Of a DNA stretch of 46,200 nt, positions 1-46,200 are shown in pieces. Made by a program: the position numbers and the translations under genes. Positions within the stretch are counted from its first letter, which is position 1, and every line of letters starts with the position of its first letter. Under the pieces are notes generated by a model that saw nothing but the letters and a program-made list of their open reading frames with translations, did no database searches and was not told the origin of the DNA. This DNA comes from a virus, in IMG/VR virus record IMGVR_UViG_3300020215_000013, positions 1 to 46,200 of that record, one strand, 5' to 3'.

Positions 1-127
1 ACAGCACTTTTTCGAGCACGTTTTTTAGATGATCTAAAAAATCGGGGCATACCAGTCCCGCTTGTTTATTCTCAATTTTATTATTTAGTTGTTATTAAAA
101 CTTTTTCTTGTCAATTCCATGCAACCT
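1..127. repeat. Left copy of 127-bp terminal direct repeat (assembly overlap of a circle)
   Basis: Bases 1-127 are identical to 46074-46200. The repeat lies inside one coding sequence, and the reading frame of the last gene continues exactly into base 128, so the two ends are the same place on a circular molecule. The length of 127 equals a common assembler k-mer, so this is best read as overlap rather than a physical terminal repeat. Reads or ends mapping would be needed to exclude a real short repeat. Confidence 0.93.
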
Positions 128-435
128 ATGAAATTCCTTACCGAATCACTGTGGAAATTCTAGAAGATCAAGCAAATCCTGTAACCATTCTTCTGCCGGT
201 TTCCTACAATGATGCGATCTTAGGAATCATGCAGGAATCTCTGGATATTGCCAATGCCATCTCAAACCCCAGTATTTCCAGTGCATTAGCTCTATTGTCA
301 GAAACCCTCAATAGCATCCCTGATTTAACGAACGCTGATAGTGCAACGTTGGCAACAATTCAGGGCCCCTTGCAAGCAGCTAATGTTGCAGTTTCAGCCT
401 ATATCACAGCAACTACAGCCGTGGCATTTGTATGA
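1..435 (+). CDS. gpU-like tail protein, 3' part (gene split by window ends)
   Basis: This is the continuation of the gene that starts at 45891. Joined across the junction it encodes 205 residues. Base 1 is a codon start, and the frame stays open until the stop at 433-435. The N-terminal half (an IGGKRVIDIMGRDD segment followed by LFRARFLDDL and YEIPYRITVEI) resembles P2 gpU and related proteins that sit between tape measure and hub in myoviruses. The C-terminal 90 residues are Ala/Ser/Thr-rich and unassigned. It overlaps the next gene by 4 bp (ATGA). An internal GTG at 151 is not the real start. The function, tail-tube terminator or hub-adjacent ring, is inferred from position and weak similarity. 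Confidence 0.75.
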   Translation, partial: TALFRARFLDDLKNRGIPVPLVYSQFYYLVVIKTFSCQFHATYEIPYRITVEILEDQANPVTILLPVSYNDAILGIMQESLDIANAISNPSISSALALLSETLNSIPDLTNADSATLATIQGPLQAANVAVSAYITATTAVAFV

Positions 436-743
436 AAGAGCCCAATGATCAATTAGCAATAGATTTAGAAGGATTATCGAATGCTTATATTCTTCAAAAT
501 CTTTTGGTTCAGCTTCAAACAAATTTAGATTTAATCCAACAGGGTGCCGCGGGTACAACTATTTCGGTCAATGGTGGAAGTCTTTATCAGCTGGCTTCTC
601 AATATTATAATGATGCAACACAATGGACCACCATCGCTCAGGCTAATGGACTAACAGAGCCGTTTTTAAGAGTAGGAGTAGTCACAAAACTGGTTATCCC
701 TTCTCAAACCAAGGCCAATAGCGGAGGGGTTTTGACATCATGA
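432..743 (+). CDS. LysM-like tail protein (gpX-like)
   Basis: 103 residues. Residues about 45-95 form a LysM-type fold: GGSLYQLASQYYNDATQW, then IAQANGL, then a VVTKLVIP ending. Small LysM proteins called gpX in P2-like phages sit between gpU and gpD and help attach the baseplate hub to the tail tube. It overlaps both neighbours by ATGA, which indicates translational coupling in the tail operon. The first 40 residues, rich in Leu and Gln, are not assigned. Confidence 0.8.
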   Translation: MKEPNDQLAIDLEGLSNAYILQNLLVQLQTNLDLIQQGAAGTTISVNGGSLYQLASQYYNDATQWTTIAQANGLTEPFLRVGVVTKLVIPSQTKANSGGVLTS

Positions 744-1888
744 CCAAATCAATTGTTAATGATCTAGCTACTTCTAGCGTTCAAACTAACTTGGACCAAG
801 CACGTTCGCCGAGAGCACTCATCATGATTAACGGAATTCGGTGCTGGTATATAGACATTGAAGTTACTACTAATCAGTTTTATGTTTGCGATACTTTTTA
901 TTTAAAAATTCCGCTCAATATGGACCCTAATCCGAATTTAGATTATTGGTCTAAAGCAAGTAGCCTGGAGGTTAAAATCTATATTGGATTTCCGAGCAAT
1001 CCCAGCAGCTATAGTACCGATGACCTTGATCTCATGATTGTTGGATATTGTACTGATTTTAATATCGATCCCGTGTCGGGCATCATTACCATTCATGGTC
1101 GTGATTTGTTGTCTCTATTTATGGATAAAAAGCTGACAAAGAATTTTGCAAATATGTCACATTCTCAAGCGGTAGCACAATTGGTTTCTAGTAACCAATT
1201 AAATTCTAGAATTGTTCCAACGGATATTAATAATAAAGTAGGAAATTTTTTCTTTAATCAAAATATGGCTCTTTTGAACAATACTACGCAGTGGGATCTG
1301 ATTATGTCCTTAGCTCAATTGGATCAGTACGTGGCCTTTATGGATGGAGAAACTTTTGTCTATGAGCCCAGACCATCGGATAAAAACGTTAATAACCCCT
1401 TTGTCTTGAATTATCAAACTGTAGATGCTAATCAACCAATTCCGGCTTTTAATGGGTCTCATATTAGTTTATCCCATGTTATGGGCTTGGCTGGAGATGT
1501 CACCGTAGTGGTTAAAAGTGGTTATAATGCAAAGTCCGGTCAACATACCTATGCTCGTGTAACTTCAACTCATAATATAAATATAAAAGGAGTTCCTAAG
1601 GGATCTATTAAACAATACGTTTACAATATTCCTGGCTTATCCCCTGACCAAGCGGCACAAAAAGCCGCACAATTTCTAGATGATCACACCAGCCATGAAA
1701 TGAGGCTCTATATAACAATGCCGGGCGATAATACACTAAAAAAAGATAGTTTAATCCAATTAAAAGGAACTCAAAGTGGATTTGATCAAATCTATTATCC
1801 TGAACAAGTGATCCGTAGAATGAGCCCGAGTGAAGGCTATTCGATGGAAATTACCGCTAAAAACAGGAGCCAATATGTCAATACATAA
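740..1888 (+). CDS. Baseplate hub protein (gpD / Mu gp44-like)
   Basis: 382 residues. The order tape measure, gpU-like, LysM, this gene, spike matches the P2 late control gene D and Mu gp44. The protein has the expected size for a hub (350-400 residues). It has an early RALIMINGIRCWYIDIEV beta segment and a C-terminal stretch with RLYITMPGDNTLKKDSLIQ, which fits the tube-like domains of hubs. It would form the trimeric hub linking the tube to the puncturing spike. The stop overlaps the start of the spike gene. Assignment rests on gene order and overall pattern rather than on a unique motif. Confidence 0.8.
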   Translation: MTKSIVNDLATSSVQTNLDQARSPRALIMINGIRCWYIDIEVTTNQFYVCDTFYLKIPLNMDPNPNLDYWSKASSLEVKIYIGFPSNPSSYSTDDLDLMIVGYCTDFNIDPVSGIITIHGRDLLSLFMDKKLTKNFANMSHSQAVAQLVSSNQLNSRIVPTDINNKVGNFFFNQNMALLNNTTQWDLIMSLAQLDQYVAFMDGETFVYEPRPSDKNVNNPFVLNYQTVDANQPIPAFNGSHISLSHVMGLAGDVTVVVKSGYNAKSGQHTYARVTSTHNINIKGVPKGSIKQYVYNIPGLSPDQAAQKAAQFLDDHTSHEMRLYITMPGDNTLKKDSLIQLKGTQSGFDQIYYPEQVIRRMSPSEGYSMEITAKNRSQYVNT

Positions 1889-2471
1889 ACTAGCTAATGC
1901 GATCAAAGAGCAAGCTGCAATGGTGACTGGGAATCAGGCTTTTATCAAAATTGGAAAAATTATTAGTTATAATCCAGAAGATTATTTAGTTCAGGTTCTA
2001 ATCGATGAGCCAATACCAGGGAATGATGAAACAAGTATTCCCTCCATTCAAACCTGGTGGATTCAAATTATGTCTTTATGGGTTGGCAATGGCTGGGGAT
2101 TATTTTGTACTCCAACATTGGGGGCTAATTGTATTGTACTTTTTCAAGATGGAAGCTATCAGTCACCCATTAGTGCCATTCCTATTTTTAATGATATAAG
2201 CCGAGGATTAAATGTCCCATCTGGTGAATGTTGGCTGGTTCATCAAACCGGTTCTTATATTAAATTAACCAATGATGGCGGTATATCGATTAATTCAACT
2301 TCCACTAAGCTTGGCAATTTACATGATGGCGTACTACACAATCTAGTCACCGACGCCTTGATTTCATTATTTAATAATCATGTCCATTCAGATCCTCAAG
2401 GCGGAACAACCGGTATTCCGACGGTCCCCCTAGATATTTCTGTATTAACGGTTAACACAAGGGCAACATAA
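1875..2471 (+). CDS. Baseplate spike protein (gpV / Mu gp45-like)
   Basis: 198 residues. The ATG at 1875 is chosen because AGGAG lies 1865-1869; an upstream in-frame start at 1830 lies within the hub gene and lacks such a site. Residues about 25-130 look like the OB-fold domain. The last 35 residues contain HVHSDPQGGTTG, the HxH motif that binds iron at the tip of P2 gpV-type spikes, followed by the usual GGTTG-P pattern. The product would be the trimeric membrane-piercing tip of the contractile tail. The gene ends TAATG, overlapping the gpW-like start. Confidence 0.87.
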   Translation: MSIHKLANAIKEQAAMVTGNQAFIKIGKIISYNPEDYLVQVLIDEPIPGNDETSIPSIQTWWIQIMSLWVGNGWGLFCTPTLGANCIVLFQDGSYQSPISAIPIFNDISRGLNVPSGECWLVHQTGSYIKLTNDGGISINSTSTKLGNLHDGVLHNLVTDALISLFNNHVHSDPQGGTTGIPTVPLDISVLTVNTRAT

Positions 2472-2866
2472 TGAAAGCAGCTTTCCCACAATATTCGTAT
2501 GATCTAGATCATGATTTTGGTAATGATGTTAAATTGTCACCCACAAATGATCTACTCAATATTACGAGCTTAGGAAAAAGCCAGCAGAGAGTTTTGCGCA
2601 GATTAATGACTCCTCCCGGAAGTTATATTTGGCATCCAAATTATGGCGGAGGCTTGCAACAATATGTTGGGCAAACACTTTCTCCAGATTTAATGGATAC
2701 GATTAAAAGCAAAATACTTGCACAGATTTTTTTAGAGGATTCTGTGGCGCGCTCGCCGATGCCAACAATTTCTTTACAGACAATACAGGAGGGATTATTC
2801 GTGCAAATTAATTATACAGAAAATACCACGCAGAAACCCATTGTTTTAAGCTTTAACGTCACATGA
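2471..2866 (+). CDS. Baseplate wedge protein (gpW / gp25-like)
   Basis: 131 residues, typical of the gpW/T4 gp25 lysozyme-fold wedge family. Visible family features are the ITSLGKSQQRVLRRLMTPPG segment and a following YGGGLQQYVGQTL; the family usually has a Q.v..RL.T..G pattern and then a G..l...vg segment. It lies between spike and gpJ as in P2 and Mu. It would connect the inner baseplate to the sheath. It starts within the spike stop codon. Confidence 0.85.
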   Translation: MKAAFPQYSYDLDHDFGNDVKLSPTNDLLNITSLGKSQQRVLRRLMTPPGSYIWHPNYGGGLQQYVGQTLSPDLMDTIKSKILAQIFLEDSVARSPMPTISLQTIQEGLFVQINYTENTTQKPIVLSFNVT

Positions 2867-2873
2867 GAACACT

Positions 2874-4028
2874 ATGCCATTAGAAACTAAAAGTTTTGAT
2901 ACGCTTATAAACGACCAAGCCAATGCAATGCAAGGAGTGGCAAATCAGATTTTAGATTTTGCCGTTGGGTCTGATTTTAGAGCCATTATTGAAGCCAATG
3001 GTGGTCTATCGCTTTGGTCGCAATCATTGGCCGTCGCTCTTTTAGCTGTCGCTCGATTGGCAACCAGCCATGGAATAGAGGTGGATAGTTTTGTAGGCGA
3101 CTTCGGGCTAGAACGTACTAAGGCAACACCTAGTTTTGGACTTGTTACTTTTAGTCGATTCACTGCAACCCAGCAAGCCCTTATCCAGGCTGGATCATTT
3201 GATAGATCCACAATAGGAGATTTAGTTTCTTCTTCGGCAACTGGCGTTCAGTATTCCGTTTATGCTGATACGGATAACCCAAATTACAATCCTGATCTAA
3301 ACGCATATGTGATTCCCGTTAATATAACAAGTGCGAGTATCCCCGTGATTGCCCTCATAAATGGAACAATAGGAAATGTTTTGGCCAATCAAATTACTAC
3401 TATTCAGACTAATATTCCCTATGTTAATAGTGTAAATAATTCGCAACCCATCTCAAATGGAACTGATCAGGAAACTGATCAGGCTTTAAAAGCTGGATTC
3501 CCGCTTTATCTAAACAGCTTATCTAAAGCGGTCAAACAAGCATTAGAGGCTGCAATTTTAAGTGTTCCTGGTGTGGTACGTTTTAAATTAATCGAAAATG
3601 AAGACGTAAATGCTAATCCTAAATTAGGTTTTTTCTATTCAGTAATTGATGACGGCAGCGGCAATGCTTCAGGGCCATTATTAGCAATGGTGCAAGATGT
3701 TTTAGATGCCAATCGAGGATTCACGATTGCCTTTTCTGACTATGCGCCTATTCCATTTACGACGAATATTACCGTTAATATTGAGACCAATGGCTCTTAT
3801 CCTGATGCAACTGTCCAGGCTAATGTGACTGCTGCTCTGACAACGTTCATTTCAAACAGCGCATTTGATGCACTGATTCCTTACTCGAAAATTGCTGAAA
3901 TTGTTTATGATGCTGATCCAACTATAATTAATTTAACTTCATGGACGCTAAATAGTGGAACTAGTGATATTCAATTAACCGGCAGACAAATAGCGATTGT
4001 AGGAACCCTCACGGTGAATATAGCATGA
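2874..4028 (+). CDS. Baseplate protein J (gpJ / Mu gp47-like)
   Basis: 384 residues, the normal length for the baseplate J family. The N-terminal part has the typical phrase DFAVGSDFRAIIEANG, and the middle has GTDQETDQAL, equivalent to the G.D.EtD...R segment of family members; SVPGVVRF follows. It would form the wedge that carries the fibres. It lies 7 bp after the gpW-like gene and overlaps the next gene by 4 bp. Confidence 0.9.
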   Translation: MPLETKSFDTLINDQANAMQGVANQILDFAVGSDFRAIIEANGGLSLWSQSLAVALLAVARLATSHGIEVDSFVGDFGLERTKATPSFGLVTFSRFTATQQALIQAGSFDRSTIGDLVSSSATGVQYSVYADTDNPNYNPDLNAYVIPVNITSASIPVIALINGTIGNVLANQITTIQTNIPYVNSVNNSQPISNGTDQETDQALKAGFPLYLNSLSKAVKQALEAAILSVPGVVRFKLIENEDVNANPKLGFFYSVIDDGSGNASGPLLAMVQDVLDANRGFTIAFSDYAPIPFTTNITVNIETNGSYPDATVQANVTAALTTFISNSAFDALIPYSKIAEIVYDADPTIINLTSWTLNSGTSDIQLTGRQIAIVGTLTVNIA

Positions 4029-4741
4029 TAGAAAACGACGAAGTGACCATTAGTAACTTGTCTCCGCCTATAATTGGAAGCCATCGAGACATTTACAATA
4101 AGCTCATCTCAATGCTCCCGAATTGGTTCGGAACCGACCACATTAATCTTGATACTATTCTTGAATCTTTTATTACAACCGGAACATTTCATTATGAGCA
4201 GTTGATTTATGTTGCCTTGCAAATGCGTTTACAAACTGCCACTGATATTAATATTGATGCAATAGCTGCTGATTATTTAGGTAATTTTCCAAGAAGAGCA
4301 GGGGAGAATGATGCTACTTATAAAAAAAGAATTCTCGCCACTCTATTACAAGAAAAAGCGACTAGATTTGGCATGAGCAATGCATTATACTTGCTGACAG
4401 GTTATCGTCCGATTCTATTTGAACCCTGGTATCCTCCAGATTGCGGCGGCTATAATGTAGCAAGTAGCATGGGGTATAGCATTATGGGTCTTTACGGATC
4501 TGATTCGTATGCTTATCAAGGATTTGTTGATGTTTTTGTATCACAATTCCAAGGCTTGGCGAATTATAGTGGATATAATGATTTCCTTTTTGGTTACAGT
4601 ACAGCGGGCGGAAAATCTCGTGGCTGGTATGGCGGAGAATCTTTGATAACTGAAATTATTTCAGATCAAGATATCTATGACACCATTAATCTAACCAAGG
4701 TTGAAGGAACTATTGTTTGGGTTAGAATTATCCGACAATAA
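4025..4741 (+). CDS. Tail protein I-like baseplate protein (Mu gp48-like)
   Basis: 238 residues, placed between gpJ and the fibre as gpI in P2 and gp48 in Mu. The N-terminal region (YNKLISMLPNWFG) resembles the L..LLP.yy start of gpI/gp48 proteins, and NFPRRAGENDATYKKRI matches their P.R.gE.D..yR.Ri pattern. The C-terminal half is rich in Tyr and Gly and probably contacts the fibre. It starts within the gpJ stop. It is followed by an 88-94 nt leader with RNA structure before the tail-fibre start. Confidence 0.8.
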   Translation: MIENDEVTISNLSPPIIGSHRDIYNKLISMLPNWFGTDHINLDTILESFITTGTFHYEQLIYVALQMRLQTATDINIDAIAADYLGNFPRRAGENDATYKKRILATLLQEKATRFGMSNALYLLTGYRPILFEPWYPPDCGGYNVASSMGYSIMGLYGSDSYAYQGFVDVFVSQFQGLANYSGYNDFLFGYSTAGGKSRGWYGGESLITEIISDQDIYDTINLTKVEGTIVWVRIIRQ

Positions 4742-4757
4742 TAGATTTACTTTCTAA

Positions 4758-4835
4758 TGAGACGAGACGCTCTTTTAGAATAACTACAGTCTCCGGTACG
4801 CGATGACCGGAAGTTGAAAAACTTTCGGGATGCGT
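4758..4835 (+). promoter_or_regulatory. Structured 5' leader of the tail-fibre gene (copy A of a repeated RNA element)
   Basis: Three successive hairpins fill the gap before the fibre gene. Hairpin 1 pairs GAGAC 4764-4768 with GTCTC 4789-4793. Hairpin 2 pairs CCGGT 4793-4797 with ACCGG 4806-4810 around loop ACGCGATG. Hairpin 3 pairs AAGTT 4811-4815 with AACTT 4820-4824 around a GAAA tetraloop. GGGA and then ATG 4836 follow. A second copy precedes the capsid gene (36687-36777): hairpin 1 is identical, hairpins 2 and 3 differ by compensating changes, and the 8-nt loop differs at one position only. I recognise no known riboswitch family; the function is unknown. Confidence 0.72.
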
Positions 4836-6419
4836 ATGTCTGATTATCACAAGAAATTATATGAGATTAGCCTTCAAAAGAAGCAGGAATCTACCCAAAA
4901 ATTTAAATCATTTAAAGAACGGCTGAAAAGCTCATTAAAATCTACCTTAGATAATTTGATTTTATGTGGGCGTGTAACTGTATATACCAATCAGGTTCCT
5001 TTCGAAACTGATATTCTCAGATCTAATCTTTACATAATGACCGCTGTCAGTCGCCTAGCTAAAACAATTTTAGCGACTGGGAATAGTAATGCAACTTTGG
5101 CATGCGATTTATCATGCACTCCAGTTAGTCCGGGAGGGCTATCAGTTGATGTTGGCCCAGGTGCAATTTATAGCTATGAGAATCTTGATAGCACTGCTTA
5201 TGGTGTTTTACCCGCTGATACCAATCCAGATCACAAATTATTTAAACAGGGAATTAATTTTGACCCGGTGAATTTCCCAACGCCTGCCCCAGTCGTAAAT
5301 GGTGATTCTATTATTTATCTGATTCAGGCGTCTTTTTCAACTACTGACGTTAATGATGTCAGTCGCCCTTATTTTAATTCCACTGACCCTAATGATCCTA
5401 TCTTTAATAATAATTTTGATACTAGGGAAGACTCAGTAGCCCTTTCTTTAAAAAGTGGTACATCTGCTCCATCTCCAACCCCCCCAACACCAGATACGGG
5501 GAAGATCCCCCTTTATTATGTGACTGTGACCTACGGACAAACAGTTATTATTTCAGGGAATATTACCATTGCCACAAACGCGCCTTTTATTACTGAAGGA
5601 TTGATGAATAAAATTAGCGCAGTAGGCGCAGTGACTCCAACCCAATTACAAAACAGTACGCCTATTTATGCTCCCAATATTGGTACAGCGAATGCTTTGG
5701 TCGCAAATGTAACTCCAGCGTATGGTACCTACCAAACCGGTACTAGAATTTTTGTATTAGTTCCTAGTGCTAATACTGGACCATCAACTTTACAAATTAA
5801 TTCTAATCCAGCTTTAGCCATTCAAGTCATGACCCAAATGGGTCTCAAAGCTTTAGCAGGCGGAGAGATGTTAGGAGGTGGAGTATATGAATTTTTTCAT
5901 AATGGCACTGTGTTTCAACTCCTTAACCCTAATGGCGCTGAAGGCGGAACAATACAAATTGGCCGGATCACAATGCAATCAGGTCTAAACCCAGATCCGG
6001 GATATTTAACTTTAACTTCAACCGCAGTCAGTAGATCAACCTATTCTCGTTTATATAGTTATCTTGGTGACGAATGGGGATCTGGAGATGGTAGTACTAC
6101 TTTCAACGTTCCTCCGCCGGGTCGAGTCCCAGTGGGTGCGGGGTGGGGTGGCTATCCCGGTTTAGGCGATACCGTAGCTGAGACCGGTGGAGAAGCGCAA
6201 CACACCCTAACTGTGGGCGAGCTTCCTACTCATAATCACCCTCTGAATTCATCACCTAGCGCAATTTCTTATGTAACACAAGGAACTGGCGGTGACACTA
6301 TTACCGTTGGGGGGGGCGCAGTTGGGTTCGCCGCGGTAGGTGTTGGTAATACTGGTAGTAATACTCCTCACAATAATATTCAACCTTCTATGGTCCTTTT
6401 ATTTCAAATTAAATACTGA
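4836..6419 (+). CDS. Tail fibre with C-terminal tail-collar domain
   Basis: 527 residues from ATG 4836, chosen over ATG 4830 because GGGA then sits about 5 nt upstream and the spacing from the leader hairpin matches the capsid copy. The N-terminal about 50 residues are charged and probably helical. The middle has IQINSNPALAI-type fibre repeats. The last about 150 residues form a Phage Tail Collar domain: RSTYSRLYSYLGDEWGSG, then TFNVPPPGRVPVG, LPTHNHPLN and NIQPSMVLLF near the end. This is the gpH-like host-recognition or short-tail-fibre protein. It lies directly after gpI, as in P2-like phages. Confidence 0.87.
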   Translation: MSDYHKKLYEISLQKKQESTQKFKSFKERLKSSLKSTLDNLILCGRVTVYTNQVPFETDILRSNLYIMTAVSRLAKTILATGNSNATLACDLSCTPVSPGGLSVDVGPGAIYSYENLDSTAYGVLPADTNPDHKLFKQGINFDPVNFPTPAPVVNGDSIIYLIQASFSTTDVNDVSRPYFNSTDPNDPIFNNNFDTREDSVALSLKSGTSAPSPTPPTPDTGKIPLYYVTVTYGQTVIISGNITIATNAPFITEGLMNKISAVGAVTPTQLQNSTPIYAPNIGTANALVANVTPAYGTYQTGTRIFVLVPSANTGPSTLQINSNPALAIQVMTQMGLKALAGGEMLGGGVYEFFHNGTVFQLLNPNGAEGGTIQIGRITMQSGLNPDPGYLTLTSTAVSRSTYSRLYSYLGDEWGSGDGSTTFNVPPPGRVPVGAGWGGYPGLGDTVAETGGEAQHTLTVGELPTHNHPLNSSPSAISYVTQGTGGDTITVGGGAVGFAAVGVGNTGSNTPHNNIQPSMVLLFQIKY

Positions 6420-6427
6420 GGTAGAAA

Positions 6428-6790
6428 ATGAGTACCCAAGATAAATATCAAAACGTTTTTTATTTGGAAATTGCAAAAATTTCTGCGGGACAAACTTCAA
6501 CTCCTTTAATTAGATGTGCAGGTATGCAATTGAGAGCCCTTTACTTGCCAAGTAATTTTACAACTTCAAATATTTCTTTAAACGCTAGCCCAGATGGAAC
6601 AAATTTATTCTCTTTGAAAGGACTGGATGGGGTGACATTTTCAATTACTGGGGCTACCTACGGTTGTATACCTATGCTTCCTTATTTAATTGATGCGTGT
6701 CCTTATCTTCAATTAGTAGCTGGCACCCAAACATCTGATGTTTTAATTGGATTCGGATTAATGCCACTTTATCAAGGGATACATAGCTAA
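6428..6790 (+). CDS. Small protein of the tail-fibre cluster, unknown
   Basis: 120 residues with SD GAGG shortly upstream. The sequence is beta-rich, without signal peptide or membrane segment, and ends in a hydrophobic ATYGCIPMLPYLIDACPYLQ stretch. Small proteins at this place are often fibre tips, fibre-associated chaperones or virion decoration proteins; no family is recognised. The stop overlaps the next small gene (TAATG). Confidence 0.6.
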   Translation: MSTQDKYQNVFYLEIAKISAGQTSTPLIRCAGMQLRALYLPSNFTTSNISLNASPDGTNLFSLKGLDGVTFSITGATYGCIPMLPYLIDACPYLQLVAGTQTSDVLIGFGLMPLYQGIHS

Positions 6791-6930
6791 TGATGCCCTC
6801 TATTCCAATGTTTTTGATCTTTTCGGATGAAACATTTTTTCCTCCAGTAGGGACATTATTTTTAGTAAAAGAAGATGGGGTTACTTTTATTGTCAAACAA
6901 GATGGCATCACTAGGTTAATAACGGAATAA
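6790..6930 (+). CDS. 46-residue protein of the tail-fibre cluster
   Basis: A short open frame starts at ATGATG overlapping the stop of the preceding gene, and it fills the gap before the next gene. The product has a regular pattern: FPPVGTLFLVKEDGVTFIV and then KQDGITRLI, two beta-hairpin-like units. Coupling and tight packing (2 nt before the next start) argue that it is real. No function can be assigned. Confidence 0.5.
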   Translation: MMPSIPMFLIFSDETFFPPVGTLFLVKEDGVTFIVKQDGITRLITE

Positions 6931-6932
6931 AA

Positions 6933-7574
6933 ATGGACGAAAAATACTTACAATCCTTAATTATACGTGAAGTTGATAGTCGAATAAAAGAATTATTAAA
7001 AAATGTTGAGAAAAATACTCAAAGAATTTTATCTGCATTAGCAGATGCTAAATTCAGCGAATTCTCTATAGCTTCTACTCCATACAATGGAACTGAAAAA
7101 TGGGTTGGCTTGCAAAATGGCATTAACGTCCAAGGGAATTTGTCAGTTGGGGGATTTTATCTTCCTGAATTAAATATAATTCAAGGTCTGACTTCAGCAT
7201 CAATAGTTATTGATGAAGGCGATCCGGTTACTAGTTACTCTGGATTTGCGGGTAGTGTTGTTTATAGCAGTGTAAAACTAGAAATAAAATCAGATGGAAG
7301 TGGGGACCAATGCCAATTGGTAATCGCCAATCCGGTAACATCTAATTTTACTAAATTAGGACAAGCAAAAATATTAGGTTCTCCGAGTATTGTAAAGACG
7401 CCTGGAGGAGTTGGGAATAACGGGTCTGGATGGAATGGCAATTTAACTGCTGATATTCCTACTGGGGGTATTCTATTTAGTTTTGAAGTGTCGGAATTAA
7501 ACACAACCTATTTTATAGATGTATCTTGGTCATCTCGGATTCAATCACCATCACTGATTAAGGGAAAAAAATGA
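6933..7574 (+). CDS. Fibre-cluster protein, possible virion component
   Basis: 213 residues. Residues 1-40 form a charged helix (likely coiled coil) and the rest is Gly/Ser/Thr-rich beta sequence, including a GGVGNNGSGWNGNL stretch. This build, a short N-terminal helix plus a beta domain, is usual for trimeric appendages, but no known family is recognised. It lies in the same operon as the collar fibre and overlaps the next gene by 4 bp. Confidence 0.6.
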   Translation: MDEKYLQSLIIREVDSRIKELLKNVEKNTQRILSALADAKFSEFSIASTPYNGTEKWVGLQNGINVQGNLSVGGFYLPELNIIQGLTSASIVIDEGDPVTSYSGFAGSVVYSSVKLEIKSDGSGDQCQLVIANPVTSNFTKLGQAKILGSPSIVKTPGGVGNNGSGWNGNLTADIPTGGILFSFEVSELNTTYFIDVSWSSRIQSPSLIKGKK

Positions 7575-9661
7575 AAATTTTAAAATATTTAGTAATTTCT
7601 TTAGGCGCATTTATTTCTACAAGTTTTGGTGCTCCAGTCACTCCGCCAAATGGCGGCAATGGAGTTTCAAATTGCCCAACCTGCACAACTACCGTGACCT
7701 CCGCTGTTAATTTACCGTCTGATATAAATCTACAAAATGCCTATAATAATGCGGTTTTAAAACAAATTAAATTTCCAGTAGCGGGTGGATTAGCATTTCT
7801 CAATTCAATGGATGATAATCTCTTTATTATTTCTGATGTTGTCGTTGCGGGATTCGAGCCATTTATCATTTCTGGGGATGGCGCGACTGGTTTATCCGTT
7901 ATTAATACCGACGATTCCATTTCAACTTTTTTTCAAATAAAAAGTACGGAATATGGCAGTGCTCCTTTTCCGTTTATGACGACTGCGCAAGAAAATCCGA
8001 TTAATCTGACGAATGCGCCAGCGGGTTGGGGAGTTTTTGATACAAATAAAAAAACATTTAACGTTTGGGACGGCGCAGAGAAACAAGACGTTCTGACTGC
8101 TCAGCATGTTGAAGGTACTGGCACGGTCACAGTCACTAATAATGGTGACGGTACGGTCACGATAAATGGATCTGGCGGTAGCGTTCCTGACGCGGCCTAT
8201 TCGTCATTCTCAACGCAGAATAATTCATTTGCGACAGTTTTCCCCGCGATAAATACCTTTAAACCTATCGTTTTAGGTACGGTGTTTTCTAAAGATCAAT
8301 CATCCGATTTTTCAAACAGTTTCATGACAATTGATTCTGTTTCAACGCCGGTTATGACTTATACTGGTGCAACAACTCAATTTGAGCATTTTAATTTAGG
8401 GTTGTCAGTTCGTGGAGCGGTGGCTAGTAGCGCTACTTTTAAATTTTGCGCCTTTGTGCGATTACAAAACGGTACAATCCAAAATACCGAATACTGTCAA
8501 ATTGCTACAATCGACAACTTAATTGATTTTAAACCGATTGCTCCAATTACCGGCAATATTTCGCTGGCTACTGGAGACGCTCTTTTTATAGAAGTAGAAA
8601 ACACGACGAATACAAATTCCGTTTATGCCGCATTCTCTAATTATTCGATTGATAGTGTTGCAGGCAGTATTGCTAACACGAATGGGTTGCCAGAAGGCGC
8701 AAGTAATTTATATCTCAGTCAAGATGGCGGCGCGACACTGGCAAGTAAAACCGGTGCGGTAATAAATGGGAATTTAGCGCAATTTTCCGGGACAAGTGGA
8801 TTAATCGAAGATAGTGGGGCAGCGCTTAGTGATCTAACATTTCAATACATTTATGAACACGACCCTGCATTTCCATCGTCTGAATTGCAATTAAGTTCGT
8901 TGCCGTTTTCGGGAATAAATTGGACTAGTCAAAATACATCAGCGGTATTTAATTTCTCGGATTCAGGCACATATACGACTTATGCTTTAATGAGCCAAAC
9001 CCCGATTGGAAATTTTTATACAGGCATGGCGAGCGTTGACCCTAACAGCACTTTGTTTAGTGCTGATTGCGATGTTTTTAATTGCGGTACATTACCCTAT
9101 CCGAGATTAGACAGTGCGCGAGAAGCGGGAATTTTACTTGGCTCTGCGCCCAAAGGTCTTAGTGTTTTTAATACCGATAACAATACGCTGGATATTTTTG
9201 ATGGCAGTCAGTTCAGAAAACACATTAGCACAAATCAATTCTCTGGCGATTTTACTGTAAGTACGAGCGGTGTTTCTACTTTATCTTCTGCGGGAATTTC
9301 AAAAATAATTGCAATTACAATTGTTTCTGGAACGTCAGAACAAATGACGGATAGCGCCATCACAAATAGATATGTAATGAATAATACTTCGCTATCGACT
9401 TTGACTCTCCCAACATCAATGACTGTCGGCCATTCGATAGAAATAATCGGCAGCGGAGCAGGATTATGGAAAATCGCACAGAATGCCAACCAGTATATTT
9501 CGACATCATCGGGAGGAAATCCTGCATTCACTACGACAGGTGTGACAGGGCATGCTGATGGTTCAAATTTTACTGATTGCATCATTTTAACTTACAGTGG
9601 AGTAAACCAATTTGTCATTTCATCGGTACAAACCAGCGGTTCTGGCGTTGTGTTAAATTGA
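7571..9661 (+). CDS. Large fibre-like protein with N-terminal signal peptide
   Basis: 696 residues. Residues 1-20 look like a Sec signal peptide (MKILK, hydrophobic VISLGAFIS core, SFGA cut site before PVTPP). The mature part is Gly/Ser/Thr/Asn-rich. It has two copies of a fibre motif: WGVFDTNKKTFNVWDG (about residue 155) and LSVFNTDNNTLDIFDG (about 530). These correspond to the vfDt..k.l.fydG..w repeat of phage fibres. A signal peptide is unexpected in a virion fibre, so the protein may be exported, act at the host surface, or use the segment as a tail anchor. It overlaps the previous gene by ATGA. Confidence 0.75.
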   Translation: MKILKYLVISLGAFISTSFGAPVTPPNGGNGVSNCPTCTTTVTSAVNLPSDINLQNAYNNAVLKQIKFPVAGGLAFLNSMDDNLFIISDVVVAGFEPFIISGDGATGLSVINTDDSISTFFQIKSTEYGSAPFPFMTTAQENPINLTNAPAGWGVFDTNKKTFNVWDGAEKQDVLTAQHVEGTGTVTVTNNGDGTVTINGSGGSVPDAAYSSFSTQNNSFATVFPAINTFKPIVLGTVFSKDQSSDFSNSFMTIDSVSTPVMTYTGATTQFEHFNLGLSVRGAVASSATFKFCAFVRLQNGTIQNTEYCQIATIDNLIDFKPIAPITGNISLATGDALFIEVENTTNTNSVYAAFSNYSIDSVAGSIANTNGLPEGASNLYLSQDGGATLASKTGAVINGNLAQFSGTSGLIEDSGAALSDLTFQYIYEHDPAFPSSELQLSSLPFSGINWTSQNTSAVFNFSDSGTYTTYALMSQTPIGNFYTGMASVDPNSTLFSADCDVFNCGTLPYPRLDSAREAGILLGSAPKGLSVFNTDNNTLDIFDGSQFRKHISTNQFSGDFTVSTSGVSTLSSAGISKIIAITIVSGTSEQMTDSAITNRYVMNNTSLSTLTLPTSMTVGHSIEIIGSGAGLWKIAQNANQYISTSSGGNPAFTTTGVTGHADGSNFTDCIILTYSGVNQFVISSVQTSGSGVVLN

Positions 9662-9671
9662 GGATAGATAA

Positions 9672-11108
9672 ATGAAAAAACGCTTAAATTATAGTTTATT
9701 ATGTATTTTTATGTATTCCTTCTCTTTTGCGGCAACACCGATTAATTCAATTGGCTTGGTGATTAATAGCACCACGCCATTATCTACGCCTAATGTTAAT
9801 AATTCGGCTACTGTTACAAATGGAATTTATTCAACGGGCAGTTATGCTAATCCAAGCTGGATAACCTCCATTGCATCATCAAAAATTACGGGGATTTTAC
9901 CCTATGCTAATGGCGGGACAAATGCATCCACTGCATGGACACCAGGAAATGTCTGTTTTTTCGGTTCTTCCGCATTTGATCAAGACAGCACTAATTTTTA
10001 TTACAATAAAACGAATGGTAAGTTGTCTGTTCATGCGGGTACGCCAAATGCCGCCTATAATACAGCATATTTTCAAGTCGGTCCCAGTTCGGCAGATATT
10101 GGGTCGTACGACCCTCAACTATCTCCTGTAGTAATTACATCCAAAACAACAAATGGTGGAAGCACTCCCGCAGCAGCAGAACCCGTTGCCATTTGGATGC
10201 GTCAAGGTGTCGCGGGACAGTCATACGCTAATATCGTAGATTGGAAAATATCGCGCAGTATAAATTCAGGCACGAATGCTAATACGAAATTAGATTTAGG
10301 ATTGACGGGCGGCGGTGGAGATGCGACTTCTACCACGGTAATGTCCTGGTCAAATGAAAATGGTTCATTAAAAACTAATTTTCCTGGATTAACGGCTAGT
10401 TCATTAGTCGCTACTGATAGTTCTAAAAATCTTGTTAGCACAAACACATTGTCGTCTACAGTTCTCGGCAATATTCCAAAAATGACACTGACTGTATTGA
10501 CCAGCGGCGATGGACTGACCTATACAACTCCTGCTGGCGTCACTCATTTAGTTATAACGATGTGCGCAAGCGGCGGGAGTGGAGCAGGAGTAGCAGCATC
10601 TGCATCTAATGCGGGGGCCGCCAGTGGCGGCGGCGGAGGGGGATGGCTTAAAAGATATATCGCTAATCCTGCTGCAACATATACCTATACTGTCGGAGCG
10701 GCTGTGGCTGGTGGAGCTGCGGGCGCGAATCCTGGCTCGAATGGGAATACCACAACTTTCGGAGCACTGACTGCAAACGGTGGCAGTGCTGGGGCGGCAG
10801 ACACGTCTTCTATCAATGCGCATATAGTTCAAGGTGGATTGGGCGGCAGTGCATCTGGGGGCGACATTAATTTAACCGGAAGTTCCGGTGGTCCTGGCAT
10901 AACTATAAGTTCAAGTGTTTCACTTGGAGGATATGGCGGACCGTCGCAAATGGGCGGACTGATACGCGGACCTCTCAACGCCAATGGTGCTAATGGTTTA
11001 ACGCCTTGTGGTGGTGGTGCCGGCGCCGCATCGAATAACGCAACTTCACGAGCAGGCGGTGATTCTGGGCGCGGTGAAATTGATGTTGAAGAATATTATA
11101 ACGGTTAA
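9672..11108 (+). CDS. Glycine-rich adhesin/fibre-like protein with N-terminal signal peptide
   Basis: 478 residues with SD GAGGA. Residues 1-21 again look like a signal peptide (MKKRLNYSLL core, ending FSFAA before TPINS). Residues about 70-85 have the fibre phrase ITGILPYANGGTN. The last about 160 residues are extremely Gly/Ala/Ser-rich, with GGGGGG and repeated GG-S/A-G blocks, like the polyglycine sandwich tips of T-even-type adhesins. It ends with DVEEYYNG. It is probably a receptor-binding tip or surface adhesin. Its pairing with the preceding gene suggests the two act together. Confidence 0.72.
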   Translation: MKKRLNYSLLCIFMYSFSFAATPINSIGLVINSTTPLSTPNVNNSATVTNGIYSTGSYANPSWITSIASSKITGILPYANGGTNASTAWTPGNVCFFGSSAFDQDSTNFYYNKTNGKLSVHAGTPNAAYNTAYFQVGPSSADIGSYDPQLSPVVITSKTTNGGSTPAAAEPVAIWMRQGVAGQSYANIVDWKISRSINSGTNANTKLDLGLTGGGGDATSTTVMSWSNENGSLKTNFPGLTASSLVATDSSKNLVSTNTLSSTVLGNIPKMTLTVLTSGDGLTYTTPAGVTHLVITMCASGGSGAGVAASASNAGAASGGGGGGWLKRYIANPAATYTYTVGAAVAGGAAGANPGSNGNTTTFGALTANGGSAGAADTSSINAHIVQGGLGGSASGGDINLTGSSGGPGITISSSVSLGGYGGPSQMGGLIRGPLNANGANGLTPCGGGAGAASNNATSRAGGDSGRGEIDVEEYYNG

Positions 11109-11130
11109 TTTTTTTTAGGAGATTTTTACT

Positions 11131-11418
11131 ATGAATAAAGAACTTTTTGATAAAACGAAATTAATTTTGGATGAAATTAAAGCTAAATATACGAATAGGA
11201 TTAGAAAGCCCGGCGAGACATTAACAGATCCGGTTCTCAGCCCTTATCCCATTTATACATTTTTAGCGGATAGAGATCCAACAGAAGACGAGCCGAATGT
11301 TTATCATGGTTATGATGGATTGGTATTGTTCTGGGTTAATCAAACGTCTACGGAACTTTCTGTATCTACAGATAATTTAGACCCAACACTAGGCTGGAAG
11401 AAAGTAGTTACAGCTTAA
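11131..11418 (+). CDS. 95-residue protein of the fibre cluster
   Basis: It is preceded by a good SD (AGGAG about 10 nt upstream). Residues 1-20 are helical and charged. The rest contains a small domain with GYDGLVLFWVNQTSTELSV. No known family is recognised; it could be a chaperone or minor virion component. An 80-nt gap with its own SD (AAGGAG) separates it from the next gene. Confidence 0.55.
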   Translation: MNKELFDKTKLILDEIKAKYTNRIRKPGETLTDPVLSPYPIYTFLADRDPTEDEPNVYHGYDGLVLFWVNQTSTELSVSTDNLDPTLGWKKVVTA

Positions 11419-11498
11419 TTCCATCAAGAATTTATTGATCTCTAAAGGTCAGCAAGCAATTGCTGAAGATAAAAATTAGAAAATAAGGAGAAAGTATA

Positions 11499-12386
11499 AT
11501 GGCTCTTTTAAGTTTAAACCCAAATTTTGCAGGTCAATCAGGAGTAAATCCTCGTCTAGTTCGAATGATCTCAACTGATGATTATGATGCAATTACCGCA
11601 GAAAATTACCTATTAAATGCATCAAATCTTGGAAGTCCTTTGATGCCAACAGATTTTATTTTTGCGTCTTATGGTGCGGATTCAACAATACATGGTATTT
11701 TTTATCCAGTAATTGATGCTGGCTCAATTACGCTAGCGCCATACGTGGGTGAAGGCAATGTTCAATTGCCCGTACTGGTTAATCACATTGCTATTTTTAA
11801 AGATACGAATGGCTTAATTGGAGATGATTCCGCAATGGCAATCAACGGCGGCAATTTCCAGGCTGGATTGTCTGGTACTGCGGGTTATCTTGCATCTTTT
11901 CCAGCAACGGCAGCTAAAGGCAGCTTACGCCTTACAGCGGTTGCCAATAGTGGGGACACCGTTACGACCATTAGCAATGCGGCTATGGGGCAAGCCAGCG
12001 TTGTTTCAATCCCTGATCCGGCAGCAGCGACGGCTAATTTCTTGGTTGCGCCAGCCGCGTTGGTCAATAACAATCTTTTGAAAGCCAGCGGAACTGCTGG
12101 GTTATCTATTGATTCAGGGATCGCAGCTTCTGCTGTGCAGCTGTCTGCCAATATTAAAGCGAATATTTCCGCAACATGGGGAGGTGGCTCAACAACCAAT
12201 GCTTTTACGATTTCTGGAATTACAACCTCTAGCATTCCAGCGGGAATTAGTATAGCTACATCATCTAATAATGTCTCCATAACAAGTGCCAAAATTCTTA
12301 GCGCGGATACATTAACAGTGCAATTTAGTGCCGATCCCGGTGCAGGGACCTCTGTTTATTATGTGATTTTTGTTGCGCCACAATGA
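11499..12386 (+). CDS. Fibre/virion surface-like protein
   Basis: 295 residues preceded by AAGGAG. It is rich in Ala, Ser and Thr, with the phrase QASVVSIPDPAAATANFLVA followed by LVNNNLLKASGTAGLSIDSG, a pattern seen in fibre or decoration proteins of environmental phages. The C-terminal about 70 residues alternate hydrophobic and Ser/Thr residues like a beta-sandwich and end in a compact domain (VYYVIFVAPQ). No signal peptide. Role unassigned. It overlaps the next gene by ATGA. Confidence 0.6.
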   Translation: MALLSLNPNFAGQSGVNPRLVRMISTDDYDAITAENYLLNASNLGSPLMPTDFIFASYGADSTIHGIFYPVIDAGSITLAPYVGEGNVQLPVLVNHIAIFKDTNGLIGDDSAMAINGGNFQAGLSGTAGYLASFPATAAKGSLRLTAVANSGDTVTTISNAAMGQASVVSIPDPAAATANFLVAPAALVNNNLLKASGTAGLSIDSGIAASAVQLSANIKANISATWGGGSTTNAFTISGITTSSIPAGISIATSSNNVSITSAKILSADTLTVQFSADPGAGTSVYYVIFVAPQ

Positions 12387-12658
12387 TGAGTCAGCATGCT
12401 TGGGACATAATTACTTCATGCTTGTTTTCAGTAATACTATTTATATTTAATTACTTTAAATTATTTCTGAAAATGAAATACGATATTGATAATTTTAAAG
12501 GTGTAATTAGTGAAATGAAAGCATTAACCATGGAAGAAAAAAGGGATATTAATACCCGATTCAACCTGCTTGAAGTTAAAATAGAAGAAAGTAAATTGAT
12601 GATTATTGATGCCATTATGAATAGACAAATTTCAACCAGAAAAAGGAAAACAGAATGA
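12383..12658 (+). CDS. Small membrane protein with coiled coil; lysis-gene candidate
   Basis: 91 residues. One N-terminal membrane segment (about residues 8-30, LFSVILFIFNYFKLFL) is followed by a charged helical region (DIDNFKGVISEMKAL onward). Size, topology and place at the very end of the late operon fit a holin or spanin-like protein, but no endolysin lies next to it and no family motif is visible. Translationally coupled at both ends. Confidence 0.5.
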   Translation: MMSQHAWDIITSCLFSVILFIFNYFKLFLKMKYDIDNFKGVISEMKALTMEEKRDINTRFNLLEVKIEESKLMIIDAIMNRQISTRKRKTE

Positions 12659-12807
12659 AACATAAGACTGGATGTTCATGTAGATTTTGCAGTTATTCAA
12701 ATTTTAGTAAAAATAAAATTATTGAAACAAAACATAAAAATACTGAAAAACACATAAAAGGTGCTGCTAGATATTTTGCTGAATATTTCCCGTCGACTTT
12801 AAAATAG
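12655..12807 (+). CDS. 50-residue Cys-containing protein ending the late operon
   Basis: A short frame opens at ATG 12655, overlapping the stop of the previous gene, and ends at TAG 12805-12807. The N-terminus has GCSCRFC, a possible metal-binding knuckle; the rest is basic and helical (KHIKGAARYFAEYF). The last 41 bp overlap the 3' end of the convergent leftward gene at 12767. The coupling suggests a real gene; function unknown. Confidence 0.45.
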   Translation: MKHKTGCSCRFCSYSNFSKNKIIETKHKNTEKHIKGAARYFAEYFPSTLK

Positions 12808-12994
12808 TTTCTTCTGGAATTATTTTTAGCTCTTCCATATCTACAATATGGCCCCATGTAAGTGGACTATCCTCTAGATGCAATTCGGCGTATCTAGTAA
12901 GAGCTTCATTTAAAGTGTCATGAGCGCTATCAAAATCAGAAAAGCCTCCGCATGGATAGTAATCGTCTCCAGTAAAAATCAAAAAACGTTTCAT
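12767..12994 (-). CDS. Conserved small phage protein (KRFLIFTGDDYYPCGG type)
   Basis: 75 residues with SD GGAG. The start MKRFLIFTGDDYYPCGGF matches a small protein often seen in phages of proteobacteria, in which a YYP.GG motif follows an F.F..D segment; its biochemical role is unknown to me. It is the last gene of the leftward block and converges on the late operon. Confidence 0.65.
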   Translation of the reverse strand: MKRFLIFTGDDYYPCGGFSDFDSAHDTLNEALTRYAELHLEDSPLTWGHIVDMEELKIIPEETILKSTGNIQQNI

Positions 12995-13037
12995 TTTTGC
13001 TCCAAAACCATAAGTGTGATTATCAAATTAATCACCC

Positions 13038-13307
13038 TTAAGACGGTAATAATGGTACAGGCATCCACCACACAATTTTTGAGCTTTCTATCCCTCTTCC
13101 CCATACTTCTACAGAGCATTTGGGAAATCTAGTTTTATAAAACTCTTCGGAATAAACTCCATGAAATATTTTGTTCATAGTTTTTTGTAGTATTGCACAA
13201 CACCAATCTGTAGTTGTAAAAGGCATATCTTCAACTAAAAAAAGTATCTCTTGACCTTCTTTCGGTTTTTCTTCTGAAAATTTTATCCAAGCAATTTTTT
13301 CATTCAT
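13038..13307 (-). CDS. DUF551-like protein
   Basis: 89 residues from ATG 13307, chosen because it follows the upstream stop (13312) by 4 nt with AAGGGTG upstream. The protein opens with KIAWIKFSEEKPKEGQEILF and ends with IVWWMPVPLLP. This matches the DUF551 layout (W..v...lP.eg..vl ... W.plP). DUF551 proteins are common in phages and of unknown function. Confidence 0.75.
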   Translation of the reverse strand: MNEKIAWIKFSEEKPKEGQEILFLVEDMPFTTTDWCCAILQKTMNKIFHGVYSEEFYKTRFPKCSVEVWGRGIESSKIVWWMPVPLLPS

Positions 13308-13311
13308 AAAA

Positions 13312-13653
13312 TCAATCACCCTTATTCTCAATGCCTTTCAGCTCATTCAAAGTTAGTTGAACATGTTCAAAATGTCCTATTGTAGCATTCCATTTTAAAT
13401 CGTCTAATAAATGATGTTTATAGAAATCGTAGAGGCTCATTTTTTCGCTGCTGTAAGTTTTGAAATACTTAGAAACTATTTTTTTCAAATCTTTTGCGTC
13501 TATATTTCTGCAAGCAGAACATATAATTTCTGTTAAATTTTTTAGTTCAATTTCCTGTGGGATATTTAAAAAGCAGCATAATTTGATATACAAATCATTT
13601 TTTATTGAATTGTCTTTATAGTCATCATCAGGTTCTGGAGTATGACAAGGCAT
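13312..13653 (-). CDS. Unknown early protein, 113 residues
   Basis: The start MPCHTPEPDDDY is preceded by a weak GAGAG. The protein is mostly helical by composition, with two Cys (IICSACRNI) at about residues 44-47 and no membrane segment. No family is recognised. It is co-directional with, and closely spaced to, the DUF551 gene. Confidence 0.55.
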   Translation of the reverse strand: MPCHTPEPDDDYKDNSIKNDLYIKLCCFLNIPQEIELKNLTEIICSACRNIDAKDLKKIVSKYFKTYSSEKMSLYDFYKHHLLDDLKWNATIGHFEHVQLTLNELKGIENKGD

Positions 13654-13700
13654 ATTCTGCTCTCTCTTGTAAATCTAGATTAAATATTACATTAATTAAA

Positions 13701-13774
13701 TAGCGGAGGCCAGATTTGAACTGGCGATCTGTTGATTATGAGCCAACCGGGATGAACCGCTTCCCTACTCCGCA
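13701..13774 (-). tRNA. tRNA with CAU anticodon, initiator-like (fMet type)
   Basis: Read on the minus strand, a 74-nt cloverleaf forms. The acceptor is UGCGGAG with CUCCGCU (6 pairs and a U1-U72 mismatch). The D stem is GGGA/UCCC. The anticodon arm is GUUGG-CUCAUAA-UCAAC with anticodon CAU, the variable loop is AGAUC, the T arm is GCCAG-UUCAAAU-CUGGC, and the discriminator is A. CCA is not encoded. The unpaired 1-72 position and purine 11-pyrimidine 24 pair are hallmarks of bacterial initiator tRNA, and overall it resembles fMet tRNA. It lacks the full run of three G-C pairs in the anticodon stem. Confidence 0.85.
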
Positions 13775-13780
13775 ATTTTT

Positions 13781-14047
13781 TTATAAGGCATCATCTCCTT
13801 TTAGGAATTTTGAAAATGGTTTTAACCATGAAAATTTTTTGGACTTTCTTTTTGCTGCGGACGCTCTGACATTCCTTTTAACGCGAAATCCAATTATAAT
13901 TTCTCCGTCTTCTTCGGATTTCACTTTAAAATCAACATCATGAACCAAACCGCAATCGCAACAACCCAGTTTATACTCTTTATGAACTGGATAAATCCAA
14001 TCTGACCAACCATCTTCATTTGCGTAATGCTGCTTGTATTTAGTCAT
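13781..14047 (-). CDS. Conserved phage zinc-binding protein (CCDCGLVH type)
   Basis: 88 residues. The phrases YANEDGWSDWIYPVHKEYKL and CCDCGLVHDVDFKV match a widespread small phage family in which a CDCGL.H knuckle follows a W..P....Y segment. Its function is unknown to me. A basic, Lys-rich tail of about 25 residues follows the conserved part. It lies directly upstream of the tRNA in the direction of transcription. Confidence 0.75.
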   Translation of the reverse strand: MTKYKQHYANEDGWSDWIYPVHKEYKLGCCDCGLVHDVDFKVKSEEDGEIIIGFRVKRNVRASAAKRKSKKFSWLKPFSKFLKGDDAL

Positions 14048-14088
14048 TTTTAGTCTCGCAATTCACAAGTTTGTATCCATCTTTTTTC

Positions 14089-14123
14089 AAATAGATACAG
14101 AGGATATTAGTTTGTATCTATTT
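14089..14123. repeat. Perfect 11-bp inverted repeat downstream of ssb
   Basis: AAATAGATACA (14089-14099) and TGTATCTATTT (14113-14123) are perfect arms separated by 13 bp. The hairpin lies between the ssb stop and the next leftward gene. No U-tract follows on the transcribed strand, so it is more likely an mRNA-stabilising or processing hairpin than a classical terminator. Confidence 0.55.
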
Positions 14124-14130
14124 GGATTTC

Positions 14131-14571
14131 TTAGAATGGAATATCATCATCGTAGCTCCCGTGCCCTGCCGCTTCCATTTGCTGCTCTACTTCTCCTTCA
14201 TTTGGAGGTACCCATGGATTCCCCTCCCCTTTTTTACTATCCAACATTTGCATTTCTTTAGCGATTATTTCGGTGGTGAAACGATCCGCTTTCGTTTCTT
14301 TATCTTGCCACTTGCGGGTTTGGATTCTACCCTCGACGTAGATTTTAGAACCTTTCTTCAGATATTCTTTTACTATTTCTGCTAATCGATTAAAAAACAC
14401 AATCCGATGCCATTCGGTCTTTTCTTTATGTTCGCTGGTGGTTTTGTCTTTCCAAGTTTGGGATGTGGCCATACTGATATGAGCTATGCAGATTCCGCCT
14501 TTTGTGTATTCTACTTTTGGGTCAGTGCCAAGATTTCCGATCAGAATAACTTTATTTACCCCTCGTGACAT
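14131..14571 (-). CDS. ssb: Single-stranded DNA-binding protein
   Basis: 146 residues from ATG 14571, chosen because GAGGG precedes it; the longer frame reaching 14613 lacks such a site. The OB fold starts [17 protein letters not shown] and continues with the typical [15 protein letters not shown] and [18 protein letters not shown]. The acidic C-terminal tip DDDIPF is the peptide used by bacterial SSB to recruit partner proteins. It would protect ssDNA in phage replication and recombination. Its leader lies next to the iteron region. Confidence 0.96.
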
Positions 14572-14652
14572 ATTTCCCTCTTTGCTTAAGTTCCGGGCCT
14601 TAGGCAAACCCAAAAACCCGGCGAGATATTTTCATGAGGCTTAAGTGTAAGT

Positions 14653-14741
14653 TATATCTCGTTAACTATCCAGTTTTATATCTAGATAATTATCTTGTTT
14701 ATATCTAAATACATATCTTGATATATATCTCGTTTATCTAA
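14653..14741. repeat. Iteron array (TATCTCG/TATCTTG type) in the ssb-parA intergenic region
   Basis: Seven copies of TATCT[C/T/A][G/A] start at about 14655, 14679, 14691, 14702, 14714, 14726 and 14735, mostly 11-12 bp apart. They are the reverse complement of the CGAGATA/CAAGATA repeats inside the gene at 15844. A further copy in the opposite sense (GCGAGATATT) lies at 14621-14630 in the ssb leader. The even helical phasing points to a cooperative binding site (origin, partition centromere or autoregulatory operator). Confidence 0.75.
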
Positions 14742-14769
14742 ATAACGTACATTTTATTTGAAAATACGC

Positions 14770-14798
14770 TTTACATATTTCCCATAATAAGCTACATT
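14770..14798 (+). promoter_or_regulatory. Candidate sigma70 promoter of the parA-rep cassette
   Basis: TTTACA (14770-14775), a 17-bp spacer and TACATT (14793-14798) precede parA. ATTTCCCA at 14777-14784 in the spacer is repeated in inverse as TGGGAAAT at 14828-14835, which covers the ribosome-binding site, so these may be paired operator half-sites. ParA of the type with an N-terminal extension commonly represses its own promoter. Confidence 0.5.
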
Positions 14799-14839
14799 GA
14801 ACCAATTAAAGTTAATTTAACCTTTTTTTGGGAAATTTT

Positions 14840-15844
14840 ATGGATATCGGGCAAATTAGACTGTCTCATCTTTCAATGATGACCGGCATGATCCGAAGGA
14901 CATTAACGGCCAGGGCACATGCTTTATTCGATAAAAATGATTTGAATCGGTCTTCAGGTAATCAAATTATTTTAAATTCTGATCAAGTGTATCAACTTCT
15001 TGAAGATCAATTCATATACAAAAAAGGCAAGATAATTTGCATGGCAATGAGAAAAGGTGGTGTTGGAAAAACATTTATTTCCTTCTTTTTAACGCATTTA
15101 ATAAGCTCTCTAGGATTAAAGTTCTGCATAATCGATCTTGATCAAGAAAGCCTTTTGACACAGAAGATATTAAAGATACAAGATTATTTGCCGATTAATA
15201 CTCCTGTTTTTGTTGATCTTGTGAGTAAGAATATTCATCCCGAATTAGGGAGAAAAGTTAATATCGAAGATATCATTATGCCCGTCTCTAAAAACTTAAG
15301 TATAATTCCCTCAACTGTAAAAAATACATTGCTTGCTCAAACTATTGCATTTCAAGGTATCAAGCATTATGAAAATTGGTTAAATGAGCTTTGTATTGAT
15401 TATTTAAGATCGCACTATGATGTTATTTTAATAGATACACCCGCTGGGGATTCTGTACTTCTCTCTTCTTTTTATCTTTGTTTAGATGAAAGAGATAGCA
15501 TTTTAATCCCGGCCTTTGCTGATCAAGCTGCCACATTTTCAATTTCAAATACGCTTAATGATATCTATGCAATTAGAAAAGAATTTAAAAAACCCTTAGA
15601 TTTAGATATTAACGTTGTTATTAATAAAAAGCCTACTAATCGATTGTCCGAGGAAAATTTCGAGTCTGAAATACAACGATTATATAATGAATTTATATGG
15701 AGAGAATATATACCAGACAATGCTCAATTAACTACAATTTACAACCAACCTAGTCTATTAGATTCTTTAAAAGACCCAAAACAATTCTACGATAATATAA
15801 GTTTTTTATTAAAAAAATTTAAAATCTTAAAAGGCGATGAATAA
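14840..15844 (+). CDS. parA: ParA-type partition ATPase
   Basis: 334 residues from ATG 14840 with GGGAA upstream; the TTG at 14828 is rejected. A deviant Walker A, RKGGVGKT, is at 71-78, Walker A' (CIIDLDQES) near 96-103, and Walker B (VILIDTPAG) near 194-202. The about 65 residues before Walker A are long enough for the N-terminal DNA-binding region of P1-type (type Ia) ParA, which represses its own operon. It segregates plasmid copies together with a ParB-like partner and a centromere. Its stop overlaps the next gene (TAATG). Its presence in a phage genome indicates stable plasmid maintenance. Confidence 0.93.
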   Translation: MDIGQIRLSHLSMMTGMIRRTLTARAHALFDKNDLNRSSGNQIILNSDQVYQLLEDQFIYKKGKIICMAMRKGGVGKTFISFFLTHLISSLGLKFCIIDLDQESLLTQKILKIQDYLPINTPVFVDLVSKNIHPELGRKVNIEDIIMPVSKNLSIIPSTVKNTLLAQTIAFQGIKHYENWLNELCIDYLRSHYDVILIDTPAGDSVLLSSFYLCLDERDSILIPAFADQAATFSISNTLNDIYAIRKEFKKPLDLDINVVINKKPTNRLSEENFESEIQRLYNEFIWREYIPDNAQLTTIYNQPSLLDSLKDPKQFYDNISFLLKKFKILKGDE

Positions 15845-16995
15845 TGCCAAAATATCTTAAAGATATTAAAAGATCACAATCGGAAATCCCAAAGCGCCCT
15901 TTCCGAATAAGAGAGGATTTTGTAGCACCTTGGCAAGCCTCTATCCACACCTCTGTTGAAGAACAAGATATAAAACGAGATATATCACAAGATAGCGATT
16001 CAGGTAATATCGAGATACAAACGAGATATATACGAGATAGAAACACGATAGCATCGCGGCATATACAAGATAGCAAACCGGATAATAACCCGGTAGCAAC
16101 GAGACAACTAACGAGAGAGCATCAAGCTATAAAACAAGATATTCATCAAGATATAGAACGAGATATAAAATTATTGCGTCATCATGTAAAAGGTCTCATC
16201 GGTCATCAGAAAAACCTATTTGAATATGTGCTAGATTTCGCCAACTTAAATGATGGATTTAATAGCGGTTTTATTTCCTCGCATGAGATGGCCTTATCTA
16301 TCGGATGCACTTATGCTGTTGTTAAAATAACGCTTTTCAACATGATTAAAAAAGGCCTCTTAATACGGCACAAGGGGAAAGGATGTAGGGGAGGGTATAT
16401 TATTCTTGAAATTCCGAAAGAAATTAAAGGGCTTTACTGTGAATTTCATCAAGATATTAAGCGAGATATAAAACGAGATATATCACAAGATAAGACCGAA
16501 AATCATTATAGTAGTAGTAATAAAAATATTACTATAGGGAAGGGATGGGATGAAATTGATTGTAATCCGCTTGAAGAAATACACTTCGACAAAGGATGTC
16601 TCAAACAACTGAAAGAATGCGGTGCTCACCCTGAAATAGTTCAAGCCTCAATCAACCATTTCGCGTTTGAGCGCAATAAAGTTACTGATACTAAGGAGCG
16701 GAACGAAAAGTACCATTTAAAGCTCATTATGGGCGTTTTGAGAAAGGGTAATGCATGGACAAAGCCACAAGGCTATTTGTCTCCTCAGGAGAAAATTTTG
16801 CAGGATTTTCGGGATGAAAAGAAAGCGGAGGAGGGGAGAGTAAGACAAATGATGGATCAATTGTTTGAAGAGCAATTTAATGAATGGTATTCAAAAATAT
16901 CTCTAGACATTCGCAACAAGAGAACGGTTGGAGACCTTCGGTTAGAATTTCGTAAAACTGATTGGTCTGAAATTTATAAACGAATAAAAAAATAA
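15844..16995 (+). CDS. Winged-helix replication/partition protein with iterons inside its gene
   Basis: 383 residues. The N-terminal 110 residues contain repeated D-I-[KER]-R-D-I-type peptides (41-50, 55-76, 96-108), and the same peptide recurs at 203-216. Residues about 115-190 look like a winged helix (LFEYVLDFANLN, then SHEMALSIGCTYAVVKITLF and a GGYIILEI wing). The C-terminal part has LIMGVLRKGNAWTKPQGY, seen in similar form in the Rep-like gene at 26908. The DNA coding for the repeats is a phased iteron array, which recalls lambda O, whose gene contains the origin. Adjacent parA makes ParB the alternative. Replication initiator is my preferred reading. Confidence 0.65.
   Translation: MPKYLKDIKRSQSEIPKRPFRIREDFVAPWQASIHTSVEEQDIKRDISQDSDSGNIEIQTRYIRDRNTIASRHIQDSKPDNNPVATRQLTREHQAIKQDIHQDIERDIKLLRHHVKGLIGHQKNLFEYVLDFANLNDGFNSGFISSHEMALSIGCTYAVVKITLFNMIKKGLLIRHKGKGCRGGYIILEIPKEIKGLYCEFHQDIKRDIKRDISQDKTENHYSSSNKNITIGKGWDEIDCNPLEEIHFDKGCLKQLKECGAHPEIVQASINHFAFERNKVTDTKERNEKYHLKLIMGVLRKGNAWTKPQGYLSPQEKILQDFRDEKKAEEGRVRQMMDQLFEEQFNEWYSKISLDIRNKRTVGDLRLEFRKTDWSEIYKRIKK
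15964..16494 (+). repeat. In-gene iterons: 14 copies of C[A/G]AGATA with 11-12 bp phasing
   Basis: Copies start at 15964, 15976, 15988; 16011, 16022, 16033; 16066; 16135, 16147, 16159; and 16450, 16462, 16474, 16486. Within clusters the period is 11 or 12 bp, close to one helical turn, and the core is CGAGATATA or CAAGATATA. The inverse core is repeated in the intergenic region upstream of parA. The repeats encode low-complexity K/R/D/I/Q peptides, suggesting the DNA, not the peptide, is under selection. Candidate origin or centromere. Confidence 0.82.
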
Positions 16996-17006
16996 AGGAG
17001 AATTTT

Positions 17007-17381
17007 ATGTTAAAATTACAAAATTTACGTGGTAATCCACTTAGAGTTATTAGATTTTTATATTCTTCAATTGAAGATATTGGAAACGGTATAACAAAGA
17101 AAATTCAGCTTTCAGAGATAATAAAGACTCTTAATATTACCAGAGATTCGGCTAGAACCGCCATTAAATTTTTGAATAAAAATAATTTAATTAGAAGGTT
17201 TGATTATTTTCCAGGATTAGGAGGATGGACTCGATATGAATTGTCTAGTTTAATATACAGAGAACTTCTAAACAAAGAAGGAGAAAATGAGTTCCTAACC
17301 TTCAAGGCGAATCTCATAATAAGTTTATCAGAAGAGGATAGAAAGAGAGTTTTAGGATTTTTTTGTTCCTCCAAAGCTTGA
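17007..17381 (+). CDS. Small winged-helix DNA-binding protein
   Basis: 124 residues with SD AAGGAG. Residues about 20-80 look like a winged helix: IQLSEIIKTLNITRDSARTA, then IKFLNKNNLIRRF and a GLGGWTRYEL wing. The arrangement parallels the winged helix of the preceding protein, so it may be a reduced paralogue or a copy-control partner. It is last in the parA-rep operon. Confidence 0.65.
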   Translation: MLKLQNLRGNPLRVIRFLYSSIEDIGNGITKKIQLSEIIKTLNITRDSARTAIKFLNKNNLIRRFDYFPGLGGWTRYELSSLIYRELLNKEGENEFLTFKANLIISLSEEDRKRVLGFFCSSKA

Positions 17382-17382
17382 G

Positions 17383-17641
17383 CTAATTCCGGGGCATGGC
17401 GAATGTTGGGTTATCTATCTGGATCAAAAAATCAATATTTAATACAAAAGTTCTACGTGGATGAATTGCACAGGATTCATGCGGAAATATATGGACATTG
17501 TTCGGTATGTAATCATTACGGATGTCAAAGCATAATTCACGCTTTTGGTCTGAAGTAGGCATAAAATGGAGACCGCTCAACACACTGCTGAATCGGGATT
17601 ACGTCGACGTGCTTTCTGAATACTGACCCAATTGTTTTTCA
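17383..17641 (-). pseudogene. Possible frameshifted remnant, weakly dUTPase-like
   Basis: After the stop of the leftward gene at 17654, an ATG (17641) opens 21 codons that then hit a stop. Changing to the -1 frame near 17583 gives an open frame to 17383. The second part contains ELCFDIRNDYIPNN, then IHPRRTFVLNIDFLIQI and ends MPRN, which resembles the first half of dUTPase/dCTP-deaminase folds and stops where the P-R-S-G motif would be. The similarity is weak. It may be a decayed gene truncated by insertion of the replicon cassette, or chance. Confidence 0.28.
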
Positions 17642-17653
17642 TTTCCACAATTC

Positions 17654-17932
17654 CTAATCTGCTTTAAACGACACGCATTTCAACGTGTAATGTATGGATT
17701 TACCTTCATCGGTATATGCAATATGTAAATGCTCTTTTGGAAAAGCTATCTTTTTATCTTCACAAGCTTTTTTAGTGCTGAATAAAACATCTGTTACTAA
17801 GCTGATTTGCGGTATGTACATAGAAAGATTAAGCTGCCCATCACGACTTCTATTTTCCGATGCTTTTACTATATCTTTAACTTTAAAATAGTCTGGCGTA
17901 TTAAGATAGTATATTAAAATATAGGCTATCAT
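17654..17932 (-). CDS. Unknown early protein, 92 residues
   Basis: It overlaps the preceding YopX-like gene by 4 bp (ATGA), so it belongs to the early operon. The protein starts MIAYILIYYLNTPDYFKVKD and has no clear membrane segment or metal motif. No family is recognised. Confidence 0.55.
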   Translation of the reverse strand: MIAYILIYYLNTPDYFKVKDIVKASENRSRDGQLNLSMYIPQISLVTDVLFSTKKACEDKKIAFPKEHLHIAYTDEGKSIHYTLKCVSFKAD

Positions 17933-18309
17933 TTTATTAGCTCCGGGTTTTGGTGGATGTTGCCGACGATTTTACCCTTTGACATATTGCAGACAAGCGG
18001 CAACACACAGTTTTTGTTAACAACAGCTCTAAGCATATATCTACATCTATCATACATGACAATATAATGATGCCCTCCTAATTTAACCAAATCATCCTCG
18101 CAATATTCCTTTCCATTTATATCCAGGCAATTTTCGCCGAGATATCGCATGATTTTCAAATTAGGGTCATCTAAGGACGCGAAAAGATCGTGGAAATAAA
18201 GTCCGATTTTAATTCCCCAAGCATTTCCGCTATCCGTTATATCATTAAATGTAAAGACCTTCATTTTTTTGAACTTATTGTGCCAAGCTCTAAATTTATA
18301 CTGTTGCAT
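17929..18309 (-). CDS. YopX-domain protein
   Basis: 126 residues from ATG 18309, which overlaps the stop of the HAD gene (TAATG); the frame extends upstream only through the HAD gene antisense frame. It opens QQYKFRAWHNKFKKM, the typical [IK]KFRAWd...kkM start of YopX proteins, followed by IMRYLGENCLDINGKEYCED and DLVKL, equivalent to the family's G..D..G..iyegDivk motif. YopX proteins are common in phages; their role is unknown. Confidence 0.85.
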   Translation of the reverse strand: MQQYKFRAWHNKFKKMKVFTFNDITDSGNAWGIKIGLYFHDLFASLDDPNLKIMRYLGENCLDINGKEYCEDDLVKLGGHHYIVMYDRCRYMLRAVVNKNCVLPLVCNMSKGKIVGNIHQNPELIK

Positions 18310-18821
18310 TAAAAATCTCCTTTGGCAACTTGCAAACAAGTTACGCCAATTGATCGCCACATATCTACCACTTTTTGACGGTCGTCGAAGACGCAAATTA
18401 AGCGGTCTTTGTCTTGCTGCGACAATTCGTTGTACCATTGAGCCTTTAGAATTTGGTCTGGAGTAGAGTCACCTTGTTTTCGCATATATAGTATACTTGC
18501 GCAATAAGGTTCTCCTGCAATCCCCAGTAATGTATTTTTAGATAGCCATTTTATTGTTTGATTAAGAACAATGATACTTCGACCAGAAAATATTTTTATA
18601 TCTGAAGGCGGCTCTATTTTGGTTCGGCATTGTCCGCAGCATTCATCCTCTCCAAAAAGCAGTTGTTCCATGATTCGTATAACAGGTTTATTTGGAACAT
18701 CATCCACACAAGCCCTATAAAAATCATCCCAGCGTTGATTTTTCTTATCTGCAATAAAATGTTTGCGATGATCGTTGAGCGCTAAAGTGCCATCTAAATC
18801 AAATATGTAAAGTGGTTTCAT
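18309..18821 (-). CDS. HAD-superfamily phosphatase (polynucleotide phosphatase-like)
   Basis: 170 residues. Motif I is FDLDGTLA at about 6-13, motif II FSGRS at about 78-82, and motif III/IV region CVFDDRQKVVDMWRSIGV at about 143-160. The layout, with MRKQGD before K-x-x-W, matches the 3'-phosphatase domain of T4 polynucleotide kinase-like phage proteins. Such enzymes repair nucleic-acid ends, but deoxynucleotide phosphatase activity is also possible. There is no kinase domain. It is coupled to its neighbours by overlapping stop and start codons. Confidence 0.88.
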   Translation of the reverse strand: MKPLYIFDLDGTLALNDHRKHFIADKKNQRWDDFYRACVDDVPNKPVIRIMEQLLFGEDECCGQCRTKIEPPSDIKIFSGRSIIVLNQTIKWLSKNTLLGIAGEPYCASILYMRKQGDSTPDQILKAQWYNELSQQDKDRLICVFDDRQKVVDMWRSIGVTCLQVAKGDF

Positions 18822-19399
18822 TTATTATCCGCCTCAATATTTATAGTTGTTCTGTACTTACCTGGTTCCCAAGACCAGGGTTTTTCTTGCGCTAATGCTT
18901 CATTTAGAGCATTCAATGCGTTTTTAACAGCTTTGCTGGCAACGTCATCAAAATCATAGTTTTCAGGAAGAGCTTGCTCAAAATAATCAGCATCAACTGA
19001 ACCTGGTTTCACGCCCTCACAGATAACCAATCTTAAATCGGGTGTAGGTCCAAGCTCATTATCTTCTAAAAAACATTCGATGTCGTCTATACTATAAAAA
19101 TATTCGTCGTGCGCATAAGAATAAAGAGGGGTTTTTTCATCCCACTCCTTAAACTCTTTTTTATTGTACTGCTCGATATTCTTTTTGTTCCAAGCCTCAT
19201 CACGACATATTACACAGGCTGTATAATAGTCTCTTTTAAACATTTGTCCGCACTTACATAAAGTATGTGTTGCGCCATCTTGTCTGGCTGAATCTTCAGA
19301 CAAAAAATAATTGCCTTTGCTACTCATCCATGCTTCTACTGTAACTTTTTTAGCAGATTCTTCATCAGTAACTAAGATGATTATTTCTTCTTGTTGCAT
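18818..19399 (-). CDS. Conserved phage protein with zinc knuckle, 193 residues
   Basis: It has a good SD (AGGGAG). Residues about 40-75 hold LCKCGQMF and CVIC, four Cys arranged as a zinc ribbon, after an SEDSARQDGATH segment. The centre is acidic (YFYSIDDIECFLEDN). Similar proteins are frequent in early regions of proteobacterial phages; no function is known to me. Confidence 0.65.
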   Translation of the reverse strand: MQQEEIIILVTDEESAKKVTVEAWMSSKGNYFLSEDSARQDGATHTLCKCGQMFKRDYYTACVICRDEAWNKKNIEQYNKKEFKEWDEKTPLYSYAHDEYFYSIDDIECFLEDNELGPTPDLRLVICEGVKPGSVDADYFEQALPENYDFDDVASKAVKNALNALNEALAQEKPWSWEPGKYRTTINIEADNK

Positions 19400-19413
19400 A
19401 AAACTCCCTTAAA

Positions 19414-19902
19414 TTATTTTAGATAAATCTTGCGGTACATTTCGTTGTGTTTTCTTATTGCATCTTGCTTTTCTCCAAAAAACCAGCTTCCAGCAGCATA
19501 GCATAAAACATGTTTGCAATAAGTTCGGAAGATAAGAATAGGGCCATCTCCAGCAAAAGTTTTAGTTATGTCCTCTTGAATTTCTAATATTCCATTGCAA
19601 TAAATGCACGGCTTTAGTTCCTCAACCGGCTCGAAGATGAATTTTTCGTTATTTAAGTAATACTGCTTACCTTTGCAAACAAATTTCATAGATTTAGATG
19701 ATAATGAAAGATCCAATAAGTAAGTTAACAATTTTAACCCAAGGGTGGTCATTTTTTCAGAAGTTATGAATAAACGATCATCACTGTACATAGTGCATAA
19801 ACCGATTATCTCAAGCTTATAATTCTTATTTTCATATTCTTGAATAAGACGACTTCCAATAGACATCGCCAAATTTTCAAGAATCTCGTCGATTTTTTTC
19901 AT
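19414..19902 (-). CDS. Lar-like zinc-ribbon protein, 162 residues
   Basis: The ATG at 19902 is preceded by AAGGAG. The C-terminal third has LKPCIYCNG, later TYCKHVLCYAAGSWF and EKQDAIRKHNEM, matching the shape of Lar-type zinc proteins (PCPFCG ... C..C ... AI..WN). Lar of the Rac prophage alleviates type I restriction, but most homologues are untested. The N-terminal 100 residues are unassigned. Confidence 0.6.
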   Translation of the reverse strand: MKKIDEILENLAMSIGSRLIQEYENKNYKLEIIGLCTMYSDDRLFITSEKMTTLGLKLLTYLLDLSLSSKSMKFVCKGKQYYLNNEKFIFEPVEELKPCIYCNGILEIQEDITKTFAGDGPILIFRTYCKHVLCYAAGSWFFGEKQDAIRKHNEMYRKIYLK

Positions 19903-19912
19903 CAATTACTCC

Positions 19913-20294
19913 TTAATTTTCATATCCAATTGATTGAAAAAAGTATCCCATTTTTTTACCTTCTCCCGATCCTAAAATAGATTCAAGTATGTTATTAGAT
20001 TTTTCTTTATCTGGATTTTTAAGTAAAATTTCTTTGGATATCGTATTTATAATTAAGTCTTTATCTGGAGATTTAATCCAGGAAAGCAATTGCTCATAGC
20101 AGGTTTTTTAATTCAAATTTATTTTCGAATGCTATTTTAAATTTCTGGGCTCCGAATTGAATTTTAATACTTGCAGAGACATTTTCAATTTCATTCTCGG
20201 AAGTCCATATTAAGAAAGCATCTATTGAGGTAGGATAAATTAACGTAAAACCTTGATCTATCCCATCATCAAACATTATTTTCAAAAAAGACAT
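19913..20294 (-). pseudogene. Early gene split by a one-base shift in an A6 run
   Basis: The first 66 codons (MSFLKIMFDDGIDQGF start, 20294) end with TGA at 20094, just after a run of six A (minus strand). Removing one A lets the frame continue through TCYEQLLSWIKSPDKDLII to the stop at 19913, adding about 60 natural-looking residues and filling an otherwise empty gap up to the next gene. The whole product would be about 126 residues. It may be a sequencing or assembly indel, a real mutation, or slippage in expression. No family is recognised. Confidence 0.6.
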
Positions 20295-20308
20295 AAATAC
20301 TCCTATTG

Positions 20309-20515
20309 TTAATTACTTCTTAAGCTTTTAAAATCAGTTTTCGGTTTTGAGAATCGACCTTTAAAATTAGTCTTTTCTCTGTTCTTATCAGCCCAGCACT
20401 TGAGGCAGTCTTGTTTTTCTAATCCCATGATAACTTGATTTGCGTCTCGATAGGCGTCGAAAACATCATGCTCCTGCGAATGTCCACAGTTGTGATAAAT
20501 AGTGTATTTAGCCAT
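20309..20515 (-). CDS. Small zinc-knuckle protein, 68 residues
   Basis: The start is preceded by AAGGAG, which lies within the end of csrA. HNCGH at about 8-12 and CLKCW at about 37-41 can form one zinc site. The C-terminal 25 residues are basic ([12 protein letters not shown]), suggesting nucleic-acid contact. No family is recognised. Confidence 0.6.
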
Positions 20516-20711
20516 TTTCTACTCCTTCTGAATTAGGTTCATTTGCATAGTATTCGATACGCGCTTGAATCTCCTCTCGATTAACTGAAATATGTCTTGG
20601 TGCTTCGATTCCTAAGCGAACTTGATTGCCTCGAATGCCAAGAACAGTGATCACAATTTCATTATTATTTATAAATAATCGCTCATTAGTAGAGCGCGTA
20701 AGAATTAACAT
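20508..20711 (-). CDS. csrA: CsrA/RsmA-family post-transcriptional regulator
   Basis: 67 residues, close to the usual 60-65. It begins [14 protein letters not shown], continues [18 protein letters not shown] and ends the core with ISVNREEI. The RNA-binding residues of E. coli CsrA (L4, R6, V42, R44) are all present here (L4, R6, V43, R45, with one inserted residue). CsrA dimers bind GGA in mRNA loops near ribosome-binding sites and control translation and stability. Here it sits in the early operon, coupled to zinc-ribbon genes, and could reprogram host CsrA targets or regulate phage mRNAs. Confidence 0.95.
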
Positions 20712-20893
20712 TTATATTTCTCCATAAGCTCAAGAAGAAAGCTCCATTCTTCAATTGCCTTATCTTTAGTTGGTTGGATTTTAGTTCTGCATTCACACCT
20801 TGCGCACTCAATTTCATATTCATCTAATATTTTACATAAATATGCTCTACCTCCACATTTGCATCCTTTTCCATGTTCTTCTACTCTAATCAC
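20705..20893 (-). CDS. Lar-like small zinc-ribbon protein, 62 residues
   Basis: It starts at GTG 20893 with GGGAG upstream. It has CKCGG, then CARCECRT and KAIEEWSFL, the compact Lar/restriction-alleviation layout (two Cys pairs then AI..W). It overlaps csrA by 7 bp. A role in countering type I restriction is suggested by the family name only. Confidence 0.68.
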
Positions 20894-21125
20894 TATTTTT
20901 CTCCCTGAAATTCAAAACAAAGTCCTTGAAAGAGGAATTTGCTGGGCAATAGACTGGCTTTGGTCTCTTCAGGATTGCCTGTTTTCTAGCTAATTCTAAA
21001 GTGCAATCTGGACAGTAACCCCATGAACCGATTATAACGCCTCCGTGCCGATCACTATTCGTGAAATCGGCGCTGCATTGATCGCAATAGACGCCATTAC
21101 CTTTGTATTTATAGATGCTCTTCAT
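20886..21125 (-). CDS. Zinc-ribbon protein, 79 residues
   Basis: Cys pairs YCDQCS (about 13-18) and YCPDCT (about 37-42) frame a G-rich middle (HGGVIIGSWG). It overlaps the next gene by 8 bp. The start lacks a strong SD, and a stable hairpin lies upstream (21154-21171). No known family. Confidence 0.58.
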   Translation of the reverse strand: MKSIYKYKGNGVYCDQCSADFTNSDRHGGVIIGSWGYCPDCTLELARKQAILKRPKPVYCPANSSFKDFVLNFREKNSD

Positions 21126-21153
21126 TAGCCGTTGCCTTTAGTTTTTTAAAGTC

Positions 21154-21171
21154 GCCGGTGTTTCCACCGGC
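21154..21171 (-). promoter_or_regulatory. Strong hairpin with GAAA loop before a zinc-ribbon gene
   Basis: On the transcribed (minus) strand GCCGGTG and CACCGGC pair perfectly around GAAA. No U-tract follows, so it is not a classical terminator. The loop contains a GGA triplet with its closing base, as found in CsrA sites, and csrA is three genes downstream. A link to CsrA autoregulation is speculation. Confidence 0.45.
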
Positions 21172-21198
21172 AGTGTATCCAATCGAATTTTAGTTTTT

Positions 21199-21402
21199 TT
21201 ACTGTCCTTGTACCTCCTTGTTTTCAGACTTATTTTTATGGTATTTAACATTTTCTTTTCCAAAATCTGTTCCTCTATATTTTATGGCGCATTCTGCATG
21301 TTGAGTTGCCCATCCTTTAGGAAACCGTTCAAAGTGACCTTGACCAACCTCAACCCTAGTCTTGCATCTATAACATATCCCGGGATATTTATTCCTTGGC
21401 AT
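21199..21402 (-). CDS. Conserved phage zinc protein (PGICYRC...GHFER type)
   Basis: 67 residues, SD AAGGAGG. It has CYRCKTRVEVGQGHFER and W.TQHAECAIKYRGT, a pattern I associate with small conserved phage proteins in recombination/early regions: C..C followed by G.GH.er and H..C. It lies directly downstream of the YqaJ-like gene. Function unknown. Confidence 0.68.
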   Translation of the reverse strand: MPRNKYPGICYRCKTRVEVGQGHFERFPKGWATQHAECAIKYRGTDFGKENVKYHKNKSENKEVQGQ

Positions 21403-21411
21403 AAAGCCTCC

Positions 21412-22302
21412 TTATTTGATTAAAAACCGCCTGCTTCCAGGAACAATTTTCTGAAACTGGCTATGAAGATCAGGGTGCTTGTCTTTGAATGTATCCACGT
21501 CGAATTTAGTACTCTCTTTCGAATTCTTCCAAGTGCAAAGGACTTTATCTTCGAAAGTTAAACCTTCCTTGTCTTTTAAATCGATCATAATTTTACCCTT
21601 TATATCTTTCTCCTGTGATTCAAGATGTTTTATCTGCTCTTGGATTATTTTCAGTCTTTCGATATCTTGAGATTGTTCATAAGTGGCATCTAAAAAATCC
21701 CCCGATATATGCTTTGTATAAAATGTTTTAACATCCATAATGTTTTGAGGAGGCGGGGGAATGTCTTTTTTAATATAGAGATCCCAAAACTTATTTGCTT
21801 CTTCAAGCATGTAGCTGTAGAAATCAGGATCAAAGTTACAGTTATGTCTGTATAATTGCTTTTCTATAATATTCAAAACTACTATTTCTCCAAATTCCAA
21901 ATTACTTAATCCCAAATGTAATTGAAGTTTTGAATAATAGAACATGAATTTAATATCAGATGAATCCAGATATTTTTTACTTGATCCTAATTCTAACGCC
22001 CCAGAAACAACTCTGCCATTCTTGTCAAGATAAATAGAATGAGGAGGAGAGCAAATAAATTCATACTGATTACTATCTATATAGTCTGATATTCTTGTTT
22101 CTAGATTCGTTTCTTCTTTCCAGCAATTAAGAACGATATTTTTTATTATTTTGTCGAACTTTAAATTTATATCATTATTATTACTTTCAGATTTTCCAGT
22201 TTTCTCCATCCATACTTGAAAGCTAGATTTATATTTATTATAACCCAAGATCGATGCTATATCTGATCCAAACAAAAATAAAGGTTCCGGTCTAGCTAGC
22301 AT
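21412..22302 (-). CDS. YqaJ/lambda Exo-like recombinase nuclease with altered active site
   Basis: 296 residues from ATG 22302, which has AAGGAG upstream. The start FLFGSDIASILGYNKYKSSF is the typical G.SdiaailG.npy.s entry of YqaJ proteins. The usual TPDG..., LEIK active site is here CSPPHS (84-89) and ALELGSS (102-108), so the catalytic Asp and Lys appear to be missing. The helix YSKLQLHLGL corresponds to the Q.Q..L motif. A coiled coil (IKHLESQEKDIKGK) follows. It overlaps the Sak4-like ATPase gene. It may be inactive, or use other residues. Confidence 0.78.
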   Translation of the reverse strand: MLARPEPLFLFGSDIASILGYNKYKSSFQVWMEKTGKSESNNNDINLKFDKIIKNIVLNCWKEETNLETRISDYIDSNQYEFICSPPHSIYLDKNGRVVSGALELGSSKKYLDSSDIKFMFYYSKLQLHLGLSNLEFGEIVVLNIIEKQLYRHNCNFDPDFYSYMLEEANKFWDLYIKKDIPPPPQNIMDVKTFYTKHISGDFLDATYEQSQDIERLKIIQEQIKHLESQEKDIKGKIMIDLKDKEGLTFEDKVLCTWKNSKESTKFDVDTFKDKHPDLHSQFQKIVPGSRRFLIK

Positions 22303-23206
22303 TAGCCGCTCCTTGCGTTTCTTTAGCGATTTTTGCTTTAACAGCATCTTCTAATGAATTAATGAATTTTTGAATTTCTTCAGATGGCAAAGACTCTTTT
22401 GAATAAAATCCTTTCCCTTCCAGCTTTCTATTAATCTGTTCTTCGGTATAATTTAATGTTATGCACAAGCTATGAAAAATTTTAAGTTGTTCTTCTGTCG
22501 CAAGAGAGATTTCTTCGCCTTCATTTAGCCAGTTTGATAGCTCATTACCCAATTCAATCCCAGGCTTATCTATTGATCTATCAATAAATTTACCAGTTCT
22601 ATCTTTAATAAATGTTGCAGTATTGTCACTATCCATCATGATAGCTAATGTAAACTCATATTCTATGTTTCCTTTTTGTTCCGGAGTTAATCCAACCTTT
22701 CTTGGCCTTTGCTTTTTAAACCCATTTTTTTCATACTCTTCTAGAACATATTCAGTTTTAGCGCGAGTGCAGGCAATAATATGACAAGGGCAGCTCATAA
22801 TTGCTTCTATAAATCTTTTATAACTGGGTGTTCCAATCCTTCCCCATTCGCTGAATGTATTTCCAGATTTAGATTTTGCTGCTGCCTGCTCGACGTCTTC
22901 TTTTATCTGATCCCATACTGGAGTAATTGTATCAAGAATAATTATTTCATATCCGAGTTTAGCTGCTTGATTAATGGCTGAAATATATGTATCAACTGTA
23001 AAATCAGGCAGCTCTAAAACGTCAAAATCAACGAGATTAGAATAAAGGCTTGCGCTACCGCGTTCAGTGTCAATAACAGCAATCTTTTTACCCATGCCAG
23101 ATGCTATCAATAATGAAGAATACGTTTTACCTGAACCTGATGTTCCAGAGATTAACATTCTTAATTTAGATTTTTTCCGAGTAGCTTTTTTAAATTCAAA
23201 TTTCAT
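22292..23206 (-). CDS. Sak4-like RecA-fold ATPase (phage annealing/recombination protein)
   Basis: 304 residues, SD AAGGAG. Walker A is GTSGSGKT at 21-28, then AVIDTERGSAS (43-53), and Walker B IIILDTITPVW at 88-98. This is the AAA_24 RecA-core type common in phages and related to Sak4 annealing proteins. It is expected to act with SSB and a YqaJ-type exonuclease in homologous recombination. Both are in this genome, and the nuclease gene is directly coupled downstream. Confidence 0.9.
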   Translation of the reverse strand: MKFEFKKATRKKSKLRMLISGTSGSGKTYSSLLIASGMGKKIAVIDTERGSASLYSNLVDFDVLELPDFTVDTYISAINQAAKLGYEIIILDTITPVWDQIKEDVEQAAAKSKSGNTFSEWGRIGTPSYKRFIEAIMSCPCHIIACTRAKTEYVLEEYEKNGFKKQRPRKVGLTPEQKGNIEYEFTLAIMMDSDNTATFIKDRTGKFIDRSIDKPGIELGNELSNWLNEGEEISLATEEQLKIFHSLCITLNYTEEQINRKLEGKGFYSKESLPSEEIQKFINSLEDAVKAKIAKETQGAANAS

Positions 23207-23394
23207 GAATTTCTCCTTGGATATTTTCCATACTGTTTCTTGTGCTCTAAACTAATTAGACGATTAAGAACGCTTTTAAATTCGTCAATCAGTCCGTCTT
23301 TATGCGAGTCCGGTAATTTTTCAAAAGACTCAACCCCATTTAAATGCACTTGCTCAGCCGCTACGCTTTTTAAATGATTAATATAGCTTTTCAT
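23203..23394 (-). CDS. Small early protein, 63 residues
   Basis: A helical charged protein. It starts right after the stop of the upstream YopX-like gene, whose last codons (GAGGTGGTG) also supply the ribosome-binding site, and it overlaps the Sak4-like start by 4 bp. It ends KYPRRNS. No family is recognised; position suggests a recombination accessory protein. Confidence 0.55.
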   Translation of the reverse strand: MKSYINHLKSVAAEQVHLNGVESFEKLPDSHKDGLIDEFKSVLNRLISLEHKKQYGKYPRRNS

Positions 23395-23778
23395 TTACAC
23401 CACCTCGCAAACTGATTCTTGATCCAAGCCGATATGGCCAACTCTCCGACATTTAGACGATATACAATAGTCAGAATTAAATAACTGATACCTTTCTGAA
23501 TCGTTAAATTTAGGGCCAAAGTCACAAGCATAGGCGGCTCTTTTTTGCCACCAAATTACTGTAGCCCTATTTTGAAATACATCCGTTACCAAGATATCCC
23601 CCCTATATATTTCACTTCCGAAGTGATCTAGTAGGCCGATGAATTGATAAGCCTCGCCTTTGAGATCAGGTATAATTACCTCTTTATTATCGTCTATCAG
23701 AAACAAACACCCGTCCATCGGATTGATTCCGCAGCGTACTAATTTTCCATTGAATGGCGTTACAAATTTAATTTCCAT
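23395..23778 (-). CDS. YopX-like protein, 127 residues
   Basis: SD AGGAG. The centre has AYQFIGLLDHFGSEIYRGDILV, the clearest YopX element ([QY].tGl.D..g.eIyegDi[VL]). The N-terminus is shorter than usual and starts MEIKFVTPF. This is the second YopX-type gene in the early operon. Confidence 0.78.
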   Translation of the reverse strand: MEIKFVTPFNGKLVRCGINPMDGCLFLIDDNKEVIIPDLKGEAYQFIGLLDHFGSEIYRGDILVTDVFQNRATVIWWQKRAAYACDFGPKFNDSERYQLFNSDYCISSKCRRVGHIGLDQESVCEVV

Positions 23779-23789
23779 CTTTATTTCTC

Positions 23790-24266
23790 CTATATTTCGC
23801 GTGCTAATAAATCAAGGGTGGGATCGTAGATCATTTGATTTGACAGCAGACTTTGCATTAAAGCCAATGGGCTTAGTTGCTCATCAATCCTTCTCTTTTC
23901 TTCTGTCAGAATGTCTCTGACTGCGTCATCAAACATCTCGTCAATATTGTGAGCATTTTTTTCAACAATAGAGTCAAGTAGATTATTTAGAGCTTTTTTC
24001 GCTGAAATTGATTTTTGGACTTTCCAGTCATAAATCAATTGCATAATTGAATCGCCATCTTGATTTATAATCAGATCAATGCCGTAATCTGAATTTTCCG
24101 TGACCAAAAGATACGCAGCTATTTCTCTTTTTTCTCGTTTAGATAAACGATAAAACGATACAGCTTCATATTTCTCAGCTAGATAAACAGTGTTTTTTAC
24201 AGCATTGGATTGATTCTTAACATGCCCTTGAATAAGAGCTTTAAGTGCGTGACATGCGTCTTGCAT
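23790..24266 (-). CDS. First gene of the leftward early operon, unknown
   Basis: 158 residues from ATG 24266, which has GGAG upstream; a longer frame from 24278 would bury that site. The protein is helical and acidic (DAVRDILTEEKRRIDEQ), without Cys pairs or membrane segment. It is the first gene behind the strong promoter at 24306-24334, a place often taken by host-takeover or anti-repressor proteins. No family is recognised. Confidence 0.6.
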   Translation of the reverse strand: MQDACHALKALIQGHVKNQSNAVKNTVYLAEKYEAVSFYRLSKREKREIAAYLLVTENSDYGIDLIINQDGDSIMQLIYDWKVQKSISAKKALNNLLDSIVEKNAHNIDEMFDDAVRDILTEEKRRIDEQLSPLALMQSLLSNQMIYDPTLDLLAREI

Positions 24267-24305
24267 AGATTTCTCCATTTGAAGTTAGTTAATTAGACAA
24301 TTACA

Positions 24306-24334
24306 ACTATAGGAGAAAGAAAATAGAATGTCAA
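24306..24334 (-). promoter_or_regulatory. Strong sigma70 promoter for the leftward early operon
   Basis: On the minus strand TTGACA (24334-24329) is followed by a 17-bp spacer and TATAGT (24311-24306). It is the best consensus promoter in the window. It faces away from the higA-like gene, whose promoter lies 18 bp further, so one repressor could act on both, as in lambda-type immunity regions. Confidence 0.8.
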
Positions 24335-24351
24335 GGGTTTTTATAATATTT

Positions 24352-24380
24352 TTGATATATGTTATATGACATGATATATT
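24352..24380 (+). promoter_or_regulatory. Apparently leaderless promoter/operator of the higA-like repressor
   Basis: TTGATA (24352-24357), 17-bp spacer, TATATT (24375-24380). The expected start site falls on the A of ATG 24387, and no Shine-Dalgarno precedes the gene. The spacer contains the inverted repeat ATGT-N6-ACAT, a likely operator for autoregulation. Confidence 0.62.
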
Positions 24381-24386
24381 CACATT

Positions 24387-24674
24387 ATGAATACCAATAA
24401 TATTAGTAAAAAACACCCTGGCTATCACATAAAAAGATTATGTATAGATACACTTTGTTTATCTGTTGGGGATGCAGCAAATCTTTTAGGAGTTCCCCGC
24501 GCTAATTTTTCTTTATTAATAAATGGGCGCATGGGGATAAGTGCTGATATGGCTGTTAGACTAGAAAAGGTTTTTGGAGAATCTGCAGAATATTGGCTTG
24601 ATCTTCAAAAAAAATATGAGCTTAGTTTTGCAAGAAAAAAGAACTTTAAATTAAAAAAATATCATCCACGGTAA
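24387..24674 (+). CDS. HigA-family XRE regulator without adjacent toxin
   Basis: 95 residues. The layout HPGYHIKRLCIDTLCLSVGD, then AANLLGVPRANFSLLINGRM, GISADMAVRLEKVFG and AEYWLDLQKKYEL is that of HigA/VapI antitoxins. No HigB-like toxin lies on either side; the gene is divergent from the early operon. Together with its apparently leaderless promoter this suggests use as the lysogeny or copy-control repressor rather than as antitoxin. Toxin loss is the alternative. Confidence 0.85.
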   Translation: MNTNNISKKHPGYHIKRLCIDTLCLSVGDAANLLGVPRANFSLLINGRMGISADMAVRLEKVFGESAEYWLDLQKKYELSFARKKNFKLKKYHPR

Positions 24675-24689
24675 AATTATGTCAAAATT

Positions 24690-24708
24690 GCTCCTTTTAC
24701 TAAGGAGC
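24690..24708 (+). promoter_or_regulatory. Hairpin enclosing the ribosome-binding site of the lipoprotein gene
   Basis: GCTCCTT (24690-24696) pairs with AAGGAGC (24702-24708), leaving loop TTACT. The 3' arm is the Shine-Dalgarno of the gene starting at 24713. Translation should be low unless the stem is opened, for example by temperature or a factor. As no U-tract follows, it is not a terminator. Confidence 0.6.
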
Positions 24709-24712
24709 GTAT

Positions 24713-24979
24713 ATGAAATTTGTTCTGCGGATTATTTTATCTATATTTGTCCTGATAATAACCATTTGCTTGCAAGGATGTTTGGTTGCTGCTGTTGGAG
24801 CTGGGATAGGGGCTGTTAAATATGGGAACTCTAAGAAAATTGAAGCGCAATCTAAAAATATGGAAGCCTATAATGAGTATGTTTTAGGGGTTGAAAAGAT
24901 AAATTTAGAAAGAGAGCATGAACATTTATCACCTATTCCGATAATGAGCAGCAGTGAATATTTATCATCTGCTAAATAA
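24713..24979 (+). CDS. Small lipoprotein, 88 residues
   Basis: A signal sequence with hydrophobic core (IILSIFVLIITIC) ends in the lipobox LQGC (about 20-23), followed by a small Gly/Ala segment VAAVGAGIGAVKYG, common in short gammaproteobacterial lipoproteins. The mature part is charged. Being next to the repressor, it is likely expressed from the prophage and may alter the cell surface or exclude other phages; this is inference. Confidence 0.75.
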   Translation: MKFVLRIILSIFVLIITICLQGCLVAAVGAGIGAVKYGNSKKIEAQSKNMEAYNEYVLGVEKINLEREHEHLSPIPIMSSSEYLSSAK

Positions 24980-24984
24980 ATTTT

Positions 24985-25623
24985 TTAGTTTTTTACAGGA
25001 ATTGATATAAATATACTTTCTCCATTGGTTACAGGAAAAATATTCATATATCCATTGAGCATGGCGGGAAAAGCAACGCTTGGAGGAATTTCTTCACTGG
25101 AAGAGCTTATGTTTGCATGGTATAGGGGTTTACCACTTGGCATCTCTCCTCTTCTTAGGATAGAGATTTCAATAAAATATGGATATATCATATGATTATG
25201 AGGAACTACTCCGGTAGCTCCCCATATTGGCCTTGTAGTGTAAGTGGTTTCTCTGTCCAGAAAACCAGAAGTGGAGCTTCCAACAATTTGAGTTCCTATG
25301 ACCCCATATTCAGTATCGTAAGAAGTTTTATTTACTGTTTCGCCCGTATAATAAACTAAGATAATCCTATAGTCTGCCAGCTCCAAACTGGTTTCTTGCA
25401 TTCCTTTTTCTTTTAGTTTACTAGATATTATATTGGCTAAATAATCATATTGGTTATCTTTATCTTGATTTAACCGATGGATTTTATAGAAAGAAAAGCT
25501 TTTTCCTAATAGTGGGATTTCTGTCGGATTATAATAAGCGGTTATTTGAGTATTCAGGTGATGGGAGCATCCCGCACAAAAAATAATTAGAAATATAAAA
25601 ATAATTTTTAAGAATATTTTCAT
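24985..25623 (-). CDS. Lipoprotein, 212 residues (DUF4136-like pattern)
   Basis: Start ATG 25623; the TTG at 25626 is not used. A signal peptide (IFLKIIFIFLIIF) and lipobox CAGC are clear. The mature protein has YYNPTEIPLLGKSFSFYKI, then LKEKGMQETSLELADYRIIL, close in layout to DUF4136 lipoproteins (...G..tfaw......i...l...G.......D..v.). It converges on the other lipoprotein gene with 5 bp between stops. Likely a lysogenic-conversion gene. Confidence 0.75.
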   Translation of the reverse strand: MKIFLKIIFIFLIIFCAGCSHHLNTQITAYYNPTEIPLLGKSFSFYKIHRLNQDKDNQYDYLANIISSKLKEKGMQETSLELADYRIILVYYTGETVNKTSYDTEYGVIGTQIVGSSTSGFLDRETTYTTRPIWGATGVVPHNHMIYPYFIEISILRRGEMPSGKPLYHANISSSSEEIPPSVAFPAMLNGYMNIFPVTNGESIFISIPVKN

Positions 25624-25743
25624 CAAAGTTCTTATTATGCTAATAAAGATTAATTTAAAGATTGATGGCGTCCAGAAGCGCTTGTCGAGCTAGTGTCTAA
25701 TTAACTTCAAACGGAGGGCCCCTGAACACCATGCACTCTATAC

Positions 25744-25767
25744 CATTGCTTTGATATTAAAGCAATG
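25744..25767. repeat. Inverted repeat behind the XRE gene
   Basis: CATTGCTTT and AAAGCAATG are perfect 9-bp arms around GATATT. It lies 50 bp downstream of the leftward XRE gene and upstream of the leftward lipoprotein. Neither strand has a U-tract, so terminator or operator function is undecided. Confidence 0.5.
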
Positions 25768-25817
25768 AATCTCATTATCATAAACTTTTGTTTTGGATAA
25801 AAGCAAATTTTATACAA

Positions 25818-26045
25818 TTACTTTTTGAAGAGAGGAGGAAAAAATTCGCCTACTTCAACCCCAAGAGATTCAGCAATTCTAATTAAAAACCATGCGCCCG
25901 GATTATGTTCTCCACGCTCAATATCTCCTATATAGCAGCGATTTGTTTCGCATCTAAATGCCAACTCCTCTTGAGAAAGACCTTTCTCCATTCTAATTTT
26001 TTTAATCCTTTTCCCTATTAGAATAAGAGATTTTTCTTTTTTCAT
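25818..26045 (-). CDS. XRE-family repressor, 75 residues
   Basis: A single helix-turn-helix fills the protein: IGKRIKKIRMEKGLSQEELA, then FRCETNRCYIGDIERGEHNP and a closing helix RIAESLGVEVGEFF. The size equals C-protein or SinR-like controllers. It is divergent from the ribbon-helix-helix gene, with palindromes between. It has no obvious Shine-Dalgarno. Probable regulator of the immunity/replication region. Confidence 0.88.
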   Translation of the reverse strand: MKKEKSLILIGKRIKKIRMEKGLSQEELAFRCETNRCYIGDIERGEHNPGAWFLIRIAESLGVEVGEFFPPLFKK

Positions 26046-26164
26046 GCTTGAAAACTAATCTTAATGAGAAAATTGGGCTACTGCTTATATGATGCATAGA
26101 TTTTTCAACATTAAGGAACAATTAAATATGTTTTTTTTGTCTACAAATAAAATTAATTTAATAC

Positions 26165-26219
26165 GTTCTATTACATAGAACAGAGAATATCTTGCAGATA
26201 TCAGAAAATTTGTTATACT
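26165..26219 (+). promoter_or_regulatory. Promoter with two palindromic operators before the ribbon-helix-helix gene
   Basis: Palindrome 1 is GTTCTAT-TAC-ATAGAAC (26165-26181) and palindrome 2 is ATATCT-TGC-AGATAT (26187-26201). TTGCAG (26192-26197), 16 bp, TATACT (26214-26219) form a promoter whose -35 box lies in palindrome 2. Repressor binding by the divergent XRE protein or by the encoded RHH protein would block it. Confidence 0.65.
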
Positions 26220-26247
26220 TAAGAACCAAGGAATTGAAGGAGAGATT

Positions 26248-26463
26248 ATGTCAAATAATAAAGTAATAACATTGTCTGTTGATGTTTCGCCCGCGATGTA
26301 TGCTCTTTTAGATCAGATGGCTGAGGATTCACATTCTTCAAAAGCTGATATACTAAAAAAATCAGTCTTTTTTTTACAAGTAGCTAAAGAAGAACAAAAA
26401 AATGGCAATGCCATCGGTGTAGTGAAAGATAACAAAATTTTAAAAGAAATTGTGAATTTATAA
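26248..26463 (+). CDS. Ribbon-helix-helix (CopG/MetJ-type) regulator
   Basis: 71 residues with SD GAAGGAGAG. The sequence VITLSVDVSPAMYALLDQM, then AEDSHSSKADILKKSVFFL has the beta strand and two helices of ribbon-helix-helix proteins. Such proteins control plasmid copy number or partition. Here it precedes a membrane protein and a Rep-like gene, which fits copy control. Confidence 0.78.
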   Translation: MSNNKVITLSVDVSPAMYALLDQMAEDSHSSKADILKKSVFFLQVAKEEQKNGNAIGVVKDNKILKEIVNL

Positions 26464-26464
26464 A

Positions 26465-26743
26465 ATGACTATCTTTGATATGGATGCCCTTATAGAGTCT
26501 AAGGTTGATTTTAGTTTCAATACAAAAAAAGAAGAGCATCCAAAAGATGCATTTGTTAGACGCATTAGAGAAATGACAGTTTTTTTCATTAGTATTTTTT
26601 TAATAATTTCGGCTTTTATTTTTTGTGGCTACATATTATTGAGCCACCATTATTCTCCCGAGTCTGAGAGATGGGCGATGACAGTGGGAACTAGTATTCT
26701 TACCTCGTTTTTGTCATATCTAGCAGGTAAAAATATAAATTAG
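26465..26743 (+). CDS. Small membrane protein, 92 residues
   Basis: It starts 1 nt after the preceding stop, so it is in the same operon. Residues about 37-60 (FFISIFLIISAFIFCGYILL) form a membrane span, and a second weaker one is near the C-terminus (AMTVGTSILTSFLSYLAG). The N-terminal 35 residues are acidic/basic mixed. Superinfection-exclusion or holin roles are possible; no motif decides. Confidence 0.55.
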   Translation: MTIFDMDALIESKVDFSFNTKKEEHPKDAFVRRIREMTVFFISIFLIISAFIFCGYILLSHHYSPESERWAMTVGTSILTSFLSYLAGKNIN

Positions 26744-26907
26744 GAATATAATGAAAGTTAGTTAATCCAAATTGGCTATTATTTTGCCAAAATTAAATAA
26801 GTTTATCTCGCGCAAGAATCCAGATTTTCCTACATCGAAAACTATTGCTTTTTTATTTTTCCTTTTGTAGACTAATTTCAGTCTAATTAACATCAACGGG
26901 AATCGTT

Positions 26908-27909
26908 ATGCTCGAGGGAAACGGGGGTACAGTCAAAACCGGATTGACTGGCTCTTTAAACACATCTGAGCGCTCATTAAATGCGCACAAATCAAAAACC
27001 TTATCACTCAAAGAATGCAAAGAAATCTCAGAGCGATCCTGCTATGTGAATTTCTCAACAGCTGTTCTTGATTATCTTCGCAACGACTTAACTCGTTCAG
27101 AAAAAGATCTATGGGAATTTTTATCAGCTGAGGTGATTTTTGATCAAGACTGGTCTACCAAGCTTTCCATTGGGTATATTTCAAACAGAATTCAAAGATC
27201 ATATCGGCATACGTCGAGACTGATCAAATCGCTTTTCGACAAAGGATATGTTGAAAAAAATCCGCAGTCTGGAAAAGTTAGTACATATAAAGTACGACTC
27301 CCCCGTTTGGCTGCGGATGCTTTGTTATCTCTGCGAGCAAGACGTCGGCCCCAAGCTCCTGGCAAAAATGTCCGGGGTAAGGGGGCCGAGTCTTATTATT
27401 TATATAATACTATAACAACAAGGAAGAAGACTGTAGAGATTCCAGCTAAGCTTCCTCAAAAATTGACCATAGAGGAGCCAATTGTTGTCGACCGGACTGC
27501 GGAATTAGAAAATCTCGAGCGCAAACTGGAAGAAATTAGTAAAAAAATTACCGAGATTTCCATCGAATTTATAAAAAATCCAGAAAGACGGGAAGAGCTT
27601 TGGAAAAAGCGTCAGGAATTAGGGCGAATTGAGTCAAGTATAAGATTAAAAATTATACAGTCAACGCCTACCATTAAAAAATCCATGAATTTTGATGACC
27701 CTACGCAAAGAATCATCTGCGATCTTGAGAAAATGCGGATAGAACGAGCCTTGAGCAATCACCCGAATTCAGAAAGACTAAAAAATGAACTGATATTCTC
27801 AGTTCAGCGTGGGAATTTTAAGCATCGATCAGTACCGCATGGGATTTCATGTGTTCTAAAATTAGTTAGGGAAAATAGATGGGAAACGCCCGCGGGGTTC
27901 AGATGTTAA
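26908..27909 (+). CDS. Replication-initiator-like winged-helix protein
   Basis: 333 residues with GGGA about 9 nt upstream. Residues about 60-130 look like a winged helix (LTRSEKDLWEFLSAE, then IGYISNRIQRSYRHTSRLIK and DKGYVEKNPQSG). A coiled coil (ENLERKLEEISKKITEISIEF) follows. The C-terminus has GISCVLKLVRENRWETPAGF, comparable to VLRKGNAWTKPQGY of the protein at 15844. Both thus share the plan winged helix - linker - W.kP.G[FY] end, and I infer a plasmid Rep or phage O-like role. A transcription regulator is the alternative. Confidence 0.6.
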   Translation: MLEGNGGTVKTGLTGSLNTSERSLNAHKSKTLSLKECKEISERSCYVNFSTAVLDYLRNDLTRSEKDLWEFLSAEVIFDQDWSTKLSIGYISNRIQRSYRHTSRLIKSLFDKGYVEKNPQSGKVSTYKVRLPRLAADALLSLRARRRPQAPGKNVRGKGAESYYLYNTITTRKKTVEIPAKLPQKLTIEEPIVVDRTAELENLERKLEEISKKITEISIEFIKNPERREELWKKRQELGRIESSIRLKIIQSTPTIKKSMNFDDPTQRIICDLEKMRIERALSNHPNSERLKNELIFSVQRGNFKHRSVPHGISCVLKLVRENRWETPAGFRC

Positions 27910-28130
27910 AAAAACTTGGAATTGCTTATACATTGATCTTGATAATGTCTGTTAATTTTTTAATCATAGTTTTTAGTATATTTTTTGGGCTATACTTGGT
28001 TGATTTTAATGCTTTTATTTTCTGTATTTCCTGTAATATTGCTTTACAAATCCATGCATTGATTGGGTTAGGTTTGGGAATTTTTTATTCAGATAAGATT
28101 AGATATTATTTTAATAAATTGGTTGAGTAA
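27903..28130 (+). CDS. Two-span small membrane protein, 75 residues
   Basis: The ATG at 27903 overlaps the end of the Rep-like gene (ATGTTAA). Two hydrophobic segments are visible (LILIMSVNFLIIVFSIFFGL and FCISCNIALQIHALIGLGLG), with a charged tail. Size and topology fit a class II holin, yet the gene lies far from the structural genes and no endolysin is near. Unassigned. Confidence 0.55.
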   Translation: MLKKLGIAYTLILIMSVNFLIIVFSIFFGLYLVDFNAFIFCISCNIALQIHALIGLGLGIFYSDKIRYYFNKLVE

Positions 28131-28498
28131 TGCGATTAACTAAAAAACAAGCAAGAAATCTTAAAATCTTATCGAAAATGCCGATTCCGAAATATCATAA
28201 TAATAAAGTCGAATATGGTGGGTTTTTGTATGATAGCAAATTTGAATGTAGAATTTATCAATATTTTGAATGTTTGAAAGCAATAGGAGAAGTGAACAGG
28301 ATTGTTAGACAAGTTCCTTTTCATTTAGGTCCAAAATCAAATCTAATTGCAAATTTTGAAGTCAAGTTTGCAGGTGAGGACGATGTTCGGTACTTCAAAA
28401 TAGAAGACATGGAAGACGATAATTTCTTAAAAAAAACTAAACTGGTTGAGAAACTTTATGGGGTTAAAATAGAAATCATTAAACAAGAGGAATTTTAA
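28130..28498 (+). CDS. DUF1064-like nuclease-fold protein, possibly inactive
   Basis: 122 residues. KYHNNKVEYGGFLYDSKFE (21-39) is the DUF1064 entry ([KR]yhnkk.e.dG..FDSk.E). The later family elements, Y.aDF and [DE].KG, are here LIANFEVKF and YFKIEDME. The putative catalytic Asp is replaced by Asn, and the Lys is shifted. DUF1064 proteins are phage proteins thought to be related to PD-(D/E)XK nucleases. Coupled with membrane-protein and VRR-NUC genes by overlapping stop/start. Confidence 0.75.
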   Translation: MRLTKKQARNLKILSKMPIPKYHNNKVEYGGFLYDSKFECRIYQYFECLKAIGEVNRIVRQVPFHLGPKSNLIANFEVKFAGEDDVRYFKIEDMEDDNFLKKTKLVEKLYGVKIEIIKQEEF

Positions 28499-28848
28499 TG
28501 AAATCTGAATTCACTGAAAGTGTAAATTTTATTGTCTGGTCAAAATTTAACAAAATTGCTCGAGAATATTTATTTGCAATTCCGAACGGCGGTTCTCGCC
28601 ATGCTGCTGAAGCAAATAATTTAAAAAAGCAGGGTGTTAGGAAAGGCGTCAGTGATTACTTTTTAGCATATCCGGCTAAAGGAAAGCATGGACTATGGAT
28701 CGAGCTAAAAAAAGACAAAAAGTGTAAGGCAACTAAAGAGCAAGCCGACTGGTTGAGAAAAATGCATGAATTGGGATATGAAGCAAAACTGGCATTTGGG
28801 GCAGCAGAAGCTATGCAAGCGGTGGAAGACTATTTGAGAATTGGATAA
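28498..28848 (+). CDS. VRR-NUC domain nuclease
   Basis: 116 residues, one domain. The family line IPNGGSRHAAEANNLKKQGV, then RKGVSDYFLAYP and GLWIELK is clear. The nuclease residues are D53, E69 and K71, followed by EQADWLRKMHELGYEAKLAF. Stand-alone VRR-NUC proteins of phages are predicted Holliday-junction or flap nucleases. Here the active site looks intact. It ends the rightward early-middle operon before a strong terminator. Confidence 0.92.
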   Translation: MKSEFTESVNFIVWSKFNKIAREYLFAIPNGGSRHAAEANNLKKQGVRKGVSDYFLAYPAKGKHGLWIELKKDKKCKATKEQADWLRKMHELGYEAKLAFGAAEAMQAVEDYLRIG

Positions 28849-28855
28849 TAAAGAA

Positions 28856-28886
28856 TCCTAAATTAAAGGATCATCTTAATTTAGGA
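28856..28886. terminator. Bidirectional-type hairpin between convergent operons
   Basis: TCCTAAATTAA (28856-28866) and TTAATTTAGGA (28876-28886) are perfect 11-bp arms around 9 bp. It lies between the convergent VRR-NUC and Phd genes. Further small inverted repeats follow (CTTAAATTAAG at about 28899-28909 and CTGCC/GGCAG at about 28914-28928). A-T-rich arms give partial U-tracts on both strands. Confidence 0.65.
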
Positions 28887-28950
28887 TATGCAGTTTTCTT
28901 AAATTAAGAATAGCTGCCTGTACGGCAGTGAATACGCACATGCAAATTTT

Positions 28951-29250
28951 CTAAGCTGCTTGTTCAGCAGTGTTATCAATAATATCCTTAATTTCTTTTT
29001 CAGTCAATCCTACAATTTTAGCCCTTGGCTTCCCTGATTTAGTGATTATTGTTTCTTCTTTGAGCATGTATGCCCTGTCTACTAAATCAGTTAAATGTAT
29101 ACGAGCAGCTTTAATGCTAAACGAGGTAACTTTTGAATGCTCTTTTTTGTCAATTATGTCAGCGTTGCGCAGGCCGTCGGCCATTTCTAAGCCGACTTGT
29201 AAAAGTGTTGGTTTTTTTGGTATTTTTAGATTCCTTTTCTTAATCAGCAT
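28951..29250 (-). CDS. Phd/YefM-type antitoxin with N-terminal extension
   Basis: 99 residues. Residues about 43-85 read VTSFSIKAARIHLTDLVDRA, then EETIITKSGKPRAKIV, the classic Phd/YefM fold (..vsi.eAr..l..lldra..g..viItr.gkp.A.lv). About 40 extra residues precede it. Its start overlaps the end of the upstream gene. No RelE, Doc or PIN toxin is recognisable next to it, so the partner is either the 152-residue unknown or absent. Confidence 0.8.
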   Translation of the reverse strand: MLIKKRNLKIPKKPTLLQVGLEMADGLRNADIIDKKEHSKVTSFSIKAARIHLTDLVDRAYMLKEETIITKSGKPRAKIVGLTEKEIKDIIDNTAEQAA

Positions 29251-29698
29251 TAACGTATTGATATTTTTTTAAAAAATCTTGCTTCTGATAAATTGAAGCA
29301 AAATAAATGTTCGCTTGCCAGAAATCATCGCTGCTGATCCAAAAATTAGTTGGATATTCGAGTTTCGCTCCAGGTGCATCTTTTTCAAGCTGAGATTCTA
29401 TTAACGCTTTCATGCGTAGCTTTTCATTTATGTATTGATCGCTTTTCTTCCATCCTGACATTTTCATAATAGACATTTTCATAATATCTTGTAATGAGGT
29501 TGAATCGTAAGGAATCATAACAGTTGCCATTCCTGAAACTTGTTCTTCTAATTCTAATTCTTTTAGAAAAGTATTTTTTGCATATTCAACAACTTCTCTA
29601 GCCGTTTCGTTATAAACTTTTTTAACTTCTTTAAGAATTTCTTCATGCGAAATTTTAGGTTTTTTGCTCTCTTTAAATTCATTTAATAAGTGCTTCAT
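29240..29698 (-). CDS. Unknown protein encoded with the Phd-type antitoxin, 152 residues
   Basis: It is preceded by AAGGAGTTTAAAA. The N-terminal half is helical and charged (EEILKEVKKVYNETAREVVE), and the C-terminal part is rich in aromatic residues (PTNFWISSDDFWQANIYFAS). It overlaps the antitoxin gene by 11 bp. It is the only candidate for a cognate toxin, but it does not resemble known toxins. Confidence 0.55.
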   Translation of the reverse strand: MKHLLNEFKESKKPKISHEEILKEVKKVYNETAREVVEYAKNTFLKELELEEQVSGMATVMIPYDSTSLQDIMKMSIMKMSGWKKSDQYINEKLRMKALIESQLEKDAPGAKLEYPTNFWISSDDFWQANIYFASIYQKQDFLKKYQYVNAD

Positions 29699-29700
29699 TT

Positions 29701-29895
29701 TTAAACTCCTTCGATACTGCAGATACTGTCGCGAAATTTAATAAAATCATTTTCCGATATTCTTTTCTCTAGCTCGTCTAGCGCTGCATTTAAAACTGTT
29801 CCTGCGTCTTCATCAAAGTTATTCATCAGTAATTGAATAATTTCATACAATTTTGGTGTTTCTATCAATGATATTTTTTGTCGTAATCTTTTCAT
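29701..29895 (-). CDS. Small helical protein, 64 residues
   Basis: It shares the leader AAGGAGTTTAAA with its two neighbours. The product (LIETPKLYEIIQLLMNNFDE, DALDELEKRIS-like helices) is acidic and helical. It ends 2 nt before the next start. No family is recognised; small size and operon place fit a regulator or anti-host factor. Confidence 0.5.
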   Translation of the reverse strand: MKRLRQKISLIETPKLYEIIQLLMNNFDEDAGTVLNAALDELEKRISENDFIKFRDSICSIEGV

Positions 29896-29907
29896 TTTAA
29901 ACTCCTT

Positions 29908-30159
29908 TTAATTTAAATACGAATTAATAAAAAACTCTCTTTCATTAATTTCAACAGCGTAGTGATCGACATATTCTTTTAAAAATTTCTTATTTCGTGA
30001 GATTTTTCCTGTGCGCATATTGACTAAATTGTATTCACGATTTGCGTCAATTTCCTCTTTGACTTTTTGATATCCATAAGAAACACTTGTTCCATTTTTT
30101 AACTCAGTGTCGATTTCTGCTAAAACTTGGCCGTTTTTGACTATTACTGCATTGCTCAT
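29908..30159 (-). CDS. First gene of the accessory leftward operon, 83 residues
   Basis: Start at ATG 30159 behind AAGGAGTTTAAAA; an upstream ATG at 30219 lacks a site. The protein has MSNAVIVKNGQVLAEIDTEL followed by a Tyr/Asn-rich middle and KFLKEYVDHYAVEINEREFF. No family. Upstream on the minus strand TTTACA, 17 bp, TATTAT form a candidate promoter near 30200-30230, overlapping CGTTTGTAAACCG, a near-palindrome. Confidence 0.5.
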   Translation of the reverse strand: MSNAVIVKNGQVLAEIDTELKNGTSVSYGYQKVKEEIDANREYNLVNMRTGKISRNKKFLKEYVDHYAVEINEREFFINSYLN

Positions 30160-30219
30160 TTTTAAACTCCTTTTTCGCTTTGCGACAATCGCATTACTTA
30201 TGATGTAATAATATAACAA

Positions 30220-30585
30220 AGATTAACGTTTGTAAACCGTTTAACGTATTTAATTTTATGTTTAGATTATCTGCATGAAGTTTTGGGAATATTTCCTACA
30301 AATTTAGATGGTTATCACATTCGAAAACGGATCAAATAACCATCAAATAAGTTTTTATATTATAAATCAATTGCTTATTGGAAAATTCTTATCACATTTA
30401 AATAGAGAGTCAAAACACGATCAAGAAAAACGGATCGCGCTATGTGTAACTCAACAAGATCATAATGCGAATCGATGAAACACACTCATTTGCTGCACAT
30501 AGCAACGTATTATCCGCCGAAGCAGTATATCATAAATCTGAATAAATATTCTAAATTTCGAATTAATATTCACGAAAATATATAC
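30220..30585. other. Repeat-rich non-coding region, possible origin or packaging site
   Basis: I find no convincing gene here. It contains a 9-bp inverted repeat GATGGTTAT (30307-30315)/ATAACCATC (30336-30344), another GCTATGTG (30439-30446)/CACATAGC (30496-30503), and two direct repeats: TTATCACATT at 30312 and 30389, AAAACGGATC at 30324 and 30427. The last 60 bp before the next gene are very AT-rich. It lies between the accessory operon and the terminase block. Confidence 0.5.
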
Positions 30586-31023
30586 TTATTCTAAGTTTGT
30601 AAAATATCTTGCTACACATGATTCAAAAAACTCTTGCTCTTTGTCTTCATGCATATTATTTGGGTAATTATTGATAATTAAAGTGACGTCCCCATTCCTG
30701 CCGTGATAACGATTTAGCAATTTTTTATAATATGTAATCGGTAAATTGGTGATTTTTTCTACAAGGATCGCGGAATAATAGCTACAGTTAGTTTTGTAAT
30801 CAATTTTATTCAATCTGTTTACTTTAAATACAAGAAGTTCTTTGCTTCTGTAATTTTCAAATTGAATCAGGCTAACTCGCTCAGTATTAAAAATGGGTAA
30901 AGGTTTAAGCGGGCATATGCTTGTAATATAATCACTAGGGCATGTTTTGAAATTATAAATCTCTTTCGCGTAGACGTTAGAAAAAATCATAGTAAAAATA
31001 AATAAAAGAATAATTTTTCTCAT
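30586..31023 (-). CDS. Secreted protein, 145 residues
   Basis: A clear Sec signal peptide, MRKIILLFIFTMIFSNVYA, precedes a mature part with four Cys, suited to periplasmic disulfides, and a Tyr/Asn-rich centre. No family is recognised. No Shine-Dalgarno is present, and a promoter (TTGTCA, 18 bp, TATAGT) places the start of transcription on the ATG. It is divergent from the terminase block and looks like a prophage-expressed accessory gene. Confidence 0.62.
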   Translation of the reverse strand: MRKIILLFIFTMIFSNVYAKEIYNFKTCPSDYITSICPLKPLPIFNTERVSLIQFENYRSKELLVFKVNRLNKIDYKTNCSYYSAILVEKITNLPITYYKKLLNRYHGRNGDVTLIINNYPNNMHEDKEQEFFESCVARYFTNLE

Positions 31024-31029
31024 TAATTT

Positions 31030-31059
31030 ACTATATCCGATTTCCTAAGCTATTGACAA
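31030..31059 (-). promoter_or_regulatory. Leaderless-type promoter of the secreted-protein gene
   Basis: On the minus strand TTGTCA (31059-31054), an 18-bp spacer and TATAGT (31035-31030) put the start site at ATG 31023. Its -35 box overlaps, on the opposite strand, TTGACA (31053-31058) of the terminase operon; the shared core ATTGACAAT (31052-31060) is nearly palindromic. The two promoters should exclude each other. Confidence 0.55.
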
Positions 31060-31090
31060 TTAGATTAATAAATACGATCTTCGGGAGATG
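31053..31090 (+). promoter_or_regulatory. Candidate late promoter/start hairpin before the terminase block (copy 1)
   Basis: TTGACA at 31053-31058 is followed after 17 bp by a weak -10 (GATCTT, 31076-31081), which would place the start site on ATG 31088. The element ATCT-TCGGG-AGAT-G (31077-31090) recurs with one change as ATCT-TCGCG-AGAT-G before the portal block (34408-34421), each time with the ATG inside. Leaderless late promoter or start-codon hairpin. Confidence 0.45.
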
Positions 31091-31249
31091 CCTCATTATC
31101 AACAAAAAATACAGCAATTGCGCAATGCGAAAACAGTAGATCAGCTCGTAATAGCTGTTAAAAAAATTAGCTTATATCAAAAATGTGCTGAAATAATTAG
31201 GTCACAAAGATTAATTGACTCTCAAAACGATGCCAAAAAACAGCAGTAA
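31088..31249 (+). CDS. 53-residue first protein of the terminase operon
   Basis: The frame from ATG 31088 to TAA 31249 encodes a helical protein (MPHYQQKIQQLRNAKTVDQL, then VIAVKKISLYQKCAEIIRSQ). GGGAG directly abuts the ATG, too close for normal use. It overlaps the next gene by 20 bp. Place and size fit a DNA-binding small terminase or late regulator, unproven. Confidence 0.5.
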   Translation: MPHYQQKIQQLRNAKTVDQLVIAVKKISLYQKCAEIIRSQRLIDSQNDAKKQQ

Positions 31250-31640
31250 AACAAGGAATTCTATACACAGATGGAAGAAGGGTGAGTCAGGAAATCCCAA
31301 AGGGCGGCCTAGAAAATTTGTTTGTACGCTAAAAATAAACGGTTATAAATTGAGCGAAATTAACGATACTTTGCAAACGATGATTGCTATGAATCACGCA
31401 GAATTAAAAGCGATTGAAAAGGATAAAGATTGCACTATTCTTGAACAGATTGTAGCTGGAGCATTATTGCAATCTCATAAAAAGAAAAGTTTGTATAATA
31501 TTGAAACTCTTTTAACTAGGGTCTACGGGAAACCATCTGAGCAAAAACAAGTTGAACCCGAAAAACCATTACAGCCTATTATTATTATCTCTAATGATCC
31601 CATTGAAGCCGCGCGCGAATATCAAAAATTAATGGGCTAG
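31230..31640 (+). CDS. DUF5681-type protein, likely small-terminase partner
   Basis: 136 residues from ATG 31230; the TTG at 31215 is rejected. The N-terminus has HRWKKGESGNPKGRPRK, the signature of DUF5681 proteins (...kpGqSGNP.GRP.G), which are regularly encoded just before large terminases. The rest is helical (HAELKAIEKDKDCTILEQIV). It would recognise packaging DNA or assist the terminase. It ends 4 bp before terL. Confidence 0.78.
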   Translation: MPKNSSKTRNSIHRWKKGESGNPKGRPRKFVCTLKINGYKLSEINDTLQTMIAMNHAELKAIEKDKDCTILEQIVAGALLQSHKKKSLYNIETLLTRVYGKPSEQKQVEPEKPLQPIIIISNDPIEAAREYQKLMG

Positions 31641-31644
31641 GTTA

Positions 31645-33264
31645 ATGCCAATCCCGATCGAGTTTGATTTTAGAAAACCGGATTATGTTGCTGTCTTCAA
31701 GCGTCGAGCTGAAAAATTAAAAAAGATTCGGGAAAACCCCGAAATTTTACCGTCTCTAAAAGCATATTATAAGGAAAATCCCGCGCAATTTATCATAGAT
31801 TGGGGTTGCACAATTGATCCGAGAAACGTGGAAAAAGGTTTACCGGCCGTCGTGCCATTTTTACTGTTTGAAAAACAAGAAGAATGGATAAATTGGACGG
31901 TTGATCGATGGAAAAGCGGTGAATTTTGTCTAACTGAAAAATCCCGCGACATGGGTGTGAGCTGGATGGCTGTCGCTCTGTCTGTGACACTATGTTTATT
32001 TAACGACGGAATGACGATTGGATTCGGCAGCAGGAAAGAAGACTCTGTTGATAAGCGTGGTGATCCACAATCATTATTTTATAAAATCAAAGAATTTATC
32101 AAGATGTTGCCCCGCGAGTTTCGTGGAAAATGGGAAGAGAAAAAGCATAGTGCGCACATGCGCATCAGCTTCCAACATAATGGCGCGACAATAATTGGGG
32201 AAGCGGGAAAAAACATCGGTCGCGGTGGTCGTGTCGGGATTTATTTCGTTGATGAGGCAGCATTTTTAGAGCATCCCCTTGAAGTTGAAGCTGCGCTCTC
32301 TCAAACGACAAACTGTCGTCATGACATTAGTACACCCCATGGTATGGCGAACCCTTTTGCTATTAAGCGGCATTCGGGGAATATTCCAGTCTTTGTCCTT
32401 GACTGGCGTGATCATCCGGCAAAAGACCAAGCATGGTATGAGCAAGCAAAAATTAAAATTGGCGATCCAGTTATTATAGCTCAAGAATTAGATAGGGATT
32501 ACACCGCTTCGGTGCCGGATATTGTCATACCGGCAATTTGGGTCAATGCTGCTATAGATGCGCATATTAAGCTGAATATCAACGTGTCTGGTATACGAAA
32601 AACTGGGTTTGATGTTGCTGACCAGGGTAGAGATAAAAACGCACTCGTTGCGCGGCACGGTATTCTAGTGAGCAAAGCAAGGTCCTGGAGTGGGAAGGGC
32701 GATGACATCTATGGCAGTACTCAAAAAACATTCTCATGGTGTGACGAAAACGGATATCAGCAAGTGGATTATGATGCAGACGGCCTCGGCGCGAGTGTGC
32801 GCGGCGATGCAAAAATGATAAATGAAGAGCGTACAAATAAGATAATTTTCAATGCGTTTCATGGATCCGGAGAAGTTGTCGATCCCAACGGTGATGCGTT
32901 TGGGATCATCGGGCGAGAAGCTGGTATCAAAATAAAAAACAAAGATCATTATAAAAATGCTAAAGCGCAGGCATGGTTCTCATTGCGACGGCGATTTGAA
33001 ATGACTTATTTAGTCGTTACTGGACAAGCTTCTTATCCCCATGATGAATTAATTTCATTGGATAGTAAGCTGGAAGGTCTTCATCAATTAAAATTAGAGT
33101 TATCTCAGCCGACGTATTTGACCGATAAATCTGGAAAAATTTTGATTGACAAAAAACCAGATGGGGCTTTATCTCCAAACTTGGCCGATGCCGCAGTTAT
33201 AGTTATGGCCCCCGGAGGCAGAGAGGGGATTAGGACTCACCTTCTAGATCACATGAGCCGTTAA
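31645..33264 (+). CDS. terL: Terminase large subunit
   Basis: 539 residues, normal length. The ATPase has a variant Walker A, EKSRDMGVSW (98-107), and Walker B with catalytic Glu, VGIYFVDEAAF (197-207), followed by the TTN..H-IST coupling motif. The RNase H-like nuclease begins with GFDVADQGRDKNA (321-333, D323), continues with VDYDADGLGASVRGD, and ends with an Asp-rich SPNLADAAVIV element. It pumps and cuts DNA at the portal. The stop overlaps the end of a convergent accessory gene by 4 bp. Confidence 0.95.
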   Translation: MPIPIEFDFRKPDYVAVFKRRAEKLKKIRENPEILPSLKAYYKENPAQFIIDWGCTIDPRNVEKGLPAVVPFLLFEKQEEWINWTVDRWKSGEFCLTEKSRDMGVSWMAVALSVTLCLFNDGMTIGFGSRKEDSVDKRGDPQSLFYKIKEFIKMLPREFRGKWEEKKHSAHMRISFQHNGATIIGEAGKNIGRGGRVGIYFVDEAAFLEHPLEVEAALSQTTNCRHDISTPHGMANPFAIKRHSGNIPVFVLDWRDHPAKDQAWYEQAKIKIGDPVIIAQELDRDYTASVPDIVIPAIWVNAAIDAHIKLNINVSGIRKTGFDVADQGRDKNALVARHGILVSKARSWSGKGDDIYGSTQKTFSWCDENGYQQVDYDADGLGASVRGDAKMINEERTNKIIFNAFHGSGEVVDPNGDAFGIIGREAGIKIKNKDHYKNAKAQAWFSLRRRFEMTYLVVTGQASYPHDELISLDSKLEGLHQLKLELSQPTYLTDKSGKILIDKKPDGALSPNLADAAVIVMAPGGREGIRTHLLDHMSR

Positions 33265-33617
33265 TTAGCAGGACCAAGAGTTATTACATTACTTTCGACA
33301 GTTGCATAAAAATTCTGGCTATTACCGTAATTTTTCATTGACATTAACTCAAAAGGATTATTATTGAATTGAACCCAACTTATCATGATTTCTTGATAAG
33401 TTGATAAGTCAGGAGCATAGAAATTAATCCAGCATAGACTACCCGTTTTGCAAATTAATGTTTTTTGAGAATGGGGTGGAATTTGATAGCCCGGAGTTGG
33501 CGTATAAGGATCGTATGTTGCTTGGAATTCTGCCCCGCTTGTGTTATTTACAATAACTTCATTCGCAGCTAATGCTTGATTGCATAAAAATAAGGCACAT
33601 ATAATCAATTTTCTCAT
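33261..33617 (-). CDS. Secreted protein, 118 residues
   Basis: Start ATG 33617, with AAGGATG upstream. A signal peptide (MRKLIICALFLCNQALA) is followed by ANEVIVNNTSGAEFQATYD and a beta-rich mature domain with one Cys pair (LICKTGSLCWINF). The pattern is that of small periplasmic or secreted beta proteins. It is one of three leftward genes set between terminase and portal and is likely expressed by the prophage. Confidence 0.65.
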   Translation of the reverse strand: MRKLIICALFLCNQALAANEVIVNNTSGAEFQATYDPYTPTPGYQIPPHSQKTLICKTGSLCWINFYAPDLSTYQEIMISWVQFNNNPFELMSMKNYGNSQNFYATVESNVITLGPAN

Positions 33618-33721
33618 AAACATCCTTGTTCGTTAGAAGAAAATTTATAGTATCATTTTTAGATTATTTTTCAAATTTGGCAAAATTATGTATAAATAAA
33701 GATCAGATATTAAAAGTTTTT

Positions 33722-34117
33722 TCAACACAAATTCTTTAAAGACTCTCTAAATATCTTTTCTTTATGTTTTTCATATCTCGCCGCGGAGCAGTGGTGACAA
33801 ATACCCAATTCAACATCTATAGGAGTTATTTTACATTCTGCGCACGGATGCATTCTAGTTAAGCTTGAAATGAATTCAGGAAAATCAATATATTTTGGGG
33901 ATAATTTAAAAGAGATTGATTCATATTCATTTTTAAATGAGATAGATTCATTTATCTTCCTCCAGCATTTTAAACAAATTCTATGAAAATTATAAACATC
34001 TTCACAACTTGCGCATAAATAGTTAATCTCTTCAAATTTAAATTTCTTTAAGTTGAATCCTCGGAAAAAAGATTTAAAATCAAAATAAATTATCCATGGT
34101 TCAAATCTTATTTTCAT
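33722..34117 (-). CDS. Double zinc-ribbon protein, 131 residues
   Basis: Two Cys4-type sites are visible: CASCEDVYNFHRICLKCW (about 35-52) and CAECKI...GICHHCSAARY (about 94-116). It starts 17 bp inside the end of the AlpA-like gene, so the two are co-expressed. No family is recognised. An AlpA-like regulator followed by a small accessory protein recalls anti-defence loci, but this is speculation. Confidence 0.58.
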   Translation of the reverse strand: MKIRFEPWIIYFDFKSFFRGFNLKKFKFEEINYLCASCEDVYNFHRICLKCWRKINESISFKNEYESISFKLSPKYIDFPEFISSLTRMHPCAECKITPIDVELGICHHCSAARYEKHKEKIFRESLKNLC

Positions 34118-34295
34118 GTTTTGACCCGCTTATCCAATTCTCAATTTCGCTGAATAAAAAACCTACGCTATGATCTGATATTTTCCTATTTTTAGGAAAC
34201 TTTCCGGATTTCTGAAGACGCCAGAGCGTGGTTTTAGATAGTCCTGTCATTCGACAGACTTCTTTAGTCCGTATGATTTGATCGCTTAACTGCAT
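34101..34295 (-). CDS. AlpA-family regulator
   Basis: 64 residues from ATG 34295 with AAGG upstream; the frame extends much further upstream without a good start. The line IIRTKEVCRMTGLSKTTLWR, then LQKSGKFPKNRKIS and GFLFSEIENWI is the AlpA/MerR-like excisionase-type helix-turn-helix. AlpA proteins activate prophage genes such as integrases; here there is no integrase, so control of the adjacent accessory genes or of the portal operon is likelier. Confidence 0.88.
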   Translation of the reverse strand: MQLSDQIIRTKEVCRMTGLSKTTLWRLQKSGKFPKNRKISDHSVGFLFSEIENWISGSKHENKI

Positions 34296-34382
34296 TGAAA
34301 CCTTCTGAAACGAATTGAAATTAACTGAAACAATAATAATCAATTTTATTCTATAAATCAAGTGCTTTTTTAAAATAAATGC

Positions 34383-34421
34383 TTGCATTTTATAATTGAA
34401 ATCGTTTATCTTCGCGAGATG
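34383..34421 (+). promoter_or_regulatory. Candidate late promoter/start hairpin before the portal block (copy 2)
   Basis: TTGCAT (34383-34388), 17-18 bp, then TTATCT/TATCTT (34406-34412) would start transcription at or next to ATG 34419. The element ATCT-TCGCG-AGAT-G (34408-34421) has the ATG inside its 3' arm and matches copy 1 at 31077-31090. There is no usable Shine-Dalgarno. Confidence 0.45.
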
Positions 34422-34595
34422 CAAGATCAACGTTCGAAACATATTCAAGATGCCGTCAATCGGCAACTAATCGCTACCGCATCAGGAATTTCAGAATCTA
34501 TTAATGATGATATCCAAGATATTGAAGTTAAGACTATAGCGCTATATTTCGGTTTAAGAGTGGAAGTCGCAATAACAATAAGTGCGGATAAATAA
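34419..34595 (+). CDS. 58-residue protein before the portal gene
   Basis: The frame from ATG 34419 ends TAATG, coupled to the portal. The protein (MQDQRSKHIQDAVNRQL, then SINDDIQDIEVKTIALYFGL) is helical then beta, without motifs. It is the first gene of the head operon. No family is recognised. Confidence 0.5.
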   Translation: MQDQRSKHIQDAVNRQLIATASGISESINDDIQDIEVKTIALYFGLRVEVAITISADK

Positions 34596-36103
34596 TGGAT
34601 TTTCTGGAGTTCCAACGACTTTACAAACGTGATGAAGATTATCCCGAGCGTTGCTTCGAAATGCAGATGTTCAGGCGCGTGTTAAATGGCAAGCTTTATG
34701 ATGTTTTGAATTATCCTTTTAATCAACGCGTCAACGGCTCTGGGGCAACTGGGGAAACAATCCCGCTTAGCAAGCGCAGGCCATCTGTACGCTATAGATT
34801 GTGTAAAGTAGTGGTTGACCAAACGGTTTCATTATTGTTCGGAGAAGGGCGGTTCCCAACTATTACATGCGAAGAAGACCCAAAAACTAAAGAAACACTG
34901 GAAGAGCTTATTTCTGGATGCAATCTTAATTTATTGATGATAGATGCGGCTATCAAAGGATCGGTTGGCAGCGTTGCGCTACTGTTGAAAATAATTAAGG
35001 GTAAAATCTTTGTTAATGCGTATTGCACTGAGTATCTAACACCTAAATTTGACCCTGAAAATCCTGACGAATTATCCCTAGTTACAGAAAAATGTAAGAA
35101 AAAAGGCTCTGATTTGATTGATATGGGTTACTCAGGAATTGATCCAAGGGAAATATATTGGTGGATGCGTCAATGGGACTCAATTGAAGAACGTTATTAC
35201 GAGCCGTGGAAGCCATCAGAAGAAGAAAAAAAAGATTTTAGGCCAACTATTGATGAAAAAAGGACAGTAAATCATGACTTGGGTTTTGTCCCAATAATTT
35301 GGATTATAAACTTGCCCGGCAAGGAAGACAGCGTTGACGGATTATGTACTTTCGAACCGGGCATAGACACCAATATCGAATTGGATTACCAATTAAGTCA
35401 GGGTGGGCGCGGTCTAAAATATTCTAGTGAACCACTCCTTTTAGTCAAAAATCCTTCTCTGAATATGCAGGGAGATATTAAACTTGGAGAAGGCAATATC
35501 ATCGAAGTAGATGAAAACGGCGATGCAAAACACATTGAAATCAACGGCAGTGCGATTGAAGGCGTTTTAAATTTCTGTGCGCGGTTACGAGAAGTTTTGT
35601 TAGAGAGCACGCATGGCAATCGTTCCAACCCCGACAAGCTACATACTGTTCAATCTGGTTTGGGCGCGAGGATGTTTTATCTACCGCTAGTTTGGGTAGC
35701 TGATAAATTAAGAATAACATATGGGGAAGGTGGATTTTTACGTCTAATCTTAATGATAATTCAATGCAATCAAGTATATGAATTAGTTTATGAGAAATCT
35801 GGCAAGAAAAATATTATTCCCAAAGGTTCATTAAAGAGCGGTGTTAAAGTTGGGTTGCAGTGGCAAGACTATTTTGCTGCAACGCCACTTGATCGCTTAC
35901 AAGATTCTCAAACTCTAAACAATTTAACTGGCGGAGAGCCGCTGATGACTCAGGGCACAGCAATAAATACTTTATCAAGTGAATACGATATTGTTGACAC
36001 GGAAAAAGAAATAAGCGATCTTCAGAAATTATCTGAGAAAAAGTCTAAAGACGCTTTGGAATTAGCTTCGGCTAAAAAATCAGATAATAAAAATGAGGTA
36101 TAA
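34595..36103 (+). CDS. Portal protein
   Basis: 502 residues, in the portal position between terminase and scaffold/capsid. The N-terminal region (RRPSVRYRLCKVVVDQTVSLLFGEG) has the expected portal phrase for entry into the core. The middle holds NHDLGFVPIIWIIN, equivalent to the h.lg.vPvv.f.n segment of SPP1/HK97-type portals, and the C-terminal part is helical and charged. It forms the dodecameric DNA gate at one capsid vertex and docks the terminase. Confidence 0.88.
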   Translation: MDFLEFQRLYKRDEDYPERCFEMQMFRRVLNGKLYDVLNYPFNQRVNGSGATGETIPLSKRRPSVRYRLCKVVVDQTVSLLFGEGRFPTITCEEDPKTKETLEELISGCNLNLLMIDAAIKGSVGSVALLLKIIKGKIFVNAYCTEYLTPKFDPENPDELSLVTEKCKKKGSDLIDMGYSGIDPREIYWWMRQWDSIEERYYEPWKPSEEEKKDFRPTIDEKRTVNHDLGFVPIIWIINLPGKEDSVDGLCTFEPGIDTNIELDYQLSQGGRGLKYSSEPLLLVKNPSLNMQGDIKLGEGNIIEVDENGDAKHIEINGSAIEGVLNFCARLREVLLESTHGNRSNPDKLHTVQSGLGARMFYLPLVWVADKLRITYGEGGFLRLILMIIQCNQVYELVYEKSGKKNIIPKGSLKSGVKVGLQWQDYFAATPLDRLQDSQTLNNLTGGEPLMTQGTAINTLSSEYDIVDTEKEISDLQKLSEKKSKDALELASAKKSDNKNEV

Positions 36104-36109
36104 GACTGC

Positions 36110-36667
36110 ATGTCCAAAGAAAATGTTTTAGAAATTTCTGAAGTAAAAGAATCTAAAGAGATTAAAGAAGGTAAGGCTTATGATCCAGCTTATGTTAAAA
36201 ATCTCGAAAAGGAAAACATAAAATGGCGTCATCGAGCTAAAGAAAATGAAGATGCAATTGCCAAAGCAGATGAAGCTGATAAGAGATCAAAGGAAGCTGA
36301 GACAAGAGCAAATAACACTTTGCTTGAAGTTACTAAAATGCAGCAACTTGCTAATAAGCGCTTAATTGACGCAGAATTAAAGTCATTAGCTGCTGAGTTA
36401 GGATTGAAAGAACTTAAATATACTAAACTCGGTGAAGGATATGATAAACTTAATGTTAATGAAAATGGTGATGTAGAGGGTGCTCGGGTAATGATGGAAA
36501 AGTTAAAACAAACTGATCCGGATTTATTTAAAAGCGCAACTACAACTAATGTAAACTTCCAAGGTAACACTAGAACTGTTACGCAAAATGAGAAGAAGAA
36601 AGCTTTAAATATGTCAAATGATGAATATGCTAAAGCTGAGCGTGAATTTTTAAAAAACGCTAAATAA
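36110..36667 (+). CDS. Capsid scaffolding protein
   Basis: 185 residues, highly charged and predicted coiled coil in residues about 28-110 (AYVKNLEKENIKWRHRAKEN, then EADKRSKEAETRANNTL), with a GLKELKYTKLGEGYDKL middle. Place directly before the major capsid gene, length and composition are those of GP20-type scaffolds. It has no protease domain. It would template procapsid assembly and then leave. Confidence 0.85.
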   Translation: MSKENVLEISEVKESKEIKEGKAYDPAYVKNLEKENIKWRHRAKENEDAIAKADEADKRSKEAETRANNTLLEVTKMQQLANKRLIDAELKSLAAELGLKELKYTKLGEGYDKLNVNENGDVEGARVMMEKLKQTDPDLFKSATTTNVNFQGNTRTVTQNEKKKALNMSNDEYAKAEREFLKNAK

Positions 36668-36686
36668 TATTCGTCAAACTTTTTTT

Positions 36687-36777
36687 TGAAACGAGACGTT
36701 CAGAAAAAGTAATTTAAATACACAGTCTCTATGGCACGAGATGGCCAAGAGTAAACAAAATACTTTTGGAGCATCAA
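36687..36777 (+). promoter_or_regulatory. Structured 5' leader of the major capsid gene (copy B of the repeated RNA element)
   Basis: Hairpin 1 pairs GAGAC 36693-36697 with GTCTC 36725-36729. Hairpin 2 pairs TGGC 36732-36735 with GCCA 36744-36747 around loop ACGAGATG. Hairpin 3 pairs AAGAGTA 36747-36753 with TACTTTT 36761-36767, and GGAG follows immediately as ribosome-binding site for ATG 36778. Compared with copy A (4758-4835), the flank [A/G]ACGAGACG[T/C]TC and loop are conserved, while stems 2 and 3 differ with pairing kept. It lies within the late operon, 20 bp after the scaffold stop. Confidence 0.75.
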
Positions 36778-38109
36778 ATGCCTATTGCAAATTTTCCGGC
36801 AAACCTAGCGGCCGCTATTCAGTTAGGATATTTAGAAAAACGTTTTCAAGACGGATTAAAAGCCAAATTAGGTTATCGCAGCCTAGCAACTAAAGAAACA
36901 TTCCGAAATAATGTTGGTGAAACTCTGACTAAAACTCGTGGCGGATTATTGCCCGCTAACATTACCCCGCTTGACCCAACTACTAATACCAATCTAGATA
37001 ATGGCTTATCTCCACAATATTGGACTGTTGAACAATATAGTTTAGCGATTAATGAATATGCATTTACGCTAGATTTGAATCTAGTTACGCAAAAGGTAGG
37101 AATTGCTGATCAATTTCTAAAGAATGCGCAAAAATTAGGTGAAAACGCGTTTAGAAGTATCGATCTTATCAATAGAAATGCACTTTTTAATGCTTATATG
37201 GGCGGTAATACGCGAACCACGGCTACTCTAGGTGCTCCCGGTGTGACTATTGCTGTTGATGATATTCGAGGTTTTCAGTATGCAATTCCCACCTCCGGAG
37301 CCAATTCTGGGAAACCAAATATCCCAGTTAGTCCTTCTAATACAATGCCGGTGCAAGTTGGATCAAATGTTTATACATTAACAGGTGCAACTGCTGACGT
37401 TTCTAATGTTTCTACCGCTTTTCTGGGTATATCTGGAACTCTTACTTTCTCTGCAAATGTTACTGTATTAGACAGCACTTCAGGAAATGCTGTGGTAAGC
37501 GCCTATGCGCCATTGATAATTCGGCCCAATGGTCGATTGACTACAAATTTGGTGCAAGCAACTGACTATTTAACATTGCAATCTTGTCGTGATGCAGTTC
37601 AAGTCCTTCAAAATAACAATGTTCCTGGTCCTTACAAATTAACCTGTGCGCCAGCCTCATTTAATCAACTTTATAGAGATCCTGAGTTTCAAATCTTGTT
37701 TCGTGGTACTGAATTTAATTCGACTGAGTACAAAAACTTTGTACCTTCTGAATCGGTTTTGGGCTTCGATATTATTCGTACGAATATGGCACCTCAGCAA
37801 AATTTAAATGGCCATGCTATTCAAAGACCTATTCTGACTGGAGAAGAGTGCTTAATTGAAGCCATGGCCGAAGCTACTGATGAAATTCTTGACAATAAAT
37901 ATGGTAATGAATTGCATGATATTTCAATTGTCGAGGATATTGCGATGGTTACTCGTAGTCCATTGGATAGATTGTCCCAGATTATCGCTCAATCATGGTT
38001 TTTCATTGGTGGATGGACAGCGCCTACAGATCAGACTGTTAACAGCGCGCTCATTCCAACTTCAAATTCTGCTTATTACAAACGAGCAGTAGTTTTAGAG
38101 ACAGCATAA
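36778..38109 (+). CDS. Major capsid protein
   Basis: 443 residues from ATG 36778, with GGAG 6 nt upstream; a TTG at 36766 is rejected. It follows the scaffold gene. The protein has a long N-terminal helical arm (QLGYLEKRFQDGLKAKLGYR), an inserted Ser/Thr/Gly-rich beta region (about 170-245), and a C-terminal DRLSQIIAQSWFFIGGWTAP. The fold is presumably HK97-like. It is the most abundant phage product, which fits the special leader. Confidence 0.9.
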   Translation: MPIANFPANLAAAIQLGYLEKRFQDGLKAKLGYRSLATKETFRNNVGETLTKTRGGLLPANITPLDPTTNTNLDNGLSPQYWTVEQYSLAINEYAFTLDLNLVTQKVGIADQFLKNAQKLGENAFRSIDLINRNALFNAYMGGNTRTTATLGAPGVTIAVDDIRGFQYAIPTSGANSGKPNIPVSPSNTMPVQVGSNVYTLTGATADVSNVSTAFLGISGTLTFSANVTVLDSTSGNAVVSAYAPLIIRPNGRLTTNLVQATDYLTLQSCRDAVQVLQNNNVPGPYKLTCAPASFNQLYRDPEFQILFRGTEFNSTEYKNFVPSESVLGFDIIRTNMAPQQNLNGHAIQRPILTGEECLIEAMAEATDEILDNKYGNELHDISIVEDIAMVTRSPLDRLSQIIAQSWFFIGGWTAPTDQTVNSALIPTSNSAYYKRAVVLETA

Positions 38110-38414
38110 TGGGAAAACGAAAAAAATTAGATTCCGATTTAGCGGAGCAATCTGCTGAATCGGAGAAAAAATTAGAAGACGTTGAGACAATAGAGAATAT
38201 TCCTGATCTTGAGCCTGATAATGCTGAGAAAGAATGTTTAGAGGATCCTAAATCTATTCAATTTTTGCAAGATAGCCTTTGGTTTGTACCCGGAAATGAC
38301 GGAATTCCAAAACCAAATTTTTATAAAAAAAATCAGGTTATCGTTGCTGACAATCGAATTATTGATGATCTAGCCAGTCAGAATCTTAAATTTGTTATTT
38401 TACCGGCGGCCTAA
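38109..38414 (+). CDS. Small head protein, 101 residues
   Basis: It starts in the capsid stop (TAATG). The N-terminal half is strongly acidic (SAESEKKLEDVETIENIP), and the C-terminal half has FYKKNQVIVADNRIIDDLASQ. The latter resembles in build the 64-residue gene before the sheath, both being a short beta domain with an N...I.D...i..L pattern. It may be a decoration or connector accessory protein. Confidence 0.6.
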   Translation: MGKRKKLDSDLAEQSAESEKKLEDVETIENIPDLEPDNAEKECLEDPKSIQFLQDSLWFVPGNDGIPKPNFYKKNQVIVADNRIIDDLASQNLKFVILPAA

Positions 38415-38791
38415 TGTTTACTGATGCACAAAAAGTTCAGATTCGTTTTTATTGCGGCTATAGCGCATTCGGGAGCACACCCATCCCGAATTACGCATGG
38501 CGTTATAGCAAGCAATACGGCGATTTAGAATTCCGCTTGAACAATATGTCTCAAGATGAGCAAGACGAAGTGATTAATTTCTATTTACCCAATTTATTGC
38601 TGTTAAAGCAAGATATTCCTGCTGTTAGAGATAATTCAGACATTGATCGAGCTGCGGTATGGTATCGAAATAAAAACGAGCTTAAAGAACGTAAAGCGAA
38701 TTTTAATAGTTTAAGAATGGATTTATGTCATTTCATTGGTTGTGACTATGGTCCAGGTTTGTTGAGTGGTTGTATAAGGATATTGCCATGA
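38414..38791 (+). CDS. Head-tail connector-like protein, 125 residues
   Basis: It begins FTDAQKVQIRFYCGYSAFGS and has a helical body (MSQDEQDEVINFYLPNLLLL, then ERKANFNSLRMDLCHFIGCD). Adaptor proteins of the gp6/gp15 type at this position are small and all-helical, with a similar start. It overlaps the next start by ATGA. Assignment rests on place and helical build. Confidence 0.68.
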   Translation: MFTDAQKVQIRFYCGYSAFGSTPIPNYAWRYSKQYGDLEFRLNNMSQDEQDEVINFYLPNLLLLKQDIPAVRDNSDIDRAAVWYRNKNELKERKANFNSLRMDLCHFIGCDYGPGLLSGCIRILP

Positions 38792-39450
38792 CAACTGGTT
38801 TGCAGATAGACCAAAAAATAAGAAAAGGCTATGCAAAAGCAGCAGTGAAGTTGGGAAGACCTTTTAACTTATATCGTTCCTCAAGTTCAATTGATCCAAT
38901 TAACAGTGGAAATCTAATTGGTTCTTTGAATGTCGATAATACTCAAAGCTGGGATTGGATGAAGGGTAATCGTCCAGGAAATGCAATTTGGTATTTATTA
39001 GTGGATGGGCAAGATTCAAGCGCACCATTAAGCGCTGAGGAGGGAGATTTTCTCGTTGGAGAAAAAACTTTCTTTGTTTTGAGTAAAGAATTTCAAATGC
39101 CCATGCAAGGAGTGGAATGCAATGCAATCATCAAAGTTTCTAGGCCTTTTCAATCAACTAATCCGGGTGGCCAGGGATATGCTGGATACCTTCCTCAAAC
39201 TTCTACAATGCTCATGCAAGGAATGCCTGCGTCAGTCCTCATCCAAGGACGTGGACGCCAAGCAAAATCAAATCTCCCAACGGACACCACGCAACCAAAC
39301 TGGATCATCTTAATTGCAAATCTAGGTGACGTTGATGTAAAAACAGGTGACATCATTACTGATGCTACGAATCAAGACTATATCTTATCAGCAACTGAGC
39401 AAACTGAATTTGGATGGCGGTGTACCGCGATGCAGGTGGTCAATGGCTGA
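38788..39450 (+). CDS. Head-tail joining / tail completion protein, 220 residues
   Basis: Start ATG 38788, overlapping the previous stop. Early phrase IDQKIRKGYAKAAVKLGRPF, later a beta-rich region with GDFLVGEKTFFVLSKEFQMP and a final WRCTAMQVVNG. Proteins of this build next to the adaptor close the head-tail interface in Mu/P2-like relatives. The exact family is not certain. Confidence 0.65.
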   Translation: MTTGLQIDQKIRKGYAKAAVKLGRPFNLYRSSSSIDPINSGNLIGSLNVDNTQSWDWMKGNRPGNAIWYLLVDGQDSSAPLSAEEGDFLVGEKTFFVLSKEFQMPMQGVECNAIIKVSRPFQSTNPGGQGYAGYLPQTSTMLMQGMPASVLIQGRGRQAKSNLPTDTTQPNWIILIANLGDVDVKTGDIITDATNQDYILSATEQTEFGWRCTAMQVVNG

Positions 39451-40243
39451 TTTATCTGATGTTTTGGATATGATTTATGATAACGTAGTTTTAGCTATTT
39501 ATCCGAACGGAACTAATAATCCCTCTGTCGCCAATGTTGATATTACAATAGTCAAAGGCTGGCCCATTAGAGAAAAGCTCGATGAAACTTTACGTTCTGG
39601 AAAGGCCATGGTTTCAATCTTTCCAACTTCTGAAGAAAAAACTGTTACTCATTATCCTCGTGACTTTAAGCCATTAAATAAGTCAGCGTCCACTTTAACG
39701 GCTGTAGTTTCTGGCCAGACAGTAACAATTGGAGGCACTATATCTGTCCCACAAGCCATTATGATAAATATCAATGGGCGTCATCCTGGCTATGCTTATC
39801 AAGTTGTTGATAGCGACAGTTTAGACAGTATCGCATCCGCTTTGGCTGCTTTGATTCCAGCAGCATCTTCAATTGGGAATGTCATTACGATTCCTGGAGC
39901 GAATCCCATAACGACAGGGGTCGCAACTTCTTATACAGCAGGTCAAGAATTGGGAAGACAAGAGAGGGTTTTCAAAATTATTATTTGGTCTCCGACTCCA
40001 ACCTTGCGACCTGTAATTTCTGCACCCATTGATATTTATTTTAGAAAAAATTATCAAATCCCATTAAGTGATGGGTTTTATTCGCACATTTGGTATTCCA
40101 AAACTTCAGAAGAAGATGATTTACAAGTTCCTTTCATTTATCGGAGGGACTTATCTTTTCGAGTGCAATATGCAACGACTAATGTGGAAATTTTTACAAC
40201 AATTACTGATCCGTATGTTAATAGTCTGCAAATCGCAGCATAG
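39443..40243 (+). CDS. Tail completion-like protein with inserted beta domain, 266 residues
   Basis: Start ATG 39443 overlaps the previous stop; a longer frame from 39347 is shadow. The ends (DVLDMIYDNVVLAIYPNGT, IVKGWPIREKLDETLRSG; and DIYFRKNYQIPLSDGFYSHI) look like one domain, interrupted at about residues 85-165 by a Thr/Ser/Gly-rich segment (LTAVVSGQTVTIGGTISVPQ). The insertion resembles those of decorated structural proteins. Role: tail terminator or completion protein by position. Confidence 0.62.
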   Translation: MADLSDVLDMIYDNVVLAIYPNGTNNPSVANVDITIVKGWPIREKLDETLRSGKAMVSIFPTSEEKTVTHYPRDFKPLNKSASTLTAVVSGQTVTIGGTISVPQAIMININGRHPGYAYQVVDSDSLDSIASALAALIPAASSIGNVITIPGANPITTGVATSYTAGQELGRQERVFKIIIWSPTPTLRPVISAPIDIYFRKNYQIPLSDGFYSHIWYSKTSEEDDLQVPFIYRRDLSFRVQYATTNVEIFTTITDPYVNSLQIAA

Positions 40244-40251
40244 GAGAATAT

Positions 40252-40446
40252 GTGTCTAAAAAACAAAAACAGGCTGAAGAAATTTCAGAAAAAAAAGAAC
40301 ATAAAATCGAATCACCTTATTTTCTAGTAGTTAAATCTCCTTTCAGGAATTATCAAAAAGGTGATCAGATTTCTGATCCTCAAGAAGTGATCAATGTATT
40401 GGCTTGTCATGAAGGCCATATGGTCGTTAAATCATTAAAGAATTAA
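40252..40446 (+). CDS. Small protein before the sheath gene, 64 residues
   Basis: GTG start at 40252, with AGGAG upstream. It has a basic N-terminus and then YFLVVKSPFRNYQKGDQISD, QEVINVLACHEG and a closing VVKSL. Small beta proteins of this kind occur just before the sheath in Mu-like phages; function is unknown. Confidence 0.6.
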   Translation: MSKKQKQAEEISEKKEHKIESPYFLVVKSPFRNYQKGDQISDPQEVINVLACHEGHMVVKSLKN

Positions 40447-40455
40447 GGAGGCATT

Positions 40456-42513
40456 ATGCAGGTATTTCCACAAGGTGTGATCAATTTAGCATCTCTTAAT
40501 GTTCCCAATGTTTACGTTCAACAAGTGCCTCCGAATGTTTTGTTAAATGGCGTTCCTACGGATTTAGCTATTATGGTTGGTTCCGCTTCGTGGGGCCCAG
40601 TAAACTCCCCAGTCGTGTTCGGTAGTATGGAAGAAGGAATCAGTACATTTGGTAGTCCTAAGCCAATAAAGTATGACCTAATGACAGCGGCATTTATTGA
40701 AAGTTCTTTAGGTGTTACTAATTTCCGAGGTATCCGAGTAACAGATGGGACAGACACTGCCTCAACAATTGCCTTACTCGACACCAGTTCAGGAATTGGA
40801 GCTTATCTTACAGGTATTTATACTGGTAGTGTAGGCAATTCAATTAATGCTGTTATTGGAATTGGATCAAGCTACACCTCTTCCTTTCCATCATACAAGT
40901 TGAGCGTCTATATTTCTGGTGGGATTCCTGAGGTATTTGATAATATCGGTGGTTCCGGCGCAGTTTTTTGGCAGAACTTAGTCAGCGCTGTGAACAGCGG
41001 TCAATCAACTGCTCGTGGCCCCTCTCAAATCGTTATAGCGAGCCTGCCGACTAGCATTTCAGCTGGTAATGTGGTGACAGCTGGTTCTTATGCAACTTTA
41101 CCAAGCATCTCAGTGGGCAGCCCAGGAACAGGCGCTTCCTTATCACCTAGGATGAAAGCCGTTTCGGCTACCATCGGCGCATCTGGAACAGGATATGCTT
41201 CTGGAGACACCATTACTTTGACTGGCGGTACTTTCACCACGGCCATAGTGATTACTGTACTGACGGTTAGCTCTGGCGCTATTGCGACTTTTAATATTAG
41301 CACGCCGGGAAATTACACGGTATTACCCTCAAGTCCAGTCTCCCAAGGGTCAACTTCTGGGTCCGGAACTGGAGCAACTTTCAATGTACTTTGGGGTCTT
41401 TTATCAATTATAGTCAGTGCTGGAGGAACAGGATATACCGCTTTATCAACCCCATCTGTAACCGGAGGCGGCGGTACTGGAGGCGGTGTGATCACGATTC
41501 AAATTGGATCAGTGACGGCGCCTGATCAAGATTCTTATACCCTTACAGGTGGAACTGATGGCAGCTCGGGAGTTACTAGCCAAACTTTGGTGGGTGATGA
41601 TACCACCAATCCTAGAAAAGGCATGTACGCAGCACGACTTATCGCGGCTGGTTCTGTACTTATACTTGCTGATGCAGATGATCCTACTTATTGGCCACAG
41701 CAAGCGGCATTTGCATCGAGTGCAACAGGAGAATCTTGTTATGTCGTTGGAACTGTGGCAGCCGGTTATCAAGATAATATCAGTGGTGCTGCCACGCTAC
41801 TCCAAACTTCTGGGATAAATAATTACGGATTCAAGCTTGCACAGGGTGATTGGATTCAAATAAATGATCCATTCAATAATGTTACTCGTTATGTAAGCCC
41901 GCAAGCTTTTATGGCGGCAACTATTGTCACTCAACTTCCCAGTGGATCTTCTTTAAATAAACCTATGACAGGAATTATCGCAACTCAAAAGACTGCCGAA
42001 GGTCGATTATATTCTGATGCTGAACTTTCTCAAATTCGATTAGGAAGAATGGACGTAATTACAAGGCCAATCCCTGCCGGAAATTTCTTTGGATGTCGTT
42101 TAGGTGTAAATACAAGTAGTAATCCACTTACTCAAACGGATAATTATCCTCGTATGATTAATTTCTTAGGTTTGACTATTGCGCAAGGAATGGGTCCATT
42201 TGTTGGCGAGCCACAAACCCCAGATTTAAGATTACAGGCTAAAAATTCTGTTCAAACATTCCTAATGAATTTATTTACTTTAGGAATTATTGGAGATGTT
42301 AATCAACCAGGTAATGCAGCAGCCGCATTTACAGTAATTCTTGATGCGAGCAATAACCCAGATAGTCGCGTAGATTTAGGCTATATGCAGTGTGATGTAA
42401 ATGTTTCGCTCTTCTCAATTACTCAATACTTGGTTGTTAATTTAAATGCTCAAACCGGAAGTATTAGCGTTCAAGCTTCACCACCCCAATTAATTCAATC
42501 TAGCAGGAGATAA
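40456..42513 (+). CDS. Tail sheath protein with inserted beta-repeat domain
   Basis: 685 residues, longer than the usual 400-500. The start VYVQQVPPNVLLNGVPTDLA, then IMVGSASWGPVNSPVVFGSM is the typical sheath opening (G...i.GtA.wGPvn.p..i.s...f...FG), and the C-terminal third has the conserved VNVSLFSITQYLVVNLN end. Residues about 195-355 are a Gly/Ser/Thr-rich insertion with repeats such as GASGTGYASGDTITLTGGT and SAGGTGYTALSTPSV. The protein contracts to drive the tube into the host. The insertion would decorate the outside. Confidence 0.92.
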   Translation: MQVFPQGVINLASLNVPNVYVQQVPPNVLLNGVPTDLAIMVGSASWGPVNSPVVFGSMEEGISTFGSPKPIKYDLMTAAFIESSLGVTNFRGIRVTDGTDTASTIALLDTSSGIGAYLTGIYTGSVGNSINAVIGIGSSYTSSFPSYKLSVYISGGIPEVFDNIGGSGAVFWQNLVSAVNSGQSTARGPSQIVIASLPTSISAGNVVTAGSYATLPSISVGSPGTGASLSPRMKAVSATIGASGTGYASGDTITLTGGTFTTAIVITVLTVSSGAIATFNISTPGNYTVLPSSPVSQGSTSGSGTGATFNVLWGLLSIIVSAGGTGYTALSTPSVTGGGGTGGGVITIQIGSVTAPDQDSYTLTGGTDGSSGVTSQTLVGDDTTNPRKGMYAARLIAAGSVLILADADDPTYWPQQAAFASSATGESCYVVGTVAAGYQDNISGAATLLQTSGINNYGFKLAQGDWIQINDPFNNVTRYVSPQAFMAATIVTQLPSGSSLNKPMTGIIATQKTAEGRLYSDAELSQIRLGRMDVITRPIPAGNFFGCRLGVNTSSNPLTQTDNYPRMINFLGLTIAQGMGPFVGEPQTPDLRLQAKNSVQTFLMNLFTLGIIGDVNQPGNAAAAFTVILDASNNPDSRVDLGYMQCDVNVSLFSITQYLVVNLNAQTGSISVQASPPQLIQSSRR

Positions 42514-42515
42514 TT

Positions 42516-42944
42516 ATGTCATTAGACGGTTTGTCAGCTGGTCAGAGTGTCAAGTTGACTATTACAGATCCAAGTGGAGTTAAAAAATTTGAGTTGCTTC
42601 GTAGTTTTAAATCTAAACAAGTTTCGAATATTGAATCACGAGTTTATATTGACGGGCGCACTCGACATCCTAAGTTTTATAAAGGATGGGAAGGGACATT
42701 TGAGTTTGATCGAGGATCATCTGCAATTGATGATTATTTTAATCAGCAAGAAAGCGCTTATTATTTAGGAGGTGATCAAATTAATTGCACGATTACTCAA
42801 ACCATTACCGAAATTAATGGAAGCACCAGTCAATATGTCTTTTCGGACGTCGTGCTTAATTATGACGATGCTGGGACAGCGTCAGGTGAAGAAGTTATTA
42901 CCCAATCAGTTTCTTTTGAGTGCAGCCGACGTCAGGCGCTATAA
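42516..42944 (+). CDS. Tail tube protein
   Basis: 142 residues, the expected size. It lies directly after the sheath, as always in myoviruses. It has FDRGSSAIDDYFNQQESAYY, then QYVFSDVVLNYDDAGTASG and ITQSVSFECSRRQAL, the standard end of small tube proteins (v..dv.....a.....D..v....f.a.r...). It polymerises into the inner tube. Confidence 0.9.
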   Translation: MSLDGLSAGQSVKLTITDPSGVKKFELLRSFKSKQVSNIESRVYIDGRTRHPKFYKGWEGTFEFDRGSSAIDDYFNQQESAYYLGGDQINCTITQTITEINGSTSQYVFSDVVLNYDDAGTASGEEVITQSVSFECSRRQAL

Positions 42945-42958
42945 ATTAAGAGGTATTT

Positions 42959-43446
42959 ATGTCATTTGATGGTAAAGAAATAAAAGATGAATTAGGCAGA
43001 ACAATCATATTAAGGAAACCTAATGTGATGGATCAATATTATTTGAATAAGTCATTGGGTGAGGATGCTAAAAACCCTACCTGTTATAGCATGATGCTTC
43101 CTATTATTTATGTAGCTAAAATTGATAATCAGGTGATAGAAAGGCCACTTTCTTATCAAGAATGTCTAGCTTCACTGCAAAGACTTGGTAATGAAGGGAT
43201 AACAGCAATTGCTGAAGCAATTAATGAATCCTTAACTCCTCAAAAGGAGCAAATTGAAAACATAAAAAAATCGTAAAAGATGCTGCTTTCCAGCAGTGTC
43301 TTTATTTAGTCAAAAATGGATTTTCAGAAGAACGAGCTTTTTCTTTAGATGAAGAAATGCGTTTAGGTTTTTGGATCATTTTGAACGAACAAGAATTTCA
43401 AAAGAAATTCAATTTCCACACAATGACTTTTGAGGATAGACGATAA
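42959..43446 (+). CDS. Tail-assembly chaperone, made as short and -1 frameshifted long form
   Basis: The 0-frame product has 105 residues (to 43276). At A-AAA-AAA (43264-43270) a -1 shift leads into an open frame to TAA 43446, giving a fused form of about 162 residues. The extension reads IVKDAAFQQCLYLVKNGFSE, then ERAFSLDEEMRLGFWI. A hairpin lies 12 nt behind the slip site. This is the gpE/E' (P2), gpG/GT (lambda) arrangement between tube and tape measure, where both forms wrap the tape measure during assembly. Confidence 0.9.
43264..43296 (+). promoter_or_regulatory. -1 ribosomal frameshift signal
   Basis: The heptamer A AAA AAA (43264-43270) is in the canonical X XXY YYZ phase relative to the 0 frame (codons ATA AAA AAA). 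The 0-frame stop is at 43274-43276. A hairpin CTGCT-TTCC-AGCAG (43283-43296) sits at suitable distance as a stimulator. Confidence 0.88.
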
Positions 43447-43949
43447 TGGCAAAAGAATTTAAAAGTTTGAGTGCTTTTGCAAAGCATATCTTAAAAGTCG
43501 CAGAATCATTTGATAAATATGAAGCAAAAGCTTCAGAGTTTTTAGGAAAAATTTTAGAAAAAGAAGCTCAAGATAAGATTGGTCATTATCAAGAAACTGC
43601 CGGACCATTTGCAGCATGGGCTCCTTTAAAAGAATCTACTAAAAAAGATAAAGAGCGCCAAGGATATGTCTTCAATGCCGATTATAATCCCGAATATAGA
43701 ACTGGAGAATTAAAAGAAAGTATCAGCTATTCGTATATTCCTAGTCTTCATAAAATTTTGTTAGGTTCTACTAGTCAAATTATGGTCTATCAAGAAGAGG
43801 GAACTCGATACATGGCTCCCAGATCCATGATTGGCGCAACCATGTACCAATCTCCACCGATTATTAATTCCGTCATGGGGGGAATGCTAAGAGACTGGAT
43901 ATGTAATCAGCCCATTAAATTAAGATTGAGGTCCTATGGAAGCATATAA
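43446..43949 (+). CDS. Tail protein of the HK97 gp10 / virion morphogenesis type
   Basis: 167 residues, starting in the TAATG at the end of the long chaperone form. The phrases WAPLKESTKKDKERQG, YRTGELKESISY and YQEEGTRYMAPRSMIG follow the gp10/gpG pattern (W.pLs..t...K......L..tG.L..si......g....YA..hqfG.......R.f.g). Such proteins are tail-completion or neck proteins. It overlaps the tape measure gene by 14 bp. Confidence 0.78.
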   Translation: MAKEFKSLSAFAKHILKVAESFDKYEAKASEFLGKILEKEAQDKIGHYQETAGPFAAWAPLKESTKKDKERQGYVFNADYNPEYRTGELKESISYSYIPSLHKILLGSTSQIMVYQEEGTRYMAPRSMIGATMYQSPPIINSVMGGMLRDWICNQPIKLRLRSYGSI

Positions 43950-45891
43950 AATATGGGCTTCTCTTGACCTTAAAGGTGACGCATCTAGAAAAATGCTAAG
44001 TTTTGCGCGTGCGATACAAAAAGCAGATAAACTCCTGCCCGCATTAAATAGTAAATTAAATTTTTTTGGGAAAGGGTTAATTATAATCGATAAGTCCTTA
44101 GTGACAATTAATCCTCGAATAAAAGAATTCACCGCTAATTTTTCAGTACTTAATAAAATCCTTCCAATTACGAATGCCAGTATCAGAAGGATGGGAGAGA
44201 TCATTGACGGAACTAATTCAACAAGCTTATTTTTCACCAGTAGTTTAGCGAGAGTGTCTGAGGAATTAAGATCTGTAGCAGCTGAAAGCACCATAGCTGC
44301 TGCATCATTAAATAGACTAAAAAATATTCGGACAATCAATCCTAGAATTCGAATGAGTGTCAATGAAAATACGAGGAGGATTAGGAGAGATGCATATTTT
44401 GGCTCACGGCCTAATTCTAGACAGCATATCCCATTCCATAGTTTATACCATGCAGGAATCCCCGGCGCAGGGAAACTGAGCGCATTATCTAGTCTATCTG
44501 CATGGGGAGGCGTTGGCGCGGGCGTTGCTTTCGGTGGCGCTATGTTTGCTCGATCTGGATATGAGTCATCGATGGAATATGACAAGTTAATAGATCAATT
44601 GCGCGCTACCGGGAGAAGTCCAGCAGAGATGCACCAAGCTTTATCCTCAACTCAGCAAATTTTGCCCGGAATTTCTTTCATCGGTCAAGCACAAGCATTA
44701 GTTGATGCGCAGATGGCAACTAGAAGGTTCTCTGATGCCCTAAAATTAGCTCCTGAATTAGCGAAGGTTGGTTATATTGCAAAATCAATTTACTCAGGTT
44801 TGTCAGAAGATCAAATGAAGAGCGCCGTTCGAATTGCTGAAATTCGTGGAGGATCGAATATTGGAGATATCGCAAATGAACTGCAAGCGGTCATGCATAT
44901 GTATACTGTATCGGGTGGAACGATTAACCCAACTGATTATTTATCGTTTTTCCGACGATATTCGCAAGCATCTAAAATAACTCCAGAAGCTCTGATGGCT
45001 TTAGAGCCTATTATGCAGGAATTAAAACCAACCACCGTGGGAACTGCATTACAAACTTTAAACCAACGTCTGGTTGGAGGCGTAAGGCTTACTCAACGTG
45101 ATGCCGGGTTCTTTGAAAGTATTGGTCTATTTCATGGCGGAAGATTAGATCCAAAATATAAAAGTATTCTTGCAAGCGATCCAGAAGCTTTTTTTGAAAA
45201 AGTCTGGTTTCCGCTGCTAAATAAGGCCGGAATTACATCAAATGCGGATATTCTAGAAGCTGATGTTCATCTCGGGAATACTCCTTCTCGTTTAGCAGCC
45301 ACTATTTATAAAAATAGAGAGAAAGCAGCTAGGTCACGTGCGCAATACTCTGGACTTTTGTCTATGGATCAACTTATGGGTGTAGCGCGAAATTCTCAAG
45401 CAGGATCAGCGGAAAGATTAAGGCAATCGTTCTCTTCTCTGGCAACCAGTTTTGGAGAGTTTGCGAAACCTGGGACTATTTCTGGCATGAATATGCTTGC
45501 CAATTATATTGATCATCTAAGTGAGATTTTCCAAGCGTTATCCAAAATCACAATTATTCCTTCAAAATCCGATTTAAAAACAGTTTGGAACGCCCTAACA
45601 TTTAGGAATTTGGCGCATCATACTTCGGTACCTGTTTCTCATGTGTCTGGATTAACTATTTCACCAGATTCTTATAATGCGCTTGGTAAGATGTTTCATT
45701 CTCCCGTAAATATGAATACGTCAGGGCAAGTCCATGGAGATGTTTATCTTGACTCAAAAAAAGTAGGTGATGTAATCCATAGAAACACCTCAGATAGTCT
45801 CAACCGAAGTGGTACTATTAGTTCTGGTTCAGGCATCAATGTAAGTTTAACGCCAGCACCAACGAGTGTTAATACAACAGGAGGATTTTAA
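43936..45891 (+). CDS. Tape measure protein
   Basis: 651 residues with GAGG upstream. Place after the frameshifted chaperone and length fit. The N-terminal 140 residues are helical and basic. A hydrophobic Gly/Ala stretch (AWGGVGAGVAFGGAMFA) starts near 193. Then a helical body follows with YDKLIDQLRATGRSPAEMHQ and LAKVGYIAKSIYSGLSEDQM, typical of Mu/P2-type tape measures, and a low-complexity Ser/Thr C-terminus. It sets tail length and enters the host on DNA injection. It ends in the next start (TAATG). Confidence 0.88.
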   Translation: MEAYKIWASLDLKGDASRKMLSFARAIQKADKLLPALNSKLNFFGKGLIIIDKSLVTINPRIKEFTANFSVLNKILPITNASIRRMGEIIDGTNSTSLFFTSSLARVSEELRSVAAESTIAAASLNRLKNIRTINPRIRMSVNENTRRIRRDAYFGSRPNSRQHIPFHSLYHAGIPGAGKLSALSSLSAWGGVGAGVAFGGAMFARSGYESSMEYDKLIDQLRATGRSPAEMHQALSSTQQILPGISFIGQAQALVDAQMATRRFSDALKLAPELAKVGYIAKSIYSGLSEDQMKSAVRIAEIRGGSNIGDIANELQAVMHMYTVSGGTINPTDYLSFFRRYSQASKITPEALMALEPIMQELKPTTVGTALQTLNQRLVGGVRLTQRDAGFFESIGLFHGGRLDPKYKSILASDPEAFFEKVWFPLLNKAGITSNADILEADVHLGNTPSRLAATIYKNREKAARSRAQYSGLLSMDQLMGVARNSQAGSAERLRQSFSSLATSFGEFAKPGTISGMNMLANYIDHLSEIFQALSKITIIPSKSDLKTVWNALTFRNLAHHTSVPVSHVSGLTISPDSYNALGKMFHSPVNMNTSGQVHGDVYLDSKKVGDVIHRNTSDSLNRSGTISSGSGINVSLTPAPTSVNTTGGF

Positions 45892-46200
45892 TGCCTCAGG
45901 TAACGCTCACGCTTGGGCCAATTACATTTGCTGACTATGAAATTCCAGAATCAATGCCTTTCGGCGGTGAGCAAATGCTTTCTAAAAAAACATTAATCGG
46001 CGGTAAAAGGGTGATTGATATAATGGGACGTGATGACGCTCCAATTTCATGGTCTGGGCAATTTCGAGGGGCAACAGCACTTTTTCGAGCACGTTTTTTA
46101 GATGATCTAAAAAATCGGGGCATACCAGTCCCGCTTGTTTATTCTCAATTTTATTATTTAGTTGTTATTAAAACTTTTTCTTGTCAATTCCATGCAACCT
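45891..46200 (+). CDS. gpU-like tail protein, 5' part (continues at base 128)
   Basis: ATG 45891 overlaps the tape-measure stop, and GGAGG lies just upstream. The frame is open to the window end and continues at base 128 to the stop at 435, giving 205 residues. The N-terminus, TLTLGPITFADYEIPESMPF followed by GGEQMLSKKTLIGG, is the gpU-type opening. See the entry at 1-435 for the rest. Confidence 0.8.
   Translation, partial: MPQVTLTLGPITFADYEIPESMPFGGEQMLSKKTLIGGKRVIDIMGRDDAPISWSGQFRGATALFRARFLDDLKNRGIPVPLVYSQFYYLVVIKTFSCQFHAT
46074..46200. repeat. Right copy of 127-bp terminal direct repeat
   Basis: It is identical to bases 1-127 and falls in the middle of the gpU-like gene, showing that the contig closes into a circle of 46,073 bp. 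Confidence 0.93.

Follow-up and report, generated by a model that had tools for sequence, protein, structure and literature searches.

Leader RNAs ahead of the tail-fibre and capsid genes

What do the gaps in front of two virion genes of one phage share at the RNA level, and what could such RNAs do for the genes behind them? The 46,200-nt stretch of DNA analysed here (the window) is a phage record that closes as a circle through a 127-bp terminal repeat and encodes a contractile tail (sheath phrog_23, baseplate J). A first-pass annotation of the letters had proposed that two gaps in it carry the same three-hairpin RNA architecture, one before a tail-fibre gene and one before the major capsid gene. 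Both gaps lie where they had been placed, ~14.1 kb apart on the circle, and the identity of the genes that follow them is borne out by domain matches:

4742-4835, + strand: gap A, directly 5' of the collar-domain tail-fibre gene
4830..6419, + strand: tail-fibre/collar gene downstream of leader A (PF07484, E 2e-9; likely start ATG 4836)
36668-36777, + strand: gap B, directly 5' of the major capsid gene
36778..38109, + strand: major capsid protein gene downstream of leader B (phrog_1357, E 1e-23)

Folding is more stable in both gaps than in shuffled controls (ViennaRNA, z = -2.1 to -2.8). No sigma-70 promoter (-35/-10 pair) was found in leader B, the only promoter match at leader A is a weak one (9/12) upstream of the gap at 4701-4728, and an intrinsic terminator or attenuator (a GC-rich hairpin followed by a U tract) is absent from both leaders. 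Elsewhere, the window holds a single tRNA gene (13701-13774, - strand; Rfam tRNA, 58 bits), imperfect AGATATAAAACGAGATAT repeats (15966-16492) within an ORF at 15844-16995, and a recombination/replication module composed of an SSB-like protein (14131-14613, - strand), a YqaJ recombinase domain (21415-22347, - strand), an AAA_24 ATPase (22295-23206, - strand) and a VRR-NUC-like nuclease (28498-28848, + strand), the SSB and the nuclease being named by eye.

Each gap contains a tandem pair of hairpins (sensor hairpins H1 and H2) that present the loop ACGNGAYG on unrelated stems:

4752..4780, + strand: sensor hairpin H1 of leader A, octaloop ACGAGACG at 4762-4769; -6.0 kcal/mol with the loop open; covariation (alignment A5)
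4787..4793, + strand: possible anti-loop CAGTCTC for H1 of leader A (GAGAC/GUCUC; the 3' half of the stem 1 first proposed)
4792..4811, + strand: sensor hairpin H2 of leader A, UCCGGU[ACGCGAUG]ACCGGA; -9.5 kcal/mol; covariation
36678..36710, + strand: sensor hairpin H1 of leader B, octaloop ACGAGACG at 36691-36698; -6.7 kcal/mol; covariation
36723..36729, + strand: possible anti-loop CAGTCTC for H1 of leader B
36727..36751, + strand: sensor hairpin H2 of leader B, UGGC[ACGAGAUG]GCCA with outer pairs CUC/GAG; -9.1 kcal/mol; covariation

The sequence ACGNGAYG occurs at seven sites on the + strand of the window, and a hairpin of -6 kcal/mol or better forms at four of these, exactly two per gap; this count is model-free, being made by hairpin energy, and the cut-off is reached by 3.2% of random sites. 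The arms of H1 around the octaloop are TTCTAATGAG and CTCTTTTAGAA in leader A and ACTTTTTTTTGAA and TTCAGAAAAAGT in leader B, and once the 5' arms are included the GAGAC/GTCTC stem of the first-pass annotation turns out to be a misreading, as GAGAC sits inside the hairpin loop. The GTCTC, which is complementary to this loop, may act as an anti-loop of hairpin 1 in the three leaders considered here, because the closest relative (L003, see below) shows ATCGC there against the loop GCGAT. The second proposed stem, with the loop ACG[C/A]GATG, is present in both gaps on differing stem sequences.

The third stem likewise ends at the Shine-Dalgarno (SD) sequence with different stem sequences in the two gaps, but it is longer than had been described and takes in the 3' strand of stem 2 (CCGGAAGTT/AACTTTCGG in leader A and CCAAGAGTA/TACTTTTGG in leader B), so that stems 2 and 3 compete:

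4807..4828, + strand: competing hairpin P3 of leader A, CCGGAAGUU-GAAA-AACUUUCGG, reaching into the SD; MFE fold; -15.7 kcal/mol
36745..36769, + strand: competing hairpin P3 of leader B, CCAAGAGUA-AACAAAA-UACUUUUGG; -16.0 kcal/mol
36768-36771, + strand: SD of leader B, GGAG

The 3' strand of H2 (CCGGAAGUU in leader A, CCAAGAGUA in leader B and CCAAAGGUUU in L003) has two possible partners, the 5' strand of the same hairpin and a stretch terminating in the SD (AACUUUCGG, UACUUUUGG and AAACUUUUGG, respectively), and the two folds are therefore mutually exclusive. Part of the loop pairs past the SD as well, UACGC 4797-4801 with GCGUA 4832-4836 in leader A, GAUG 36740-36743 with CAUC 36772-36775 in leader B and GUGAU with AUUAC in L003. 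When partners are exchanged among these three leaders, the native pairings beat all five swaps and are the best of the 6 permutations. The architecture is common to both gaps, as first proposed, but it comprises two sensors, the second of which is in competition with an SD hairpin, rather than three independent hairpins.

The octaloop hairpins covary

The capsid protein of the closest relative, L003, is 59% identical, and its gene is preceded by a tandem octaloop pair (AUCUUAAUUG[ACGCGAUG]CAGUUAAGAU and UUUGGU[ACGUGAUG]GCCAAA); no octaloop hairpins were found before the L003 tail-fibre gene. The six octaloop stems of these three leaders from two phages covary (score 0.95 versus 0.317 ± 0.095 in shuffled controls), with 87.5% of cells paired compared to 60% after shuffling and lower values in slid controls, a result that supports the selection on RNA structure suspected in the first-pass annotation.

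The octaloop class comprises these two phages and three leaders. A covariance model of the octaloop hairpins (R2) recovers its own training set, four hairpins in the window and two in L003, and found no further member near a capsid gene, while a search of 369 gammaproteobacterial genomes returned single weak matches and no tandem pair. A third octaloop in G001, the genome of L003, at position 14356 lies within a gene on a weak hairpin and was taken as chance. In three IMG/VR capsid scans the nearest relative was L003, except for the fragment L002, which is identical at the capsid gene, and a DNA pattern scan for H1 and its anti-loop gave chance matches only, outside L002.

Other relatives carry different sensor hairpins at the same place

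A capsid search based on alignment gave 80 loci; the collection contains over 565 relatives. Most of the other relatives harbour at the same capsid-leader position a motif of the form P1-A[U/C]CG-P2(4 bp)-NNGRC-P2'-A-P1' (motif M), which in 27 ungapped leaders is 88% paired versus 67% when shuffled (score 0.603 versus 0.205 ± 0.026), with both sides changed in 9/9 pairs. Across 2.1 Mb of phage DNA, a covariance model of motif M (R1) matched at E<=1 only coding-strand capsid leaders and one other, weak place; in the 369 gammaproteobacterial genomes it gave two chance matches, both inside housekeeping genes. A third class, hairpins with a C(UGAU)G loop that often stand in tandem at -44 and -67, was detected in further relatives including Komagataeibacter phage phiKX1 and also covaries (0.719 versus 0.214 ± 0.075). 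Over 128 distinct leaders the most frequent loop apart from TTTTT is NNGRC, and N-G-R-Y on the 3' side of the loop is common to all three sensor classes. The same logic precedes the capsid gene throughout the phage group, and its sensor hairpins are of three kinds or more.

Motif M and C(UGAU)G leaders resemble those of the window in the gene they precede, their place, the N-G-R-Y loop, the frequent tandem arrangement and the alternative pairing of the SD, whereas they differ in their stems and internal loop. Leader B is a capsid leader on the coding strand within the 45-105 nt before the ATG that motif M occupies, and the sensor 3' strand is able to pair into the SD region in window and motif M leaders alike, yet R1 finds no match to the window leaders (its best hits, of 9 bits, are in unrelated places). 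We therefore describe octaloop and motif M leaders as functionally parallel and do not claim a single homologous family, since R1 misses the window copies. Covarying homologues of the element that had been noted in the window do exist, the element itself in the closest relative and functionally parallel motifs at capsid genes of ~50% identity.

Several other features were noted at these loci. Tandem motif M copies with entirely different P1 sequences precede the capsid gene in L031, L086, L113 and L123. One group of relatives (capsid leaders L126-L165) has intrinsic terminators directly before the capsid-gene SD, and terminators before a capsid or tail-fibre SD are odd for late genes that need transcription. 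In two relatives, matches to the int-alpA RNA (RF02996) lie downstream of the capsid module (L139, 16727-16795; L131, 14029-14097). A small gene before the tail sheath of the window (40252-40446, + strand, containing SPFRNYQKGDQISDP) is more often recognisable in relatives with motif M, probably for phylogenetic reasons, and a co-occurrence search for a dedicated regulator near the capsid gene gave phylogenetic signal only. By eye, a kink-turn in motif M was rejected, since the base pair that follows G.A is Watson-Crick. Hammerhead and other ribozymes were also rejected, as neither a core sequence nor an Rfam match was present.

The tail-fibre copy is particular to the window phage. Six relatives in which a tail-fibre gene follows directly (G006, G007, G009, G012, G013 and L056) have an ordinary intrinsic terminator in the gap, and motif M precedes the tail fibre in none of the whole genomes searched; as the relatives' tail-fibre gaps lack the element, the copy at 4752-4836 belongs to this phage. 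Here the switch of the capsid gene may have spread to another structural gene.

Two exclusive folds are maintained

In motif M leaders the loop together with P2' and P1' can pair with the SD-proximal stretch. When pairing partners were exchanged between phages, the native combinations were more stable than the permuted ones (-15.5 versus -11.2 ± 0.46, p<5e-5), the P1' part was significant in every GC class, the P1 control behaved as expected, and the 5' strand of P1, the negative control, showed no match (p=0.66). The signal in the UGAU class is weak (72 of 720 permutations). In M leaders two helices which cannot coexist are both maintained, a hallmark of bistable switches. The sensor hairpins covary, the competing helix of M leaders is selected, and native pairings surpass swapped ones in the window and L003.

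The SD-pairing state is the MFE fold in most leaders. Forcing the sensor to form in silico left the mean probability of an unpaired SD at 0.28, with or without the sensor (Wilcoxon p=0.68); the idea that sensor formation frees the SD is not supported by these folds, and no direction of switching is predicted. In the mechanism that we propose, H1 and H2 would form during transcription, exposing the N-G-R-Y core on the 3' side of their loops, followed by a short hairpin, with the SD outside P3. In the alternative state, the 3' strand of H2 and part of its loop would leave their own 5' strand and pair into and past the SD (P3), taking the first G residues of the SD into the helix and drawing the start-codon bases into the outer helix. 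An RNA-binding factor, probably a protein, would read the sensor loops and set the balance between the states, and with it the output of capsid and, in this phage, tail-fibre protein. On these grounds we infer translational control and the involvement of a factor, and consider it probable that both gaps are cis-acting bistable translational leaders, the second copy, at the tail fibre, occurring in the window phage only.

Candidate effectors and rival explanations

Among the functions suggested in the first-pass annotation, the likeliest is still a protein-binding operator, while nothing specific supports a translational enhancer or a processing site. One candidate reader of the octaloop is encoded in the window itself:

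20508..20711, - strand: CsrA/RsmA-family RNA-binding protein (PF02599, 68 bits; 66-67 aa)

This protein is 53% identical to the CsrA encoded in the L003 genome, and csrA was found in 2/43 phage records, precisely the two octaloop phages. It is possible, if doubtful, that phage CsrA is the effector in both, a dimer bridging H1 and H2 through the variant loop ACG-N-GAYG (not A-N-GGA-N) and thereby switching capsid and tail-fibre translation. Besides the confinement of csrA to these phages, such a role would be consistent with the octaloop ACGNGAUG being the RsmE/hcnA loop ACGGAU(G) plus one inserted base (PMC4005645), with loop-start spacings of 36, 45 and 46 nt that fall inside the 10-63 nt bridging range of the CsrA dimer (PMC7652899), and with the octaloop hairpins ranking top among all CsrA-like loops scanned in both genomes; CsrA can moreover activate by opening SD-sequestering hairpins, for example at ymdA (PMC7652899). 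The window leaders share with CsrA/RsmE operators (hcnA, glgC, ymdA) the tandem hairpins near the SD, an ACG.GAU close to ACGGAU and a csrA gene in the phage, but the essential GGA (ANGGAN) is missing from 6/6 octaloops of the window and L003, which read ACGNGAYG, and the octaloop is a candidate site only. The co-occurrence of csrA and octaloop also amounts to one event because the two phages are sister lineages, and the phages of other sensor classes that were searched have parallel leaders and no csrA. Capsid leaders of 4/4 other csrA-bearing phages checked contained no such hairpins, and the notion that csrA phages generally have these leaders is not supported by these four; a csrA-like gene is present in 85 INPHARED records, bacterial contigs among them. 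A wider proposal, that capsid leaders are modular, with a conserved SD-competing platform and interchangeable sensors, and that the sensor of the window and L003 is read by a phage CsrA of altered specificity (ACG-N-GA), seems to us unlikely.

The tie of the element to the capsid gene in relatives, where R1 has one weak match elsewhere in 2.1 Mb, the loop core NGRY common to the sensor classes and the fixed 4-bp spacing from internal loop to hairpin loop in motif M, which is typical of protein operators, would suit autoregulation in which a virion protein, either the capsid protein or its scaffold, binds the sensor hairpins as coat proteins of RNA phages do. We hold this explanation only tentatively, as HK97-fold capsid proteins are not known to bind RNA and the tail-fibre copy would require cross-regulation. 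The selection of two mutually exclusive folds could be read as an RNA-only device, in which co-transcriptional folding order or a response to temperature or ions sets the amount and timing of capsid synthesis without any factor, and lambda cIII is a precedent for a bistable mRNA in a phage; we judge this unlikely, given that the invariant loop bases (A9, C11, G12, G19, C21 and A26 in motif M; ACG-GA-G in the octaloop) are dispensable for pairing and point to recognition. That the 5' hairpins merely stabilise the mRNA of a highly expressed late gene or are RNase processing sites, with incidental SD complementarity, would account for the presence of hairpins in the leader but is very unlikely in view of the selected competing helix and the conserved loop sequences.

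Relation to known systems

The bistable leader that we favour has counterparts in other phages. The lambda cIII mRNA start region adopts two exclusive folds, one of which hides the start site, and the window leaders share the principle of two exclusive folds at one mRNA start region, but cIII is an early regulatory gene, has no conserved sensor loops and is unrelated in sequence. The MS2-type operator is a small hairpin 5' of the start codon that displays an invariant loop on variable stems. In this arrangement it resembles the octaloop hairpins, as does the T4/RB69 gp43 translational operator, which has the same design (PMC3014915), yet both serve repression, lack a selected competing helix and have other loops. 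In translational activation by the Mu com/mom system, a leader hairpin bound by the Com protein lies beside a start-hiding translation inhibition structure, and binding remodels the RNA (PMC6483171). Going by predicted folds and by analogy only, the window leaders likewise have a hairpin adjoining a start-hiding structure; the Mu target is mom and not a capsid gene, the Mu leader has no tandem sensors, and PMC6483171 describes no family-wide covarying leader. The leader element probably works like the Mu com/mom and lambda cIII switches, while by test it belongs to neither.

Rfam 15 gave no match at the gathering threshold or in a permissive scan at E<=5, and a comparable capsid-leader element was not found in the searchable literature (subscription papers fell outside this scope). 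We conclude that the capsid-gene leader element described here is new, covaries and is bistable, and that the original observation holds and reaches further than first stated.

To our knowledge, capsid dosage control in tailed DNA phages has seldom been examined at the RNA level. A covarying capsid-leader fold with exclusive states, present in many related phages and not in Rfam, would add a new class to the cis-regulatory RNAs of viruses. Phage-encoded CsrA is reported in ~1% of phages and has no known role (PMC7366521); the leaders offer these proteins a concrete, testable target, and if the CsrA-read modular switch were true, virion genes would be the targets that have long been sought for them.
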